Positions 1 through 64,000 of a stretch of DNA of 64,000 bases are shown piece by piece (position 1 is the stretch's first letter; every line of letters begins with the position of its first letter). The stretch is from Streptomyces sp. NBC_00659 (GTDB lineage Bacteria; Actinomycetota; Actinomycetes; Streptomycetales; Streptomycetaceae), in assembly GCF_036226925.1 (NCBI RefSeq), contig NZ_CP109031.1, forward strand, positions 2,108,001-2,172,000, in the 5' to 3' direction. A program made the translations under genes and the position numbers. Below the pieces are notes generated by a model that did no database searches, was not told the DNA's origin, and saw only the letters and a program-made list of their open reading frames with translations.

Positions 1-2
1 TC

Positions 3-1400
3 ATCCAGTCCTTCGGCACCGAGCCGCAGGTCGTCGTGGAGCACTGTCTCGCGGCCACCAACATCCGCCGGGAGCGCGACAACTGGCTCTCGGCCGTCAT
101 GGTGCTCTGCGGGCTGCTGTTCCTGCCCGGACTGCTGATCTGGCTGATGGTCTTCCAGATCCGTACGCAGATCGCCAAGCGCGCGGACAAGCGGGGGTCC
201 GCGCTCGGCACCACGCTCCTGTTCGCCGTCGGCGCCCTGGCCGTCCTCTTCCTCATCCGTATGCCGTTCACCGGCTTCTGGGCCTGGTACGCGCGCGCCG
301 CGGTGGTCCTCCCGGTCGTGGGCTGGCTGTGGGCGAAGCGGATCTGTGAGCGCACCGCCAAGGATCTGCGGGAGCGCTGGGACAGCATGCTGTCGGGCGG
401 CGGCATCGGCGCCAAGATCCCCGAGGCGGTGCCCGGCAGCCCGGGTGAGACGGCGGCGGAGCAGCTGCGCCAGTCGCTCGCCCGGCTCACCGCGGAGCAG
501 CAGTCCAACTCGGTCTTCTACGCGGGCCCCAAGGGCATACTCGGCATGGGCACCCGCTGGGGGAGCTGGCAGCTCGCCGAGAACCTGGTGGCGCAGGACC
601 CGAAGAAGGAGATCCACCCCTTCCGCAGCTGGGACGTCATCCGCAGCATCCACGACAAGTTGCGCATGCTGGAGCGCGGCCCGCTCAACACCGGTGGTTT
701 TCCGGCGCCTTCGATAAAGCACTGGATCGTCACACCGATCGGCGAGAACGCGAAGTCGGTGTCCCGGCCGGGCGGCACGGACGTCGACGCCTACACGATC
801 AAGACGCACGCCGTGCAGGACATCTGCAACAAGCAGCAGTTCGGCAGCGGCGACCGGCACTATCTCGGGGTCCAGTGGACGCTCTGGGACGGCCAGTTGA
901 TCATCACGATGATGATCACGGTGACCGTCCTGCACGAGACGCTGCGCATCGAGGTGACCGGGCATGCGCTGGGACCGGTGAACCCGCTGTTCACCAGCAA
1001 GCCCGAAGCCCCGTCCAAGCAGATCGCGAAGACCGTCAAGTTCTGGGAGACCCGCACGGTGAGCCTGCCGCTGGTCACCGCGGACGAGGTCGTGCGGCTC
1101 GCGGCGCGGGCGCCCCTGACCTGGTATCCGCCGCTGCTGAACTGGCTCGGCGGCAGCCTCGCGCTGCCCGAGCCGTTCGGGCTGCGCCACGCCTGGGCCG
1201 ATCAGCCGTGGCGGCACCGTTTCATGGCGGACGACGCGCTGCGGGCCGCGACGCCCGTGCTGCGCGTGGTGCACGCGGCGGCGATCAGGGTCCTTGAGGA
1301 GAACGGCGTCGACACGGAGAAGTTCGGCAGCCGCTCGGCGTTCCTGAGCACGGCGGTCCAGGACCCCTCTCCGCGCAAGGCCGACGTGTACGACGCGTAG
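3..1400 (+). CDS. membrane protein of unknown function (5' end outside window)
   Basis: The frame is already open at the window edge. The first candidate start inside, a GTG at 36, has no ribosome binding site, so the protein probably begins upstream. Hydrophobic spans lie near the visible N-terminus (around LLFLPGLLIWLMVFQI, LLFAVGALAVLFLIRM and AVVLPVVGWLW). They are followed by about 330 mostly soluble residues with no motif I recognise. The gene converges on the HIT gene with about 110 bases between them. I infer a membrane-anchored protein with a cytoplasmic C-terminal part; no function can be assigned. Confidence 0.75.
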   Translation: MQSFGTEPQVVVEHCLAATNIRRERDNWLSAVMVLCGLLFLPGLLIWLMVFQIRTQIAKRADKRGSALGTTLLFAVGALAVLFLIRMPFTGFWAWYARAAVVLPVVGWLWAKRICERTAKDLRERWDSMLSGGGIGAKIPEAVPGSPGETAAEQLRQSLARLTAEQQSNSVFYAGPKGILGMGTRWGSWQLAENLVAQDPKKEIHPFRSWDVIRSIHDKLRMLERGPLNTGGFPAPSIKHWIVTPIGENAKSVSRPGGTDVDAYTIKTHAVQDICNKQQFGSGDRHYLGVQWTLWDGQLIITMMITVTVLHETLRIEVTGHALGPVNPLFTSKPEAPSKQIAKTVKFWETRTVSLPLVTADEVVRLAARAPLTWYPPLLNWLGGSLALPEPFGLRHAWADQPWRHRFMADDALRAATPVLRVVHAAAIRVLEENGVDTEKFGSRSAFLSTAVQDPSPRKADVYDA

Positions 1401-1479
1401 CCGCACGCCTGAAACGAGACCCGGACGCGGACACCGGACGGGCTCCGGACGGCGGACGAGCCCCGACGCGGAGGCGGAC

Positions 1480-1501
1480 GGGGCGCCCGGTGGGGCGCCC
1501 C
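1480..1501. terminator. short GC hairpin between convergent genes
   Basis: An 8 bp inverted repeat (GGGGCGCC / GGCGCCCC, 6-base loop) lies between the stop codons of the convergent membrane protein and HIT genes. It has no T-run on either side. It is a plausible transcription end for either gene, but the evidence is only the dyad and its position. Confidence 0.35.
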
Positions 1502-1508
1502 GGGCCGG

Positions 1509-2069
1509 CTAGGCGGTGGGCCAGGCCTCCGCCAGCATCGTGCGGGTGTCCGCGAGAAGCTGCGGCAGGACCTTGGTGTGGCCGACGACCGGCATGAAGT
1601 TGGTGTCGCCGCCCCAGCGGGGCACGATGTGCTGGTGCAGATGGGCGGCGATGCCGGCGCCCGCGACCGTTCCCTGGTTCATGCCGATGTTGAAGCCGTG
1701 GGCGCCGGAGGCGGTGCGCAGGGCGGTCATGGCCTGCTTGGTCAGCTCACCCAGTTCGGCCGTCTCCGGCCCGGTGAGGTCCGTGTAGTCGGCGACGTGC
1801 CGGTAGGGCACGACCATCAGGTGTCCACCGTTGTACGGGTAGAGGTTGAGCACCGCGTACACGTGCTCCGCGCGCCTCACGATCAGCCCGTCCTCGTCGG
1901 ACTTGGCCGGTATCGAGCAGAACGGACAACCGTCGTCGGCCCCCGGGCCGGTGGGCTTGTTCTCGCCCTGGATGTAAGCCATCCGGTGGGGCGTCCAAAG
2001 GCGCTGGAACGCGTCCTGCGTTCCCACTCCGATCTGCTGCTCCGGCTCACTCGTCATGTGTTGCAGCAT
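1509..2069 (-). CDS. HIT-family nucleotide phosphorylase/hydrolase (Ap4A phosphorylase-like)
   Basis: A 186-residue histidine-triad protein. The catalytic triad HLHQHIVP is at about 143-150, and a CPFC pair at about 48-51 probably binds zinc together with a downstream His. HIT enzymes split nucleoside polyphosphates and nucleotidyl conjugates. The mycobacterial homologue in the same thrS neighbourhood acts as a diadenosine tetraphosphate phosphorylase, so I infer that role here. I chose the ATG that gives MLQHMTSEPEQQ, with a weak GGGCGAAG upstream; the ATG at 2057 (MTSEPEQ) is an alternative. The potassium channel gene is divergent. In mycobacteria this gene sits between thrS and phospholipid genes. 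Confidence 0.9.
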   Translation of the reverse strand: MLQHMTSEPEQQIGVGTQDAFQRLWTPHRMAYIQGENKPTGPGADDGCPFCSIPAKSDEDGLIVRRAEHVYAVLNLYPYNGGHLMVVPYRHVADYTDLTGPETAELGELTKQAMTALRTASGAHGFNIGMNQGTVAGAGIAAHLHQHIVPRWGGDTNFMPVVGHTKVLPQLLADTRTMLAEAWPTA

Positions 2070-2136
2070 ATTGCTTCGCCCGTTCGCGGCGTGTCGGCGG
2101 GTGCCGGGCAAAGGAGCCTGCGGCCAAGCTGTGGCC

Positions 2137-2793
2137 ATGGACGACGACAGCCCGATGATCCGATGGGAGCACCGCACCGAGGTACCGCTGGCGGTCGCGT
2201 CTCTGCTGTTCCTCGCCGCCTACGCCGTGCATGTACTGGCGCACGGCCTGTCCGAGGGCGGGCGCGACGCCTGCCTGGCGGTGATCGCGGCCGCCTGGGC
2301 GGCGTTCCTCGTCGACTACCTGGTGCTCTGGCGGCTGAGCGGACAGGGTCCGCGGTTCGTCCGGACCCATCTGCTGGACACCGTGGTGCTCGTCCTGCCG
2401 CTGCTGCGCCCGTTGCGGGTCGTCAAGCTCTACGACGCCGTACTGCGACGCCGCGGAGAGCCCCGTCTCCCGCTGTACGCACGGGTGATCTTCTACGCGA
2501 GCATCGCGGTCCTGCTGCTCGGCTTCTCGGGTTCCCTCGCCGTCTACCAGGCCGAGTACCAGGCGCCGCACGCGACGATCGTCACCTTCGGCGACTCGGT
2601 GTGGTGGGCCGCCTCCACCCTTTCGACGGTCGGGTACGGGGACGTGACACCGGTGACCCCTCGGGGCCGCACGATCGCCGTCGCCATGATGGTCTGCGGT
2701 CTGGCGCTGCTCGGCGCGGTGACGGGTTCCTTCTCCTCGTGGCTGTTGCAGCTGTTCTCGCGCGAGGGCGACGAGAAGCCCCCGGGAAGCTGA
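2137..2793 (+). CDS. potassium channel, voltage-gated-like (Kv/KvAP type)
   Basis: A 218-residue membrane channel subunit. The selectivity filter TVGYGD is at about 164-169, between a pore helix (SVWWAASTLS) and a last membrane helix. Before it are about four hydrophobic segments, including an arginine-bearing S4-like stretch (LLRPLRVVKLYDAVLRRR), so it has a reduced voltage-sensor layout. It should form a tetrameric K+ channel in the cell membrane. The start is uncertain: ATG 2137 and GTG 2131 are both possible, with AAGGAG at 2111-2116. The gene is divergent from HIT and convergent with thrS, sharing a strong terminator. Confidence 0.9.
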   Translation: MDDDSPMIRWEHRTEVPLAVASLLFLAAYAVHVLAHGLSEGGRDACLAVIAAAWAAFLVDYLVLWRLSGQGPRFVRTHLLDTVVLVLPLLRPLRVVKLYDAVLRRRGEPRLPLYARVIFYASIAVLLLGFSGSLAVYQAEYQAPHATIVTFGDSVWWAASTLSTVGYGDVTPVTPRGRTIAVAMMVCGLALLGAVTGSFSSWLLQLFSREGDEKPPGS

Positions 2794-2808
2794 GCTTCCC
2801 GGGGGCTT
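2776..2808. terminator. bidirectional terminator between the K+ channel gene and thrS
   Basis: A perfect 16 bp inverted repeat with a single central base begins AAGCCCCC and ends GGGGGCTT. It contains the stop codon of the channel gene and lies just past the end of thrS. The AA/TT ends and the convergent placement suit a terminator working in both directions. Confidence 0.8.
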
Positions 2809-2830
2809 CGGGCTCGGCCGAAGGGGCCGG

Positions 2831-4807
<1,977 letters not shown>

Positions 4808-4937
4808 CGGTCTCTCCTGACTGAAGGGGTGCCACACCACATACGGGATGGCATGGCAATGCCCCGAATCCTACCGAGCCCGGGGTGCCCTCCGCGAAAC
4901 GGTTGTGGACAGGGCGTCTCGGCCCTCCCCGCGCGCC

Positions 4938-5052
4938 CCTCGGTCCTCGCCGCAGAACCGCCTCGGTCCTCGCCGCTGAACCGCCTCGGTCCTTGCCGCA
5001 GACGTGCCTCGGTCCTCCCCGCCGGACCGCCTCAGTCCTCGCTGCACGCCTC
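4938..5052. repeat. five tandem 23-bp repeats
   Basis: Five consecutive 23-base units each begin CCTCGGTCCT or CCTCAGTCCT, at 4938, 4961, 4984, 5007 and 5030, with scattered changes. The last unit overlaps the stop codon and final codons of the gene ending at 5032; the other four lie in the gap before thrS. There are no spacers, so this is a minisatellite and not a CRISPR array. Confidence 0.85.
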
Positions 5053-6249
5053 CTCGAAGAAGTCCAGATTCTCCTGGAGCGACTTCATCAGCCGGTCCCG
5101 TTCGGCCTCGTCCACCTGGACGGGTACGACACCGGTGGCGTCCGTGAGCCTGCGGAAGCCGCCGCGGCTCTCCAGGCGGCCGTGCACCCGTACCGGCAGC
5201 CCCACCAGATGGGCCTGGCCCGCTATCCGGTACGCCTCCTCGTCCAGGGTCATCCGGACGTGCGGGACCTCGGCGCCCGCGATGACCCGCAGCCGTACCG
5301 TGCCCGCCCCGCGCGGACCCGACCTGCGCATCCGGACCACGGCACCGGTGAGCCGTACCGGCACGGACGGCTCCTCGCGCAGATAGCGGGCCCCGGCCTC
5401 GCGCAGCACGGGCAGGTCGCCGGGCGAGAACTCGACGGGCTCGGCGGGGTTCGCGCCGCCCTCGGGGACGCCCGCGGCCGGTGACCACTCGACGGTGATC
5501 CGGGCGCCCTCGGTGCCCCGGACGAGGGCCACCAGGGCTTCCATCAGTTCATGACTGACACCCGCCTCCACGGCCGCGTCGAAGGCGTCCATGCCGCCGG
5601 TGGCCCGCTGGTAGTCGATGGCCTCGCGGGCGGCGCACAGCGCCTCGTGCAGGCGTACGGCGAGCGGCCGGCCCGTGGTGACGGGCACGAACGCGGTGAG
5701 ACCGCGGCCGCCCGGTTCCGCGCCCACCAGGACGTTCTCCAGGGAGGCGGTGGCCGCCCTGCGGTGGCGGGCGCCGTAGTAGCCGGCACGCGCGTGTGCC
5801 GCGAGCGCGCCGGCGACCAGGATCTGGCGGGCGGCCCCACGCGTCTGTTCCTCGACGGTCCAGGGCGCCGCGCCCACGGGACCGGTCGGCACGTCCCGCC
5901 ACCAGCGGATCTCGTCGCTGGGCACGGCGAGGGCGACGAGCACGTCCCGCGCGGCCGGGGAGCCGCTGCGGGAGAGCGCGACGAGTGCCTCGCCGAGGAG
6001 GTCGTCGCTGTCGGGGAAGGCCCGGTTCTCCGGCACCAGCAGGCTGGTGCCGCCGCCCCCGGGCCCGGGTGGGGTCCACCGGCCGTACCGCCCGGCGGCT
6101 CCCCCGCGGCGCTGCCAGCCGTGCCGCCGCAGCAGCGCGCCGAGCACGGCCGGGTCCACCTGGTCGGGGGCCGGCGGATCGTTCCAGAAGGCTTCGGCGG
6201 GGTGGGGCCTGACCGGCCGGAGCGCCTCGTCGATGGGGCGGTGTGTCAT
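5032..6249 (-). CDS. conserved actinomycete protein of unknown function
   Basis: A 405-residue soluble protein with no signal peptide or membrane span. I do not recognise a catalytic motif. The middle is alanine-rich and helical (for example AARQILVAGALAAHARAG). The last 120 residues look like beta strands (VRLTGAVVRMRRSG, RVHGRLESRGGFRR), as in OB-type folds. The ATG overlaps the stop of the upstream DUF4365 gene (ATGA), so the two are translationally coupled and probably work together. The C-terminus (EEACSED) is written by the last unit of a 23-bp tandem repeat. Confidence 0.75.
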   Translation of the reverse strand: MTHRPIDEALRPVRPHPAEAFWNDPPAPDQVDPAVLGALLRRHGWQRRGGAAGRYGRWTPPGPGGGGTSLLVPENRAFPDSDDLLGEALVALSRSGSPAARDVLVALAVPSDEIRWWRDVPTGPVGAAPWTVEEQTRGAARQILVAGALAAHARAGYYGARHRRAATASLENVLVGAEPGGRGLTAFVPVTTGRPLAVRLHEALCAAREAIDYQRATGGMDAFDAAVEAGVSHELMEALVALVRGTEGARITVEWSPAAGVPEGGANPAEPVEFSPGDLPVLREAGARYLREEPSVPVRLTGAVVRMRRSGPRGAGTVRLRVIAGAEVPHVRMTLDEEAYRIAGQAHLVGLPVRVHGRLESRGGFRRLTDATGVVPVQVDEAERDRLMKSLQENLDFFEEACSED

Positions 6250-6812
6250 GGTCTGCCTCCCGTCCCGACCCTCGCCATGATCTCGCACAGGGCCCGGTCG
6301 TCGAAGATCCGGGCCGTCGGGATGCGGACGGTGGTCCGGCGCCGGCCCGTGATGGCGTGTCCGGCGAGGTTGATCCAGTAGCAGCAGTGCCTGAGGTCGA
6401 GCCGGTCGTGGCTGGCGCGCAGCCAGTCGTCCTGGGATCTGGGCACGAGCATCACGACCAGGATCTTGTGCACCGAGACCGGGGTGCGCGCGAGCTTCGC
6501 CAGGTGCTCGTTGTCGAGCGTGAAGGAGAAGGCGGGCCCCGGGGGGTTGGGCGGGATCTGGTACGTGCACTTGAGCTGCACCTTGATGGTGACTTCGTCG
6601 TCGACCGTGTGCCCGGGGGCGCTGTGGCTGACGTGCCAGTCGATGCCGTTGTCGGGAAACGGCTGGGACAGCGAACAGCCCGCGGCCGCCGCGACCGCGT
6701 GAAGGTAGCCCACCTGCAAGGTCTCCATGCAGGCGGTGGTGGCGAGTGATCCACGATGGGGTGCCGTCCGCTGGGGCAGCAGCCCGCCCCGTTCGGGCTG
6801 CGCGAGTGCCAT
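6246..6812 (-). CDS. DUF4365-type protein, restriction-endonuclease-like fold
   Basis: A 188-residue protein. The segment with PDNGID, about 25 residues and then IKVQLKC fits the D-x(n)-Q-x-K core of DUF4365, a branch of the PD-(D/E)XK nuclease superfamily. From that I infer a metal-dependent nuclease-like or nucleic-acid-binding role, not proven. A GGAAGG precedes the ATG by 11 bases. The gene overlaps the next one by 4 bases (ATGA). Upstream it faces a divergent DnaQ-like exonuclease. The two-gene unit could be a house-keeping pair or a small defence module. Confidence 0.7.
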   Translation of the reverse strand: MALAQPERGGLLPQRTAPHRGSLATTACMETLQVGYLHAVAAAAGCSLSQPFPDNGIDWHVSHSAPGHTVDDEVTIKVQLKCTYQIPPNPPGPAFSFTLDNEHLAKLARTPVSVHKILVVMLVPRSQDDWLRASHDRLDLRHCCYWINLAGHAITGRRRTTVRIPTARIFDDRALCEIMARVGTGGRP

Positions 6813-6982
6813 GAGTCCAACAGCCTTCCAGGCTTGATGTATCCCCGCGACGGGTCGCTGAACTGCAAAGACCCGTACCTCTGTTGTCTCCTTCCGGCGT
6901 ACGGCGCAAACAGCCCGGGTATCACCAAACGGGCAGAAGACGGTGCGTCAGCTGCCGTGGTTGAACGAGGAGTTGTGTACGT

Positions 6983-7708
6983 ATGACGTGCTGGTACGAA
7001 GGCCCTTTGGCCGCGTTCGACACGGAGACCACGGGCGTGGACGTCGAGACCGACAGGATCGTGTCGGCCGCCGTCGTCGTCCAGGACGCCCCGGGTTCCC
7101 GTCCGCGGGTGACCCGATGGCTGGTGAACCCGGGAGTGCCGGTGCCCGCGGGGGCGACGGCGGTGCACGGGCTCACGGACGAACATCTGCAGCGCAACGG
7201 CCGCTGGCCGTCGCCCGTGATGGAGGAGATAGCGAGAGAACTGAGTGAGCAGGCCGCGGCGGGCCGGCCGCTGGTGGTGATGAACGCCCCGTTCGATCTG
7301 ACGCTGCTGGACCGGGAGTTGCGCAGGCATCGGGCGTCGTCCCTCGACCGCTGGTTCGAGTCGACGTCGCTGCGCGTGCTGGATCCCCGGGTCCTGGACA
7401 AGCATCTGGACCGCTATCGCAAGGGCCGCCGCACCCTGACCGATCTGTGCGCGCACTACGAGGTGGCGCTGGAGGGCGCGCACGACGCGGCGGCCGACGC
7501 ACTGGCCTCGATGGAGGTCGTCCGAGCGGTGGGGCGGCGTTTCGCGGCCCGTCTCGAGCGGTTGTCGCCGTCCGAGCTGCATACGCTCCAGGCGGTGTGG
7601 CACGCGGCACAGGCGCGCGGGCTCCAGGCCTGGTTCGCGCGCAGCGGTACACCGGAGGCGGTCGATCCGGCGTGGCCGCTGCGACCGGACCTGCCGGCGG
7701 CGGCCTGA
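6983..7708 (+). CDS. DnaQ-like 3'-5' exonuclease
   Basis: A 241-residue DEDDh-family exonuclease, related to the epsilon proofreading subunit of DNA polymerase III. Exo I is at FDTETTG (about 12-18), Exo II at NAPFDLTLLDRE (about 98) and Exo III at HDAAADALA (about 168-176), so all acidic metal ligands and the catalytic His are present. It should degrade single-stranded DNA or RNA ends in the cytoplasm. A GAGGAG precedes the ATG at a good distance. No polymerase gene is adjacent, so it could be a free-standing repair nuclease. It is followed by a terminator shared with a convergent tRNA-Val. Confidence 0.9.
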   Translation: MTCWYEGPLAAFDTETTGVDVETDRIVSAAVVVQDAPGSRPRVTRWLVNPGVPVPAGATAVHGLTDEHLQRNGRWPSPVMEEIARELSEQAAAGRPLVVMNAPFDLTLLDRELRRHRASSLDRWFESTSLRVLDPRVLDKHLDRYRKGRRTLTDLCAHYEVALEGAHDAAADALASMEVVRAVGRRFAARLERLSPSELHTLQAVWHAAQARGLQAWFARSGTPEAVDPAWPLRPDLPAAA

Positions 7709-7740
7709 CCGGGCACGATGCCGTCGGGCACAACGAAAAA

Positions 7741-7765
7741 ACCGGTCCGTCGATGACGGACCGGT
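7741..7765 (-). terminator. Rho-independent terminator of tRNA-Val(CAC)
   Basis: An 11 bp perfect stem (ACCGGTCCGTC paired with GACGGACCGGT, 3-base loop) is followed on the minus strand by a run of T. It lies 10 bases past the 3' end of the tRNA gene and may also stop the exonuclease transcript coming the other way. Confidence 0.85.
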
Positions 7766-7775
7766 CTTCTCCCGG

Positions 7776-7847
7776 TGGGCGATACTGGGTTCGAACCAGT
7801 GACCTCTTCGGTGTGAACGAAGCGCTCTCCCACTGAGCTAATCGCCC
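7776..7847 (-). tRNA. tRNA-Val (anticodon CAC)
   Basis: A 72-nt cloverleaf: acceptor GGGCGAT/ATCGCCC with discriminator A, D-arm AGCTCAGTGGGAGAGC, anticodon arm CTTCG-TTCACAC-CGAAG giving CAC, and T-arm with GGTTCGAACC. CCA is not encoded. It reads GUG codons. A near-identical second copy lies at 18332-18403. Confidence 0.97.
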
Positions 7848-7886
7848 GGGAACGGACTGAACAATACAGGTCCCGGCGGGTGGGGT

Positions 7887-8333
7887 TCAAACCGCTTCGA
7901 GGTGAGCCCGGAGGCCGCGCCGTCCCGCGCGCATCATCAGGGCGTGGTTGGCACGGAAGAACGGGCGTCCCGGCACGGCGAGCCGCCGCAGCAACGGTGT
8001 GGTGACGTGCACGTTCTGGTCGTAGCGGGCACGGGTTCCCGGGCCGGCCGCGTCGAGCGTCCAGCGTGCCCAGCCGTCGAGATCGCCCGACATCTCCGTC
8101 TCCAGGACACCGGCCGCCGGGTCCCGGCGCGCCTCGTGAGCGGTGATGGTGATGTCGTACGGAAGGACGGAGCGGATCCGGATGACGGCGCTGTGTCCGT
8201 CGACGGGGGTCACCTCGCGCACCTGGGGCCACCAGCGCGGGTAGGTCTCGGCCTGTTCCAGGACCGTGTAGACGTCCGCGGGCGGCGCGGGCAGCTCCCA
8301 CACGGTGTGGAAGCGGTAGTGGGTCCAGTCCAT
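7887..8333 (-). CDS. SRPBCC (START/Bet v1-like) family protein
   Basis: A 148-residue protein. The start MDWTHYRFHTVWELPA and the motif ADVYTVLEQAETYPRWWPQV are typical of the polyketide cyclase/dehydrase branch of the SRPBCC fold, which binds hydrophobic ligands in a deep pocket. No catalytic residue can be named. The ATG gives normal family length. The gene stands alone, divergent from the large membrane protein gene. A role in lipid or small-molecule binding is inference from the fold only. Confidence 0.8.
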   Translation of the reverse strand: MDWTHYRFHTVWELPAPPADVYTVLEQAETYPRWWPQVREVTPVDGHSAVIRIRSVLPYDITITAHEARRDPAAGVLETEMSGDLDGWARWTLDAAGPGTRARYDQNVHVTTPLLRRLAVPGRPFFRANHALMMRAGRRGLRAHLEAV

Positions 8334-8456
8334 GGACCGAGTGTGCCGACGCGGCGGAGGTACCGGAAGTACCCGCTGGGCATGTCCGCGGATCTGAGTA
8401 CGGCGTGAGTACGTGCGCTCATGTCCGGGGGCGTGACGCGGACCACACTCCCAACC

Positions 8457-10856
8457 ATGACCCAGATCCCGTCCCCGGCCGAGGAGTTGCGGCTCCTGGA
8501 CACCGAGTTGCGGCAACTCGACGCCCGCCGGGCCATGTTGCTGACCCGCCGCGCCTGGCTGGTCCACGTGCTCCAGCCGACACCCGTACGGACCGCGCCC
8601 CCGGCGCCCGGGGTCCGGCGGCCCGAGACCAGCGCACCCGGGGTGCAGAACGCGCTCCTGCTCCTCGGCGGCATCCTGCTGGCCGTCGCCGCCGTCGCGT
8701 TCACCCTGGTCGGCTGGGGGCACCTCGGGATCGCGGGACGGTCGCTGGTGCTCGGCGCGGTGACGCTCGCCGCGCTCGGCGCTCCCGTGCCCCTGCTGCG
8801 CCGAGGGCTGCGCTCGACGGCCGAGGCGCTGGCGGGGACCGGCCTCGTACTGACGGTCCTGGACGCGTACGCGCTGTACGCGGTGGCGCTCCCCCGGACG
8901 GACGGCGTCGGCTACGCGGCGCTCGCCTCGACGGCGCTGGCCGCCGTCTGGGCGGCGTACGGCATCGCACTGGGCGCGCCGCTCCGGACGGTCGGCCCCG
9001 GCGCGCGTGCGTCGCTGCGGCTGCCGCTGCCCGCCGCCGTGGTCGCCGCACAGCTTCCGCTGCTCCTGTGGGCGGTGGCCGCCTCGGCGGGCGCGTACGC
9101 CGTCACGGCCGCCCTGCTGGTCACGGCGGCGCTCGACACGGCGCTCGCCCTGCGCCTGCCCGTGCGGTCCGTCCGCGCCGTCGCCGCCGTCGGGGCGTAC
9201 GGTCTGGGCGGCTGGGGCACCTTCGCGGCCGGCTGGCTGTCCTGGACGTCCGCCGGCCCGGGCGCCGCCGCCCGTGCGGCGGCGCTCCTCCTCCTCGCCG
9301 CGTCGATCGCGCTGACGGCGGCGTGGGGCGCCCCGAAGCCGGGCCTCACCACGAACACCGCGACGGGCGTCGCGACGGCCGGCGGACTGATCGGTGTCGT
9401 CGCGTTCGGCGGGCTGCTGCGCACGTCCCTGCCGGGCGAGTGGACGGTCCCCGGTCATCTGGCGTGCGCGATCGCCCTGCTGGCCGTCGCCGGAGCGGGT
9501 GTCCCCACGCCGGTGCGGCGGGGGATCGCCCTGGCCTCGGGGTGCGTGGGCGCCCTCGCCGTGGCCTGGGCCCTGCCCGTGGTCGTGATCACCCTGCTGG
9601 GCCCGGCCGGCCGGGCGGGCTCCGCCTGGTCCGGTGCTCCGGAGAACGCGCGGGACGCGATGACGAACGGCCTGCCCTGGCCCGCGGACGCGGTCACGGC
9701 ACCGCTCGTGCTCGCGCTCGTCGCCGCCGTCCTGGTGGTGGCCGTCCGCGCCGCCGCCTGGCGTCCGTACGCCCTGGCCTGCGCGCTGACCCTGGCGTGG
9801 GCGACGGCCCTCGTCCTTCCGGCGACCCTCGAACTCCCCTACGTGGCCGCGCTGTCGGTCCACGGCATCATCACGGCGGCCCTGCTCGGGTATGCCCGCC
9901 GGACCGTCCTCCCGCCGACGGCGCTGGTGCTGGCCCTGGTCACCTCCCTCGGTCTCGCCTTCCTCGCGCTGGCCTCCGAGGGCGCGACCCTGACCGTGCT
10001 CGCCGCGCTGACCGTCCTGTTCGCGGCGGCCGCCGTGCGGCCCGGCCAGGGCCCGGTCGCGGCGCCCGCCGCGCTCGGATACGCGTCGGCCCTCGCCTGC
10101 GCGGCGGGCGCCTCACTCGGCTTCCAGCCCCAGCACACGGCGCTGCTCGTGCTGGTCGTGCCCGTGGTCGCCGCGCTGCTCGCCGCACGCGCCGAGGACG
10201 TGCCGACGACCGTGTCGATCGAGATCACCGGTGCCCTCGCCGGGCTGCTCGCCGTCGGGCTCGCGGTGGCCGAACCGGCGCTGCTGGCCACGGTCCTGGC
10301 CCTGTGCGGACTGATCGCCGCGGGTACGGCCGTACGGGAGGACCGGCGCGCCGTCGGATACGCGGCCGCCGCCCTGTTCGTGCTGGCCTCGTGGGTGCGC
10401 CTCGCGTCCTGGGACGTCGGCTCCCCGGAGGCGTACACGCTGCCGGTGACCGTGCCGGCACTGCTCCTGGGCGCGTTCAGGCGCCGCTCGGACACCTCGG
10501 TGTCGTCGTGGACGGCATACGCGCCGGGCCTGTCCGCGACCCTCGTGCCGAGCCTGTTCTCGGCGTGGGGCGACGGGCAGTGGCCGCGTCCGCTGCTGCT
10601 GGGCGCGGCGGCGCTCGCCGTCACCCTGCTGGGTGCCCGGCACCGGCTCCAGGCTCCGCTGGTGCTGGGCGGCGCCGTGCTCGTCCTGGACGCGCTGCAC
10701 GAACTCGCCCCGTTCATCGTGCAGGTGGTGGACGCGCTGCCCCGCTGGACGCCTCCCGCGCTCGCCGGCCTGCTGCTGCTCGCGCTGGGCGCCACCTACG
10801 AGCAGCGGATCCGCGACGCACGGCGGGTGCGGGAGGTACTGGGGAGGATGGGCTAG
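8457..10856 (+). CDS. very large polytopic membrane protein of unknown function
   Basis: A 799-residue protein. A short charged N-terminal helix (LDTELRQLDARRAMLLTRR) and a proline-rich linker are followed by some 20 or more hydrophobic alanine/leucine-rich segments running almost to the C-terminus, then a basic tail (EQRIRDARRVREVL). It resembles a large actinomycete membrane protein family annotated from S. coelicolor SCO7613-like proteins; that is from memory and needs a search. No transporter or enzyme motif is visible. ATG 8457 (MTQIPSPAEELR) is preferred over 8421 by N-terminal sense. Confidence 0.8.
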   Translation: MTQIPSPAEELRLLDTELRQLDARRAMLLTRRAWLVHVLQPTPVRTAPPAPGVRRPETSAPGVQNALLLLGGILLAVAAVAFTLVGWGHLGIAGRSLVLGAVTLAALGAPVPLLRRGLRSTAEALAGTGLVLTVLDAYALYAVALPRTDGVGYAALASTALAAVWAAYGIALGAPLRTVGPGARASLRLPLPAAVVAAQLPLLLWAVAASAGAYAVTAALLVTAALDTALALRLPVRSVRAVAAVGAYGLGGWGTFAAGWLSWTSAGPGAAARAAALLLLAASIALTAAWGAPKPGLTTNTATGVATAGGLIGVVAFGGLLRTSLPGEWTVPGHLACAIALLAVAGAGVPTPVRRGIALASGCVGALAVAWALPVVVITLLGPAGRAGSAWSGAPENARDAMTNGLPWPADAVTAPLVLALVAAVLVVAVRAAAWRPYALACALTLAWATALVLPATLELPYVAALSVHGIITAALLGYARRTVLPPTALVLALVTSLGLAFLALASEGATLTVLAALTVLFAAAAVRPGQGPVAAPAALGYASALACAAGASLGFQPQHTALLVLVVPVVAALLAARAEDVPTTVSIEITGALAGLLAVGLAVAEPALLATVLALCGLIAAGTAVREDRRAVGYAAAALFVLASWVRLASWDVGSPEAYTLPVTVPALLLGAFRRRSDTSVSSWTAYAPGLSATLVPSLFSAWGDGQWPRPLLLGAAALAVTLLGARHRLQAPLVLGGAVLVLDALHELAPFIVQVVDALPRWTPPALAGLLLLALGATYEQRIRDARRVREVLGRMG

Positions 10857-10867
10857 CGGGCGGTCAC

Positions 10868-10899
10868 CGGGGACCGGTCACGACGGCATCCGGTCCCCG
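10868..10899. terminator. hairpin between convergent genes
   Basis: A 10 bp stem (CGGGGACCGG / CCGGTCCCCG, 12-base loop) spans the stop codon of the lyase gene and lies about 10 bases after the end of the large membrane protein gene. Position suggests a shared terminator; there is no T-run. Confidence 0.5.
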
Positions 10900-13616
10900 A
10901 GGAGCGCCAGGTTCTCGATGGCGGCGAGGCCGTAGAGCGCTGTGTCGTTCGTATAGACCCAATTGGCCTCGCTGCCCGGCACCAGCGTGACCGGTCCGCT
11001 CAGCTTCTCCGTCTTCCAGGGCGAGGCCTCGGTGTAGCCGTCGGAGCTGTAGAACTTCGCCCAGGCGCGGGTGGCGAGTTGGGCCTCGCCGGTCTGCACG
11101 GCGGCGTACGCGTCGAGGCGTGAATGGCCCTGGAAGAGCAGCAGGGTGCCGAAGTTGGTGCCGTAGCGGGCCGCCTGTTCGGTCTTGGTGGCGTTGAAGT
11201 AGCGGCAGTAGTCGAGGTAGGCCTCCTTGAAGGCGGGCATGTCGACGAGATCGATGAGTTCGGCGCACAGTTCGTTCAGGCCGAAGACCGCGGACAGGTG
11301 CGAGACGCCGACCACCGGCTCGGCGGCGACGGCGAACCGGCCGGTGTCGAGGTCGTACAGGCCGGTGCCCTGGACGAATCCGTTGGGCTGCGCGGCGATG
11401 GTCTCCATCGTCGACAGCACGCGCGCCCTGGCCTTCTCCCACTTGGGGCCCTTGCGCTCCCATTCGGTCAGCCACGCCGAGACGAGCCCGCTCCAGTCCG
11501 TACCGAAGCCGATCGACAGGGCGTGCCGGTCGGGTGTGTAGGGCTCGGTGCGGATCTTGCGGATCGGGTCGAGGACGAGGAAGGTCTCGTCGGAGTCGAC
11601 GTTCGCGTGCATGAGGTCGCCGACGCGTTCGTCGGCGGTGAGGAAGTAGTAGTAGCGCCGGTAGGTGGTGTTGGCGATGCGCTGCTGTTTGGCACTGTCG
11701 GCGTAGTGCTGCACGCCGTGCCGGGTGCCGAGGCCCGCCCACTGGCCGAGGTGGTAGACGTCGACCTCGCCGGTGTGCCGGGTCATCGCCTCGGCGAAGC
11801 GGAAGATGTCCGCGCGGCCGCTGCGCAGGTACGCGAACCACAGCCAGAGGTCCGGCGACAGCTCGGAGTTGTCCCAGGCGTAGCCGCCGACGTCGTAACG
11901 CCACTGGTGTCTGACCGGGTCGTAGGAGTGCATGATGTCGCCGTAGTCCCAGAAGCCGTACCAACGGCGCATCTCCACCTGGTCCTTGTAGTAGGTGAAG
12001 AGGAAGTCGAGGTGGTCCTCGATCTTCGCCTTGGCGGGGGTGGACCGGTCGGGCTCCGAGTAGAGACCGGGGCCGAAGACCTGCGCCTCGATCAGCTGCC
12101 TGGGCGGGGTGGCGAGCTGCGGCAGCACGCGTACGGCGTCGACCTGTTCGGCGAGCTTCTCGGGCGTGGGGGTCGACTCGTTGGCCCAGAAGAGCAGTTC
12201 GGAGGTGCGGGCGATGCCGTAGGGGGTGCCGAAGCACGGCTCGTAGTCCTCATAGGTGATGTTGAGGCCTTCGAGCTGTTCGGCGTACGTGTCCTGGCCC
12301 ATGCCGTCGTGGTAGAAGCGCAGGTCCATGGGCTGTGCCTCGGGCGACCAGAGCCAGAGGGTGACCTCGGCCTCGTCGGTGTGGGCGTCGCGGATGTCGA
12401 GCTGGGCGGGGAACTTCTCCCAGAAGTCCCGCAGCCCGAAGGAGAATCCGCCGCTCGGCCCGCCGACGTATCCGAATCCGGAGGCGCGCCGGCCACCGCC
12501 CGCGGCGATCCAGCCGTGGCCCTTCTTGGTGCGCTTGCGCAGGGTGAAGCCGTCGGCCGAGAGCTGGGAGAGGGTGTAGTCGCCCCACTCGGGGATGTAC
12601 TGGAGCCGGGTGGTGACCCGCTGGTCCCAGGTGGACGGGTCGGCGAGCCTCTCGCCGGCGAACTGGGCCGCCTGGACGGCCGCTCCGGGGTCGCGGCGCA
12701 GCCCGGTGACCCCCTTGACCGCCTCGCGCAGCAGACCGGTGCCGTCTCCGCCGATCCGGATGTGCCGGTCGTAGGCGGCGTCCCGCATCGGCACGGTGAA
12801 GCGGACGCCGAGCCCGCCCACGAAGTCGCCGCTGCTCTTCCCGGGTTCCTGCTTCCCGTCGAAGGTGATCGTGTGCACCATGCGGAAGGAGTCGGCGCCC
12901 GCGTAGAAGTAGAGGCGGACCGAGAAGGGCAGCCAACTACGGTCGCCCTTGCGGTGTTTGCCGTCGATGCGGACGACGGCCCGCACCGGGCCGTCCTGTT
13001 CGACCTCGGTCGCGGAGATCACGCTCTCGAAGCGCTCGGACTTCGCGGTGCCCTGGTCCTCGTCCTCGATCTCCGGCCGGCGGATGAGGACCAGGCGGCC
13101 GTTCCTGGCGATCTCGGTCGTACCGCGGGTCACGGACTTGACCAGTGCCGAGCCACTCCTGCCGATCTTCGCGGTGATGACCCCGGTCGAGACGGTGACG
13201 GTGCCTCCGCTCGTGTCGACGGTGACCTTCCGCTCCGGCGCGGCGGGTTCCCCCGCGGTCAGCGTGAGCTTCCCGGCGTCCGAACTCACCGCGTGGGCGG
13301 TCCACTTGAGGGAGCCGTCCGGCCAGTAGGCGATCGGCCAGGACTGCACGGGTACGGCGTTGCCGTCGGCATCCGCCAGCGCGAACGTCTGGTCCTGCCG
13401 GTAGGTCCCCCTCGGCCAGGGCACGCCGACGGTGGAGCCGGGGGCGGCGCCGAGGCCACCGTCCTCCAGCCAGTCGAGGCTGACGGGATCCGGGTCGGCG
13501 GCCTCGGCTCCGGAAGCGGCCTGCGCGTTCGTGGTTCCGAGGGCCCAGCTGAACTGCGCGGCGGCACCGGCGACGGCGGCCGCCTTGAGAAGGGACCTGC
13601 GAGGGATGGGCGACAT
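10878..13616 (-). CDS. Tat-exported PL26/YetA-like putative exo-rhamnogalacturonan lyase
   Basis: A 912-residue secreted protein. The N-terminus has a twin-arginine signal (PRRSLLKAAAVAGAAAQ, with cleavage probably near NAQAASG). The mature start (VSLDWLEDGGL, VGVPWPRGTY, WPIAYWPDGSLKWTAHAV) matches my memory of the RIFT-barrel domain of the PcRGLX/YetA-like family. A long aromatic-rich middle follows (YEDYEPCFGTPYG, RWYGFWDYGDIMHSYD). The fungal founder of PL26 releases disaccharides from rhamnogalacturonan ends by beta-elimination. AAGGAGAGG precedes the ATG. The downstream direction of the adjacent sugar ABC operon supports pectin use. Family assignment is moderate. Confidence 0.75.
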   Translation of the reverse strand: MSPIPRRSLLKAAAVAGAAAQFSWALGTTNAQAASGAEAADPDPVSLDWLEDGGLGAAPGSTVGVPWPRGTYRQDQTFALADADGNAVPVQSWPIAYWPDGSLKWTAHAVSSDAGKLTLTAGEPAAPERKVTVDTSGGTVTVSTGVITAKIGRSGSALVKSVTRGTTEIARNGRLVLIRRPEIEDEDQGTAKSERFESVISATEVEQDGPVRAVVRIDGKHRKGDRSWLPFSVRLYFYAGADSFRMVHTITFDGKQEPGKSSGDFVGGLGVRFTVPMRDAAYDRHIRIGGDGTGLLREAVKGVTGLRRDPGAAVQAAQFAGERLADPSTWDQRVTTRLQYIPEWGDYTLSQLSADGFTLRKRTKKGHGWIAAGGGRRASGFGYVGGPSGGFSFGLRDFWEKFPAQLDIRDAHTDEAEVTLWLWSPEAQPMDLRFYHDGMGQDTYAEQLEGLNITYEDYEPCFGTPYGIARTSELLFWANESTPTPEKLAEQVDAVRVLPQLATPPRQLIEAQVFGPGLYSEPDRSTPAKAKIEDHLDFLFTYYKDQVEMRRWYGFWDYGDIMHSYDPVRHQWRYDVGGYAWDNSELSPDLWLWFAYLRSGRADIFRFAEAMTRHTGEVDVYHLGQWAGLGTRHGVQHYADSAKQQRIANTTYRRYYYFLTADERVGDLMHANVDSDETFLVLDPIRKIRTEPYTPDRHALSIGFGTDWSGLVSAWLTEWERKGPKWEKARARVLSTMETIAAQPNGFVQGTGLYDLDTGRFAVAAEPVVGVSHLSAVFGLNELCAELIDLVDMPAFKEAYLDYCRYFNATKTEQAARYGTNFGTLLLFQGHSRLDAYAAVQTGEAQLATRAWAKFYSSDGYTEASPWKTEKLSGPVTLVPGSEANWVYTNDTALYGLAAIENLALLGDRMPS

Positions 13617-13717
13617 GGCCTTTCCTCTCCTTACGGGATAGTCAGGGGCATGACAGTCTTGAGGGCGCGGCGGAACAGGGCCGGGCGCTCGGCGCTCCGG
13701 CCCGCTGGAGTGCGCGC

Positions 13718-14335
13718 TCAGCGGCGCCGCCGGCGCTCCTCGACGGCGACGGCCGCCGCGGCCAGGGCCCCCAGGACGGGAACCGCCAACGGCGCGACGA
13801 GCAGAGCGGAGCAGACCACCACGGCCAGCCCGCCGACGAGCAGGAACGACCCGGCGGGATCGAGCACGGTCCGGCGTCCGGCGTCCGCGAGCAGCCCGCG
13901 CCAGGCCGCTCCCGGCTCCCAGACAGCGGCCGCGCGCAGTCCGGCGACGACTCCCCCGATCAGCGCGAGGATCCCGACGGCCCCGACGAGCGGACCTCCG
14001 GGGATTCCGGCACGTACGGCCTGGACGTCCACCCGGACCGCCGCCGCCCCGGCCCATCCGGCGATTCCGACGAGCCAGCCGCCGCGTGCGGCCGCCCGGA
14101 AGTCGGCCACGAACTCCCGCCGCCCGCCTCCCTCATGAGCCGTGCGCCGGCGCAGATGCCGCGCTCCGGCCGCGAACGCGGCGGGAACGGTCACGAGGGG
14201 CAGCGAGGCCACCGCGATCCACACACCTGTCAGCAGACACTCCGCGAAGACGGCGAACCTCTCGGCGAGAACGGACTCCCGGGGCGCCCGGCGGGCCCGC
14301 GCCCGGGCGCGGGCCTTCGGCTGAGTGACCGTCAT
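13718..14335 (-). CDS. YesL-like (DUF624) membrane protein
   Basis: A 205-residue membrane protein with a basic N-terminus (KARARARARRAPR), about five hydrophobic segments and a C-terminal run of arginines. The length, the tryptophan and proline placing in the first spans (LLTGVWIAVASLPLVTVPA) and above all the position, one base after a sugar permease gene, fit the YesL/DUF624 group. Members sit in carbohydrate loci such as the B. subtilis yes pectin operon. Its role is unknown. Translation is probably coupled to the permease gene. Confidence 0.65.
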   Translation of the reverse strand: MTVTQPKARARARARRAPRESVLAERFAVFAECLLTGVWIAVASLPLVTVPAAFAAGARHLRRRTAHEGGGRREFVADFRAAARGGWLVGIAGWAGAAAVRVDVQAVRAGIPGGPLVGAVGILALIGGVVAGLRAAAVWEPGAAWRGLLADAGRRTVLDPAGSFLLVGGLAVVVCSALLVAPLAVPVLGALAAAAVAVEERRRRR

Positions 14336-14336
14336 G

Positions 14337-15242
14337 TCAGCCCTTCAGCCCCGAGGTCGCCATGCCGTCGATCAGATAGCGCTGGAAGGCGAGGAAGAAG
14401 AGGAGCACGGGCAGCAGCGCCACCAGCGACATCGCGATCATGCCGCCGTAGTTGGCGACCCCCTCCTGGTCGCGGAACATCATCATGCCGAGCGAGACCG
14501 TGTACTTGCCGGGCTCGTTGAGGTAGATCAGCGGGCCCATGAAGTCGTTCCAGGCGTTGATGAAGGTGAAGATGGCGCTGGTGATGAGGGCCGGGCGGCA
14601 CAGCGGCAGCACGATCGACCAGTAGATCCGCAGGTGCCCGCAGCCGTCGAGCCGCGCCGCCTCGTCCAGTTCGCGCGGCAGGTTCCGCATGAACTGCACC
14701 ATGAGGAAGACGAAGAACGCCTCGGTGGCCAGGTACTTGCCGATCAGCAGCGGCACATAGGTGTTGATCAGCCCCGCCTTCTGGAACATCACGTACTGCG
14801 GAATGAGCAGCACGTGATACGGCAGCAGGAGCGTGCCGATCATCAGCGAGAACAGCACGTTCCGCCCGGCGAACCGGATCCTGGCGAAGGCGTACGCGGT
14901 CAGCGAGCAGGAGATCAGGATGCCGGCGACGGAACCGAGCGCGTAGAAGAGGGAGTTCTGGAAGAAGGTGGCGATCGAGATGTCGGCGATCCCGTCGGCG
15001 AGCCCCCTGAAGTTGGCCAGGATCGGACCGGCCGGGAACAGTTCCAGGCTGCCGATGATCTCGCGGCTGGGTTTGAAGGAGGCGCCGAGCACCCAGAGCA
15101 CGGGGTAGAGGACGACCGCGAGGATCAGCAGGGCCCCGATGTGCCAGCCGAGGGAGGCGGCGCGCTTGCGTCCGGACCTCCCGGGGTTTCCCGAGGCGGT
15201 CGCGGCCCCGGAGCCGATCGCCTTGCCGGTGATACTGCTCAT
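14337..15242 (-). CDS. carbohydrate ABC transporter permease (MalG type)
   Basis: A 301-residue inner membrane component of a sugar importer. Six membrane segments are visible (first: HIGALLILAVVLYPVLW). The EAA loop that contacts the ATPase reads DEAARLDGCGHLRIYWSIVL. Its ATG overlaps the stop of the preceding permease gene (ATGA), so the two are co-translated. No ATPase gene lies nearby. Streptomyces sugar importers of this class usually share the MsiK ATPase encoded elsewhere, which I assume here. Confidence 0.93.
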   Translation of the reverse strand: MSSITGKAIGSGAATASGNPGRSGRKRAASLGWHIGALLILAVVLYPVLWVLGASFKPSREIIGSLELFPAGPILANFRGLADGIADISIATFFQNSLFYALGSVAGILISCSLTAYAFARIRFAGRNVLFSLMIGTLLLPYHVLLIPQYVMFQKAGLINTYVPLLIGKYLATEAFFVFLMVQFMRNLPRELDEAARLDGCGHLRIYWSIVLPLCRPALITSAIFTFINAWNDFMGPLIYLNEPGKYTVSLGMMMFRDQEGVANYGGMIAMSLVALLPVLLFFLAFQRYLIDGMATSGLKG

Positions 15243-16207
15243 CGGGCGTCCTCCTCGTAGTGCACCCAGCGCTTCTGCGACCAGAAGAGGACGGCCGTCA
15301 CCAGTGCGACGGCGAGCAGCAGCATCCAGGCCATGGCGGAGGCGAAGCCCATCTGGGACTCCCTGAATCCCTTCTGGTAGAGGTAGCAGGTGTAGACGAG
15401 CGTGGCGTCGGCCGGACCGCAGGTGGTGTTGGAGACCACGTACGCCGAACCGAAGATCTGGAACGAGTGGATCGTCTCCAGGAGCACGTTGAAGAACAGC
15501 ACCGGGGACAGCATCGGCAGCGTGATGCTCCAGAATCGGCGCAGTGGTCCGGCGCCGTCCACCTCGGCCGCCTCGTACAACTCCTTCGGCACCTGCTTGA
15601 GCCCGGCCAGGAAGATGACCATGGGGGCGCCGAACTGCCAGACGGTGAGTGCCACCAGGCTGTAGAGAACCCGTTCCGGGTCGCCGACCCAGCCTCCGGA
15701 GGAGAAGCCGAGGAAGGACTGCGTACGGTCCACGACGGCGTCGTCGGAGAACAGCGCGCGCCAGACGAAGCCGACCGAGACGCTCGCGCCGATCAGCGAC
15801 GGGGCGTAGAACGCGGCCCGGTAGAAGGCCTGGCCGCGGCGGCTCTGGGCGAGGAGCAGCGCCACCCCGAGCGCCAGCAGCAGTTTGAGCGGCGTACCGA
15901 TGACGACGTACTTGGCCGTCACCTCGACGGACTTCTGCCACCGGGGGTCGTCGAACATGGTGGTGAAGTTGTCGAAGCCGATCCACCGCGGTGCGTCGAA
16001 CAGGTTGTAGTCGGTGAAGGCGAAGTAGAGGGAGGCGGCCATCGGGCCCGCGGTCAGGAGCAGGAAGCCCGCGATCCAGGGCGACATGAAGAGATAGCCG
16101 GCGAGATTGTCCCCGCTCCGCCGGCGCTTGGCGGCGCCGGGTGCCTCGGGGCGTCTTTGTGCCGCGTCGGGCGGAGAGTCCTTGACGAGCGTCACTGCGG
16201 TTCCCAT
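15239..16207 (-). CDS. carbohydrate ABC transporter permease (MalF type)
   Basis: A 322-residue partner permease. After a charged cytoplasmic N-terminus come six membrane spans (LAGYLFMSPWIAGFLLLTAG first). The EAA loop is YEAAEVDGAGPLRRFWSITL. The gene overlaps the stop of the binding-protein gene by one base and the start of the next permease by four bases, so binding protein, both permeases and YesL-like protein form one tight operon. The substrate is probably an oligosaccharide released by the neighbouring lyase. Confidence 0.93.
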   Translation of the reverse strand: MGTAVTLVKDSPPDAAQRRPEAPGAAKRRRSGDNLAGYLFMSPWIAGFLLLTAGPMAASLYFAFTDYNLFDAPRWIGFDNFTTMFDDPRWQKSVEVTAKYVVIGTPLKLLLALGVALLLAQSRRGQAFYRAAFYAPSLIGASVSVGFVWRALFSDDAVVDRTQSFLGFSSGGWVGDPERVLYSLVALTVWQFGAPMVIFLAGLKQVPKELYEAAEVDGAGPLRRFWSITLPMLSPVLFFNVLLETIHSFQIFGSAYVVSNTTCGPADATLVYTCYLYQKGFRESQMGFASAMAWMLLLAVALVTAVLFWSQKRWVHYEEDAR

Positions 16208-17496
16208 CAGACGGCGAGGGCGGTCTTCGCCTCGGAGAAGAACTGCTTCACCGCGTCGGAGACCTTGGTGGTGCCCTGCGACATGTCACCGCCTATGCGC
16301 AGGAAGGCGGATTCGACGGTGTCGGCGCCTGCCGGATGCGGGGTGATGGTGCCCAGTACCCCGGCCGCGGCGACGTCCTGCTCGTACTGCGCGATGGCCT
16401 TGCTGGGGGCGTCGGCGGGCTGGAACGCGTCGAACTGCTCGGTGGTGGCGAGAATTCCGCGGTCGTAACCCATGATCTTTCCGACCTCGGGATCGTGGAC
16501 CATGAAATCGATGAACTGGGCCACTTCTTTGGGGTGCTTGGTGCGCGCGGACGCGCTGAGCATCAGCGAGGCGAGGTACTGGCCGGTCTGCTTGCCGTCG
16601 GTCGTCGGGATCGGCGCCAGACCGTAACTGCTGTCACCCTCGGCCGTATAGCGCACCGTGAAGTTGTCCCACGTGAACTCGGAGGCCGCGTGGCCCGCCG
16701 AGAGGGAGGACTTGGGCTTGTCCTGTTCGACCCGCTTGGGATCGGTGACGATGCCGGCCTTCACACGGCTGTAGCCGTCGGTCCACCACTCCGTCAGGTC
16801 GGCCTCGTCGAAACCGAGTCCGTCCGCGGTGAAGAACGCCTTGCCGTTCTGCCGGAGGTAGAGGTCGTACAGGTACATGATGCTGAAGTAGCCCGTGTCG
16901 CCCGCGACCTTCTGCGTGTCGTGAATCTTCTTGAGCGCGGCGAAGTACTCGTCCCAGGTCCAGCCCTGCTTCGGCTTGATACCGGCCTTCTCGAACACCT
17001 TCTCGTCGATGACAAGTGACATGGTGTTGGATCCGACGGGAATTCCGAGCTGCTTTCCGTCGACCTGGCCGACCTTCTCCACGCCGGCACGGAAGCCTTT
17101 CAGGCTGAGATTTCCGGCGTCCATCTGGGACTTGAGGTCGAGCAGGATCCCTCGCTTGTCGTACTTCCGCAGAAATCCGACGGCGTTCTGGAATACGTCC
17201 GGCGGATTTCCGCCGGCGGCCTGGGTCTGGAACTTCTCCCAGAAGGCCACATAATCCTGGAAGTCCGTCTGCACCTTGATCTTCGGATACTTCTTCTCGA
17301 AGAGCGCGATGGACTGGTTGATCCGCTTCGCCCGCTCGTCCGCACCCCACCAGGCGTAACGGATCGTCACCGTCCCGTCCCCGGCGCCGCTTCCGCTCCC
17401 ACCGCAGCCCGTCGTCGCCGCCAGCCCCAGCGCGGCCACCGAAGCCCCGGCCGCCTTGAGCACCGTCCGCCTCTCGACACTCCCGTTGTTCCCCAC
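16207..17496 (-). CDS. sugar-binding lipoprotein of ABC importer
   Basis: A 429-residue extracellular solute-binding protein (family 1). The signal region has VERRTVLKAAGAS and ends in a lipobox-like AATTGC, so it looks like a Tat-dependent lipoprotein held on the outer face of the membrane. The mature domain has typical landmarks (IRYAWWGADERAKRIN, GGNPPDVFQNAVGFL). I chose GTG 17496 because GGGGAGG lies 7 bases upstream; ATG 17532 would give a longer signal without a good site. First gene of the operon, downstream of a LacI-type palindrome. Confidence 0.92.
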   Translation of the reverse strand: MGNNGSVERRTVLKAAGASVAALGLAATTGCGGSGSGAGDGTVTIRYAWWGADERAKRINQSIALFEKKYPKIKVQTDFQDYVAFWEKFQTQAAGGNPPDVFQNAVGFLRKYDKRGILLDLKSQMDAGNLSLKGFRAGVEKVGQVDGKQLGIPVGSNTMSLVIDEKVFEKAGIKPKQGWTWDEYFAALKKIHDTQKVAGDTGYFSIMYLYDLYLRQNGKAFFTADGLGFDEADLTEWWTDGYSRVKAGIVTDPKRVEQDKPKSSLSAGHAASEFTWDNFTVRYTAEGDSSYGLAPIPTTDGKQTGQYLASLMLSASARTKHPKEVAQFIDFMVHDPEVGKIMGYDRGILATTEQFDAFQPADAPSKAIAQYEQDVAAAGVLGTITPHPAGADTVESAFLRIGGDMSQGTTKVSDAVKQFFSEAKTALAV

Positions 17497-17541
17497 TGCC
17501 GGGCCTCCCCGCAACGTCGACGCCGCCTGCATGAATCGTTT

Positions 17542-17559
17542 CAAGTAAGCGCTTGCTGG
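17542..17559. promoter_or_regulatory. LacI-family operator-like palindrome
   Basis: An AAGCGCTT core at 47-54 of this stretch with partly symmetric flanks (CAAGTAAGCGCTTGCTGG). The central CG and the dyad are characteristic of LacI/GalR operators that control sugar operons. It lies about 45 bases upstream of the binding-protein start. No LacI-type gene is present in the window, so the regulator must be elsewhere. Confidence 0.6.
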
Positions 17560-17927
17560 CACAAGTTACGGAGGCACTCGGGGCGCGTCAATGATTCGGA
17601 CAGGAATTGATGTGCGGCGGTCGGATCCCGTCGCGGCGGCCGCCGCACCCCTTCCGGGGCACTCGCACGGGAGTACGCAGGTCGGGCCCGCGCGGTCGGC
17701 CGGCCGAACATCCCGTGGACGACAGGACGGCTTGGCGGCGCGGCCGAAAACGTACTGCCGCGAGGGGTGCTGACGGGGTGTCGGCGGCCCCGACGGAAAC
17801 GGAGCGTGAGCTTGCGGCAACGCTGCCGGGACCCCGCCTCCCGCCCCCGGGTACAGCCGCAGCCCGCTTTCACCCTCTCTCCACCCACCCGACCCGCGCG
17901 TGCAGCTCCGCCCGGCACCGGCGCTCA

Positions 17928-17978
17928 CCCCCTGGGGCTCCGCCCCGGACCCCGCTCCTCAAACGCCGGAGGGGCTGA
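17928..17978. repeat. common Streptomyces intergenic repeat
   Basis: The segment from CCCCCTGGGGCTCCGCCCCG to GGAGGGGCTGA, which on the minus strand contains GCGTTTGAGGAGCGGGGTCC, is a sequence I remember recurring between genes in many Streptomyces genomes. It contains an internal dyad (GGGGCTCCGCCCC). Its function is unknown. Confidence 0.6.
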
Positions 17979-18097
17979 TTTTTCCCCCGCACCCGAGGAC
18001 GCGCCCAAGGCGCTGGAATGCACGCACCTGTAGTCGGCAGGGCGCCGGGATGCACCCGTCGGAACCACGACGCACCCGCAGTCGGGAGCGCACGGGA

Positions 18098-18210
18098 GGG
18101 GCCGTGCCGGTACATCACATGCCCGTCGCTTACGTCCGGATCGAGCAGCGGTTCGCTCCCGGACCCACGTCTGATCCAACGGCGACGGGCGGATGTACCG
18201 GCACGGCCCC
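18098..18210. repeat. long inverted repeat (about 28 bp arms)
   Basis: The left arm (GGGGCCGTGCCGGTACATC, then ACAT, then GCCCGTCGC) pairs with the right arm (GCGACGGGC, GG, ATGTACCGGCACGGCCCC): 28 paired bases with one small bulge. An inner dyad (GTCCGG...CCGGAC) lies in the 52-base loop. It could fold as a long RNA hairpin or be a miniature mobile element. No coding sequence lies inside. Confidence 0.7.
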
Positions 18211-18283
18211 GACCCACCCACCGAACCGGACCGAGACCCGCAGACGCCGGCGCAGCGAACCCGCAGCCCCCGGCAACACGAAA

Positions 18284-18319
18284 ACGGCCCCGGTCCACGG
18301 TGTCGTGGACTGGAGCCGT
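18284..18319 (-). terminator. terminator of second tRNA-Val(CAC)
   Basis: On the minus strand a 16 bp stem with two G-T/A-C imperfections (ACGGCTCCAGTCCACG with CGTGGACCGGGGCCGT) is followed by TTTTC. It begins 12 bases past the tRNA. Confidence 0.8.
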
Positions 18320-18331
18320 CTTTCCTACGTG

Positions 18332-18403
18332 TGGGCGATACTGGGTTCGAACCAGTGACCTCTTCGGTGTGAACGAAGCGCTCTCCCGCTGAGCTAATCG
18401 CCC
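18332..18403 (-). tRNA. tRNA-Val (anticodon CAC), second copy
   Basis: A 72-nt gene identical to the copy at 7776-7847 except for one D-loop base (AGCTCAGCGGGAGAGC here). The anticodon loop TTCACAC gives CAC. CCA is not encoded. Confidence 0.97.
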
Positions 18404-18485
18404 GGGCGCAGGGAGAACATTACCCCATGTCAGGGGGTGGCTTCGACCAGCCGAGACGGCCCGGACGGCGTCCGGGCCGTCCGCG

Positions 18486-18920
18486 TCATTCGGAGATGCT
18501 CCACGGCATCACGAAGCCGAACTTCCAGAGGTACACACCCACCAGGACGGCGACGATCACGAGGCCGATCGAGGTGAGGATGATGTTGCGACGCCGGACC
18601 CTGGGGTCGAGCGCCCGCTGCGTAGCTTCCGTGACCTTGCGCTTCGTCCAGCGAAGCACCAGCTGGGCCCAGACGAACTCGGTCGCCCAGATCGCCATGC
18701 CACCGAAGATCACCAGCCAGCCGGGCCCCGGCAGCGGAAGCATGATCACGCCCGCGGCCACCACCGCGAGCCCGACGACGAAGACACCCACCTGCCAGCT
18801 CACGTGCAGCGCCCGGCGAGCCTTGATGAATTGAGGCGCCCGTGAACCGAGCGCTCGCTCATTGTTCGCCTCGTCGCCCGCCGTGGCGACCTCGCCCGAC
18901 TCGTCACTCCCCGTATTCAT
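18486..18920 (-). CDS. PGPGW-motif (TIGR02611-like) membrane protein
   Basis: A 144-residue membrane protein. A hydrophilic N-terminus is followed by two close hydrophobic spans flanking PLPGPGWLVIFGG, the PGPGW signature, then a basic stretch (RWTKRKVTEATQRALDPRVRRR) and a last span (IILTSIGLVIVAVLVGVYLW). The family is widespread in actinobacteria and has no known function. ATG 18920 (MNTGSDES) was preferred over 18953. Divergent from ssgB. Confidence 0.8.
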   Translation of the reverse strand: MNTGSDESGEVATAGDEANNERALGSRAPQFIKARRALHVSWQVGVFVVGLAVVAAGVIMLPLPGPGWLVIFGGMAIWATEFVWAQLVLRWTKRKVTEATQRALDPRVRRRNIILTSIGLVIVAVLVGVYLWKFGFVMPWSISE

Positions 18921-19012
18921 ACGACCAAACCCTACCCGAGAGAAACCAGTCACCGGAATGGCCCTATCCGGAGAACGCGCCCTCGGCCGGATGAGTTACA
19001 TAAAGACAGGCA

Positions 19013-19031
19013 AAACCCTCAGAGGGGTTTA
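19013..19031. promoter_or_regulatory. inverted repeat upstream of ssgB
   Basis: AAACCC-N6-GGGTTT, about 85 bases before ssgB and between it and a divergent gene. It may be an operator or part of the ssgB promoter region. I could not identify a convincing -10/-35 pair. From memory, ssgB transcription depends on a stress sigma factor (SigH) in S. coelicolor. Confidence 0.35.
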
Positions 19032-19111
19032 CAACGGCACCGTAGGTGGCATGTCGATTTCGCCGACGTGCGAATCCCCGAGCGCACACTGAGCGAAAGG
19101 CCCTGGCGCTT

Positions 19112-19525
19112 ATGAACACCACGGTCAGCTGCGAGCTGCACCTGCGCCTCGTTGTGTCGAGCGAGTCCTCACTGCCTGTACCCGCAGGACTGCGGTATGA
19201 CACGGCCGATCCCTATGCCGTGCACGCCACCTTCCACACCGGAGCCGAGGAAACCGTCGAGTGGGTGTTCGCCCGCGACCTCCTCGCCGAGGGCCTCCAC
19301 CGGCCCACCGGTACCGGCGACGTCCGAGTCTGGCCGTCCCGGAGCCACGGCCAGGGTGTCGTATGCATCGCCCTGAGCTCTCCGGAGGGTGAAGCCCTGC
19401 TCGAAGCCCCAGCGCGGGCCCTGGAGTCATTCCTGAAGCGAACGGACGCAGCCGTGCCGCCCGGCACGGAACACCGGCACTTCGATCTCGACACGGAGCT
19501 CTCACACATCCTGGCCGAGAGCTGA
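19112..19525 (+). CDS. ssgB: sporulation-specific cell division protein SsgB
   Basis: A 137-residue SsgA-like protein. The opening NTTVSCELHLRLVVSSESSL and the end FDLDTELSHILAES are as I remember S. coelicolor SsgB (SCO1541), with at most a residue or two different. SsgB is the archetypal SsgA-like protein. SsgA recruits it to future septum sites in aerial hyphae, where it positions FtsZ at the start of sporulation. GAAAGG lies upstream of the ATG. Its presence strongly supports a sporulating streptomycete. The flanking genes run in different directions, so it is probably transcribed alone. Confidence 0.97.
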   Translation: MNTTVSCELHLRLVVSSESSLPVPAGLRYDTADPYAVHATFHTGAEETVEWVFARDLLAEGLHRPTGTGDVRVWPSRSHGQGVVCIALSSPEGEALLEAPARALESFLKRTDAAVPPGTEHRHFDLDTELSHILAES

Positions 19526-19778
19526 CGCGTCACCACAGAGCCGCCCGGCGCCGTCCACTCGGGGAGACGGCTCGGGCTCAGACAACCGCATAGGGAAGGC
19601 GCCGGCGTCGGCACCGCGGAAGGTTCGCGGTGGCGGCGCCGCTGCGCGTCCACCGGCACGGGCTCCCCGCTCTCGCACCCAACGCCCCCACGCCCGTCTC
19701 GGCCGCGCCGGGAAGCCACTACCATCGGCCAGCATCGGGCGGGCGCCCTCGCCCGACCCCCAGGCCAGGGAGCGAAAC

Positions 19779-20336
19779 GTGCTGATCACCCACGACACCC
19801 GGTGCGCACTCGACGCCGTGGTGGATCTGGTGAACACCGCGCCGGAGGACGAGACGGCAGACGGGCTCGCCGATGTGCCGTCCCTCGCCGATTTCGTACG
19901 AAAGCACGACATCAGCGATGTCGGGGTGCTGTCGGAGCGGGATCTGGCGGCCGTACGGGACGTTCGCGGCCTGTTCGCCGGGATCTTCGCCGCCGATGAT
20001 CCACGGACCGCCGCCTCACTCATCAACGAACTGGTCGCGGCCGCCGGCACCACGCCCCGGCTGACGGACCACGACGGCTATGACTGGCATGTCCACTACT
20101 TCGCGCCGGGCGCCTCGGTCGCCGACCATCTCGCGGCCGACTGCGGGATGGCGCTGGCCTTCTTCGTGGTCGCCGGAGAGCAGGACCGGCTGCGCCGCTG
20201 CGAGGCCCCGGACTGCCGGCGGGCCTTCGTCGATCTCTCCCGCAACCGCTCCCGCCGCTACTGCGACAGCCGCACCTGCGGGAACCGGCTTCACGTGGCC
20301 GCCTACCGGGCACGCCGCAAGGAAGCCGCGGGCTGA
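19779..20336 (+). CDS. CGNR zinc-finger regulator (ABATE domain)
   Basis: A 185-residue protein. The N-terminal region (LDAVVDLVNT, LSERDLAAVRDVRGLF) matches the ABATE domain. The C-terminus holds a zinc finger, CEAPDC...CDSRTCGNRLHVAAYR, with the CGNR signature and a basic helix. Such proteins are thought to be DNA-binding stress regulators that may sense a ligand through the ABATE domain; the target is unknown. GTG is preceded by AGGGAG at a good distance. Confidence 0.9.
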   Translation: MLITHDTRCALDAVVDLVNTAPEDETADGLADVPSLADFVRKHDISDVGVLSERDLAAVRDVRGLFAGIFAADDPRTAASLINELVAAAGTTPRLTDHDGYDWHVHYFAPGASVADHLAADCGMALAFFVVAGEQDRLRRCEAPDCRRAFVDLSRNRSRRYCDSRTCGNRLHVAAYRARRKEAAG

Positions 20337-20357
20337 GCGGCTCGCACCACGGGGAGG

Positions 20358-20414
20358 GGTCCGGCTCCTGGCCGGACCGACGGAGCCCTCGGCGGGTGAC
20401 GCCAGGGGCTCCGT
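20358..20414. terminator. two adjacent hairpins between convergent genes
   Basis: GGTCCGGC/GCCGGACC (20358-20378) follows the CGNR gene, and ACGGAGCCC/GGGCTCCGT (20380-20414) precedes the end of the small membrane protein gene on the other strand. Each probably serves one gene. Confidence 0.6.
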
Positions 20415-20421
20415 GTACAGC

Positions 20422-20574
20422 TCAGAGCAGCAGCAGGTCGTGCAGCGAAGCCATGAGCAGCAGACAGCCGATCACCGCAAGGAAGATCATCAGCGGCGGC
20501 TGGGAGAGCGCGAAGAGACAACCGCGCCGCTCCTCGGGCGGAGCAGCGGTGTCGCTCGTTGTTGTGTCCAGCAT
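20422..20574 (-). CDS. small single-span membrane protein
   Basis: A 50-residue protein. A hydrophilic head (MLDTTTSDTAAPPEERRG) precedes one hydrophobic span (PPLMIFLAVIGCLLLMASL) ending in HDLLLL. The codon bias in the frame and the polar-then-hydrophobic layout argue for a real gene. An in-frame ATG at 20634 would add 20 less convincing residues. No function is known. It is followed by a terminator hairpin. Confidence 0.6.
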   Translation of the reverse strand: MLDTTTSDTAAPPEERRGCLFALSQPPLMIFLAVIGCLLLMASLHDLLLL

Positions 20575-20729
20575 CTCGCGGGCGATGATGACGCAGAGGG
20601 CGCCTGCTTCGCGATCAACACGCCCGGAATACACGGGAGTTCGCTGGATGATGTGACAGGCGCGCTCGAACGTGAACGGTTCCGCGCGTTCCCTGTGTCA
20701 CGCATGTGATCTTGTGTCGCTTCTGCCGG

Positions 20730-21176
20730 TCATATGCCGTGCTTCTTCAGAATCGCCTCGATGTCACTGAAGTCGTCCCCGGAGCCCTTCGCCCCCGGTG
20801 TCGCCGCAGGCCGGGTGGCGGGAGGTGCGCCCTGGCCCAGCGACGGGGCCGAAGCCGCGGGAGCCGCCGCCTCGCGCCGGGCCGCTGCCTTCGCCGCCCT
20901 GCGTTCCTTCCGGGTCCCGCCGCCGCGTCGCTCCACGGCACGGGTGATCATGAACAGCGCCCAGGCGCCGCCGAGCACCACGAAGCCGGCCCAGGCGGTC
21001 GGGCTGAACGCGGTGTCGGCCAGCCAGCCGACCACTCCGGTCATGACCAGGCCGATCGGCACCAGGGAGTAGGCGGCGATCCGGGCGGCCGCCAGGAAAC
21101 GCTTGCGGTAGGCCGTCACCGCGGCGATGCCCAGGCCGGCGACGGAGACTGCGGAGCAGACGGTCTCTGCGATCAT
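20730..21176 (-). CDS. small membrane protein with basic cytoplasmic tail
   Basis: A 148-residue protein with three hydrophobic segments in the first 85 residues (VCSAVSVAGLGIAAVTA, IAAYSLVPIGLVMTGVVGWL, WAGFVVLGGAWALFMI). A tail rich in Arg/Ala/Pro follows (GGGTRKERRAAKAAARREAA), ending FSDIEAILKKHGI. That conserved-looking last helix could be a protein contact. GGAGG lies 7 bases before the ATG, which fixes the start. The family is not recognised. Divergent from the DsbA-like gene. Confidence 0.8.
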   Translation of the reverse strand: MIAETVCSAVSVAGLGIAAVTAYRKRFLAAARIAAYSLVPIGLVMTGVVGWLADTAFSPTAWAGFVVLGGAWALFMITRAVERRGGGTRKERRAAKAAARREAAAPAASAPSLGQGAPPATRPAATPGAKGSGDDFSDIEAILKKHGI

Positions 21177-21347
21177 TCCGGTCCTCCAGGCAGGGTTCGG
21201 TGCGACATGTTCCCCATCCCTTCCATCCTGCACCGCCCCATGCCCGGTATGCCACGGTCCGGGCAGACCTCAGGGACATCTCGGGGTCACCGTCCCCCTC
21301 AGGTCCCGGTGCGGCCTCCCCCTCATGGGACTGGGAGACTGGATCCC

Positions 21348-21881
21348 ATGAACGACTTCTCCGGCTCCTCCGCCACGCACCCGGCCCCCGTCGTCCTGGA
21401 CGTCTGGTGCGAGCTGCAGTGCCCCGACTGCCGTGACGCTCTCGCCGACCTGCGCGCGCTGCGCGCCCGCTACGGCGACCGCCTGGAGCTGCGGCTGCGG
21501 CACTTCCCCCTGGAGAAGCACAAGCACGCCTTCGCCGCGGCGCAGGCCGCCGAGGAGGCCGCCGAGCAGGGGGACGCCTGGCCGTACATCGAGGCCGTGC
21601 TCGGTCGCGTCGAGGAGCTGGACCGCAAGGACGGCGAAGCCTTCCTGGTCGAGGTCGCACGGGAACTCGGCCTGGACGCCGAGGAGTTCGACACGGCCCT
21701 GATCGACGGCCGGCACATCCTGATCGTCGACGCGGACCAGGCCGAGGGCAAGGCGATCGGCGTCACCGGCACCCCGACGTACGTCATCGGCGGTGAGCGC
21801 CTGGACGGCGGCAAGAGCCAGGAGGGACTGCGCGAGCGGATCGAGGAGATCGCCGACCGGCTGCTCGCCGAACAGGCCTGA
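21348..21881 (+). CDS. DsbA-family thioredoxin-fold oxidoreductase (cytoplasmic)
   Basis: A 177-residue protein. A CPDC redox motif lies in WCELQCPDCRDAL (about 22-34) and the cis-proline loop is GVTGTPTYVIGG (about 143-154), so it is a DsbA/FrnE-like thioredoxin fold with a helical insert. There is no signal peptide, so I infer a cytosolic thiol-disulfide role and not envelope protein folding. A GGGAG lies upstream of the ATG. Stands alone between divergent and convergent neighbours. Confidence 0.85.
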   Translation: MNDFSGSSATHPAPVVLDVWCELQCPDCRDALADLRALRARYGDRLELRLRHFPLEKHKHAFAAAQAAEEAAEQGDAWPYIEAVLGRVEELDRKDGEAFLVEVARELGLDAEEFDTALIDGRHILIVDADQAEGKAIGVTGTPTYVIGGERLDGGKSQEGLRERIEEIADRLLAEQA

Positions 21882-21962
21882 CACCCGGGGAAGAGTCCTG
21901 CCCCGCTCGGCCCGGCCGGCAACGCGCCGCGCCGCGGCACCACCTGATCCGAACGACGGACC

Positions 21963-22787
21963 CTAGAGCAGCGTCTTGTACAGGTGGTACTCCGTCGTCT
22001 CGTAGCCGAGCGACTCGTAGAGCCGCTCGGCCGGGGTGTTTCCCGCGAAGACGTTGAGGACGATGCGGTTCAGTCCGGCGCCGGTCGCGCGGGCCTCGGC
22101 GAGCCGCATGAGCGTACGGCCGTGTCCGCGGCCGCGCTGGTCGGCGCGTACCAGGACGTCGTAGACGAAGGCGTGTCCGCTCCGGCGCCCCAGCCACAGA
22201 TCGCCCACCGGGACGCCCTCGTGCTCCAGGACGCTCAGCCACATGTTCGCGGTGTCCGGGCCCTGCGGCAGCGCGCCGCCGAAGTCGCGGTCCGCCTTGG
22301 CGAGCGCCTCGGCCTCCGGCACACCGCGCCGGATCCAGTCCTCGGCGTAGTCCCGCCTGCCCGCCCGGTCCCAGATCTCGTACTCGTCCCGCGTCATGGG
22401 ACGGTCGGCGCTGCCCGGGGGGAGTACGACCGCGGGGCCGTCGAGCGCCTTCGCCATGATGCGGTTGCGCAGGACGTAACCGAGCGCTCTGGTGAGCTCC
22501 AGGGCCGCGGCGGCTTCTCCGGGCACGGTCACCGCGATCTGCCGGCAGCCCCACCCCCGGGCGACCTCCTCCGCCGCCAGCGCGGCCACGGTGCCCCGGC
22601 CCCGGCCCCGGTCCGGCTCGTCGATGCGAAGCTCGTGGATCCTGGCCGCGGGCGGTCCCGAGCCGGGTTCCGTGGCCAGGTGTACCCGGCCGACGGGACG
22701 GCTGTTCACGCACACCCGGTAGCGGCGTGAGAGGGTCCCGTCGGCGGCGCGGTGGAGCGGCTCGGTCGGCCGCAGGGTCGTGGTCAT
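21963..22787 (-). CDS. tandem GNAT acetyltransferase
   Basis: A 274-residue protein with two GNAT-like halves. The N-terminal half has a degenerate acetyl-CoA loop (RGRGRGTVAALAAEEV). The C-terminal half has a full motif (RADQRGRGHGRTLMRLAE) followed by NVFAGNTPAERLYESLGY, the usual fourth strand and helix. The second domain is probably catalytic and the first structural. The substrate is unknown. The ATG gives a complete first domain. Downstream of pabC in the same direction, about 104 bases away. Confidence 0.88.
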   Translation of the reverse strand: MTTTLRPTEPLHRAADGTLSRRYRVCVNSRPVGRVHLATEPGSGPPAARIHELRIDEPDRGRGRGTVAALAAEEVARGWGCRQIAVTVPGEAAAALELTRALGYVLRNRIMAKALDGPAVVLPPGSADRPMTRDEYEIWDRAGRRDYAEDWIRRGVPEAEALAKADRDFGGALPQGPDTANMWLSVLEHEGVPVGDLWLGRRSGHAFVYDVLVRADQRGRGHGRTLMRLAEARATGAGLNRIVLNVFAGNTPAERLYESLGYETTEYHLYKTLL

Positions 22788-22817
22788 CAGGGGTGTTGTA
22801 CCCGCTGACGCACGCGT

Positions 22818-22863
22818 CGTCAGCCGAATTACCGGGCGGTCGTCAGCCGAATTGCCGGGCGGC
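22818..22863. repeat. two tandem 23-bp repeats
   Basis: Two adjacent 23-base copies of CGTCAGCCGAATT(A/G)CCGGGCGG(T/C), differing at two bases, lie in the gap between the GNAT gene and pabC. The unit length is the same as the repeat array at 4938. Confidence 0.8.
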
Positions 22864-22891
22864 CTGAGGCCGGTGGCCCCGAAACGGCCGG

Positions 22892-23713
22892 TCAGGGATC
22901 GAGGTCGTCCCCGGCCCGCTCGTCGAAGACGCGCATCGCCTTGGCGGTCACCGGGCCCGGTGCGCCCGGCAGTTCACGGGTGTCGACGCGGTGCACGGCC
23001 TGCACATCGCGCAGCGTCGACGTCAGGAAGATCTCGTCGGCGCGCTCCAGGACGTCCAGCGGCAGGTCGGTCTCCTTGGCGCCGGTCCATTCGACCGTGA
23101 GGGCACGGGTGATGCCGGCGAGGCAGCCGGAGGCGACCGGCGGGGTGTGGATCTCGCCGTCGAGGACGACGAAGACGTTCGACCCGGTGCCTTCGCAGAG
23201 TTGGCCCACCGTGTTGGCGAACAGCGCCTCGGACGCGCCGTGTTCACGCGCGCGGGCCAGGGCGACGACGTTCTCGGCGTACGAGGTGGTCTTGAGGCCG
23301 GTCAGGGCACCGCGCTCGTTGCGGGTCCAGGGAACGGTGACGACGGCCGTGGAGTCGGGGCGCGGGGCCGAGCCGCCGAGCGCGACGACGAGGGTCGGAC
23401 CGTGCTCTCCGCGGTCGGAGCCGAGCGGGCCGTGACCGCCGGTGTAGGTGATGCGGAGCCGGCCGAGCGGCATCGGATTGGCGTCGAGGACCGCGGCGCA
23501 GGCGCGGCGCACCTCGTCGGCGTCGGGCTCGGGCAGACCGAGGCCGCGCGCCGAGCGGGCCAGCCGGTCGAGGTGGCGGGTCAGCGCGAAGGGCCGGCCG
23601 TCGACGGCCTTCACGGTCTCGAAGATGCCGTCACCCACGGTCAGTCCGTGGTCGAAGACGGAGACGCGGGCGGCCTCGATGTCCTGGAGCCCGCCGTCGA
23701 GCCAAAGCTTCAC
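22892..23713 (-). CDS. pabC: 4-amino-4-deoxychorismate lyase
   Basis: A 273-residue class IV (fold type IV) PLP enzyme. Landmarks are VFDHGLTVGDGIFETVKAVDG near the N-terminus, the PLP lysine in TGLKTTSYAENV, and NTVGQLCEGTGSNVF. It removes pyruvate from aminodeoxychorismate to give p-aminobenzoate for folate. A branched-chain or D-amino acid aminotransferase is the alternative, but the neighbouring pabB points to PabC. GTG 23713 was chosen because GAGGT lies 7 bases upstream. It follows pabB by 88 bases, probably in one operon. Confidence 0.85.
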   Translation of the reverse strand: MKLWLDGGLQDIEAARVSVFDHGLTVGDGIFETVKAVDGRPFALTRHLDRLARSARGLGLPEPDADEVRRACAAVLDANPMPLGRLRITYTGGHGPLGSDRGEHGPTLVVALGGSAPRPDSTAVVTVPWTRNERGALTGLKTTSYAENVVALARAREHGASEALFANTVGQLCEGTGSNVFVVLDGEIHTPPVASGCLAGITRALTVEWTGAKETDLPLDVLERADEIFLTSTLRDVQAVHRVDTRELPGAPGPVTAKAMRVFDERAGDDLDP

Positions 23714-23801
23714 TGGTCTACCTCGCATGTGAATGTGCCGGACGTCTCGTCCGGCACGGCGTTTCCGGCCCCGGTCCCCCGCGCCGCCCCCGAGAACCGG
23801 G

Positions 23802-24848
23802 TCAGTCGGTGAGGGTCCCGTCACCCGCGTCGTACGTTCCCGACGCTACCGCGAGCAGCCGGGACGCCTTCAGCTCGGTCTCCCGCCACTCCCCCTCGGG
23901 GTCGGACCCCCAGGTGATGCCGGCCCCCGTGCCGAAGCGCAGGACGCCGTCGGCACGGTCGATCCAGAACGTACGGATGCCCACGGCCAGCTCGCCGGTG
24001 CCGCGGTCGGCGTCGACCCAGCCGATACCTCCGCAGTACGGGCCGCGCGGCGCGGTCTCCAGGGCGTCGATGATCCGCAGGGCGCTGGACTTGGGCGCGC
24101 CGGTGACGGAACCGGGCGGGAAGGCGGCGGACAGGAGTCCGGGCCAGCCGACGCCCTCGCGCAGTTCGCCGCCGACGGTGGAGACGAGGTGCACGAGCCC
24201 CGGGTGCTTCTCGACGACGCACAGGTCGGGCACGGTCACGGTGCCGGTGGCGCAGACCTGGCCGATGTCGTTGCGGACGAGGTCCACGATCATCACGTTC
24301 TCGGCGTAGTCCTTGTCCAGGAGATCCGCCTCGGTACGTCCGGTGCCTTTGATGGGGCCCGACTCGACGGAGCGGCCCGCGCGGCGCACGAAGAGTTCCG
24401 GGGAGGCGGTGGCTATCTCGACACCGTGGTCCGGCAGCCGAATCGTTCCCGCGTACGGTGCCGGGTTGCCGCGGGCCAGCAGAGCGGTCAGCGCGTCGAC
24501 GTCGGCGTCGGCCGGGACGGGCGCGGAGAGCACGCGGCAGAGGTTCGCCTGATAGACCTCGCCGGCCGCGATGTGCTCCCGGATCCGCCGGACACCGGCG
24601 GTGTACGCGGCGCGGTCGAGGGACGACGTCCAGTCACCGGCCGCCGGGCCGTGCCAACGTCCGGGCACCGGCGCGGGCACCGGCTCCTCTCGTACGTCGC
24701 GGAAGCGGGCGCAGGTCAGCCGCCCTTCGAAGTCGGCCGAGACGGCCCAGAAGCCGGACGAGTCCAGGGCCGCGGGATCGCTGGTGACATCGAGGAGACC
24801 GGTTGCTACGAGGCCGCCGAAGCGGGCGAGAGGAGGCAGATCGAGCAC
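23802..24848 (-). CDS. pabB: aminodeoxychorismate synthase component I (chorismate-binding)
   Basis: A 348-residue chorismate-utilising enzyme. Core motifs are IKGTGRTEADL, IVDLVRNDIGQVC, VHLVSTVGGEL and FPPGSVTGAPKSSALRIID. It aminates chorismate with ammonia from a glutaminase partner. The protein lacks a fused glutaminase domain, and the N-terminus is shorter than in TrpE. The pabC neighbour makes PabB likelier than TrpE. The start is uncertain: GTG 24848 has no clear ribosome binding site. No pabA is in the window. Confidence 0.85.
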   Translation of the reverse strand: MLDLPPLARFGGLVATGLLDVTSDPAALDSSGFWAVSADFEGRLTCARFRDVREEPVPAPVPGRWHGPAAGDWTSSLDRAAYTAGVRRIREHIAAGEVYQANLCRVLSAPVPADADVDALTALLARGNPAPYAGTIRLPDHGVEIATASPELFVRRAGRSVESGPIKGTGRTEADLLDKDYAENVMIVDLVRNDIGQVCATGTVTVPDLCVVEKHPGLVHLVSTVGGELREGVGWPGLLSAAFPPGSVTGAPKSSALRIIDALETAPRGPYCGGIGWVDADRGTGELAVGIRTFWIDRADGVLRFGTGAGITWGSDPEGEWRETELKASRLLAVASGTYDAGDGTLTD

Positions 24849-24934
24849 GCAGACGAGTCTAGGGCGGGTGTCCCGCGGGTGCCCTGACCGTGTCCTCGGG
24901 CGGACAGACCGCAGCACGCTGCACAAACGCGTTT

Positions 24935-24962
24935 TTGTGCTGGCCCGGGAATCCGCTAGAGT
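24935..24962 (+). promoter_or_regulatory. promoter of tRNA cluster
   Basis: TTGTGC, 16 bases, TAGAGT, about 43 bases before tRNA-Gly: a plausible vegetative promoter. A 7 bp dyad (GCACAAA...TTTGTGC, 24921-24940) overlaps the -35 box. Confidence 0.6.
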
Positions 24963-25004
24963 TCAACTCGTCGCCGGGACGCGCAAGCGAAACGGAAACG
25001 ACAA

Positions 25005-25077
25005 GCGGACGTAGCTCAGTTGGTAGAGCGCAACCTTGCCAAGGTTGAGGTCGCCAGTTCGAACCTGGTCGTCCGCT
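25005..25077 (+). tRNA. tRNA-Gly (anticodon GCC)
   Basis: A 73-nt cloverleaf with acceptor GCGGACG/CGTCCGC and discriminator T, anticodon arm CAACC-TTGCCAA-GGTTG giving GCC, and T-arm with AGTTCGAACCT. First gene of a five-tRNA cluster; CCA is not encoded. Confidence 0.97.
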
Positions 25078-25114
25078 CGCAGGAAGTGGGGGATCTTCCC
25101 GAACCCGCACTCCT

Positions 25115-25188
25115 GGTGGAGTGGCCGAGAGGCGAGGCAACGGCCTGCAAAGCCGTCTACACGGGTTCAAATCCCGTCTCCACCTCCA
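25115..25188 (+). tRNA. tRNA-Cys (anticodon GCA)
   Basis: Acceptor GGTGGAG/CTCCACC, anticodon arm ACGGC-CTGCAAA-GCCGT giving GCA, and T-arm GGGTTCAAATCCC. The only tRNA in the window with an encoded CCA (25186-25188). Confidence 0.96.
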
Positions 25189-25189
25189 A

Positions 25190-25261
25190 GGACGATTAGC
25201 TCAGCGGGAGAGCGCTTCCCTGACACGGAAGAGGTCACTGGTTCAATCCCAGTATCGTCCA
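25190..25261 (+). tRNA. tRNA-Val (anticodon GAC), copy 1
   Basis: 72 nt. Anticodon arm CTTCC-CTGACAC-GGAAG gives GAC. Acceptor GGACGAT/ATCGTCC differs from copies 2 and 3 at two base pairs, with both sides changed so pairing is kept. It starts one base after the CCA of tRNA-Cys, so the two must be cut from one transcript. Confidence 0.97.
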
Positions 25262-25280
25262 CTGGTCCGCAAGGATCCCC

Positions 25281-25352
25281 GCGCGATTAGCTCAGCGGGA
25301 GAGCGCTTCCCTGACACGGAAGAGGTCACTGGTTCAATCCCAGTATCGCGCA
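25281..25352 (+). tRNA. tRNA-Val (anticodon GAC), copy 2
   Basis: 72 nt with acceptor GCGCGAT/ATCGCGC. The body is identical to copy 1, and the whole gene is identical to copy 3. CCA is not encoded. Confidence 0.97.
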
Positions 25353-25392
25353 CGCAGCATCAGCAGCAAACGTGGCTCAGGTCGCGTGACCT

Positions 25393-25464
25393 GCGCGATT
25401 AGCTCAGCGGGAGAGCGCTTCCCTGACACGGAAGAGGTCACTGGTTCAATCCCAGTATCGCGCA
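25393..25464 (+). tRNA. tRNA-Val (anticodon GAC), copy 3
   Basis: 72 nt, identical to copy 2, from which it is separated by 40 bases. Followed at once by a terminator. Confidence 0.97.
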
Positions 25465-25469
25465 CAAGC

Positions 25470-25501
25470 AAGCCCCCGGTCGTCTCGACGACCGGGGGCT
25501 T
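25470..25501 (+). terminator. terminator of tRNA cluster
   Basis: A 14 bp perfect stem (AAGCCCCCGGTCGT / ACGACCGGGGGCTT) with a CTCG tetraloop, 5 bases after the last tRNA. Confidence 0.88.
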
Positions 25502-25560
25502 CGTCGTTCCCCGGCCTGCCTGCCGGACCTGTGACCCGACCCACGGGGGCCTGGACACGC

Positions 25561-25595
25561 CGAAGGGGCCCCTCCGTTCGGAAGAGGCCCCTTCG
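25561..25595 (-). terminator. terminator of the zinc-ribbon protein gene
   Basis: A 10 bp stem CGAAGGGGCC / GGCCCCTTCG just past the stop of the minus-strand gene at 25602. Confidence 0.7.
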
Positions 25596-25601
25596 GGTGG
25601 C

Positions 25602-25904
25602 TCAGGACGAGAAGAGCATGTGGCCGAAGCTCTTGTGGCGCTGGTGGCCGCCGTGACCGCCGTAGTGGCCTCCGTGACCGCCGCCGTGCTGCGGGGCGCC
25701 CCACGCGGGAGCCGGAGCGGACGGGTACGCCTGCGGGGCGCCCTGGGGCGGCGCCGCGGGCTGGGACCACTGCGACTCCACGCGGGTCAGGGCCTCCAGC
25801 TCGCCGTAGTCGAGGAATATCCCTCGGCAGCCGCTGCACTGCTCGATCTGGACGCCATTGCGGTTGTACGTGTGCATCTGCGCATGGCATTTCGGACACT
25901 GCAT
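25602..25904 (-). CDS. TFIIB-type zinc-ribbon protein
   Basis: A 100-residue protein. The N-terminal half is a zinc ribbon: CPKCHAQM at 3-10 and CSGCRGIFLDYGELEAL at about 23-39, the zf-TFIIB signature. The C-terminal half is low complexity, proline/alanine-rich and then glycine/histidine-rich (GGGHGGHYGGHGGH), and could bind metal. Function unknown; these small proteins are common in actinobacteria. Confidence 0.85.
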   Translation of the reverse strand: MQCPKCHAQMHTYNRNGVQIEQCSGCRGIFLDYGELEALTRVESQWSQPAAPPQGAPQAYPSAPAPAWGAPQHGGGHGGHYGGHGGHQRHKSFGHMLFSS

Positions 25905-25978
25905 GCTCGGCTCAACTCCTCGCCGGTCGGTACTGCTTCCGCCAGGACAGACACCGCCCGGCTTCGGTCGGTTGCAGC

Positions 25979-26935
25979 CTACGTCGCGAAACCTCGGGTC
26001 AACTCGGGCGGGATGGCACTCATCCGGTCACAGGCGTCGACCACGGCCCGCTGCACCTCGTCCAACGGCCGTTCCGCGGCTGCGGATTTGGCGACCGCGA
26101 GGGCCGCGGTCTGCACGGTGAGGGCGCGGGCCGCGACGTCCAGGGCGGGCCACGGATCGCCGTCGGCGGGCACGGCGGGGCCGCCGGCGTCCCGGTAGGC
26201 GGCCAGGAAGCGGAACCACTCGTCGGGCGGCAGCAGCCCGCAGGCGTACCAGGCTGCGGGGCGGGCCAGGTCCCAGGCCGGCGTGCCGACGCCCAGGTCG
26301 TCGACGTCGATGAGAAGCCAGGGACCGTCCGGCGCGGGGTGGCGTACGAGCTGGCCGAGGTGCAGGTCGCCGTGGCACAGGGTCGTGGCGTCCGGCATCG
26401 GGGCCTCGGCCCGCGCCCAGCCGGGCAGGGCGGCCCAGGCCCGCAGGACCGGGGCTGCGGCCGGGTGCGGGCCGGCCGCGCGCATCCGGGCCATCGCGCG
26501 GACGGCCTTGACGGGCCCCCGCATGGGCGGCAGCCCGTCCGGGGCGGGAGCCCGGTGCAGCCGGGCCAGCAGGGTCGCCGCCGCCTCCCAGGGGGCCGCC
26601 TCCGGGGTGTCGGGATCGACGGGAGCGCCGTACGGCCAGAGGGTCACCCGGCGGCCGAGGAGGCCGGCGGGGACCGGGTCCGACGGCGGCAGGAGGATGC
26701 CGGGGAGGCGCGTGGCCGCGGCGACACGGCGGGCGAGCGCGCGGGGTTCCGTGTCCGGGGCGTGGGCCTTGGCGACGATGCCGCCGTGACGGACCACGGT
26801 GCCGTCGTCACGGTCCGCGAGGAGTGTGTCCTCGGCGCCGCAGGAGCAGGCTCCGCGGGGGCCGGGCACAGCCGCCGGGTGGGCCGCGCCGCGCGCCGCG
26901 GCGGCGAGCGCGGACACCAGGCTGGGTACGGTCAC
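25979..26935 (-). CDS. aminoglycoside phosphotransferase-fold kinase
   Basis: A 318-residue APH/choline-kinase-like protein. The catalytic loop is TLCHGDLHLGQLV (about 192-204) and the metal-binding segment is WLLIDVDDLGVG (about 213-224). The N-lobe is divergent (VVRHGGIVAKAHAP). It probably phosphorylates a small molecule. Resistance is not implied, because many housekeeping kinases share this fold. GTG 26935 is chosen with AGGGGG 5 bases upstream. Solitary gene. Confidence 0.85.
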   Translation of the reverse strand: MTVPSLVSALAAAARGAAHPAAVPGPRGACSCGAEDTLLADRDDGTVVRHGGIVAKAHAPDTEPRALARRVAAATRLPGILLPPSDPVPAGLLGRRVTLWPYGAPVDPDTPEAAPWEAAATLLARLHRAPAPDGLPPMRGPVKAVRAMARMRAAGPHPAAAPVLRAWAALPGWARAEAPMPDATTLCHGDLHLGQLVRHPAPDGPWLLIDVDDLGVGTPAWDLARPAAWYACGLLPPDEWFRFLAAYRDAGGPAVPADGDPWPALDVAARALTVQTAALAVAKSAAAERPLDEVQRAVVDACDRMSAIPPELTRGFAT

Positions 26936-27205
26936 GGATCCCCCTGTGCTGGACGACGTGCCGGTACGACCCTGACGCCGAGGGCGCCCGCCGGTCAGGA
27001 CGCCTGCCGGCGAGAGTACGCACCCAAGGCCGACGCCCGGCACCCGGCACCCGGCACCCGCGACAGCACGGCCCCCGGTCACCCATCACCGCACCTGTCC
27101 CGGATCCCGGGGCGGGGACGGGTGCCGAACCACCCCTGCGCCCAGCCCGCCAGCCGGACACCCCCTCGCCGCACGGCCCGGCACGAAGCGAGTCCAGGAG
27201 CGGAG

Positions 27206-27240
27206 GGTCCGCCGTGAGGCTCCCGGCCTCACGGCGGACC
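27206..27240. terminator. strong hairpin
   Basis: A 15 bp perfect stem GGTCCGCCGTGAGGC / GCCTCACGGCGGACC with a 5-base loop, followed by TTT on the plus strand. No gene is seen that ends directly before it on that strand. Confidence 0.65.
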
Positions 27241-27306
27241 TTTGCCCAGGCCCCGCTGCCCAGCGCCGGGCAGCGGGCACCGGGCAGCAGGCAGCGGGCA
27301 CAAAGA

Positions 27307-27340
27307 GATGCCCGCGCAGCTCCCCAGCTGCGCGGGCATC
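27307..27340 (-). terminator. terminator of the small membrane protein gene
   Basis: A 15 bp perfect stem GATGCCCGCGCAGCT / AGCTGCGCGGGCATC with a 4-base loop, followed on the minus strand by CTCTTT. It lies about 90 bases past the stop at 27429. Confidence 0.75.
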
Positions 27341-27428
27341 TTCCTGCCGTCCGCCGCACCCCCGTCCCCACGGGGTTTCATGGCCGGATGTCCCCGCCCG
27401 GACCGCTCTTCCGGGCCTGGGGCGCCGC

Positions 27429-27635
27429 TCAGCGCCCCAGCATCACGCCCACGGACGACGCCTGTGTGACCACCGCGTCCCAGCCGCCGAAGACGACCAC
27501 GAGCAGGGCCGCCAGGGGAAGGACCATCGCTGTCGCCACCAAGGGGTGGCGCTGACCCTGGCGGGTGCCGAACGCGGCGGTGAACGCCTTGCGTCCCTGC
27601 GTGCGGAGCTCTGTCCGCGGTGCCATGTGGGCCAT
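27429..27635 (-). CDS. small single-span membrane protein
   Basis: A 68-residue protein. A basic N-terminus (APRTELRTQGRKAF, RQGQRH) precedes one hydrophobic span (PLVATAMVLPLAALLVVVFGGW) and a short tail. AGGAGAGG lies 4 bases before the ATG, a very good site, and a terminator follows. The family is unknown to me. Confidence 0.75.
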   Translation of the reverse strand: MAHMAPRTELRTQGRKAFTAAFGTRQGQRHPLVATAMVLPLAALLVVVFGGWDAVVTQASSVGVMLGR

Positions 27636-27875
27636 GGTCCCTCTCCTGACCGAGATTCTGTTGTGCCTGGCAGCGGCGGGTGTCTGACCTCGGGGGACGA
27701 GTGCTGCACCCGCCGCTTGACCTCAAATCTAGGCGCGCGACGACGTCGGGTCGTCATGCCCTCGTACCGATTGCCGGGCCTCCCGGAGGATGAGCCATGA
27801 CCTGCCGAGTACTACCGTGGGTGGAGACGCGGACCCAGGTCTCAGGGTCTTCCCGGAGGGGACGTCCGATGTGCC

Positions 27876-28094
27876 CTACTGTTCCGAACTGTCCTCCCGG
27901 GGAACCGGCTGCTCCACGAGCGCCAGCACCCGAGTCGCCATGAAGCGGGCGGTCCGTACCACTGTTCCGTTTCGAGTGACTTCGCTCACTTCTACGACAC
28001 CTCGGCGCACCGCCGTCTCCACCCGGCGACCCGCCCTGCTCGCCACCACCTCGTACGTACGCGTCGTGTCCCCTGCGTCCACGACTATCTCCAC
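27876..28094 (-). CDS. small conserved protein of unknown function
   Basis: A 72-residue protein rich in beta-strand pattern (VEIVVDAGDTTRTYEVV, GVVEVSEVTRNGTVVRTARF). GTG 28094 is chosen because GAGGGG lies 7 bases upstream; GTG 28109 would place that site inside the gene. The frame shows typical codon bias. No motif is recognised. Divergent from the protein kinase gene. Confidence 0.65.
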   Translation of the reverse strand: MEIVVDAGDTTRTYEVVASRAGRRVETAVRRGVVEVSEVTRNGTVVRTARFMATRVLALVEQPVPREDSSEQ

Positions 28095-28311
28095 GCGGTC
28101 ACCCCTCACGGGCTCAATCCCCCTTCAGCGATGGATGGTTGGGATCAAGAGCAGGCCAAAGAGGCGCTGTTCGCACGCTCCCTGACCACCTCTCAAGTTT
28201 CCCACCCGGCACTGACAATCGATCGGAACGAGAGGGCGCGGCCTCTGCGCGCACCCGGCCGCGAAAACGTAAGCTGTGGCTCGTCAAACGGACCGGGCAG
28301 CGGGGATGGAC

Positions 28312-29619
28312 ATGGCGATGATGCGCCTGAGGCGCGAGGACCCGCGTGTCGTCGGCTCGTTCAGGCTTCACCGACGGCTCGGCGCGGGGGGTATGGGGGT
28401 CGTCTACCTGGGCTCCGACCGGCGCGGCCAGCGGGTCGCACTGAAGGTGATCCGGCCTGATCTGGCGGAGGATCAGGAGTTCCGTTCCCGGTTCGCGCGC
28501 GAGGTCTCGGCGGCCCGGCGGATCAGGGGCGGCTGCACGGCACGGCTCGTCGCCGCCGACCTGGAGGCGGACCGGCCGTGGTTCGCCACCCAGTACGTGC
28601 CCGGTCCCTCCCTGCACGACAAGGTCGCCGAGGAGGGTCCGCTGTCGGCCGCCGACGTGGCCGCCGTGGGTGCCGCCCTCTCCGAGGGGCTGGTCGCGGT
28701 GCACGAGGCCGGGGTCGTCCACCGTGACCTCAAGCCGTCCAACATCCTGCTGTCCCCGAAGGGGCCGCGGATCATCGACTTCGGTATCGCGTGGGCGACC
28801 GGGGCGAGCACCCTCACCCACGTCGGCACGGCGGTCGGCTCCCCGGGCTTCCTGGCGCCGGAGCAGGTACGCGGCGTCGCCGTCACCCCGGCCACGGACG
28901 TGTTCGCGCTCGGGGCCACGCTCGCGTACGCGGCGACCCAGGACTCACCCTTCGGTCAGGGCAGTTCCGAGGTGATGCTCTACCGGGTGGTGCACGAGGA
29001 GCCGCATCTGCACGGGGTCCCGGACGCGCTCGCCCCGCTCGTCCGGGCCTGTCTGGCGAAGGACCCCGAGGAACGGCCCAGCACCCTCCAACTGTCCCTG
29101 CGGCTCAAGGAGATCGCCGCCCGCGAGGCCCAGGGCATGGTGGACGCACGGCCGCCCGCGCCACGCTCGGATCCGGACCGGCCGACGGGACGCCTGGCCG
29201 AGCAGTACGCCGAGCAGCGCACCCAGCGGCGGCCGGGGACCACTCCCCCACCGCGCGCCGGCGGGACGAACGGCGGATCGCGGTCGGGTTCGCGTCCGGC
29301 GCCCGCCCGCAACACCGGCCGCACCGGGAACAGGCCCGCGCCCCGCAGCGGCGCCGGACGGCCCGGTCCGCGCACCACCGGCACCGGCAGGCGGCCCGCC
29401 AATCCGCGGCTGCTGCGCCAGCGGCTCTTCGTGTTCGTGGTGGTGACACTGCTGGTCGCGCTCGGTATCGCGGCGGCGCAGGGGTGCCAGGGGCCGTCCC
29501 GCGGACTCGACGACGGGCCGCGGGGCGGCGTACACCAGGAACAGTCGGCGTCCGGGCGACTGCCCGCAGGCGACGCGATCACCGATCCGTACGGAAGCGC
29601 GCACCGAGCGGAAAGCTAG
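28312..29619 (+). CDS. Hanks-type serine/threonine protein kinase
   Basis: A 435-residue membrane-anchored kinase. The kinase domain (about 15-270) has GAGGMGVVYLG (P-loop), VALKVI (ATP lysine), VVHRDLKPSN (catalytic loop), IDFGIA and a SPGFLAPE P+1 loop. A low-complexity Arg/Pro/Gly linker and one membrane span (LFVFVVVTLLVALGIAA, about 370-388) follow. The outside tail is only about 45 residues with no PASTA or other sensor domain. The start is uncertain: ATG 28312 has GGGGA 5 bases upstream; ATG 28306 and GTG 28276 are alternatives. Confidence 0.93.
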   Translation: MAMMRLRREDPRVVGSFRLHRRLGAGGMGVVYLGSDRRGQRVALKVIRPDLAEDQEFRSRFAREVSAARRIRGGCTARLVAADLEADRPWFATQYVPGPSLHDKVAEEGPLSAADVAAVGAALSEGLVAVHEAGVVHRDLKPSNILLSPKGPRIIDFGIAWATGASTLTHVGTAVGSPGFLAPEQVRGVAVTPATDVFALGATLAYAATQDSPFGQGSSEVMLYRVVHEEPHLHGVPDALAPLVRACLAKDPEERPSTLQLSLRLKEIAAREAQGMVDARPPAPRSDPDRPTGRLAEQYAEQRTQRRPGTTPPPRAGGTNGGSRSGSRPAPARNTGRTGNRPAPRSGAGRPGPRTTGTGRRPANPRLLRQRLFVFVVVTLLVALGIAAAQGCQGPSRGLDDGPRGGVHQEQSASGRLPAGDAITDPYGSAHRAES

Positions 29620-29676
29620 TGCCGCGGCAGGCAACGTTTGCCCGACGGGGCGAACGTTGCCTGCCGGGGCACTAGC
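29615..29676. terminator. 62-base near-perfect hairpin between convergent genes
   Basis: Arms of about 29 bases (GCTAGTGCC-G-CGGCAGGCAACGTT...) pair with only two mismatches around a 3-base centre. The stop codon of the kinase gene lies in the left arm and the end of the SpoU gene is 24 bases away. No T-run. Best read as a bidirectional terminator, though much longer than needed. Confidence 0.65.
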
Positions 29677-29699
29677 GGCCTGGTACTGCCGCGCGGCCC

Positions 29700-30518
29700 T
29701 CAGCTCGCGGGACGGCCCGTCGCCACCGCGTAGAAGGCGACCGCGGCCGCCGCGCCGACGTTCAGGGAGTCGACGCCGTGCGCCATCGGGATGCGCACCC
29801 ATTCGTCGGCCGCCATCAGGGCCCGGGTGGACAGCCCGTCGCCCTCCGCGCCCAGCATCAGCGCGACCCGGTCCATCGTGTGCGGGGCGGCCTCGTCGAG
29901 GGACCTCGCCTTCTCGTCCGGGGTGAGGGCGAGCAGGTCGAACCCGGCGTCGCGCACCGACTCCAGGCCCTTGGGCCAGGTGTCGAGACGGGCGTACGGG
30001 ACCGAGAACACCGCGCCCATCGACACCTTCACCGAGCGGCGGTAGAGGGGGTCCGCGCAGTCCGGGGAGAGCAGCACCGCGTCCATGCCGAGGGCGGCGG
30101 CGGACCGGAAGATGGCGCCGATGTTGGTGTGGTCGTTGACCGACTCCATGACGACGACCCGGCGCGCGGACCGCAGCAGTTCGTCCGCCGTCGGCAGCGG
30201 CTTGCGCTGCATCGAGGCGAGCGCTCCCCGGTGCACGTGATAGCCGGTGACCTGCTCGGCGAGCTCGGGGCTGACCGCGTAGACGGGTGCCGGGAGTTCG
30301 TCGATGACGTCGCGCATGACGTCGACCCACTTCGCGGACAGCAGCATCGAGCGCATCTCGTAGCCGGCGTCCTTGGCCCGTCTGATGACCTTCTCGCCCT
30401 CGGCGATGAACAGACCCTCGGCGGGTTCGCGCTTGCGGCGCAGTTCCACGTCGGTCAGGCCCGTGTAGTCGCGCAGACGAGGGTCGTCGGGGTTCTCGAC
30501 GGTGATGAGATCGGCCAC
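29700..30518 (-). CDS. SpoU/TrmH-family RNA 2'-O-ribose methyltransferase
   Basis: A 272-residue SPOUT enzyme. An N-terminal RNA-binding part (GLFIAEGEKVIRRA) is followed by the knot domain: motif 1 ESVNDHTNIGAIFRSAAALG, motif 2 ALMLGAEGDGLS and motif 3 IPMAHGVDSLNVGAAAAV. It uses S-adenosylmethionine to methylate a ribose 2'-OH in rRNA or tRNA; the site cannot be told from sequence. The start is GTG with only a weak AAGG upstream. It follows cobA by 64 bases in the same direction, without obvious functional link. Confidence 0.92.
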   Translation of the reverse strand: MADLITVENPDDPRLRDYTGLTDVELRRKREPAEGLFIAEGEKVIRRAKDAGYEMRSMLLSAKWVDVMRDVIDELPAPVYAVSPELAEQVTGYHVHRGALASMQRKPLPTADELLRSARRVVVMESVNDHTNIGAIFRSAAALGMDAVLLSPDCADPLYRRSVKVSMGAVFSVPYARLDTWPKGLESVRDAGFDLLALTPDEKARSLDEAAPHTMDRVALMLGAEGDGLSTRALMAADEWVRIPMAHGVDSLNVGAAAAVAFYAVATGRPAS

Positions 30519-30582
30519 AGGGTGATACTGCCTTGTCCTGGGTGCGGTGCCAACGGCTGGGAACGGGTTGGGTTACCCGTGG

Positions 30583-31815
30583 TTACTCGGGAAGCCCGGA
30601 GCCGACGCCCACGACCTCGCCGATGACGATGACCGCGGGCGGCCGCACGTCCTCGGCGCGGACGGTGTCGGCGACGGTGGCCAGGGTGGCGTCGACGCGG
30701 CGCTGTGCGGCGGTCGTGCCCTCCTGGACGAGGGCGACGGGGGTGTCGGCCGGCTTGCCGTGCGCCATGAGCGTCTCGGCGATCCTGCCGATCTTGTCGA
30801 CGCCCATGAGGACGACGAGGGTGCCGCGCAGCTTGGCGAGAGCGGGCCAGTCGACGAGGGAGCGCTCGTCGTCGGGGGCCACATGACCGCTGACCACGGT
30901 GAATTCGTGCGCGACGCCCCGGTGGGTGACCGGGATGCCCGCGGCGCCCGGCACCGAGATGGAGCTGGAGATGCCGGGGACGATCGTGCAGGCGATGCCC
31001 GCCTCGGCGAGCGCCTGGGCCTCCTCCATGCCACGGCCGAAGACGAACGGGTCGCCGCCCTTCAGCCGGACGACGGCCTTGCCCTGCCTGGCGTGCTCGA
31101 TGAGCGCGTTGTTGATGGCCTCCTGGGCCATGAACCTGCCGTACGGGATCTTCGCCGCGTCGATCACCTCGACGTGCGGCGGGAGTTCGGCGAGCAGGTC
31201 GCGGGGGCCGAGGCGGTCGGCGATGACCACGTCGGCCTCGGCGAGCAGCCGGCGTCCGCGGACCGTGATCAGGTCGGGGTCGCCGGGACCTCCGCCGACC
31301 AGGGCCACTCCGGCGGTACGGGTGCGGTGGTGCGGTGCGACGAGTGTGCCGTCCCGCAGCCCCTCGACGACGGCGTCGCGGATCGCGGCGGTGTGGCGGG
31401 GGTCGCGGCCCTTGGCGTCGGTGGTGAGGACGGCGACGGTCACGCCCTCGCTGTGACCGGTGGCCGGGGTCCACGCGGTCGCCGCGTCGGCGTCGTCGGA
31501 GCGGACGCACCAGACACGGTGGCGCTCCGCCTCGGCCGACGCCTCGGCGGCGGCCCGCGGGTCGCTGGTGGCGATCAGCGCGTACCAGGCGTCGGCGAGG
31601 TCGCCCTCCTCGTACGGGCGCCTGGTCCAGGTGATCTCGCCCGCGTCGGCCATGGCCTCGACGGACGGGGTCGCCTGCGGTGACACGAGGTGGATGTCCG
31701 CGCCCGCCGCGATGAGCGCGGGAAGCCGGCGCTGGGCCACCTGGCCACCGCCGAGGACGACGACACGACGGCCGGCGAGACGGAGGCCCACGGGGTAGGC
31801 GGGGTGTTCGGCCAT
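30583..31815 (-). CDS. cobA: uroporphyrinogen-III C-methyltransferase fused to precorrin-2 dehydrogenase-like domain
   Basis: A 410-residue CysG-like protein. The N-terminal Rossmann part (VVVLGGGQVAQRRLPALIAAG, about 17-37) resembles precorrin-2 dehydrogenase. The C-terminal SUMT domain has ALVGGGPGDPDLITVRG, RLKGGDPFVFGRG and VPGISSS. It makes precorrin-2 from uroporphyrinogen III, the branch point to cobalamin and sirohaem. The ferrochelatase part of full CysG may be missing or reduced. ATG 31815 (MAEHPAYPVG). Downstream of the bluB-cobT gene by about 150 bases, so probably co-transcribed. Confidence 0.92.
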   Translation of the reverse strand: MAEHPAYPVGLRLAGRRVVVLGGGQVAQRRLPALIAAGADIHLVSPQATPSVEAMADAGEITWTRRPYEEGDLADAWYALIATSDPRAAAEASAEAERHRVWCVRSDDADAATAWTPATGHSEGVTVAVLTTDAKGRDPRHTAAIRDAVVEGLRDGTLVAPHHRTRTAGVALVGGGPGDPDLITVRGRRLLAEADVVIADRLGPRDLLAELPPHVEVIDAAKIPYGRFMAQEAINNALIEHARQGKAVVRLKGGDPFVFGRGMEEAQALAEAGIACTIVPGISSSISVPGAAGIPVTHRGVAHEFTVVSGHVAPDDERSLVDWPALAKLRGTLVVLMGVDKIGRIAETLMAHGKPADTPVALVQEGTTAAQRRVDATLATVADTVRAEDVRPPAVIVIGEVVGVGSGLPE

Positions 31816-31965
31816 GGAGGTGCGGCTCCTCGTACGAGCAGGCGGTACGGGCGGGCGCTGCGGCTTTGGAGCGGCCCTGACGTGGGGTTCTTCGGTAGAG
31901 GTCCAGAGTACGGCGGGGCCGGGTGGGCAGCTCGGGACGCCTGCCCACCCCACCGGTGCCGGGGG

Positions 31966-34900
31966 CTACTTCTCGGTCACCCCGGCCGAGTCGAACGTCG
32001 CGACCTCGTGCATCGCACGCGCCGCGCTCTGCACGATCGGCAGGGCCAGCAGGGCGCCGGTGCCCTCGCCCAGGCGCAGGTCGAGGTCGATCAGGGGGCG
32101 CAGGCCCAGCTTGTTCAGAGCGGCCACGTGACCGGGCTCGGCGCTGCGGTGGCCCGCGATGCAGGCGGCCAGGACCTCGGGGGCGATGGCTCGGGCCACC
32201 AGTGCGGCGGCGCCCGCGCTGACGCCGTCCAGGATCACCGGCGTACGCAGGGACGCGCCGCCGAGGAGGAGGCCGACCATGGCGGCGTGTTCCAGGCCGC
32301 CGATCGCCGCGAGAACGCCGATCGGGTCCGCCGGGTCCGGCTGATGGAAGTCGATGGCCCGGCGCACGACCTCGGTCTTGCGGGCCAGGGTCTCGTCGTT
32401 GATGCCCGTGCCGCGGCCCGTCACCTCGGCGGGGTCGGCCCCCGTGAAGACCGAGATCAGGGCCGCCGACGCGGTCGTGTTGGCGATGCCCATCTCGCCG
32501 GTCAGCAGCGCCTTGTTGCCCGCGGCCACCAGGTCGCGGGCCGTCTCGATGCCCACCTCCAGCGCGGCGACGACCTCGTCCCTGGTCATGGCGGGACCCG
32601 TGGTCATGTCGGCGGTGCCCGCGCGGACCTTGCGCGGCAGCAGACCCGGCGTGGCCGGCAGGTCGGAGGCGACGCCCACGTCGACGACACAGACCTCGGC
32701 GCCCACCTGGTTGGCGAAGGCGTTGCAGACCGCGCCGCCGCCGAGGAAGTTGGCCACCATCTGGCCGGTGACCTCCTGCGGCCAGGGGGTGACGCCCTGC
32801 GCGTGGACACCGTGGTCGCCGGCGAAGATCGCGACGGCGGCCGGCTCCGGGATCGGCGGCGGGCACATCCGGGACAGGCCCGACAGCTGCGCGGAGATGA
32901 TCTCCAGCATGCCGAGGGCGCCCGCGGGCTTGGTCATCCGCTTCTGGCGCTCCCAGGCCTCGCCCAGCGCCTTCGCGTCCAGGGGACGGATGTTGGAGAC
33001 CGTCTCGGCGAGCAGGTCGTGCGGCTCCTCGCCGGGCAGGGCACGGCGGCCGTACGTCTCCTCGTGCACGACCCACGACAGGGGGCGGCGCTTGGACCAG
33101 CCGGCCTGCATCAGCTCGGGCTCGTCGGGGAACTCGTCCACGTATCCGACACAGAGGTAGGCCACCGCTTCGAGGTGCTCGGGAAGGCCCAGCGCGCGGA
33201 CCATCTCGCGCTCGTCGAAGAAGCTGACCCAGCCGACGCCGAGACCCTCGGCGCGGGCCGCGAGCCACAGGTTTTCGACCGCGAGGGCGGAGGAGTACGG
33301 CGCCATCTGCGGCTGGGTGTGCCGGCCCAGGGTGTGGCGGCCGCCCCGGGTCGGGTCGGCGGTGACGAGGATGTTGACCGGGGTGTCGAGGATGGCCTCG
33401 ATCTTCAGTTCCTTGAACTGCTTGGCACGGCCCTTGGGAAGCGATTTGGCGTAGGCCTCACGCTGGCGCTGGGCGAGTTCGTGCATGCTGCGCCGGGTTT
33501 CGGCGGAGCGGATGACGACGAAGTCCCAGGGCTGGGAGTGGCCGACGGACGGAGCGGTGTGCGCGGCCTCCAGGACGCGCAGCAGCACGTCGTGCGGGAT
33601 CGGGTCGCTGCGGAAGCCGTTGCGGATGTCACGGCGCTCGCGGATCACGCGCAGGACGGCCTCGCGTTCGGCGTCGTTGTAGCCGGGGGCCGCCGGGCCG
33701 GTGGACTCGCGTACGTCTTCCACCACGGCCGTGCTCTCTTCCTGGTCGGCGACCTGGGTGTGCAGGTCCTCCGCTTGCTGTGCGGCCACGGGTTCCGGCT
33801 CCGCGGGGAGCGGCTGCGGAACGGGGGTGGTGGCCTCGGACTCGGCCTCCGCTTCCCGGGGGGCGGGCACCGACGCCTGCGCGACCGGCTCGGCCTGCGC
33901 CACGGCGGTGTCCTCAGCCGGGAGGGGCGCCGGCGCCGGGGCGGCCTGCGCGGGCTCCTGGGCCGGCGGCTGCTCCTCGGCCTCCGGAGCCATGGTCATG
34001 CCGTGCGGCGGGGTCGGGGCGAGGTGCGCGGTCGTGGGCACCGTGCCGTCCACGGGCACGAACCCGCCGAGGCTCCGGTCGGCCTGGGGTACGACGGGGG
34101 CGCCGGGGAATCCGGGGGCGCCCGTCGCGTCCGGCGCGCTCTCGGAGTACTGGTCGCCGAGGGCCGGGAGGTGCGGGTCGCCGACGGTCTCGTGGGCGGC
34201 CTCGGCCTGCGCGGCCACGCCGACCGGTACGGCGTGCGGGGCCTCGGTGGTGCCGGGCGCGGACAGGGCGATGCCTTCGTGGTCGAGGGCGTCGTCGGCG
34301 AGGGCGTCGTGGTCGAGGGCGTCGTCCTCGGACAGGACGGTGCCGTTCTCGGCGAAGGCGGGCGGGCCGGTCAGCCGCTGACCCTGGACCTGGACCTGGA
34401 CCTCGTCGAGAGTGAGGTCCTGTCCGCCCAGCGAGGCTTCCGCCGAGCGCGCGGAGAGCGCCGACAGGGCGGACTCCGGGGTCTCGTAGACGTGCGGGGC
34501 CGGTACGTCGGCGGGCTGCTCGGCACCGGACAGGGAGGCTTCGTCCACGAAGAGGACAGCGGGTTCCTGCAGGTGGGCGGCGGGCTCCGCGAACCCGGCC
34601 TCCTGGACACCGGGTACGGCCAGGCCGGCTCCGTGGGTGTCCTGGACGGCGAGCTGCGGCGGGACCTGCGCGGCGGCGGGGTCCTCGGCGGGCACGAGAC
34701 CCTCGGCCGGGGCGAACGGCTGCGCGGGCACGGCAGGTCCGAGGTCCTCGGTGATCTGCGCCGGTACGGCCTCGTGCGCGGAGGTCTCCCCCTCGCTCGG
34801 GGCCGGTCCGCCGACGTCGGCAGTGTCCGGCACGCCCAGGGCGTCCGGGACGTCCTGGAACTGCGGGGTTCCGGGGATCTGCGGGGCGGCCGAGCCGTCC

Positions 34901-35721
34901 GCCGCGGGCACCGCTTCGGAAACCGGGCCGTTCACCGGGTCCTGGAGGTCGAGCGACGTCCCGTCGGCTCCCGGTACCGGCGCCTGGGCGGCGTCGAACG
35001 CCGGGGCCGGGTCGTGGACGAAGTGCGCCGCCACGACGCCGGGCGCCTGCTCGGCGTCCGCGGCCTGCGGTGCCTCGGGACCCGGTGCGGGTTCCGTCAT
35101 CACCGCGGACCCGGGCAGCTGTGCCGCCTCGGGGACGACCGTGTCCGCGGCCGCGGCCTCGCCGCCCGCCGGCACGGTCCCCCACACCGCCGCGCTCTGC
35201 GGCAGGGCGTCGCCGGCCCCCGGCACGTCCAGGTACTCGGGGCCGGCGCTCGCCAGGCCCGCCAGGCGCAGCGGAGTGACCGGGGTGGGCATGGAGCTCG
35301 GGCGGGCGCCCGCGGGTCCGCGGTCCGCCAGCGAGCGCACCGGGCTGGAGGAACCGTCCGGCGTGGGCGGGCCCAGGTGCAGCGGACGGCGCGGCGTCAC
35401 GGGCTGCGGAACCGGCTGGGGCACGGGCGCCGGGCTCGGCGCGCGCACGGCGCCGAGGTCGATCGCGCCGGTGTCGCGTCCGTCCGTCTCGTGCGGGCCG
35501 GGTTCGTCCGTGAAGGGCATCGGGGCCGGCGGTGGCACCTCGTTGCCCCAGGCACCCTGGGCACCGGGCGCGCCCGGCAGGAGAAGGAGGTCGTCCTCCT
35601 CGACAGAGCTCTCGGAGGAGTCGAGGTAGGTGTACGCGCCCGGCGCGGAGACGCCCGGCTGCTCCACCATGCCTGCGTTCTCCGGCAATCCCTCGCCCGG
35701 GACCTGGCCGGTGTCGGTCAT
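31966..35721 (-). CDS. cobT: BluB-CobT fusion with long low-complexity N-terminus
   Basis: A 1251-residue protein. Residues 1 to about 670 are low complexity, rich in Ala, Pro, Glu, Asp and Gln. About 680-895 is a nitroreductase-fold BluB domain (RRDIRNGFRSDPIPHDVLLR, PSVGHSQPWDFVVIRS), which makes dimethylbenzimidazole from FMNH2. About 900-1250 is CobT (KPAGALGMLE, IFAGDHGVHAQGVTPWP, GEMGIANTTASAAL), which activates that base with nicotinate mononucleotide. Product and next enzyme are thus joined. ATG 35721 has GAGGGG 5 bases upstream. No cobalamin riboswitch was found upstream. Confidence 0.92.
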   Translation of the reverse strand: MTDTGQVPGEGLPENAGMVEQPGVSAPGAYTYLDSSESSVEEDDLLLLPGAPGAQGAWGNEVPPPAPMPFTDEPGPHETDGRDTGAIDLGAVRAPSPAPVPQPVPQPVTPRRPLHLGPPTPDGSSSPVRSLADRGPAGARPSSMPTPVTPLRLAGLASAGPEYLDVPGAGDALPQSAAVWGTVPAGGEAAAADTVVPEAAQLPGSAVMTEPAPGPEAPQAADAEQAPGVVAAHFVHDPAPAFDAAQAPVPGADGTSLDLQDPVNGPVSEAVPAADGSAAPQIPGTPQFQDVPDALGVPDTADVGGPAPSEGETSAHEAVPAQITEDLGPAVPAQPFAPAEGLVPAEDPAAAQVPPQLAVQDTHGAGLAVPGVQEAGFAEPAAHLQEPAVLFVDEASLSGAEQPADVPAPHVYETPESALSALSARSAEASLGGQDLTLDEVQVQVQGQRLTGPPAFAENGTVLSEDDALDHDALADDALDHEGIALSAPGTTEAPHAVPVGVAAQAEAAHETVGDPHLPALGDQYSESAPDATGAPGFPGAPVVPQADRSLGGFVPVDGTVPTTAHLAPTPPHGMTMAPEAEEQPPAQEPAQAAPAPAPLPAEDTAVAQAEPVAQASVPAPREAEAESEATTPVPQPLPAEPEPVAAQQAEDLHTQVADQEESTAVVEDVRESTGPAAPGYNDAEREAVLRVIRERRDIRNGFRSDPIPHDVLLRVLEAAHTAPSVGHSQPWDFVVIRSAETRRSMHELAQRQREAYAKSLPKGRAKQFKELKIEAILDTPVNILVTADPTRGGRHTLGRHTQPQMAPYSSALAVENLWLAARAEGLGVGWVSFFDEREMVRALGLPEHLEAVAYLCVGYVDEFPDEPELMQAGWSKRRPLSWVVHEETYGRRALPGEEPHDLLAETVSNIRPLDAKALGEAWERQKRMTKPAGALGMLEIISAQLSGLSRMCPPPIPEPAAVAIFAGDHGVHAQGVTPWPQEVTGQMVANFLGGGAVCNAFANQVGAEVCVVDVGVASDLPATPGLLPRKVRAGTADMTTGPAMTRDEVVAALEVGIETARDLVAAGNKALLTGEMGIANTTASAALISVFTGADPAEVTGRGTGINDETLARKTEVVRRAIDFHQPDPADPIGVLAAIGGLEHAAMVGLLLGGASLRTPVILDGVSAGAAALVARAIAPEVLAACIAGHRSAEPGHVAALNKLGLRPLIDLDLRLGEGTGALLALPIVQSAARAMHEVATFDSAGVTEK

Positions 35722-36065
35722 GCGTACCCCTCGCCCATCGGTTAGTGCTCCAAAGTCCAGCTCGCCGGGAACGGCGCACCGACCGCCCCACAGTGAAGAA
35801 CGAGCGTGCATGCCCAGCGGCACGTACGACCGGCCAACAAAGGCGACAAAGCCATTAACAGGCATTGTCCCGGTCATCCCGCCCTCGCGACAGCGTGATC
35901 CGCGAGTGGCCGCTGTGGACTGCGCCACGTTGCGCGTCCTCCGGTTCTGCCGTACCACACACGCCTCAAAACGGGCGGGTTTTCCGGACATTGACCTACG
36001 AAAGGCCGACCCCCGGGAGCGGTACAACGATCGGCCAGCCTACCGCGCGCAGTACGACAACAGGA
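35722..36065. other. intergenic stretch upstream of bluB-cobT
   Basis: About 340 bases between cobL and the bluB-cobT start. The in-frame extension upstream of 35721 is open but lacks a better start. I searched by eye for a B12 box on the minus strand and found none. A small dyad AAAAC-N6-GTTTT lies near 35969-35984. No gene is seen. Confidence 0.55.
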
Positions 36066-37277
36066 TCACGGGGCGCGATCCGGCAGACGGCCGCTGAGCA
36101 GGAACGCGACGCTCCGCTCCTTCTCCGTCCAGGCCCGTGTATCGAGTTCGACGGACTGAATGAGAGCGCACTCGACGTCATAGCCGTGTTCGGTCAGATC
36201 GCGGCCGATGAGTTCGGCGGCGTCACGGGTCGCGGCGTCCGCGACGATGCGCTGGGGACGGCGGTCCGCGACCGCGGAGACGACCGCCGCTCCCCCACCT
36301 CCGACCCGCACGACATCGGGTTCGGGCAGGTCCTCGAGGACGTGCGGGGCGCTGCCGTGCACGATCTGCATCTGCACGCCGTAGCGGCGGGCCGAGTGCT
36401 CGGTGCGGGCACAGGAGCCCGGACTGCGGTCGACCGCGATGACGGCGGCACCGGTGCGGGCCGCCTCGGTGGCGAAGGCGCCGCTGCCGCAGCCGATGTC
36501 CCAGACGAGGTCGCCGACACGCGGTCCCAGCCTGGCGAGCTGGGCGGCGCGCAGCAGATCCGTCTCGCCCTCGCCGAGCGCGCCGCCGTACGCGCGCGCG
36601 GGCAGCGCCCAGCCGCGCGGCCCGGCGCCGGGTTCCCGTCCGGCGATCCAGCCGCCGCCCTCGGCCGCGGCCACGAAGCCGCCGATGACGATCACGACGT
36701 TCGGGTCGCGCCAGGTGTGGTCGGCCGCCTTGTCGGAGGTGAGGATCGTGACCTGTTCCCGGGCGGTGCCGAGTTCCTCGCAGATGACGAAGGAGCGGTG
36801 AACTCCTTCGAGCAACAGCCCGAGTTCGGCGGGGCCGGCGCCGGGCGAGGTGAGGACGGCGACCTTGGTATGGGCGCGGCATACATTCACCGCGCGTCGC
36901 AGCGTACGACTGTGTGCCACGACCACTTGCGCGTCGTCCCAGGGCATTCCGGCGCGGGCGAAGGCGGCTGCCACCGCGGAGACGGCGGGCACGACTTCGA
37001 CCTCCAGGCCGAACTCGGGTGCGCGCAGGGTGCGTACGACGCCGAAGAATCCAGGGTCCCCGTCGGCGAGGACGACGGCGGTGCCCCGGTGGCCCGCGAT
37101 ACGGCGGGCGGCGAGGGCGACGCTGCCCAGCCGGACGCGTTCGGCGTTCTCGGGCACTTCGGGGAGTTCGAGATGGTGGGCCGCGCCGGCCACCAGCGTG
37201 GCGGCACCGAGGGCGGAGCGCGCCGCGTCGGCCAGCGGCGAGCCGTCCCAGCCGATCACCGTGACCCGGTCGGCCAT
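36066..37277 (-). CDS. cobL: precorrin-6Y C5,15-methyltransferase (decarboxylating), CbiE-CbiT fusion
   Basis: A 403-residue two-domain enzyme of the cobalamin pathway. The N-terminal CbiE half has DRVTVIGWDGSPLA and LADGDPGFFGVV. The C-terminal CbiT half has the S-adenosylmethionine loop VWDIGCGSGAFATEAAR and VIAVDRSPGSC. It methylates precorrin-6B at C5 and C15 and removes the C12 acetate carboxyl. ATG 37277 (MADRVTVIG) gives a complete first domain, with GGAG about 10 bases upstream. Same direction as the bluB-cobT and cobA genes; regulated together only if transcription crosses the 344-base gap. Confidence 0.93.
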   Translation of the reverse strand: MADRVTVIGWDGSPLADAARSALGAATLVAGAAHHLELPEVPENAERVRLGSVALAARRIAGHRGTAVVLADGDPGFFGVVRTLRAPEFGLEVEVVPAVSAVAAAFARAGMPWDDAQVVVAHSRTLRRAVNVCRAHTKVAVLTSPGAGPAELGLLLEGVHRSFVICEELGTAREQVTILTSDKAADHTWRDPNVVIVIGGFVAAAEGGGWIAGREPGAGPRGWALPARAYGGALGEGETDLLRAAQLARLGPRVGDLVWDIGCGSGAFATEAARTGAAVIAVDRSPGSCARTEHSARRYGVQMQIVHGSAPHVLEDLPEPDVVRVGGGGAAVVSAVADRRPQRIVADAATRDAAELIGRDLTEHGYDVECALIQSVELDTRAWTEKERSVAFLLSGRLPDRAP

Positions 37278-37578
37278 CGTCGTCAGTCTCCAGAAGGTCT
37301 TCGCAGGTCTCGGGTGCAGCCCGGGCGGGCTTCGTGAGGGTACCCCGGTGCGGCCCGGCGGGGGTGTGGCGGCCGGTGTGGCGCGGGGAGCGGTCCCGCC
37401 GTGCCGGGTCGACGGGTCCGGGGTCCCCGGGGCCGGAATCCGCTGAGGTGACTCCCGTACACCCATGTGACTCGACCCGACCGTATACGACCCGTCGTGA
37501 CCGGACGCGACCTGCCGTGACGGTTTCCGCTTGTCGGGGCGGGCCCGCGCACGGGCTGCCGTGCGTCGGCCGGGACCC
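37278..37578. other. intergenic stretch upstream of cobL
   Basis: About 300 bases with short CGACCCG/CGTGACG-like words but no clear promoter, riboswitch or gene. It must hold the cobL promoter on the minus strand. Confidence 0.4.
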
Positions 37579-38220
37579 TCAGTTCCAGTCGTTGAAAGAG
37601 GAGTAGCGGCCCGTGTCGGTGAGGTGCTGCCCGTCCATTCCGTCGAGGTCCTCGGGCAGCAGGCTCCACACGATGAAGTCGGTGCGCAGGTCGACCCAGG
37701 TGCCCTCCTCGGTCCGGGTGCGCGCTATGCAGGCGTTGCGCAGCACGCCCTCGCTGATGCAGCCGATCTTCTGGGCCACCTGCTGCGAGGCGGTGTTGCC
37801 GGCGGCCGTGCGCAGTTCCACGCGCTCGAACTTCTGCTCGCGGAAGAGCCAGCGGGCGGTGGCGAGTGCGGCCTCGGACGCGTATCCCTCGCCGCGCGCC
37901 CAGGGGGCGATGATGTACGACAGCTCGGTGGACCTGACCCGCCAGTTGGTCTTGCCGAGCTGGATGACGCCGACCAGGCGCTGGGTGAGGAACTCGGTGA
38001 CGGCGAGGTCGAGTCCACGCCCGCGGGCGCGTTCGGTGGGCGCGTAGTCGGCGATCCAGTCGCGGGCACCGTCCTCGGTGAACGGCTGCGGAATCGACGT
38101 CCAGGCCGCCACCATCTCGTCGTTCATCATCTCGGTCAGCGCGGGCACGTCGTCCTCGTCGAGCGCACGCAGGACCAACCGCTCCGTGCTGATGGAGATG
38201 TCGGGGAAGGTGCTCGTCAT
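37579..38220 (-). CDS. RimJ/RimL-type GNAT acetyltransferase
   Basis: A 213-residue GNAT. The opening ISTERLVLRALDEDDVPAL is typical of the RimJ/RimL/YdaF branch. The acetyl-CoA part is IAPWARGEGYASEAALATARW, with ERVELRTAAGNTASQQVAQK after it. It probably acetylates the N-terminus of a protein or a small molecule. ATG 38220 is preceded by GGAG. Monocistronic by position. Confidence 0.9.
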   Translation of the reverse strand: MTSTFPDISISTERLVLRALDEDDVPALTEMMNDEMVAAWTSIPQPFTEDGARDWIADYAPTERARGRGLDLAVTEFLTQRLVGVIQLGKTNWRVRSTELSYIIAPWARGEGYASEAALATARWLFREQKFERVELRTAAGNTASQQVAQKIGCISEGVLRNACIARTRTEEGTWVDLRTDFIVWSLLPEDLDGMDGQHLTDTGRYSSFNDWN

Positions 38221-38314
38221 GCGACGCTCCGTAACCGTCGGGGACTTCGGACCTGATGTACCGTCGGGTCCGCTGAACTGCCCAGCATGCAGCATGAAAC
38301 CACTGAACGGCACA

Positions 38315-38349
38315 ACGGGGTCCACTCCCGGTAATGGAGCGGACCCCGT
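38315..38349 (-). terminator. terminator of metNIQ operon
   Basis: A stem of about 13 pairs with one mismatch (ACGGGGTCCACTCC with GGAGCGGACCCCGT, 7-base loop), about 48 bases past the end of metQ. No clear T-run. Confidence 0.65.
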
Positions 38350-38396
38350 GCGGTGACGAGTCGGGCCGGGGACGGCAGATCGGCCCGGGCGGGGGC

Positions 38397-39230
38397 CTAC
38401 TTGAACGACGGGATGACGGAGCCGGCGTACTTGTCCTCGATGAACTTCTTGACCTCGGGCGAGGTGAGGAGCTTCGCCAGCTTCTTCACACGCGGGTCGT
38501 TCTCGTTGCCCTTCTTGACGGCGAGGAAGTTGCCGTACGGGTTGTTCGTCGCCGACTCCAGGACGAGGGCGTCCTTGGCGGGCTTGAGGCCGGAGGATAT
38601 GGCGTAGTTGCCGTTGATCACCGCGGCGTCCACGTCGTCCAGGGAGCGCGGGGTCTGAGCCGCCTCGACCTCCTTGAACTTGAGGTTCTTCGGGTTCTTG
38701 GAGATGTCCTGCGGGGTCGCCTCGCTGCCGGCGCCGTCCTTGAGGGTGATGAGCCCCTTGGACGCGAGCAGCTTCAGGGCACGCGCCTCGTTCACGGCGT
38801 CGTTCGGCACCGCGACGGTCGCGCCGCTCTTCAGGGCGTCGACGCTCTTCACCTTGTGCGAGTAGAGGCCGAGCGGCTCCAGGTGCACCGTGACGACGGG
38901 CACGATGTGCGTGCCGCGCTTCTTGTTGAAGTCGTCCAGGTACGGCTGGTTCTGGAAGTAGTTGGCGTCCACCGAGCCGTCCTCGGTCGCCGTGTTCGGC
39001 ACGATGTAGTCCTGGAACTCCTTGACCTCCAGGTCGAGTCCCGCCTTCTTCGCCAGGTTCTTCTCGATGAAGTTCAGGATCTCGGCGTGGGGGACCGGGC
39101 TGGCCGCGACGATGAGCGGGCCGCTGGTGTCGGAGGCGGTGGAGTCCTTGTCCGAGCCGCAGGCGGAAAGCCCGAGGGTGAGGGCTCCGGCGGCGAGGAC
39201 GGCAGTGGTGATCTTGGCAGTGTTACGCAC
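38397..39230 (-). CDS. metQ: methionine-binding lipoprotein
   Basis: A 277-residue NlpA/MetQ-family protein. The lipoprotein signal ends in LGLSACGS (Cys at about 24). The mature domain has VAASPVPHAEILNFI, DYIVPNTATEDGSVDANYFQ and AVPNDAVNEARALKLL, the classic MetQ landmarks. It captures D- or L-methionine outside the membrane for MetNI. GTG 39230 follows AGGAAAGG. Last gene of metN-metI-metQ, 97 bases after metI. Confidence 0.95.
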   Translation of the reverse strand: MRNTAKITTAVLAAGALTLGLSACGSDKDSTASDTSGPLIVAASPVPHAEILNFIEKNLAKKAGLDLEVKEFQDYIVPNTATEDGSVDANYFQNQPYLDDFNKKRGTHIVPVVTVHLEPLGLYSHKVKSVDALKSGATVAVPNDAVNEARALKLLASKGLITLKDGAGSEATPQDISKNPKNLKFKEVEAAQTPRSLDDVDAAVINGNYAISSGLKPAKDALVLESATNNPYGNFLAVKKGNENDPRVKKLAKLLTSPEVKKFIEDKYAGSVIPSFK

Positions 39231-39327
39231 GAAAAGTGCCTTTCCTGAGGGGTGAAGCGGCCCCGTCATGGGGTGGACGGGGAAATCTGCGGGTGGGGCC
39301 GGGGACCACGGGTGGGTCCGCGGTTGT

Positions 39328-40065
39328 TCAGGCTGCCTCGCCGACGTCCGTGGTCACGGGCCGGCCGGACTTCAGCAGGCGCAGCCTCGGGGCGGGGCCC
39401 GAGTGACCGCTCCGGCGGTCCAGGGTGCGGGCCGCGTAGTCGCCGGCGAACTGGATGGCCGAGATGACCACGGCGAGGAGGGCGACGATGATCCACATCA
39501 GCTCGGTCTCGAAGCGCTGGTAGCCGTAGCGGATGGCGAGATCGCCCAGTCCGCCCGCGCCGACGGTGCCGGCCATCGCGGAGTAGCCGATGAGGGCCAC
39601 GACCGTGGTGGTCCCCGAGGAGATCAGCGACGGCAGCGACTCGGGGACGAGAACCTTGCGGACGACGGTCCAGGTGTTGCCGCCCATCGACTGCACGGCC
39701 TCGACGAGCCCGCCGTCCACCTCACGGACGGCCGTCTCGACCAGACGCGCGAAGAACGGGATCGCACCGATGGCGAGCGGCACGATGGCGGCCTCGCGGC
39801 CGATGGTCGTGCCGGTGATCCACCGGGTGAAGGTCATCAGCGCGACCATCAGGATGATGAACGGCATCGAGCGGGCGATGTTCACGACCTGCCCGACGAC
39901 CTTGTTGGCGACGACGTTCTGCAACAGGCCCCCGCGGTCCGTCAGCACCAGCAGGACACCGAGCGGCAGGCCGCCGGCGATCGCGATGAGGGTGGACCAG
40001 CCGACCATGTAGAGCGTGTTCCAACACTCCTCGGACAGCAGCGGCTGCATCTCGGACCAGCTCAC
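39328..40065 (-). CDS. metI: methionine ABC transporter permease
   Basis: A 245-residue permease with about five membrane spans. Landmarks are WNTLYMVGWSTLIAIAGGLP, NIARSMPFIILMVAL and the coupling loop EAVQSMGGNTWTVVRKVLVP. GTG overlaps the stop of metN (GTGA), so translation is coupled. The C-terminal tail is longer and more basic than in E. coli MetI. Confidence 0.95.
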   Translation of the reverse strand: MSWSEMQPLLSEECWNTLYMVGWSTLIAIAGGLPLGVLLVLTDRGGLLQNVVANKVVGQVVNIARSMPFIILMVALMTFTRWITGTTIGREAAIVPLAIGAIPFFARLVETAVREVDGGLVEAVQSMGGNTWTVVRKVLVPESLPSLISSGTTTVVALIGYSAMAGTVGAGGLGDLAIRYGYQRFETELMWIIVALLAVVISAIQFAGDYAARTLDRRSGHSGPAPRLRLLKSGRPVTTDVGEAA

Positions 40066-41111
40066 TTGGCACCTTCCTTGACCAGCGTGGGCTGCTGCCC
40101 CTGGATGTCGATCTGCAGGCCCTGCTCGCGGAGGAACCCGATCGGCACGACGTTCTCCTCGTAGCGGCCGGGCAGCTCGATGCGCATCCGGCCGACCTGC
40201 CTGCCCGCGACGGTGTCCATCGCGGCCCCGAGGATCGAGATGTCGATGTTGTACGTGCGCGAGAGCTGCGAGATGACGGGCTGGGTCGCCGACTCGCCGT
40301 GGAAGGTGACGTCGATGACCGTGCGGTCGTCGCCGGAGGCCTCGCCGCTGACGGGGAAGAGCGAGGCGGCCAGCTCGGAGCCCGGGGTCGCGAGCAGTTC
40401 GCCGACCGTTCCGGACTCGACGATGCGGCCGTTGTCCATCAGCGCGGCCGAGTCGCAGACGGTCTTGACGACGTCCATCTCGTGGGTGATGAGCAGGACG
40501 GTCAGACCCAGCTGCCGGTTCAGGTCGCGCAGGAGCTGGAGGATGGAGCGGGTGGTCTCGGGGTCGAGGGCGCTGGTCGCCTCGTCGGAGAGCAGCACCT
40601 TCGGGTCGCCGGCCAGCGCGCGGGCGATGCCGACTCGCTGCTTCTGGCCGCCGGAGAGCTGGGCCGGGTAGGACCCCGCCTTGTCGGACAGGCCGACCAG
40701 GTCCAGGAGTTGGCGGGCCTTGTGGCTGCGCTCCCTCCTGGAGAGGCCGAGAATCTCGAGCGGCAGCTCGACGTTGTCCTGGACGGTCCGCGAGGACAGC
40801 AGGTTGAAGTGCTGGAAGACCATGCCGATCCGGCTGCGGGCCTGGCGCAGCTCCCGGCCGGCGCGCGGACCGCGCCCGACGAGAGCGGTGAGGTCCCGGC
40901 CGTCGACGGTGACCGTGCCGGAGGTCGGACGCTCCAGGAGGTTGACGCAGCGGATGAGCGAGGACTTGCCGGCACCGGACTGGCCGATGACGCCGAACAC
41001 CTCGCCTTCGCGGACGTGCAGATCGACGCCGTCGAGGGCGGTCACTTCACGGCCGCGCGAGCGGTAGACCTTGGTGAGGCCCGTTGTCGTGATCACAGGG
41101 GATTCCGTCAC
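40062..41111 (-). CDS. metN: methionine ABC transporter ATP-binding protein
   Basis: A 349-residue ATPase. Walker A is GQSGAGKS, the signature is QLSGGQKQR, Walker B is VLLSDEAT and the switch His is LLITHEMD. The C-terminal NIL domain (SATQPVISQLSRTYNIDISI) binds methionine and shuts the transporter when the cell is replete. GTG 41111 and GTG 41096 (VITTTGLTK) are both possible; neither has a strong ribosome binding site. The upstream region carries a Met/Cys-rich leader ORF. Confidence 0.94.
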   Translation of the reverse strand: MTESPVITTTGLTKVYRSRGREVTALDGVDLHVREGEVFGVIGQSGAGKSSLIRCVNLLERPTSGTVTVDGRDLTALVGRGPRAGRELRQARSRIGMVFQHFNLLSSRTVQDNVELPLEILGLSRRERSHKARQLLDLVGLSDKAGSYPAQLSGGQKQRVGIARALAGDPKVLLSDEATSALDPETTRSILQLLRDLNRQLGLTVLLITHEMDVVKTVCDSAALMDNGRIVESGTVGELLATPGSELAASLFPVSGEASGDDRTVIDVTFHGESATQPVISQLSRTYNIDISILGAAMDTVAGRQVGRMRIELPGRYEENVVPIGFLREQGLQIDIQGQQPTLVKEGAK

Positions 41112-41303
41112 TGTCGAGTGCGGGGCGTGGGTGTGCGCCGGGCACGGGTGCATTCGGTCGCAACGCGGCACGGTTCTCGCGATGGCGATGGAACCGGAAG
41201 GAGAACGTGTGCGCGGGGCAGCCCGGTCACGTACGCGGTACGGACACGGGGCGCGGCGGTCCCGCTTCGGGGCGCGGGATCAGGCGGTGGTGCGGGGGGC
41301 CCT

Positions 41304-41348
41304 CTAGCAGGCACACATTCGACACATACAACGAGCACCGGGCGTCAT
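41304..41348 (-). CDS. Met/Cys-rich leader peptide upstream of metNIQ
   Basis: A 14-codon ORF reading MTPGARCMCRMCAC, stop TAG. GAGG lies 5 bases before the ATG, a good site. Three Met and five Cys in 14 residues, alternating at the end, are far above chance in this genome. The ORF ends about 190 bases before metN in the same direction. Small dyads lie between (41260-41279 and 41171-41196). I infer a translated leader that senses charged tRNA-Met/tRNA-Cys or sulphur amino acid supply. An upstream in-frame ATG (41390) has no ribosome binding site. Confidence 0.6.
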   Translation of the reverse strand: MTPGARCMCRMCAC

Positions 41349-41425
41349 GGTCGCCTCGGTCGCAAGGATGCGGTCGCTCGTCGTGGTCATGGGAGGAAGT
41401 AAAGCAGACCGGGGGCCGGGGGCCG

Positions 41426-41456
41426 CCACCGCTGTCCGAATAGCGGACAGCGGTGG
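41426..41456. promoter_or_regulatory. 13-bp perfect palindrome between HAD gene and met leader
   Basis: CCACCGCTGTCCG, 5 bases, CGGACAGCGGTGG. It lies 19 bases past the stop of the HAD gene and about 75 bases before the leader peptide. It can be the terminator of the HAD gene, although no T-run follows on the minus strand, or an operator for the met operon. Confidence 0.6.
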
Positions 41457-41474
41457 ACACCGGCGGACGCCTTC

Positions 41475-42122
41475 TCAGGCCCGGACGGAGATCTCCATCC
41501 CCTTGTCCGTCACCAGTACGGACAAGGCGGAGAGGTCCTCGACCACGAGGTCCGCGTCGAGTTCGCCGGCCTGGTGCGTTGTGGCCAACGCCACGGTGGT
41601 CATGCCCGCGGCGCGGCCCGCCCGGAGCCCGGCGGGGGCGTCCTCGAAGACGACGCAGCGGGCCGGGTCGACGCCCAGTTCGCGGGCGGCCAGCAGATAG
41701 GGCTCGGGGTCGGGCTTTCCCCGGGTGACGTCGTCGGCGCAGACCATCGTCTTGGGGCGGATCCCCACCTCGTCGAGCCGGGCTTCGGCGAGCCTGCGGG
41801 TGGCGGAGGTCACGACGGCCCAGCGCTCGGCGGGCAGTCCGGCGAGCAGCGCGAGGGTGCCGGGCAGCGCCTCGACCCCGCCCGGCACGTCGTCGACCTC
41901 CAGCTGCTCGATGCGGGCGAGCGCCTCGGGGACGAGGGCGGCGGGCAGCAGGTCGGCGGCTATCTCGACGGCGGGGCGGCCGTGCAGGCCGATCGCGGCG
42001 AAGTCCTCGGCGGTGATCCCGTACTCCTCGGCCCACAGGGTCCAGCAGCGGTTCACCGACTCGAGGGACGAGACGAGGGTGCCGTCGTTGTCGAACAGGA
42101 GGGCTTCAGCGTGGATCGTCAT
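41475..42122 (-). CDS. HAD-superfamily sugar-phosphate phosphatase-like hydrolase
   Basis: A 215-residue HAD subfamily IA enzyme. Motif I is FDNDGTLVSS (nucleophile Asp), motif II VVTSAT, motif III Lys in RGKPDPEPYLLAA and motif IV VFEDAPAGLRAGRAAG. The cap is the small helical type of beta-phosphoglucomutase or sugar phosphatases. The substrate is probably a sugar phosphate. The first Asp is followed by Asn-Asp in place of the usual x-Asp, which is common in this branch. Divergent from the membrane protein gene at 42192. Confidence 0.92.
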   Translation of the reverse strand: MTIHAEALLFDNDGTLVSSLESVNRCWTLWAEEYGITAEDFAAIGLHGRPAVEIAADLLPAALVPEALARIEQLEVDDVPGGVEALPGTLALLAGLPAERWAVVTSATRRLAEARLDEVGIRPKTMVCADDVTRGKPDPEPYLLAARELGVDPARCVVFEDAPAGLRAGRAAGMTTVALATTHQAGELDADLVVEDLSALSVLVTDKGMEISVRA

Positions 42123-42191
42123 GGCTTCGACCCTACGGGGGAGCCCGGGGGCGAGCGCATCAGGTCTTTTGGCCCGTAATAGGGTCACGGC

Positions 42192-42551
42192 ATGTTTGAT
42201 GCCCTGACGGTCGCGACGGCCGTCGCCGCGCTCGCGCTCGCCGCCTGGTGCGGCTGGGCCGCCCATCGCGATCAGCCCACCAAGGACTGGCACTTCATCG
42301 GCATGGCCGTGGTGAGCGTGCTGGTCCTGGTCCAGCTGGTGATCGGCGTCGTCCAGCTGGCGCGCGGCGAGAAGCCGGAACAGGGCACGACGATCTTCGT
42401 GGCGTATCTGATCGGCGCCTTCGCCTGCATCCCCGCCGCGGGATTCATGTCGCTGGCGGAGCGCACCCGCTGGGGTTCGGTCACGGTGGCGGCCGGCGGC
42501 ATCGTACTGGCCGTGCTCGAAGTCCGGCTCTACGACATCTGGGGAGGCTGA
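42192..42551 (+). CDS. small integral membrane protein
   Basis: A 119-residue protein with four hydrophobic spans (TVATAVAALALAAWCGWAA, VVSVLVLVQLVIGVVQLA, IFVAYLIGAFACIPAAGFM, VTVAAGGIVLAVLEVRL). No family known to me by function. It is followed after one base by the next membrane protein gene, so the two are coupled. Confidence 0.85.
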   Translation: MFDALTVATAVAALALAAWCGWAAHRDQPTKDWHFIGMAVVSVLVLVQLVIGVVQLARGEKPEQGTTIFVAYLIGAFACIPAAGFMSLAERTRWGSVTVAAGGIVLAVLEVRLYDIWGG

Positions 42552-42552
42552 G

Positions 42553-43068
42553 ATGACGGCCACGGAGGAGAACACGACCGTGCCTCGGGACGAGCGGAAC
42601 GCGCAGGGCGTGCAGGGCGTGCAGGGCGTGCAGGACGGAACGACGCCGGAGCCGGCCGCCGGCACGAAGCGCGCGCGGCTGATCGGCGGCCCCGGGATCC
42701 TGCTGGTGTGGCTGTACGGAGTGATGGTGGTCGGCGCCGTGTCGCGGTCGGCCGTGCAGATCTCCACGCAGTTCGACAAGGCACCGCTCGCCTACTCGCT
42801 GTCCGCGGTCGCCGGTCTCGTGTACGGATTCATCACGTACTCGCTCGTGCGCGGCGGCGAGAGGGCGCGCAGGGCGGCGCTGGTGTGCTGCGCCGCCGAG
42901 CTCGCGGGTGTACTGATCGTCGGGACCTGGACGCTGGCCGAGCCCTCCGCCTTCCCCGACGCCACGGTGTGGTCGGACTACGGCATGGGCTATCTCTTCA
43001 TCCCGGTCCTGCTGCCGCTGTCGGCGATGTACTGGCTGCGCAAGGCGCGTAGGACCGCCGCTGTCTGA
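42553..43068 (+). CDS. integral membrane protein, partner of the preceding gene
   Basis: A 171-residue protein. The hydrophilic N-terminus contains a threefold QGV repeat from a perfect 9-base repeat at 42604-42630. About four hydrophobic spans follow (GGPGILLVWLYGVMVVGAV first). One base separates it from the previous gene, which suggests the two proteins act together in the membrane. Function unknown. Confidence 0.85.
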   Translation: MTATEENTTVPRDERNAQGVQGVQGVQDGTTPEPAAGTKRARLIGGPGILLVWLYGVMVVGAVSRSAVQISTQFDKAPLAYSLSAVAGLVYGFITYSLVRGGERARRAALVCCAAELAGVLIVGTWTLAEPSAFPDATVWSDYGMGYLFIPVLLPLSAMYWLRKARRTAAV

Positions 43069-43092
43069 CGAACCGGCCGAAGCCGGCCGCGC

Positions 43093-43596
43093 TCAGGCGC
43101 TGGTCGCGTACACGCCGGTGTCGGCGCCCTTGGCCAGGGTCACCAGCGTCATGCGCTCGCCCACCCGTTCCTGCGAGACGGGCGCGTAGCCGTGCTTGAG
43201 GTACAGGCGCAGGTTGCGCTCGCTGCGGTGGCCCGTGAACAGCTGGAAGGACTTGGCCGTTCCTTCGGCGCCGAGGCGGGTCTCGATCGCGTCGAGCAGA
43301 CGTCCGCCCAGGCCGTGCCGCTGCATGCGCGGGTGCACGATGAGCTTGTTGATGCGGGCCGTGCCGTCGGTGTCGACGGCGCCGCGCACCGAGGCCACCA
43401 CCTCGTCGCCGAGCCGGGCCACCAGCACGGTGCCGCCCGCCAGTTCCGCCCTGAGCGAGTCGAGCGGCTGGGTGAGCGGCTCGATGCCGTAGTCGCCGTA
43501 CAGCTCGGCCTCGCTCTGATAGCAGAGGTACTGCAGCTTCAGGATCGATTCCGCATCCTGCTCGGTCGCCGCCGAGATGGTCACGCTCATGCCCAT
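43093..43596 (-). CDS. GNAT-family acetyltransferase
   Basis: A 167-residue protein with the GNAT core: INKLIVHPRMQRHGLGGRLL (acetyl-CoA loop) and FTGHRSERNLRLYLKHGYAP. A GGGAGG precedes ATG 43596; ATG 43590 is an alternative. The substrate is unknown. Convergent with the membrane protein pair, downstream of the sigma factor gene. Confidence 0.9.
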   Translation of the reverse strand: MGMSVTISAATEQDAESILKLQYLCYQSEAELYGDYGIEPLTQPLDSLRAELAGGTVLVARLGDEVVASVRGAVDTDGTARINKLIVHPRMQRHGLGGRLLDAIETRLGAEGTAKSFQLFTGHRSERNLRLYLKHGYAPVSQERVGERMTLVTLAKGADTGVYATSA

Positions 43597-43651
43597 GTGT
43601 GCATGCCTCCCGCTCACCTGTTCCGGTCGTCCCCCACTCCTATCCCCGTCG

Positions 43652-44146
43652 TCAGCGGGCCGCAACCTCCGCCGTCAGCAATCGACGAAGACATCCAAGA
43701 CATCTGGAGCGTTCCGGACCAAGACTGCCCTGTGAGATACCCAACTCGCCTGCGATCTCCTGGTAGGTGAGGTCCCTGGGGGAGAGCAGGGCGGCCATCA
43801 GGCCCGGACAGCGGCCGGGCAGTCGGCGTACCGCCTCGTGCAGCTCGCGACCGCGGACGGCGGCCATCGCCCGCTGCTCCGGGCCAGAACCGCTGTCGTC
43901 CGCGGGCTCGGTGGCGTAGGGCTGCTCGACGCGGGCCGTGCGGCGGCTGCGGCGGGCCTCCGAGCGCACGGCCCGGCGCACCCAGCGCCGCGGGTCGGCG
44001 GGCGGTCCCGTCGTGTCCAGGCGTTCCAGCAGCCGCAGCCAGACGGCCTGTTCCAGGTCGCCCGGCTCGGCACCCGAGGCGTGGGCCTCCGCCGACGCCT
44101 CGGCGGACAGCAGCGGGCGCAGGGCGGTAACCAGCTCGTGGGTCAT
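43652..44146 (-). CDS. sigma-70-like RNA polymerase sigma factor, divergent
   Basis: A 164-residue protein. The C-terminal part (LHEAVRRLPGRCPGL, LTYQEIAGELGISQGSLG) is a region 4 helix-turn-helix for -35 recognition. The N-terminal part (DLEQAVWLRLLERLD, DPRRWVRRAVRSEARRSRR) resembles a region 2 that is short and divergent. The end (SRCLGCLRRLL) has two Cys. No anti-sigma gene is adjacent. ATG 44146 or GTG 44155 may start it; both lie just after a strong hairpin that could hide the ribosome binding site. Confidence 0.8.
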   Translation of the reverse strand: MTHELVTALRPLLSAEASAEAHASGAEPGDLEQAVWLRLLERLDTTGPPADPRRWVRRAVRSEARRSRRTARVEQPYATEPADDSGSGPEQRAMAAVRGRELHEAVRRLPGRCPGLMAALLSPRDLTYQEIAGELGISQGSLGPERSRCLGCLRRLLTAEVAAR

Positions 44147-44159
44147 GTGCGGCACGACG

Positions 44160-44193
44160 CGGCCGCCCCGGCACGAGGTTGCCGGGGCGGCCG
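44160..44193. terminator. strong hairpin between glpQ-like gene and sigma factor
   Basis: A 14 bp perfect stem CGGCCGCCCCGGCA / TGCCGGGGCGGCCG with a 6-base loop, 100 bases past the phosphodiesterase gene and 5-14 bases before the sigma factor start. Confidence 0.7.
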
Positions 44194-44292
44194 TTTCTCA
44201 CCCCATCCGGGGTGAGGGGGTCGTCCGTTGACGGAGGGCGGGCATCCGTCCCGTTCCGTGCCCCGGTCCGTCGGCGGACCGGGGCCGTGGCC

Positions 44293-45456
44293 TCATCGCC
44301 CGAGGAAGTCCGCGCGGGCCAGCACCGCGGTGTCCGCGTTGTCGGAGAACACGCCGTCGATGCCCGTCTCGAAGTAGACCTTGAACGCGCCGAAGGGGTC
44401 CCCGTAGGCGTCCGCTGCGGTGCCCTGGCGGAAGTTCGCGGGCAGGAAGGGGTTCTCGTTGCGCATGGTGTACGGGTGCAGGATGAGGCCCGCGCGGTGC
44501 GCGTCGGCGACGAGCGTGGTCGGCGTGGTCAGGTTGCCGGCCGCGTCCTTCGGGATGACCAGGTCGAGGGTGGGGCCGATGCCCTGCGCGTACGAGGCGA
44601 TCCACTGCAGGCCCGCGGGCGTGACGAGGTCGGCGACCGTGCGGGGGTCACCCGCCGCGACGAAGTCCCAGGGGCGGGTGCTCGCGGCCGAGAGCAGGAC
44701 GACGAGCGGGTTGCCGACGAGCTTGTCCAGCCGCTGGATGCTGCTCGGCTCGAAGGACTGGAGGATGACCGGCGAGTCCTTCTTGTCCTTGCCGTACTTG
44801 CGCAGCAGTTTCGCGACCCGCTCCTCCAGGCCGAGGCCGAGGGCCCGGAAGTAGGTGGGGTGCTTGGTCTCGGGGTAGATCCAGACCTGCTTGCCGCGCC
44901 TGCGGGTCTGCTCGTCCTGCCAGCGGAGCACCTCTTCGAAGGTGGGGATCTCCCAGCGGCCGTTGTAGAGGGTGTTGTGCGGGCGGTTCGCGGGGATGCG
45001 CTCGACGGCGCGCAGGGTCTTCAGCTCGGCGAGGGTGAAGTCCTCGGTGAACCAGCCGGTGGTGGGTACCCCGTCGAGCGTCTTGGTCGTCTTGCGGCCG
45101 GCGAACTCGGGGTGCGCCGAGACATCCGTCGTCCCGCCGATTTCCGGCTCGTGACGGCATACGAGATGGCCGTCCCTGGTGGGCACCAGGTCGCCGGCCT
45201 CGACGACGTCGGCGCCCAGGTCGAGGGCGAGCTGGTACGAGCCGAAGGTGTGCTCCGGCCGGTAGCCGCTGGCTCCGCGGTGACCGATGACGGTCGGTCT
45301 GGGCAGACTCCGGTAGCCGCCGCCTCCGTGGCGTTCGTCCGCGCTCGCGGTGCCGGGCAGGCCGAGGGCCGCTCCGCCCGCCCCGAGCACCGCGGCTCCC
45401 AGCAGTGTCCGTCGCGCCGTGCCCCGCTCCTGACCGTTCGACTCCTGCGCCCGCAT
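44293..45456 (-). CDS. glpQ: Tat-secreted glycerophosphodiester phosphodiesterase
   Basis: A 387-residue GDPD-family enzyme. The signal is twin-arginine (TARRTLLGAAVLGAGG, cleavage near TASADE). The catalytic start is VIGHRGASGYRPEHT (His pair), followed by the acidic VVEAGDLVPTRDGHLVCRHE. It hydrolyses glycerophosphodiesters outside the cell to glycerol 3-phosphate and an alcohol, for phosphate or carbon scavenging. The length suits the larger GlpQ type. No PHO box was recognised upstream, but I could not scan for one. Confidence 0.93.
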   Translation of the reverse strand: MRAQESNGQERGTARRTLLGAAVLGAGGAALGLPGTASADERHGGGGYRSLPRPTVIGHRGASGYRPEHTFGSYQLALDLGADVVEAGDLVPTRDGHLVCRHEPEIGGTTDVSAHPEFAGRKTTKTLDGVPTTGWFTEDFTLAELKTLRAVERIPANRPHNTLYNGRWEIPTFEEVLRWQDEQTRRRGKQVWIYPETKHPTYFRALGLGLEERVAKLLRKYGKDKKDSPVILQSFEPSSIQRLDKLVGNPLVVLLSAASTRPWDFVAAGDPRTVADLVTPAGLQWIASYAQGIGPTLDLVIPKDAAGNLTTPTTLVADAHRAGLILHPYTMRNENPFLPANFRQGTAADAYGDPFGAFKVYFETGIDGVFSDNADTAVLARADFLGR

Positions 45457-45864
45457 GAGCGCTCCTCCCGCCGTAGGTGCCTGCCTGTCGAAGCGGGACG
45501 ATCGTAGGTGTCCTGGCGTGACGGGAGGGAGGCCCGCGGCGGAACAGTGGGTGACCTCGGATCCCCCGCAGGATGCGGAACATGACGGTCCGTCGGCATC
45601 GGTCGGGCGGTCGGGGGTAGGCGTGAGGCGGAGGGGGGCGTACGGCCCTCCGCCGGGCGCTCACCCGTTCGCCGGTACCCGCGCGCGATGTCCGTCACAC
45701 CGGACCGGACCCGTGTCCACCGCCCACAGGCACACAACCGCAGGTAAACATAGGTCAACAGTGCGTATCCGGTCGATGAACCCGATGTGCAATCGACCGG
45801 GAACCGCGAGTATCGTCCTCACCTGCACAGACTCCATACCGATCCCTTGACACCGGAGGGCCCG
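45457..45864. other. divergent intergenic stretch
   Basis: About 410 bases between the phosphodiesterase and plsC starts. A 9 bp dyad GGCGGAGGG/CCCTCCGCC lies at 45627-45654, and an AT-richer patch near 45740-45840 probably holds the plsC promoter. An ATG at 45787 opens the plsC frame but without a ribosome binding site. No gene is seen. Confidence 0.5.
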
Positions 45865-46536
45865 TTGTCCCGCTTCGCGCTCATCAAGGCAGTGCTCGGA
45901 ACGATCATCCGCCTGATGTTCCGCCTCAGGGTGGAAGGCGTGGAGCACATCCCCGGCAAGGGTCCCGTGATCCTGGCCGGCAACCACCTCACGTTCATCG
46001 ACTCGATGATCCTTCCGCTGGTCTGCGACCGCCAGGTGTTCTTCATCGGCAAGGACGAGTACGTCACGGGCAAGGGCCTCAAGGGCCGGCTCATGGCGTG
46101 GTTCTTCACCGGCACCGGCATGATCCCGGTGGACCGGGACGGCGCCAACGGCGGCGTGGCCGCGCTGATGACCGGCCGCCGCGTCCTGGAGGAGGGCAAG
46201 ATCTTCGGCATCTACCCCGAGGGCACCCGCTCCCCCGACGGCCGCCTGTACCGCGGCCGCACCGGCATCGCCCGGCTCACCATGATGACCGGCGCCCCTG
46301 TCGTCCCGTTCGCGATGGTCGGCACGGACAAGCTCCAGCCGGGCGGCGCGGGCATGCCGCGACCGGGCAAGGTCACCGTCCGCTTCGGGCCGGCCATGGA
46401 GTTCTCCCGCTACGAGGGCATGGACCGCGACCGGTACGTGCTGCGCGCCGTCACCGACTCCGTGATGACCGAGGTCATGCGGCTCTCCGGCCAGGAGTAC
46501 GTCGACATGTACGCCACCAAGGCGAAGGCCGCCTGA
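45865..46536 (+). CDS. plsC: 1-acyl-sn-glycerol-3-phosphate acyltransferase
   Basis: A 223-residue PlsC-family enzyme. The catalytic NHLTFID gives the H-x4-D motif. Also present are the second block (TGTGMIPVDRD), the phosphate-binding FGIYPEGTRSPDG and a late VVPFAMVGT. It transfers an acyl chain to lysophosphatidate at the membrane. I chose the rare TTG start because GGAGG lies 6 bases upstream and the protein then begins SRFALIKAVLG, the normal family start. A 52-base palindrome terminates it. Confidence 0.92.
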   Translation: MSRFALIKAVLGTIIRLMFRLRVEGVEHIPGKGPVILAGNHLTFIDSMILPLVCDRQVFFIGKDEYVTGKGLKGRLMAWFFTGTGMIPVDRDGANGGVAALMTGRRVLEEGKIFGIYPEGTRSPDGRLYRGRTGIARLTMMTGAPVVPFAMVGTDKLQPGGAGMPRPGKVTVRFGPAMEFSRYEGMDRDRYVLRAVTDSVMTEVMRLSGQEYVDMYATKAKAA

Positions 46537-46585
46537 CACACCGGCCGCGCGAAGGCTCCCTTCTCTTCGCCCCGCGCCACGACAT

Positions 46586-46637
46586 CGCAAAGGACGGGCC
46601 CCGGCCGGAAGCTTCCGGCCGGGGCCCGTCCTTTGCG
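46586..46637. terminator. perfect 52-base palindrome, bidirectional terminator
   Basis: Each 26-base half is the exact reverse complement of the other (CGCAAAGGACGGG...CCCGTCCTTTGCG, centre AAGCTT). It lies between the convergent plsC and MFS genes, with AAA/TTT near the outer ends. Confidence 0.85.
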
Positions 46638-46721
46638 TTCGGGTCGCGGCGTGTGCCCGGACCGTTCAGGACGGGACCGGGCTCCGCCGAGCCGCCCGCG
46701 CCCGGAACGTGGACCGTGCTC

Positions 46722-48239
46722 CTACGCGTCCAGCCTCTGGCCGCGCAGCAGGAACCAGGCCGCCACCGCGGTGGCCAGCAGGACCACCGCTCCCGCGGCC
46801 GAGGCCAGCGCCAGGCCGTCCACGAAGGACTCCCTGGCCGCGGTCAGCAGCGCGTCGGCGGTGTGCCCGGGGAGGTTTCCGGCGGCCTCCACCGCTCCGC
46901 CGAGCGATTCGTGCGCCGCGGCCGGTGTGCCCGCGGGGCCTGTGAAGCCCGCGTAGACGCCGGTCACGACGGAGCCGAGCAGCGCGATGCCCAGGGCCGC
47001 GCCGAGTTCGTACGCCGTCTCGGAGACCGCGGACGCGGCGCCCGCCTGCTCCTTGGGCACGGCGGAGAGGATGACGTCGGCGGTGACGGTGAACGAGAAG
47101 CCCGCGCCGACGCCGACGACCAGCAGGGCCGCGCCGAGCAGCGGATAGCCGGTGGACCGGTCCAGCACGGTGAGCGCGCCGAGCGCGAGACCCACGGCGG
47201 CGAGTCCGCCGGACACGACGGTGCGCACGGAGAAGCGCCGGGCGAACCGTCCCGCGACCAGACCCGCCGCCACCGCGCCCACCGCGGCGGGGACTTCGGC
47301 GAGCCCCGCCTCGAACGGCCCGCGTCCCTGCACGAGTTGCAGGTACTGGGAGAGGAAGAACACGAGCCCGGACATGCCGAGCACCGTGAACAGGTCGGCG
47401 AGCACCGCGCCGGAGAATCCCCGGTTGCGGAACAGACGGACGTCCAACAGCGGTGCGGGAAGTGTCAGTTGGCGACGCACGAACCAGACGAGGGCGCCCC
47501 CGCCCAGCAGGCCCACGACGAGCGCCCGGCCGCCTGGTCCGTGCGCGGCGAGCTCCTTCACCGCGTACACCACACCGATGACTCCGACGAGCGAGAGCGT
47601 CACACTGATCAGGTCCCAGGGCCCGGGGTTCGGGCTCTTCGACTCGGGGAGCAGCCTGCGCCCGACGAGGACGAGGACCACCATCACCGGAAGGTTGATG
47701 AGGAAGACCGAACCCCACCAGAAGTGTTCGAGCAGAAGGCCGCCGACGACGGGACCGACCGCCGTGCCCGCGGAGGCCGTCGCGCCCCAGATGCCGATGG
47801 CGAGGCTGCGTTCGCGCGAGTCGTGGAAGATGTTGCGGATCAGGGCGAGGGTGGCGGGCATCAGGGTCGCGCCCGCGACGCCGAGCAGCGCCCGCGCCAG
47901 GATCATCGTCTCGGGTGTCGTGGCATAGGCGTTGAGCACAGATATCAGGCCGAACGCCGTGGCGCCGGCCAGCAGCAGCCTCTTGCGGCCGATGCGGTCG
48001 CCGAGACTGCCCATGGAGACGAGCAGACCGGCGATGACGAAGGAGTAGACGTCACCGATCCACAGAAGCTGGGTGCCCGAGGGTTCGAGGTCCTCGCTGA
48101 TGTACGGGGTCGCGAGGCCGAGGACGGTCGCGTCGACGGCCACCAGCAGCACGGCGAGGACGAGGACGCAGAGCGCGAGCCAGCGGCCCGGGCGCTTCGG
48201 CGTCTCCGTCACAACGGCCGGCCGCAGGGTGCTGGTCAT
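46722..48239 (-). CDS. MFS multidrug transporter, DHA2 (14-span) type
   Basis: A 505-residue exporter. Landmarks are LLVAVDATVLGLATPYI (first span), GSLGDRIGRKRLL (motif A between spans 2 and 3) and LGVAGATLMPATLALI and GPVVGGLLLEHFWWGSVFLIN (motif C region). About 14 spans in total give the EmrB/QacA/SmvA layout. It should expel cationic or hydrophobic compounds using the proton gradient. The ATG overlaps the stop of the tetR-type gene (ATGA), so regulator and pump are co-expressed. The substrate is unknown. Confidence 0.93.
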   Translation of the reverse strand: MTSTLRPAVVTETPKRPGRWLALCVLVLAVLLVAVDATVLGLATPYISEDLEPSGTQLLWIGDVYSFVIAGLLVSMGSLGDRIGRKRLLLAGATAFGLISVLNAYATTPETMILARALLGVAGATLMPATLALIRNIFHDSRERSLAIGIWGATASAGTAVGPVVGGLLLEHFWWGSVFLINLPVMVVLVLVGRRLLPESKSPNPGPWDLISVTLSLVGVIGVVYAVKELAAHGPGGRALVVGLLGGGALVWFVRRQLTLPAPLLDVRLFRNRGFSGAVLADLFTVLGMSGLVFFLSQYLQLVQGRGPFEAGLAEVPAAVGAVAAGLVAGRFARRFSVRTVVSGGLAAVGLALGALTVLDRSTGYPLLGAALLVVGVGAGFSFTVTADVILSAVPKEQAGAASAVSETAYELGAALGIALLGSVVTGVYAGFTGPAGTPAAAHESLGGAVEAAGNLPGHTADALLTAARESFVDGLALASAAGAVVLLATAVAAWFLLRGQRLDA

Positions 48240-48787
48240 GGTTCCTCTCTCCTGAGCGCGCCGCCGAGCAGCAGCTCGACGATCATGTGGTGGAAGTCGT
48301 TGGCGGCGACCCGGCCCTCGGTCACGGCCCAGGCCGCCGAGGCCATCAGCCCGTAGAGCGCCTCGGTGAGCCAGGCCGGGCTGAGGTCGATGCGGAACTC
48401 GCCGCTCTGCTGGCCGCGCCGGAACAGCGCGGCCATCCGCGCGTCGAGCCGGGCCCAGCCCTCGTGCTGCCCGTCGCCCTCGAAGAGCTGGTTCTCCGTG
48501 TAGAGGAAGGCGAGCAGTCCGGCCACCTTCTCCAGCTCCCGCACCAGACGGCGCACGGCTTCCTGGGCGGTGCCGTCGTCGAGGCGGGCCGCGTCCAGGG
48601 CGGCCTCGCACTCCTCGATGCCGAGCGCCTCCAGCGCGCGTACGAGCGCGTCCCGGCCGGCGAACTGGCGGTGCAGCGTGGCCCGGCTGATCCCGGCGGC
48701 CTTGGCGACCTCGTCCATGGTCGCGGTGGATTTCCGGGTGAGCAGGGCGGCTGCGCTGCGCAGCACGTGATCACGGTCGACAGCCAT
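48236..48787 (-). CDS. TetR-family repressor of the MFS pump
   Basis: A 183-residue regulator. The N-terminal helix-turn-helix reads MDEVAKAAGISRATLHRQFAGRDAL (given here in family form: TetR_N). The C-terminal part is a helical ligand-binding domain. ATG 48787 gives the normal length. An 18-base palindrome lies 20 bases upstream of the start, so it likely represses its own transcription and that of the coupled pump until an inducer binds. Confidence 0.93.
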   Translation of the reverse strand: MAVDRDHVLRSAAALLTRKSTATMDEVAKAAGISRATLHRQFAGRDALVRALEALGIEECEAALDAARLDDGTAQEAVRRLVRELEKVAGLLAFLYTENQLFEGDGQHEGWARLDARMAALFRRGQQSGEFRIDLSPAWLTEALYGLMASAAWAVTEGRVAANDFHHMIVELLLGGALRREEP

Positions 48788-48806
48788 GAGACAACGGTAC
48801 CGCACC

Positions 48807-48824
48807 TGAGACATCAATGTCTCA
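48807..48824. promoter_or_regulatory. TetR operator: TGAGACAT-N2-ATGTCTCA
   Basis: A perfect 8 bp dyad with a 2-base centre, 20 bases upstream of the repressor start. Further TGAGACA-like words occur at its start codon (ATGAGACA) and at about 48836-48844 (TGTCTCACA). Size and position fit a TetR-family autoregulatory operator. Confidence 0.75.
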
Positions 48825-48941
48825 TGCGGCGCATGTGTGTCTCACACTTGTCTGGTCCAGACGTTGCTCGAAGCCCTTCCGATGCGCCTGCTCCGCGACT
48901 CCTCGCACCCAGGCGCTCAGGACACCAGGGACTCAGGGCGC

Positions 48942-49913
48942 TCAGTGCCAGGGGAGTTGTCCGCGTCGCTCCCAGTACGCCCGCGGTTCCTCCACGAGGG
49001 CGGCGAGCCGGGAGAGCTGGCCGTCGTCGAGGTCGACGACCGCGGCGTGCAGGTTGGAGACGAGCTGGTTGGCGGTGGCCGCCCCCGAGAGCACGACACC
49101 GGCCCAGGGCTGCCGCAGGATCACCGCGAGGGCGACCGCGTCGCAGCCGAGGGAGGTCTCTGCGGCGACGGCGCGCAGCGCCTCCGGCGCGTGAGGACCG
49201 GCGAGCCGGCCATTGCCCATGCCCTCCTTGACGATCACCGTGAGCCCGGCGTCGTGGGCCTCGGCGAGCGCCGGGGCGGCGGAGGTCTCCAGGACGTTGT
49301 ACGTGGACTGGACGGTACGGAAGAGCGGCTCGCCGTCCACCGTGACGGCGAGCGCGGCACGGATCGCCTCCGCCTGGGCGGGCCCGCTGGTGGAGAAGCC
49401 GATCGACAGGCCCTGGGCGGCCGCTTCGGCGAGGGCCGCATGCAGTTCCTTGTCAGTGAGGGCCGGGCTGTCCGGGGTCACCGAGTGGATCTGGTAGAGG
49501 TCGAGCCGGTCGCCGAGCAGTTCCGCGGTCTCGGCGCGCTGGCGCTCGTACATGGCGAGGCCGTGGTCCTTGACCTCGTGCGCCTCGGCGTCGGTGCGCC
49601 AGTCGGCCGTGTAGGCGTAGCCCCACTTGCTGCCGATGACGACGTCGTCGACGTCCGGGCGGCTGTTCAGCCAGCCGGCGAGGAACTCCTCCGAACGGCC
49701 GTAGGAGCGGGCCACGTCGAAATAGCGCACGCCCTGGGCGTAGGCGGCTTCGAGGAGTTCACGGGTGCGCTCGCGCAGGGCGTCGACACTGCGGTCGGCC
49801 GGGAGGTCCTCCTCGCGCCCGAGGTTGATGTAGCCGGGGCGGCCCACGGCGGCGAGCCCCAGGCCGAGGTGGGCGGTGGGAGTCGTGGCTGAGGCGAGAC
49901 GTGCGAAGGGCAT
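48942..49913 (-). CDS. aldo/keto reductase
   Basis: A 323-residue TIM-barrel NADPH-dependent reductase. The catalytic set is visible: Asp and Tyr in RYFDVARSYGRSEEFL, Lys in VIGSKWGYAY and His in DLYQIHSV. The late segment VVLSGAATANQLVSNL is the usual cofactor-binding end, though less conserved. It resembles the L-galactose dehydrogenase-like branch; the substrate cannot be told. It precedes nothing obvious and probably stands alone, 127 bases after argH in the same direction. Confidence 0.92.
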   Translation of the reverse strand: MPFARLASATTPTAHLGLGLAAVGRPGYINLGREEDLPADRSVDALRERTRELLEAAYAQGVRYFDVARSYGRSEEFLAGWLNSRPDVDDVVIGSKWGYAYTADWRTDAEAHEVKDHGLAMYERQRAETAELLGDRLDLYQIHSVTPDSPALTDKELHAALAEAAAQGLSIGFSTSGPAQAEAIRAALAVTVDGEPLFRTVQSTYNVLETSAAPALAEAHDAGLTVIVKEGMGNGRLAGPHAPEALRAVAAETSLGCDAVALAVILRQPWAGVVLSGAATANQLVSNLHAAVVDLDDGQLSRLAALVEEPRAYWERRGQLPWH

Positions 49914-50040
49914 CGCGGCTCCGTTCGGTCGGCTCCTTTACGGCTCCCGGCCAACGTAACCCGCGACACCCTCCGTCGTACGCACCCGCCCCGGTCCGCG
50001 GACCGTGTCCGCTCCGCGGGTGGGACAGAGTGCCGTCGGT

Positions 50041-51561
<1,521 letters not shown>

Positions 51562-51607
51562 TCAGGGGCGGCGGACACGACACGGTCCGCGCCGAGTCCC
51601 TTACGGC

Positions 51608-52801
51608 TCAGGCCAGGTCCCGCTTCGCAGCGATCTTCGACGACAGGCTGTAGATGTCGATGAAGCCCTTGGCCGCGGCCTGGTCGAAGGTGTCGCCGGT
51701 GTCGTACGTGGCGAGGTCGAAGTCGTAGAGCGAGGTGTCGGAGCGCCGGCCCGTGACGACCGCGCGGCCGCCGTGCAGGGTCATCCGGATGTCGCCGTTG
51801 ACGTGCTGGCTGGCCTCGTCGATGAAGCCGTCCAGGGCGCGCTTGAGCGGGGAGAACCACTGGCCGTCGTAGACCAGTTCGCCCCAGCGCTGCTCGACCT
51901 GCCGCTTGTAGCGGGCGAGTTCACGCTCGACCGTGACGTTCTCCAGCTCCTGGTGCGCGGTGATCAGCGCGATCGCGCCCGGAGCCTCGTACACCTCACG
52001 GGACTTGATGCCCACGAGCCGGTCCTCGACCATGTCGATCCGGCCGATGCCCTGGGCGCCGGCGCGCTCGTTGAGCTGCTGGATCGCCTGGAGCACGCTG
52101 ACGGGCTTGCCGTCGATCGCGACCGGGACGCCCTGCTTGAAGGTGATGATCACCTCGTCGGCCTCGCGGTGCTCGGCCGGGTTCGAGGTGTACTCGTAGA
52201 TGTCCTCGATCGGCGCGTTCCAGATGTCCTCCAGGAAGCCCGTCTCGACCGCGCGCCCGAAGACGTTCTGGTCGATGGAGTACGGGGACTTCTTGGTGGT
52301 GGCGATCGGGAGCTGCTTCTCCTCGCAGAAGGCGATCGCCTTGTCCCGGGTCATCGCGTAGTCGCGGACCGGGGCGATGCACTTGAGGTCGGGGGCGAGG
52401 GCGACGATGCCGGCCTCGAACCGCACCTGGTCGTTGCCCTTGCCGGTGCAGCCGTGGGCGACCGTGGTGGCACCGTGCTTCTGGGCGGCGGCGACGAGGT
52501 GCTTGACGATCGTCGGCCGGGAGAGGGCGGAGACCAGCGGGTAGCGGTCCATGTAGAGGGCGTTGGCCTTGATCGCCGGGAGGCAGTACTCATCGGCGAA
52601 CTCGTCCTTGGCGTCCGCGACCTCGGCCTCGACGGCACCGCAGGCGAGTGCTCGCTTGCGGATGACGTCCAGGTCCTCGCCGCCCTGGCCGACGTCGACC
52701 GCAACGGCGATGACCTCGGCGCCCGTCTCCTCGGCGATCCAGCCGATGGCGACGGAGGTGTCCAGACCGCCCGAGTAGGCGAGTACGACGCGCTCGGTCA
52801 C
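51608..52801 (-). CDS. argG: argininosuccinate synthase
   Basis: A 397-residue type I enzyme. The ATP loop is [16 protein letters not shown] near the N-terminus. Further landmarks are [13 protein letters not shown] and [13 protein letters not shown]. It joins citrulline and aspartate using ATP. GTG 52801 is fixed by GAGGAG 7 bases upstream. Two ARG boxes lie 17-57 bases before the start, so ArgR-arginine should repress argG and probably argH. Confidence 0.97.
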
Positions 52802-52817
52802 GGGATTCTCCTCACAG

Positions 52818-52858
52818 TGCATTCGCTGACATGCATGAGTATGCAACACTCTGCATGG
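52818..52858 (-). promoter_or_regulatory. two adjacent ARG boxes (ArgR operators)
   Basis: On the minus strand CCATGCAGAGTGTTGCATAC (52839-52858) and CATGCATGTCAGCGAATGCA (52818-52837), spaced by one base. Both match the Streptomyces ARG-box pattern (CCATGCATGCCCATTGCATA, from memory). Their place before argG, and argR in the same window, support the call. Confidence 0.85.
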
Positions 52859-53182
52859 TTCGTCAATCTCGGCCCGCGGGACTGCGACTTCCTCCGGCGT
52901 CCGGGCGCTGGTCCCCATCCGGCGTCCGGGCGCTGGTCCCCATCCGGCGTCCGGACGGTGACCTCCTCCGGTGTCCGGCGGCGGAATCCTCCTGCACCAT
53001 GGCGGCGCCTTCCCGGCACGCGCAGCCGAGGAATCTTCACGGAGGGTTGAACACCCGAAACCGCTTTCGCGTATCTCCCGCTGAACGCAGGCGCCGCGTT
53101 CGCGCACGGCAGGCACACGAACGATGACCGACCGGACGAACACCGGGCGGTCGTCAGCCCCCGACCCGAGTGAGGATTCCGC
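52859..53182. other. intergenic stretch with tandem repeats
   Basis: About 320 bases between the ARG boxes and the secreted repeat protein gene. It contains the 25-base repeats (52896-52995) and the promoter region of the plus-strand gene. No gene is seen. Confidence 0.55.
52896..52995. repeat. four tandem 24-25-bp repeats
   Basis: Two perfect 25-base copies of GGCGTCCGGGCGCTGGTCCC+CATCC (52896 and 52921) are followed by two diverged units beginning GGCGTCCGGACGG (52946) and GGTGTCCGGCGGC (52970). Non-coding; similar in unit length to the arrays at 4938 and 57812. Confidence 0.85.
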
Positions 53183-54022
53183 ATGTCCAGGGCTCTTCCG
53201 AAGTACAACAAGCGGCGCGTCGTGATGATCGGCGGAGCCTCCGCCGTGGTGCTGTCCGCGGCGGTGATCGCCGGCAGCGCCCTGGCGGGCGAGTCGCACG
53301 ACACCGCGCAGAACGCCACGACGAAGGCCGCGGCGAACACGGTGAACTGCCCGGCGGTCGCCCCGAGCCTGCCCTCGGTCCCCGCCTCCGCGAAGGCCGA
53401 GGTCGACCGCAACCTGGCCCTGCTGAACACCCAGATCGCCGAGGCGAACAAGCGGCTGGTCGACACCGTCGGACAGGGCGGCCCGAACTTCGTCCAGAAC
53501 GCGATCCTCGGCCCCCTCAAGGACAAGCGGGCCTCCACCATCGACCGCATCGCGATCTCCATCGGCCGCACCGCCGCCAAGCCCACCGGCCTGGACACCC
53601 TCGCCGCCTGCACGCTCAACACCGCGGGCGCGGCCGCCGGCGGTGCGGGCGCCGCCTCCACCGCGCCGAGCGCGCCGGCCACGGCGCAGGCGGGCGGTGA
53701 CGCCTCCGGAGCGGGTGCCGCCACCGCCGCCGGCACCATCACCTGCCCGGACGTCGCCTCGCAGCTGCCCGCCGTGCCGGCCTCCGCCAAGGCCGAGGTC
53801 GACCGCAACCTGGCCCTGCTGAACACCCAGATCGCCGAGGCGAACAAGCGGCTGGTCGACACCGTCGGACAGGGCGGCCCGAACTTCGTCCAGAACGCGA
53901 TCCTCGGCCCCCTCAAGGACAAGCGGGTCTCCACCATCGACCGCATCGCGATCTCCATCGGCCGCACCGCCGCCAAGCCCACCGGCCTGGACACCCTCGC
54001 CGCCTGCACGCTCAACAAGTGA
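53183..54022 (+). CDS. secreted protein with two near-identical repeats
   Basis: A 279-residue exported protein. A basic start and hydrophobic signal ([19 protein letters not shown], cleavage near SALAGE) are followed by two repeats of about 90 residues, each from [10 protein letters not shown] or [10 protein letters not shown] to LAACTLN. Each has two Cys that could form a disulfide. The repeats differ by one residue (Ala/Val) over the last 76, and are joined by an Ala/Gly/Thr linker. GAGG lies 7 bases before the ATG. The family is not recognised; an extracellular or wall role is inferred. Confidence 0.85.
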
Positions 54023-54035
54023 CCTGACCCGCCAT

Positions 54036-54113
54036 GCGTACCGCCCCGCCGGCAAGGGCCGGGGCGGTACGCGGGTTCCGGCGGTGCCCCTGAACGACGC
54101 CGCCGGAACCCGC
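54036..54113 (+). terminator. two consecutive hairpins
   Basis: GCGTACCGCCCC / GGGGCGGTACGC (54036-54072) and GCGGGTTCCGGCGG / CCGCCGGAACCCGC (54071-54113), just after the secreted protein gene. The two share the boundary bases, so they could be alternative folds. Confidence 0.75.
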
Positions 54114-54120
54114 AACCCCT

Positions 54121-54149
54121 TAGACAGGCGAAAGGTTTTCCCCGATAAT
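54121..54149 (+). promoter_or_regulatory. promoter of a probably leaderless transcript
   Basis: TAGACA (-35, one base from consensus), 17 bases, GATAAT (-10, one base from consensus). The ATG of the next gene begins 9 bases after the -10 box, close to where transcription should start, and no ribosome binding site lies between. Confidence 0.75.
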
Positions 54150-54157
54150 CGTTAGAC

Positions 54158-54745
54158 ATGGGAAAGACCTATGAGCGCATCGACGGCCGCCTCCGCACCT
54201 TCATCGAGGCACAGCCCCTCTTCTTCACCGCGACCGCGCCCCTGTCCGGGGACGGCACGGTCAACCTCTCCCCCAAAGGGCTCAGCGGCTCGTTCGCCGT
54301 TCTCGACGAACTGACCGTGGCCTATCTGGACTTCGCCGGGAGCACCGCGGAGACGATCGCGCATCTGCGCGAGAACGGCCGGATCACCCTGATGTGGTGC
54401 GCCTTCCAGGGTCCGCCCAACATCGTCCGGGTGCACGGCCGCGGCGAGCCGGTCTTCCGCGACGACCCGCGCTTCGCGGAACTCCTCACCCACTTCGGCG
54501 GTGTCGACCCGACCGCTCACGGGCTGCGCGCGATCATCGTCGTGACGGCCGAGCTCGTCCGCGACTCCTGCGGCTACGCGGTGCCCTACATGTCCTACGA
54601 CGAGGACCGCGACCTGCACGGCAGGCGCTTCGCGCGCGAGGACGACGCGTCGCTGAACGCGTACTTCACCAAGAAGGAGCACATCGCGACGAGCCTGGAC
54701 GGACTTCCCGGGCTGCCGCTGCCGTTGCCCCCCAGTACGGTCTGA
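54158..54745 (+). CDS. pyridoxamine 5'-phosphate oxidase-fold flavoprotein
   Basis: A 195-residue split-barrel protein. Landmarks are FFTATAPLSGDGTVNLSPKG and a barrel strand with AFQGPPNIVRVHGRG. The SPKG motif and the conserved GxPNIVRVHG stretch mark a common actinobacterial PPOX-like group that binds FMN or F420. The substrate is unknown. It has a consensus-like promoter and apparently no leader. The L,D-transpeptidase-like gene follows after 3 bases, so the two form an operon without obvious functional link. Confidence 0.88.
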   Translation: MGKTYERIDGRLRTFIEAQPLFFTATAPLSGDGTVNLSPKGLSGSFAVLDELTVAYLDFAGSTAETIAHLRENGRITLMWCAFQGPPNIVRVHGRGEPVFRDDPRFAELLTHFGGVDPTAHGLRAIIVVTAELVRDSCGYAVPYMSYDEDRDLHGRRFAREDDASLNAYFTKKEHIATSLDGLPGLPLPLPPSTV

Positions 54746-54748
54746 GCC

Positions 54749-55447
54749 ATGCGCCTCGGAGCCGCCGCCCTCGCGTCCGTGTCCCTGCTCGCCCTGGCCC
54801 CGAGCGGACCGCCGCCCGTCGCCGTACTGCCCTCGCGGCTGGCCGGCACCGGCGGCGGGAGCCAGATCCTCACCGCCGAGGCACCACGCGCGAACGCGAC
54901 CTCGGGGACCCTCACCTGGTGGGACCTGCGGGGCGGGCGCTGGGTGCGGGCCGGCTCCGCGCCCGCGCGGTTCGGGGCGCGAGGACTCGTCGAGGGCGGA
55001 GCCCGGCGCCAGGGCACCGACACGACACCCACGGGACTGTACGAGCTGCCGTACGCGTTCGGGACCCGGGCGGCACCGGACGGGACCTCGATGGCGTACC
55101 GCCGGGTGAACCAGGACTCCTGGTGGTGCCAGGACAACGCCTCCCGGTCGTACAACCGGTGGACGGAGCCGCGCCCCGCGGACTGCCGGGCCGGGGAGTC
55201 CGAGCATCTGATCGCCTACGAGAAGCAGTACGCGTACGCCCTCGTCATCGGGTTCAACTACGCGCGGCCGGTGCGGGGGCGTGGCGCGGGGATCTTCCTG
55301 CACGTCGACGGGAGCGGGCCCACGGCCGGTTGCGTGTCCGTGCCGGCGGACGCGATGCGGCGGATCCTCGTGTGGGCCGATCCCGCGCGCAGGCCGCACA
55401 TCGCCATCGGCACGACGGGCGGGGCGACGGCGATCACCCGGTACTGA
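54749..55447 (+). CDS. secreted L,D-transpeptidase-like (YkuD-fold) protein
   Basis: A 232-residue protein. A signal peptide (MRLGAAALASVSLLALAP) precedes a domain ending in IFLHVDGSGPTAGCVSVP, which matches the H-x(n)-S/G-x-G-C catalytic motif of YkuD enzymes. These cross-link peptidoglycan stems or attach other groups in the cell wall. No LysM or other binding domain is present. Its ATG lies 3 bases after the previous stop. Confidence 0.85.
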   Translation: MRLGAAALASVSLLALAPSGPPPVAVLPSRLAGTGGGSQILTAEAPRANATSGTLTWWDLRGGRWVRAGSAPARFGARGLVEGGARRQGTDTTPTGLYELPYAFGTRAAPDGTSMAYRRVNQDSWWCQDNASRSYNRWTEPRPADCRAGESEHLIAYEKQYAYALVIGFNYARPVRGRGAGIFLHVDGSGPTAGCVSVPADAMRRILVWADPARRPHIAIGTTGGATAITRY

Positions 55448-55508
55448 CGGCTCCGAGGGAGCGGCGGCGACCCGGTACGGGGGTACGGGCCGCGTTTCAG
55501 GCCGTGGT

Positions 55509-57041
55509 TCAGGCCGCCGGGAGTCTGACCGTGAACGTGGTCGCTCCCGGGCCGCTCTCCAGGGTGACCGTGCCGTCGTGTGCCTCGACCACGGCCGCGA
55601 CGATCGACAGGCCGAGCCCGGCTCCGCCGCCGGAGCCGTCGGCGCGGCGGCGGTCCGCGCGGGTGAAGCGCTCGAAGACGCCGGGCCGGACCTCCTCGGG
55701 AACCCCGGGGCCGTCGTCGTGGACCTTCAGCACGGCCTCCTTGCCGGCACGCTCCAGGGACACCGTCACCCGGGTGCCCTCGGGCGTGTGGACCCGCGCG
55801 TTGGCCAGCAGATTGGCCGACACCTGCTGGAGCCGGTGCGCGTCGCCCGTCACGATCACCGGCTCCTCCGGCAGTTCCAGGACCCAGCGGTGGCCGGGGC
55901 CCGCCGCGCGGGCGTCGGTGACCGCGTCGAGGACGAGGTGGGTGAGGTCGACGGGAAGACGTTCCAGGGGGCGGCCCGCGTCGAGGCGGGCCAGCAGCAG
56001 CAGGTCGTCGACCATCTCGCCCATGCGCGCCGACTCCGCGGCGATCCGTTCGAGGGCGCGCGTCACCTTCGGGGGGACCGGGCCGGGGTGCAGCAGCGCC
56101 AGCTCGGCGTGGCCGCGGACCGAGGCGACCGGGGTGCGCAGCTCGTGGCTGGCGTCGGCGGCGAAGGTGCGCAGCCGTTCCTCGCTCGCGTGCCGCTTGG
56201 TGAGCGCGTCCTCGACATGGCCGAGCATGCGGTCGAAGGCGCCGGCGACGCGGCCCACCTCGCTGCGCGGGTCCGACCCTGGCGCCCGTGGAGGCAGTGC
56301 CACCTCGCCACTGGCGAGCGGCAGTTCGCTCACCCGGGTGGCGGTCTCGGCGACCCGGTTCAGCGGTCGGAGCGACCAGCGCACCCACAGGGCTCCGGCG
56401 ACCCCGGCGACCACGAGGGCCACGCCGAAGACCAGGGCGGCGACGAGTTCCAGACGGTGGACGGCCGCGTCGACCGGCTCCGTGGGCAGCCCGGTGACCA
56501 GCACGTCACCGTCCTTGCCGGGTACCGCGAGGACGCGGTAGCCGCCCAGGGCCGAAAGACGGACGGTGTGGGCCCGGCCGTCCACCGGCACCGCGGCCAG
56601 GACCGCCTCGTCGTGAGCGGTCGGATCCACGTTCCGCACGGCTGTGCCGGAGCCCGGCGGCACAACGGCGGCGTTGGTGACGTCGTCGCCGAGCAGGCGT
56701 GCTCCGAACGTGCCGGTTGCCTGACGCCGGGTGTCGCCGCGTTCGTCTCCGTCGTGGTCGGACGGCTTGCCGGACGGCATCGCCGAACCGTGCTCCAGGC
56801 TCGCCGGGAACCGCGGCCCGGCTTCCTGGAGCTGCTGGTCGAGGCGGCCGGTCAGGAAGCCGTCCAGTTCGTAGACCGCGGCCACGCCGACGGCCGCGCA
56901 GCTCACGGCCAGGAGCACCACGAGGCCGGCGGTGAGGCGGGCGCGCATCGTGCGGGGCCGCGGCAGCGCGCGCAGGGCCGCCCCCGGCCGGGCACACCAG
57001 CGGCGGCCGGCCCCGGCCCGGTCCCGCGTGTCCGGGTTCAC
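55509..57041 (-). CDS. sensor histidine kinase
   Basis: A 510-residue membrane kinase. Two spans (LTAGLVVLLAVSCAAVGVAA at about 36-55 and LVAALVFGVALVVAGVAGAL at about 200-219) enclose an outside sensor domain of about 140 residues. HAMP, the H box (ADASHELRTPVASV), N box (SANLLANARVHTP) and G boxes (DDGPGVPE, GGGAGLGLSIV) follow. GTG overlaps the stop of the response regulator gene (GTGA), so the pair is co-translated. The signal is unknown; its divergence from the flavocytochrome genes suggests a redox or envelope cue. Confidence 0.95.
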   Translation of the reverse strand: MNPDTRDRAGAGRRWCARPGAALRALPRPRTMRARLTAGLVVLLAVSCAAVGVAAVYELDGFLTGRLDQQLQEAGPRFPASLEHGSAMPSGKPSDHDGDERGDTRRQATGTFGARLLGDDVTNAAVVPPGSGTAVRNVDPTAHDEAVLAAVPVDGRAHTVRLSALGGYRVLAVPGKDGDVLVTGLPTEPVDAAVHRLELVAALVFGVALVVAGVAGALWVRWSLRPLNRVAETATRVSELPLASGEVALPPRAPGSDPRSEVGRVAGAFDRMLGHVEDALTKRHASEERLRTFAADASHELRTPVASVRGHAELALLHPGPVPPKVTRALERIAAESARMGEMVDDLLLLARLDAGRPLERLPVDLTHLVLDAVTDARAAGPGHRWVLELPEEPVIVTGDAHRLQQVSANLLANARVHTPEGTRVTVSLERAGKEAVLKVHDDGPGVPEEVRPGVFERFTRADRRRADGSGGGAGLGLSIVAAVVEAHDGTVTLESGPGATTFTVRLPAA

Positions 57042-57982
57042 CGGCCCACCACGGGCTTGATGACGTACCCGGCGCCCCGGACCGTGTGGATCATCGGGTC
57101 CCGGCCCGCGTCGACCTTCTTGCGCAGGTAGGAGATGTACAGCTCGACGACATGGGCCTGGCCCCCGAAGTCGTACGACCAGACGCGGTCGAGGATCTGT
57201 GCCTTGCTGAGCACGCGGCGCGGGTTGCGCATGAGGAAGCGCAGCAGCTCGAACTCGGTCGGCGACAGCTCGATCAGGTCGCCGCCCCGGGTCACCTCCC
57301 GGGCCTCCTCGTCCATCGCCAGGTCCCCGACGACGAGCCGCGGGCCCTCGTCGGCGCGGCGGGCCATACCGGCACGGCGCAGCAGTCCGCGCAGCCGGGC
57401 GACGACCTCTTCCAGACTGAACGGCTTGGTGACGTAGTCGTCGCCGCCCGCCGTGATGCCGGCGATGCGGTCCTCCACCGCGTCCCGGGCGGTGAGGAAG
57501 AGGACGCAGACGTCCGGCAGCACGGTGTGCAGGTCGCGCAGCACGGCGAAGCCGTCGGTGTCCGGGAGCATCACGTCGAGGACGACGGCGTCGGGCAGCA
57601 GCTCGCGCGCCCTCGCGGCGGCCGAGGTGCCGTCGCAGGCGGTGCGGACCTCCCAGCCCTCGTAGCGCAGCGCGCCGGACAGGACCTCGGCCAGGTCCGG
57701 ATCGTCGTCGACGACCAGGACACGCACGGAGGTGCCGTCGGGCCGGGTGAGCGAGGGCGGCCTGCCGGTCCCGCGGGACAGGACAGCACCGGCGCCAGGG
57801 TCACCGACGGCACCGGACACCGGGTGCCGGGGAGTGCCGGGTGCCGGGTCACGGAGAGCGCCGGAGTCCGGGTCCCGAGGAGTGCCGGAGTCCGGGTCCC
57901 GGGGAGTACCAGGGGCCGGGTCCCGGGAGAGGCCGGGGTCCGGGGCGCGGGAGAGGCCGGGGTCCGGGGCGGGAGTCTTCAT
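57038..57982 (-). CDS. OmpR-family response regulator with repetitive N-terminus
   Basis: A 314-residue regulator. Residues 1 to about 85 are an 8-residue repeat of the type DPGLSRAP/DPDSGTPR, encoded by 24-base tandem repeats. The receiver domain has VLVVDDDPDL, the phosphorylated Asp in VVLDVMLPD and Lys in YVTKPFS. The winged helix has SPTEFELLRFLMRNP and VVELYISYLRKKVD. ATG 57982 has GGAAGG 4 bases upstream; ATG 57997 is possible. A start after the repeats would give the usual length of about 230. Confidence 0.93.
   Translation of the reverse strand: MKTPAPDPGLSRAPDPGLSRDPAPGTPRDPDSGTPRDPDSGALRDPAPGTPRHPVSGAVGDPGAGAVLSRGTGRPPSLTRPDGTSVRVLVVDDDPDLAEVLSGALRYEGWEVRTACDGTSAAARARELLPDAVVLDVMLPDTDGFAVLRDLHTVLPDVCVLFLTARDAVEDRIAGITAGGDDYVTKPFSLEEVVARLRGLLRRAGMARRADEGPRLVVGDLAMDEEAREVTRGGDLIELSPTEFELLRFLMRNPRRVLSKAQILDRVWSYDFGGQAHVVELYISYLRKKVDAGRDPMIHTVRGAGYVIKPVVGR
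57812..57979 (-). repeat. seven in-frame tandem 24-bp repeats
   Basis: Seven 24-base units (starts 57812, 57836, 57860, 57884, 57908, 57932, 57956), with forms such as GCCGGAGTCCGGGTCCCGAG+GAGT, lie inside the response regulator gene. Each adds eight residues. Confidence 0.88.
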
Positions 57983-58034
57983 GTCGCCTTCCAGCATCGC
58001 CCCTCCCGGCGGCCGCTCCACGCCGCGCGACCTC

Positions 58035-58086
58035 TGAGTTCCCTGTGAGTCGGCGCGGAAGGGGCCGGTTCAGAGCCTGCTCAGAG
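58035..58086. promoter_or_regulatory. two pairs of 11-bp-spaced direct repeats
   Basis: TGAGT at 58035 and 58046, and CAGAG at 58071 and 58082, both with an 11-base period. They lie between the divergent response regulator and flavocytochrome genes. OmpR-family dimers bind direct repeats of about 11 bases, so these are candidate sites for the adjacent regulator. Confidence 0.45.
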
Positions 58087-58136
58087 GTTCACCACGCACA
58101 GTTCTCTTCCGGATGGCGCGAAAGAAGGGCGGACAG

Positions 58137-59498
58137 ATGACCACGGTGTACCAGCGGGCGGCTCACCCGCGCACGACGCGGGGAGGCGGGCGGCCCCGTC
58201 CCTCGCCCGCCGGGCCGCTGCTGGCCCTGCTGTGGGCGGGAGCGGCTGCGGTCCTCGCCCTGTGGTGGACCGACACACGGTCGGTGGTGGGCCTGGCCGG
58301 CTGGCTGACGGACGCCGGGCGGATCGCCGGGCTGCTGTGCGGCTACGGCTGCGCCGTTCTGGTGGCGCTCATGGCGCGGGTCCCGCTCCTGGAGCGGCGC
58401 GTCGGCTCCGACCGCGTGGCCCGCTGGCACGCCATGGCCGGCCGGTACACGATCTGCCTGCTGGTCGCGCACGTGACACTGATCCTCTTCGGCTACGCGG
58501 CCCAGGACGGGACCGGCATCGTCCACGAGACGCTCAGCGTGGTGTTCGACTACCCGGACATGCTCAAGGCGACGACCGGCACGGTCATCCTGTTCGCCGT
58601 CGGGATCACCTCGGCACGCCTGGCCCGCCGCCGGATCAGTCACGAGTTCTGGTACTACGTGCACCTGCTGACGTACGCGGCGGTCTTCCTGGCCTTCTTC
58701 CACCAGCTCGCGCTCGGCTCCGACTTCGTCGGCGACGCGGCGGCGCGGGCCGCCTGGTACGCCCTCTACCTCGGTACGGCCGGGCTCGTCGTGTGGTTCC
58801 GGCTGCTCGCCCCCGTACGGCTCAACCGGCGCCACCGGCTGCGCGTGGAGTCCGTGCACCGGGAGTCCCCCGGGGTCTTCTCCATCGTGATCCGCGGGGA
58901 GCACCTGGACGAACTGGACGCGCGGGCCGGCCAGTTCTTCCGCTGGCGCTTCCTCGCCGACGGGATGCGGTGGACCTCGACGCCGTACTCCCTGTCGGCA
59001 CCGCCCCGTCCCGACCGGATGCGGATCACGGTGAAGGCACTCGGGGACCACAGCGCGGCCGTGGGCATGCTGCGCCCCGGCACCCGGGTGTGGGCGGAGG
59101 GGCCCTACGGCTCGCTGACGGCGGACCGGAGCACGGCGTCGAAGGCGCTGCTGATAGCGGGCGGCGTCGGCATCACACCGCTGCGCGCCCTGTTCGAGAC
59201 CCTGCCCGGCCGGGTCACGCTGCTCTACCGGGCGCGCACGGCCGAGGACTTGGCGCTGGGCGGCGAGCTGGAGGACATCGCACGCTGGCGCGGGGCCCGT
59301 GTCCTGTACGCCCTCAACGCCGCCGACGGCACCCGACCGCGGCTCACCGCCGAGTCGCTGCGCGCGACCGTGCCCGACATCGCCGAGCACGACGTCTATC
59401 TCTGCGGACCTCCCGCGATGGCGCGGGATCTGTACGGGGAGCTGCGCGCCGCGGGAGTCCCCGACCGCCGTATCCACCACGAGTCGTTCGAGCTGTGA
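58137..59498 (+). CDS. ferric-reductase-like membrane flavocytochrome, copy A
   Basis: A 453-residue oxidoreductase. The N-terminal half has about six spans with paired histidines (RWHAMAG, LLVAHVT, YYVHLLT, FFHQLAL) suited to two b haems. The C-terminal half is an FNR-like module: TPYSLSAPPRPD (FAD), IAGGVGITPLRALFE and VYLCGPPAMARD (NAD(P)H). It should carry electrons from cytosolic NAD(P)H across the membrane. ATG 58137 is preceded by GAAGGGCGG. The FMN-binding partner gene follows after 7 bases. Confidence 0.92.
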   Translation: MTTVYQRAAHPRTTRGGGRPRPSPAGPLLALLWAGAAAVLALWWTDTRSVVGLAGWLTDAGRIAGLLCGYGCAVLVALMARVPLLERRVGSDRVARWHAMAGRYTICLLVAHVTLILFGYAAQDGTGIVHETLSVVFDYPDMLKATTGTVILFAVGITSARLARRRISHEFWYYVHLLTYAAVFLAFFHQLALGSDFVGDAAARAAWYALYLGTAGLVVWFRLLAPVRLNRRHRLRVESVHRESPGVFSIVIRGEHLDELDARAGQFFRWRFLADGMRWTSTPYSLSAPPRPDRMRITVKALGDHSAAVGMLRPGTRVWAEGPYGSLTADRSTASKALLIAGGVGITPLRALFETLPGRVTLLYRARTAEDLALGGELEDIARWRGARVLYALNAADGTRPRLTAESLRATVPDIAEHDVYLCGPPAMARDLYGELRAAGVPDRRIHHESFEL

Positions 59499-59505
59499 GG
59501 CCGCC

Positions 59506-60018
59506 GTGCACGCCCTGAAGAAGAACCGTCCGCTGCGCCGGGTGACGCTGGCGGCCGCCGCCACGGTCACCGGTTTCGTCCTGCTGCTGTCGCTGAAGCC
59601 GCACACAGCGCCGACAGCGGCCGACGCCGCGTCGTCCGCGGGCCGTTCCCCGTCCTCGTCCTCGTCCTCGTCGTCCTCGTCCTCGTCGGGAAGCTCGTCC
59701 GGGGACTCCTCGGGAGCGTCCGGGGGCTCCAAGAGCACGGGGACGGGGACCGTCACCGGCGACTCGGTGCAGACCCGTTGGGGGCCGGTCCAGGTGCGGA
59801 TCACGCTGAAGGACGGCAAGATCACCGAATCCACGGCAGTCGTCTATCCTTCGGACAATCCCAGGGACCAGGAGATCAACGGTTACGCGCTTCCCGAGCT
59901 CAGGCGCGAGACGCTGGCCGCACAGAGCGCCCAGATCGACTCGGTGTCCGGAGCCACGTACACCAGTGACGGATACAGGCAGTCGCTGCAGTCCGCACTG
60001 GACTCGGCGGGCTTCTGA
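59506..60018 (+). CDS. membrane-anchored FMN-binding domain protein, copy A
   Basis: A 170-residue protein. A basic start and one span (VTLAAAATVTGFVLLLSL) anchor it. A serine-rich linker (about 14 Ser in a row, from TCCTCG repeats) leads to an outside FMN-binding domain with DSVSGATYTSDGY. The Thr of SGAT is the residue to which ApbE links FMN in this family. GTG 59506 lies 7 bases after the flavocytochrome stop. It should receive electrons from that protein. Confidence 0.9.
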   Translation: MHALKKNRPLRRVTLAAAATVTGFVLLLSLKPHTAPTAADAASSAGRSPSSSSSSSSSSSSGSSSGDSSGASGGSKSTGTGTVTGDSVQTRWGPVQVRITLKDGKITESTAVVYPSDNPRDQEINGYALPELRRETLAAQSAQIDSVSGATYTSDGYRQSLQSALDSAGF

Positions 60019-60101
60019 ACGCACGGGCGTCGCGGACCGTATCTCTGGGCCAGGGGGCCACTCCCCTCACCCCGTCTCTCCAGGACGAACACGGAGGAAC
60101 C

Positions 60102-61481
60102 GTGTCCACGATCGCCGGTGGTCGCGCCGCGCGGCGCCAGACCATGCGCCGAATCCGCCCTCGCCGCTCGCCCGCCGTCCCGCTGTTGATCGCCGTCTGG
60201 GCCGGCGCCGCCGCGGTCCTGTGGCTGTGGTGGCACAACACCCCGTCCATCGCGGACAACAACAGCAGGATCCTCAACGCCGGCCGCATCACCGGGCTGC
60301 TCGCCGGATATCTGATGGCCCTCGTGGTGCTGCAGATGGCCCGCGTCCCCGCCCTCGAACGCCGGGTGGGATCCGACCGGGTGGCGCGCTGGCACGCGAT
60401 GACCGGCCGTTACACCATCTGTCTGGTCCTCGCCCATCTCTTCCTGACGATGTGGGGCTATGCCCTGCAGTCCGGCAAAGGGCTCGGCGGGATCGTGCAG
60501 CAGACCGTCGACTCGGTCAACCAGCTGCCCGACATGGGCAAGGCCGCGATCGGCACGGGTCTGCTCGTGCTCATCGGGTTCATATCCGTCGGCTGGCTCC
60601 GCAAGCTGATCCCGTACGACACCTGGTACCACGTCCACCTGCTGACGTACGCCGCGGTGTTCCTGACGTTCTGGCACCAGCTCTCCACCGGCAACGACTT
60701 CGCGGTGGAACCGGTCGCCAAGACCGTCTGGTACGGGCTCTACGGATCGGTGACCGCGCTGGTCATCTGGTACCGAATCCTTTCTCCGATCCGGCTGAAC
60801 CTGAAGCACCGGATGCGGGTCCAGGCCGTCATCGAGGAGACGCCCGGCATCGTGTCGGTGCTGATCAGCGGACGCAAGCTGCACCGGATGGGCGCCGAGG
60901 CCGGGCAGTTCTTCCGCTGGCGCTTCCTGGCTCCCGGGATGCGGTTCAGCTCCCACCCGTACTCGCTCTCGGCGGCACCCCGCCCCAACATGCTGCGCAT
61001 CACCGTGAAGGCGATCGGCGACCACAGTTCCGCCCTGCGCGATCTGGAGCCGGGCACCCGGGTCTGGGCCGAGGGCCCGTACGGCGCGCTGACCGCCGGA
61101 AAGCGCAGCCGCGGCAAGGTGCTCCTGGTGGCGGGCGGCGTCGGCATCACCCCGATGCGGGCCCTGTTCGAGACCCTTCCCGGCGCGTCCGGCGACCTCA
61201 CGCTGCTCTACCGGGCCAACACCACCCAGGACCTGGCCCTGTGGGACGAGCTGGCCGCCATCTCCAAGGAGCGCGGGGCACGTCTGATGTACGCGGTGAA
61301 CAGCCCCGAGGGTGAGCGGCCCGACATCTCGGCGGAATCCCTGCGCCGCAAACTGCCCGACATCGACCACCACGACGTCTTCATGTGCGGGCCGCCCGGC
61401 TTCGCCCAGGAGGTGTACGCGGCACTGCGCGGCGCGGGTGTCCCCGCCCGCCGCATCCATCACGAGTCGTTCGAGATGTGA
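60102..61481 (+). CDS. ferric-reductase-like membrane flavocytochrome, copy B
   Basis: A 459-residue paralogue of copy A, with the same order: about six spans with histidines (RWHAMTG, LVLAHLF, YHVHLLT, FWHQLST), FAD site (HPYSLSAAPRPN), and NAD(P)H sites (VAGGVGITPMRALFE, VFMCGPPGFAQE). Both copies end HHESFE plus one residue. GTG 60102 has GGAGG 4 bases upstream. The two copies clearly arose by duplication of a two-gene module. Confidence 0.92.
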   Translation: MSTIAGGRAARRQTMRRIRPRRSPAVPLLIAVWAGAAAVLWLWWHNTPSIADNNSRILNAGRITGLLAGYLMALVVLQMARVPALERRVGSDRVARWHAMTGRYTICLVLAHLFLTMWGYALQSGKGLGGIVQQTVDSVNQLPDMGKAAIGTGLLVLIGFISVGWLRKLIPYDTWYHVHLLTYAAVFLTFWHQLSTGNDFAVEPVAKTVWYGLYGSVTALVIWYRILSPIRLNLKHRMRVQAVIEETPGIVSVLISGRKLHRMGAEAGQFFRWRFLAPGMRFSSHPYSLSAAPRPNMLRITVKAIGDHSSALRDLEPGTRVWAEGPYGALTAGKRSRGKVLLVAGGVGITPMRALFETLPGASGDLTLLYRANTTQDLALWDELAAISKERGARLMYAVNSPEGERPDISAESLRRKLPDIDHHDVFMCGPPGFAQEVYAALRGAGVPARRIHHESFEM

Positions 61482-61500
61482 GCGACGGGAGTCAGGAACG

Positions 61501-62304
61501 ATGAAGACAAATCACCCCATCCGGCGGTTCGTACTGGCGAGCGCCGCCACCGTGTCCGGGATCGTGCTGCTGCTGGCGCTCAAGCCGGCGACCGACCCGG
61601 CCGCCGCGTCGGCGCAGGCGGGCGCGGCGCCCCAGCAGAGCGCCACCGGGCAGGGAACGCCGCAGGGCGGCACCGCTCAGCAGTCGGGTACCGCCACCGT
61701 CCTCGGTGACGTGGTGCAGACGCAGTACGGGCCGGTCCAGGTGCAGCTCACCATGAGCGGCGGCAAGATCACCAAGGCGGACGCGGTCCAGGCACCCTCG
61801 GGCGGGACCAGCTCCCAGAAGACCGAACTCGCCGTGCCCAAGCTCAACCAGGAGGCCGTCGCCGCGGGCAGCGCCGACGTCGACACCGTCTCCGGCGCGA
61901 CCTACACGAGCGAGGGCTACAAGAAGTCCCTCCAGTCGGCCCTGGACAAGGCGAAGGCCGCCGGCGGCGCATCGGGGTCCTCCGGGTCCTCGGGCAAGGC
62001 CGGGGCGTCCCCGGCGGCACCGGCCGCGCAGGCGCGCGTCGTCACCGGGACCGTGTCCGACACCCAGTACGGCCCCGTCCAGGTCCGGCTCACCCTCGAC
62101 GGCAAGAAGATCACCAAGGCCGAGGCGGTCCAGGCACCCTCGGGCGGGACCAGCTCCCAGAAGACCGAACTCGCCGTGCCCAAGCTCAACCAGGAGGCCG
62201 TCGCCGCGGGCAGTGCCCAGATCGACACCGTCTCCGGCGCGACCTACACGAGCGAGGGCTACAAGAAGTCCCTGCAGTCGGCGCTGGACAAGGCCGGTGT
62301 CTGA
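61501..62304 (+). CDS. membrane-anchored protein with two FMN-binding domains, copy B
   Basis: A 267-residue protein. One span near the N-terminus (FVLASAATVSGIVLLLAL) and a Gln/Thr/Gly linker are followed by two FMN-binding domains, each ending in DTVSGATYTSEGYKKSLQSA. The domains are almost identical, also at the DNA level (61783-61951 against 62125-62293), and are joined by a Gly/Ser/Ala linker. Each SGAT should be flavinylated, giving two FMN in a row. AGGA precedes the ATG. It overlaps the apbE start by 8 bases. Confidence 0.92.
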   Translation: MKTNHPIRRFVLASAATVSGIVLLLALKPATDPAAASAQAGAAPQQSATGQGTPQGGTAQQSGTATVLGDVVQTQYGPVQVQLTMSGGKITKADAVQAPSGGTSSQKTELAVPKLNQEAVAAGSADVDTVSGATYTSEGYKKSLQSALDKAKAAGGASGSSGSSGKAGASPAAPAAQARVVTGTVSDTQYGPVQVRLTLDGKKITKAEAVQAPSGGTSSQKTELAVPKLNQEAVAAGSAQIDTVSGATYTSEGYKKSLQSALDKAGV

Positions 62305-63088
62305 GCCCGCGCAGGACGCACCGCAGGAGCTGCGCCACGCCGAGGAGGTGATGGGCACGGTCTTCTCCTTCGACGTGCGCGGCGGCGAACCCGATTCCGT
62401 GCGGACGGCGCTGGAGGAGGCGGTCACCCAACTGCACCGCGTGGACGCGGTGTTCAGCACCTACCGCGAGGACAGCCAGATCTCGCGGCTGGTGCGCGGA
62501 GAGCTGACCGTCGAGGAGTGCGACCCGGAGGTCGCCGAGGTGCTCGACCTGGGCGCCGAGGCGGAACGGGTCAGTGACGGCTGGTTCAGCACACGCTACG
62601 AGGGACAGCTCGACCCCACGGGGATCGTCAAGGGCTGGGCGGTGGAGCGCGCGGCCCTGAGTCTCGCCGCGGCCGGGGCGAGCGGAGTGAGCGTCAACGG
62701 CGGCGGCGACGTCCAGCTCTGCGGCGTCCCCGGGCCGCACCGCCCCTGGCGGGTGGGCGTGTCCGACCCGCTCCGCCCGGGCTCGCTCGCCGCGGTGGTC
62801 TCCGCGGCCGGCGTCGACCGGCTGGCCGTCGCGACCTCGGGCACCGCCGAACGCGGTGCTCATATCGTCGACCCGCGCACCGGGAAGTCGGCGGTCACCG
62901 ACCTGGTGGCCGTGACCGTGGTGGGCCCGAATCTGATCTGGGCGGACGCCTGGGCGACCGCGGCCTTCGCGATGGGCTCGCGAGCGGGCCTCGACTGGCT
63001 GGAGTCGCTTCCCGACGTGGAGGCGCTGCTCATCACGGCCGGCAACGAGGTCCGGTGCACGGGAGGCCTCGCCCAGCGCCTGGGGTGA
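62297..63088 (+). CDS. apbE: FAD:protein FMN transferase (ApbE family)
   Basis: A 263-residue ApbE-like flavinyltransferase. Landmarks are EEVMGTVFSFDV, LDPTGIVKGWAVERA, SVNGGGDVQLCG, RGAHIVDPRTGK and the metal site ADAWATAAFAMG. It moves FMN from FAD onto the Thr of SGAT motifs, here most likely those of the two preceding FMN-binding proteins. It is shorter than E. coli ApbE and has no signal peptide or lipobox. GTG 62297 has AAGG upstream and overlaps the previous stop. Confidence 0.92.
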   Translation: MSEPAQDAPQELRHAEEVMGTVFSFDVRGGEPDSVRTALEEAVTQLHRVDAVFSTYREDSQISRLVRGELTVEECDPEVAEVLDLGAEAERVSDGWFSTRYEGQLDPTGIVKGWAVERAALSLAAAGASGVSVNGGGDVQLCGVPGPHRPWRVGVSDPLRPGSLAAVVSAAGVDRLAVATSGTAERGAHIVDPRTGKSAVTDLVAVTVVGPNLIWADAWATAAFAMGSRAGLDWLESLPDVEALLITAGNEVRCTGGLAQRLG

Positions 63089-63135
63089 CCGGCACCCGTT
63101 CACGGGCACGGTCCCCCGGCGCACCCGCGTCGGGG

Positions 63136-63188
63136 CGTACGACGGTGGAGGCGCACCCCGGAGCGGGGTGCGCCTCCACCGTCGTACG
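63136..63188. terminator. bidirectional terminator between apbE and argR
   Basis: A 25 bp perfect stem (CGTACGACGGTGGAGGCGCA...) with a 3-base loop lies 3 bases from the end of argR and 48 bases past apbE. Confidence 0.85.
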
Positions 63189-63190
63189 TG

Positions 63191-63727
63191 TCAGTGATCG
63201 TTCTGGGCCAGCCGCAGCATATGGTCGGCCAGCGCCTGGCCGCCCGTCGGATCGCGGCTGATCAGCATCAGGGTGTCGTCCCCCGCGATCGTGCCCAGGA
63301 CGTCGTGCAGCTCCGCCTGGTCGATCGCCGAGGCGAGGAACTGCGCGGCGCCCGGCGGGGTGCGCAGGACCACGAGATTGGCCGAGGCCTCCGCGGAGAT
63401 CAGCAGCTCCGAGGAGAGCCGGCGCATCCGCTCCTCCTTCGCCGACTCCCCCAGCGGTGCGCGCGGAGTGCGGAAACCGCCCTCGCTCGGCACCGCGTAG
63501 ATGAGGTCGCCGTCGTTGTTGCGGATCTTCACCGCGTTCAGCTCGTCGAGGTCCCGGGAGAGCGTCGCCTGAGTGACGTTCAGCCCGTCGTCGGCCAGAA
63601 GTTTCGCCAACTGGCTCTGCGAGCGCACCGGTTGCCGGTTGAGGATGTCCACGATCCGGCGGTGGCGTGCGGTGCGGGTCTGCGGCACGGCAGGCCCTGC
63701 GTGCTCGTGGTCCTGCGCCTGAGTCAT
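63191..63727 (-). CDS. argR: arginine repressor
   Basis: A 178-residue ArgR/AhrC. The N-terminal winged helix has [20 protein letters not shown] and SRDLDEL. The C-terminal hexamer domain has [14 protein letters not shown] and [12 protein letters not shown] with the arginine-binding Asp pair. With arginine it binds ARG boxes such as those before argG in this window. The N-terminus is about 20 residues longer than in E. coli. It follows argD by 22 bases, in the same operon. Confidence 0.97.
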
Positions 63728-63749
63728 CGTCGTCGTCCCATTCCCGTGA

Positions 63750-64000
63750 TCACCCGTCCCCGTTGGCTGCGTCGAGGATGCCGGGAAGGGCCCGGAGGAA
63801 CGTGTCCACCTCGTCGTCGCCGAGGTTCAGCGGCGGCATCAGCCGTACGACATCGGGGGCGGGCGCGTTCACCAGGAGACCGGCGTCCTGAGCCGCCTGC
63901 TGCACCTGGGGCGCGAGCGGCTCGGTGAGCACGATACCCAGGAGCAGGCCGGCGCCTCTGACGTGGTCGATCAACGGATGGCCGGAACCGTCCCCGAGCC
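63750..64000 (-). CDS. argD: acetylornithine aminotransferase, C-terminal part (5' end outside window)
   Basis: The last 83 residues of a class III aminotransferase run off the window edge. Landmarks are [13 protein letters not shown] and [20 protein letters not shown], the usual end of ArgD. It transfers the amino group from glutamate to N-acetylglutamate semialdehyde. The position directly before argR in the same direction makes ArgD the best call among class III enzymes. Confidence 0.92.

Follow-up and report, generated by a model that had tools for sequence, protein, structure and literature searches.

The metNIQ locus and its leader frame

We analysed a window of 64,000 nucleotides of Streptomyces sp. 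NBC_00659 DNA, in which a short reading frame rich in Met and Cys codons precedes the genes of a methionine importer, metNIQ. The coding features and the element 5' of the leader are as follows.

38397..39269, minus strand: metQ-like lipoprotein ORF (lipoprotein-like N-terminus)
39328..40065, minus strand: metI, permease (Pfam BPD_transp_1)
40062..41096, minus strand: metN, ATPase with NIL domain (Pfam ABC_tran and NIL), start reassigned to the probable GTG at 41096
41304..41390, minus strand: metL leader ORF, 28 codons (frame, conservation and ORF scan; S. lividans ortholog reported leaderless)
41307..41330, minus strand: Met/Cys codons 21-28 of the leader, C M C R M C A C (codon conservation)
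41316-41321, minus strand: CGA-ATG, the most conserved piece of codons 21-28 (codon conservation)
41398..41406, minus strand: TGCTTTACT, a -10-like box (extended form) 7 nt 5' of the leader ATG, with place and sequence conserved at almost every aligned locus

The leader frame, upstream of metNIQ on the minus strand (41390-41304), encodes MTTTSDRILATEATMTPGARCMCRMCAC. The sequence-only reading had described a Met/Cys ORF of 14 codons, started by an inner ATG with a good ribosome binding site (RBS). That ORF, MTPGARCMCRMCAC (ATG 41348, stop TAG 41306-41304, minus strand), is indeed present, stop included, but it is the 3' half of the true frame of 28 codons. The inner RBS is not a conserved initiation signal, because ATG 41390 is kept in all 125 strictly matched Streptomyces leaders, whereas position 15, the inner ATG, is Met in 53 of the 125. 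The leader stop was also said to lie about 190 bases before metN, which holds for GTG 41111 (192 nt). The metN start, however, is probably GTG 41096, in the conserved GTG-ATC-AC, as GTG 41111 is present in 106 loci and is out of frame with GTG-ATC-AC in 36 of these.

The leader is the sole ATG-started ORF of 12-45 codons with at least four Met/Cys among its last 12 residues on both strands of the 64-kb window; 20 shuffles gave an expectation of 0.15 such ORFs per window at this threshold and of 0 at six or more. A search of the genome for a second copy with leader model R1 returned one significant match, the other four having E > 1. Around the leader, a HAD-type hydrolase gene (41475-42122, minus strand) ends 85 nt 5' of the leader ATG. 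A small, membrane-protein-like ORF lies at 42553-43068 (plus strand), and the direct repeat GTGCAGGGC at about 42600-42640 (plus strand) codes for (QGV)n near its N-terminus. A tRNA-Cys gene (anticodon GCA; 25115-25188, plus strand) is clustered with tRNA-Gly and three tRNA-Val genes 16 kb from the leader.

Nearly all relatives have TGnTTTACT, or a sequence close to it (for example TTTAAT or TTAACT), 5' of the leader ATG. A scan with the sigma-70 consensus found no promoter, so that TGCTTTACT is taken as a putative promoter element. The sequence-only reading was aware of no earlier description of a leader with this sequence. One had, however, been published in 2021: metL (SLIV_29928), which precedes metNIQ in S. 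lividans TK24 and is leaderless (PMC8079986). The window leader, directly upstream of metNIQ, is its ortholog, as judged from the aligned leaders and the metN and metI domains. Given the conserved box 7 nt 5' of the ATG and the leaderless S. lividans ortholog, the window leader is most likely leaderless too, with the transcript probably starting at the leader ATG; in the window organism itself the evidence for this is the conserved TTTACT box.

Conservation in Streptomyces and spread beyond it

We searched 150 genomes for metN and found a close copy in 143 (best E 3.3e-140 or lower), the best E values in the remaining 7 being about 1e-54 to 1e-61. Loci were sampled from 130 of the 143 (30 loci and 100 regions, the other 13 genomes being left out), and one (L125) was dropped from the Streptomyces set because it ran into a contig end, leaving 129 usable loci. 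The leader is present at every one of these 129 Streptomyces metN loci, all of which extend far enough upstream; a strict rule identified it in 125 and reading in the other 4. A conserved Met/Cys-codon leader co-occurring with metN before metNIQ, as had been proposed, is thus borne out; alignment of the region upstream of metN likewise confirmed a conserved ORF frame, though not a conserved inner start and RBS. When 391 genomes of the order were scanned with leader model R1, 365 gave a match, at a single site in all but a few; these are matches to the leader, with the downstream gene checked for a subset. The 7 Streptomyces lacking an R1 match have no metN ortholog at 1e-100.

The leader is conserved in its frame, its codons and its RNA. 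Of 100 leaders with a length of exactly 28 codons, 99 have CGA24, 99 ATG25, 95 TGT23, 99 GGT18 and 98 GCT19, and codons 6, 8, 9, 14 and 15 were variable; TGT accounts for 256 of the 381 Cys codons counted. We then have a set of 159 leaders, made up of the 129 from Streptomyces, 28 divergent ones (hand-picked from weaker R1 matches and other genera), L194 and L195. The frame is kept across this set at lengths of 26-38 codons. Arg-Met stands within the last eight residues in 158 of the 159 (the exception is L124), the last Met is the fourth codon before the stop in 154, and a Cys lies within the last 12 residues in every one. The conservation of the frame argues that the ORF is translated. The codons, together with the gene context, point to sensing of Met/Cys, presumably with Met as the main signal and Cys as the second. 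As the frame is kept, and as variable codons are mostly unpaired while fixed codons fall in predicted stems, the ORF is constrained both as a frame and as an RNA.

Outside Streptomyces, another genus of the same family has the leader MTTTTTCIPTGATPAGERRMCRRMRRMCCR (L194). In a second family of the order metN was present in 7 of 14 genomes, and four of these seven loci have leaders, such as MIDTQSSRTSAAILAPRMMCGMPMCRMCSC with TATAGT 5' of its ATG; of the other three, two lack a leader by the rule used and one locus is short. We searched 250 genomes of family f19 with core model R2 and obtained 22 strong matches (E < 1e-11) in three genera. All 22 are followed, 306-669 nt beyond the leader stop, by an ORF with a Walker A motif (a metN-type ATPase), and each of the 22 peptides has RMC near its end. 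The leaderless box was scored absent by script in 2 of the 22, and one start is uncertain. The largest genus among them is probably Actinomadura, since one member's metN product shares 81-88% identity with proteins from Actinomadura. Weak R2 matches (E about 1e-4 to 0.01) were taken as chance; those examined have CGA-ATG nearby and neither a leader nor a Walker A ORF.

Met/Cys-rich leaders were also seen 5' of metN in 21 of 75 regions outside Streptomycetales, compared with 1 of 3750 shuffles, and by the same rule 54 of the 75 have none; this count omits L293 (102 bases) and L217 (no candidate), and would be 21 of 76 with L217; one locus, L259, was short. Different Met/Cys leaders at other distant metN genes end in AMGGMPSMR or MMCGCRPA, or hold CCRMRMGRM. 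Within family f19, a type ending in AMGGMPSMR (L213, L215, L240, L251) and a type ending in MMC(G/C)CRPA (L248, L250, L266, L270) are both without the CGA-AUG/GGGCCCC core.

Predicted RNA structure of the leader and spacer

Folding and alignment of the leader and of the spacer between its stop and metN gave the following elements.

41328..41384, minus strand: predicted three-way junction inside the ORF (RNAalifold consensus)
41384-41376/41336-41328, minus strand: P1 (RNAalifold consensus)
41372-41369/41364-41361, minus strand: P2 (RNAalifold consensus)
41360-41352/41344-41337, minus strand: P3 (RNAalifold consensus)
41296..41302, minus strand: GGGCCCC, directly 3' of the stop codon (exact or nearly exact GGGCCC in 176 of 179 loci)
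41261..41278, minus strand: hairpin H1, CCCGC-GCCCCGAA-GCGGG (H1-type loop in 174 of 179 loci)
41118..41145, minus strand: hairpin H4 (GUGC...GCAC), directly 5' of UCGACAGUGACGGAA (folding, arm pairing)

In the 129 loci the stems of P2 and P3 are almost invariant with variable loops, and up to 14 of these loci show A-C mismatches in P1 without compensation. Mean column entropy of the predicted junction is 0.10 for paired and 0.43 for unpaired positions. The 179 loci scored for GGGCCCC and H1 are the 129, the 28 Streptomycetaceae and the 22 Actinomadura-like ones. In 169 of them the H1 loop is exactly GCCCCGAA, and the 14-base H1 word occurs once in the genome. Compensatory changes in H1 are few (two pairs changed on both sides, each in 2 of 36 distinct hairpins), and covariation was rejected as proof of its pairing: the paired fraction, 94.4%, falls inside that of shuffles (mean 92.3%, maximum 95.0%). 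With so little variation in H1 and P1-P3, covariation tells little about them, and a possible GGGC/GCCC pseudoknot is beyond such a test because both sides are nearly invariant. Three loci (L034, L058, L171) keep the leader, lack H1 and have short spacers; H1 may therefore not be needed in them, or something else may stand in for it.

In 120 of 122 loci (7 of the 129, having no anchor, were left out) the end of H4 lies no more than 3 nt from the CGACA motif 5' of metN, and the mean folding z is -2.2. Over 103 distinct H4 hairpins, pairing is stronger between the two arms of one hairpin than between arms of different ones (-18.0 versus -15.1 kcal/mol), and in 76% of comparisons the hairpin's own 3' arm equals or beats the foreign one; the anchor for this comparison was placed by pattern matching, which put it wrongly in a few divergent loci, such as L172. 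UCGACAGUGACGGAA itself deviates in L044, L119, L120 and L128-L130 and is nearly fixed elsewhere. The spacer is C-rich, with on average 46% C and 29% G in 125 spacers; C/(C+G) of the window spacer is 0.63, a level reached by 0.6% of 190-nt windows. No intrinsic terminator (GC-rich hairpin and T tract) was found in 41050-41480. An Rfam search of the metN leader gave no family match and no riboswitch, the single match being a chance one at E 4.3, in agreement with the earlier statement that no SAM riboswitch is seen here.

Proposed attenuation, its alternatives and related systems

Met/Cys codons lie before the stop of a leader that stands ahead of a Met importer and is kept in frame, position and RNA. 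We therefore propose, with a probability of roughly 0.72, that metL is a ribosome-mediated attenuator of metNIQ which senses Met and probably also Cys. The transcript would begin at the leader AUG, so that ribosomes would start on the leader immediately. When Met-tRNA (and Cys-tRNA) abounds, the ribosome would read through C-M-C-R-M-C, reach the stop four codons past the invariant Met and depart; the C-rich spacer would then be exposed, and the transcript would be ended or not expressed before metN. With charged Met-tRNA (or Cys-tRNA) scarce, the ribosome would stall at CGA-AUG-UGY with its front near the stop. It would thereby open the P1 junction and alter what GGGCCCC/H1 and the spacer can do, and metNIQ would be expressed. 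The stalling, the identity of the signal and the direction of the response are what we infer, and the output step is the least certain part of the scheme. For that step we tentatively prefer termination of the Rho or U-less type to a masked metN start, since the spacer is C-rich and there is no U tract; C-richness alone is weak evidence for Rho.

We folded 60 randomly drawn loci with and without a ribosome placed on the Met/Cys codons. The ribosome lowered P1 from 0.93 to 0.00-0.11, and predicted access of the metN RBS was the same, 0.46 without and 0.46-0.48 with the stalled ribosome. Since the ribosome abolishes P1 and RBS access does not change, start masking is unsupported, and masking of the metN RBS was rejected as a candidate. 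The only consistent side effect was on local pairing of the H4 3' arm, which rose from a mean of 0.48 to 0.64-0.68 in the 60 loci; the window locus went the other way, with a drop from 0.40 to 0.07-0.18. The classical attenuator with alternative structures that the sequence-only reading had envisaged was not supported, there being no intrinsic terminator in the region scanned and no competing-structure switch opening the metN RBS in these folds.

A rival explanation is translational attenuation, in which UGUCGAAUGUGYGC of the leader would pair over about 200 nt with GCGCACUCGACA 5' of the metN RBS and a stalled ribosome would free the metN start. RNAalifold on the full leader does propose a long-range UGUCGA/UCGACA helix, and both UGUCGA and UCGACA are common among the loci. 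However, leaders with insertions lack UGUCGA while UCGACA remains (for example L011, L018, L067), UCGACA is altered in L044, L119 and L120 with no matching change, masking the leader leaves the predicted RBS access as it was, and the GCGCAC part is already accounted for by H4. Because insertion leaders break the helix while the metN side stays, we downgraded it as a switch and consider translational attenuation unlikely. The missing Rfam match also speaks against a ligand-binding, riboswitch-like RNA with an incidental ORF, as do the ATG, stop and frame, which are maintained despite indels, and the leaders of other families, which change sequence and keep their Met/Cys codons. Even with conservation at the nucleotide level, rare codons that are kept, and invariant stems with variable loops in its favour, we judge such an RNA very improbable.

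An arrest peptide, through which a metabolite would be sensed as the peptide is made, would fit the C-terminal RMC shared across families. The remainder of the peptide nevertheless varies widely, and nucleotides are conserved as well as residues, which leaves this explanation with a very small share of our belief. Short ORFs are common, and the plus strand of the region also carries open frames; but a leader in 129 of 129 loci that recurs in other families, against the 0.15 expected per window, makes a functionless chance ORF extremely improbable.

Ribosome-mediated attenuation, if correct, may be one instance of something wider. We tentatively suggest, at somewhat less than even odds, that Actinomycetes have an old and widely distributed class of Met-import attenuators that are leaderless and sense Met(/Cys). 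These would share an RNA core that matches nothing in Rfam: CGA-AUG fixed four codons ahead of the stop codon, GGGCCCC beside that codon, and H1, whose GCCCCGAA loop may form a pseudoknot with GGGC. Formation of this element would depend on exactly where the ribosome stands on the last codons, U-less or Rho-type termination would be the output, and several further types of Met/Cys leader would precede the same gene in other actinomycete lineages.

The closest known system is S. lividans metL, which has the same gene context and whose peptide, MSTTSDRTPATEATTTPGARCMCRRMCAF, is identical to that of the L035 and L037 leaders (PMC8079986). The passages on metL in that paper name Met and Thr as the notable residues, recognise no Rho-independent terminator, as here, and call termination unclear (PMC8079986). 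That account, in its part on metL, concerns one species; added here are the conservation, the Cys/Met pattern, the RNA core and the spread. The S. lividans copy was thus already known, the wide spread and conserved RNA core seem new, and our work is a large extension of a brief earlier description and not a first description. Among the literature matches listed, from a search largely outside subscription journals, titles and abstract openings mention no leader before metN besides S. lividans metL.

Mycobacterial polycysteine leader peptides are reportedly leaderless, to go by the title of Canestrari 2020. This work on mycobacterial Cys leader peptides is mentioned in PMC9094748. The leader peptides of mycobacterial cys operons are likewise short, with Cys codons near the stop and no obvious terminator, and in 2005 Rho was suggested for them (PMC1262725). 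They differ in having poly-Cys and cys genes, where the metL leader has alternating Met/Cys codons, the invariant CGA-AUG, metN and the conserved GGGCCCC/H1. Streptomyces-metH (RF03063) and Streptomyces-metK (RF03076) are likewise cis-acting RNAs upstream of Met/SAM genes in Streptomyces, according to a passage of PMC8079986; unlike them, the metN leader matches no Rfam family. Attenuators of the trp type in Streptomyces and Corynebacterium, as outlined in PMC1262725, also carry regulatory codons in a short leader. The metN leader resembles them in its short ORF, whose translation the conserved frame suggests, with codons for amino acids of the pathway near the stop. It lacks their GC-rich hairpin with T tract and, unlike them, has no U-tract terminator and no demonstrated antiterminator. 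The conserved GGGCCCC/H1 element, with no U-tract terminator beside it, bears on attenuation in high-GC actinomycetes, and a leader in every usable Streptomyces metN locus would tie Met uptake to the charging of Met/Cys-tRNA in a model genus.
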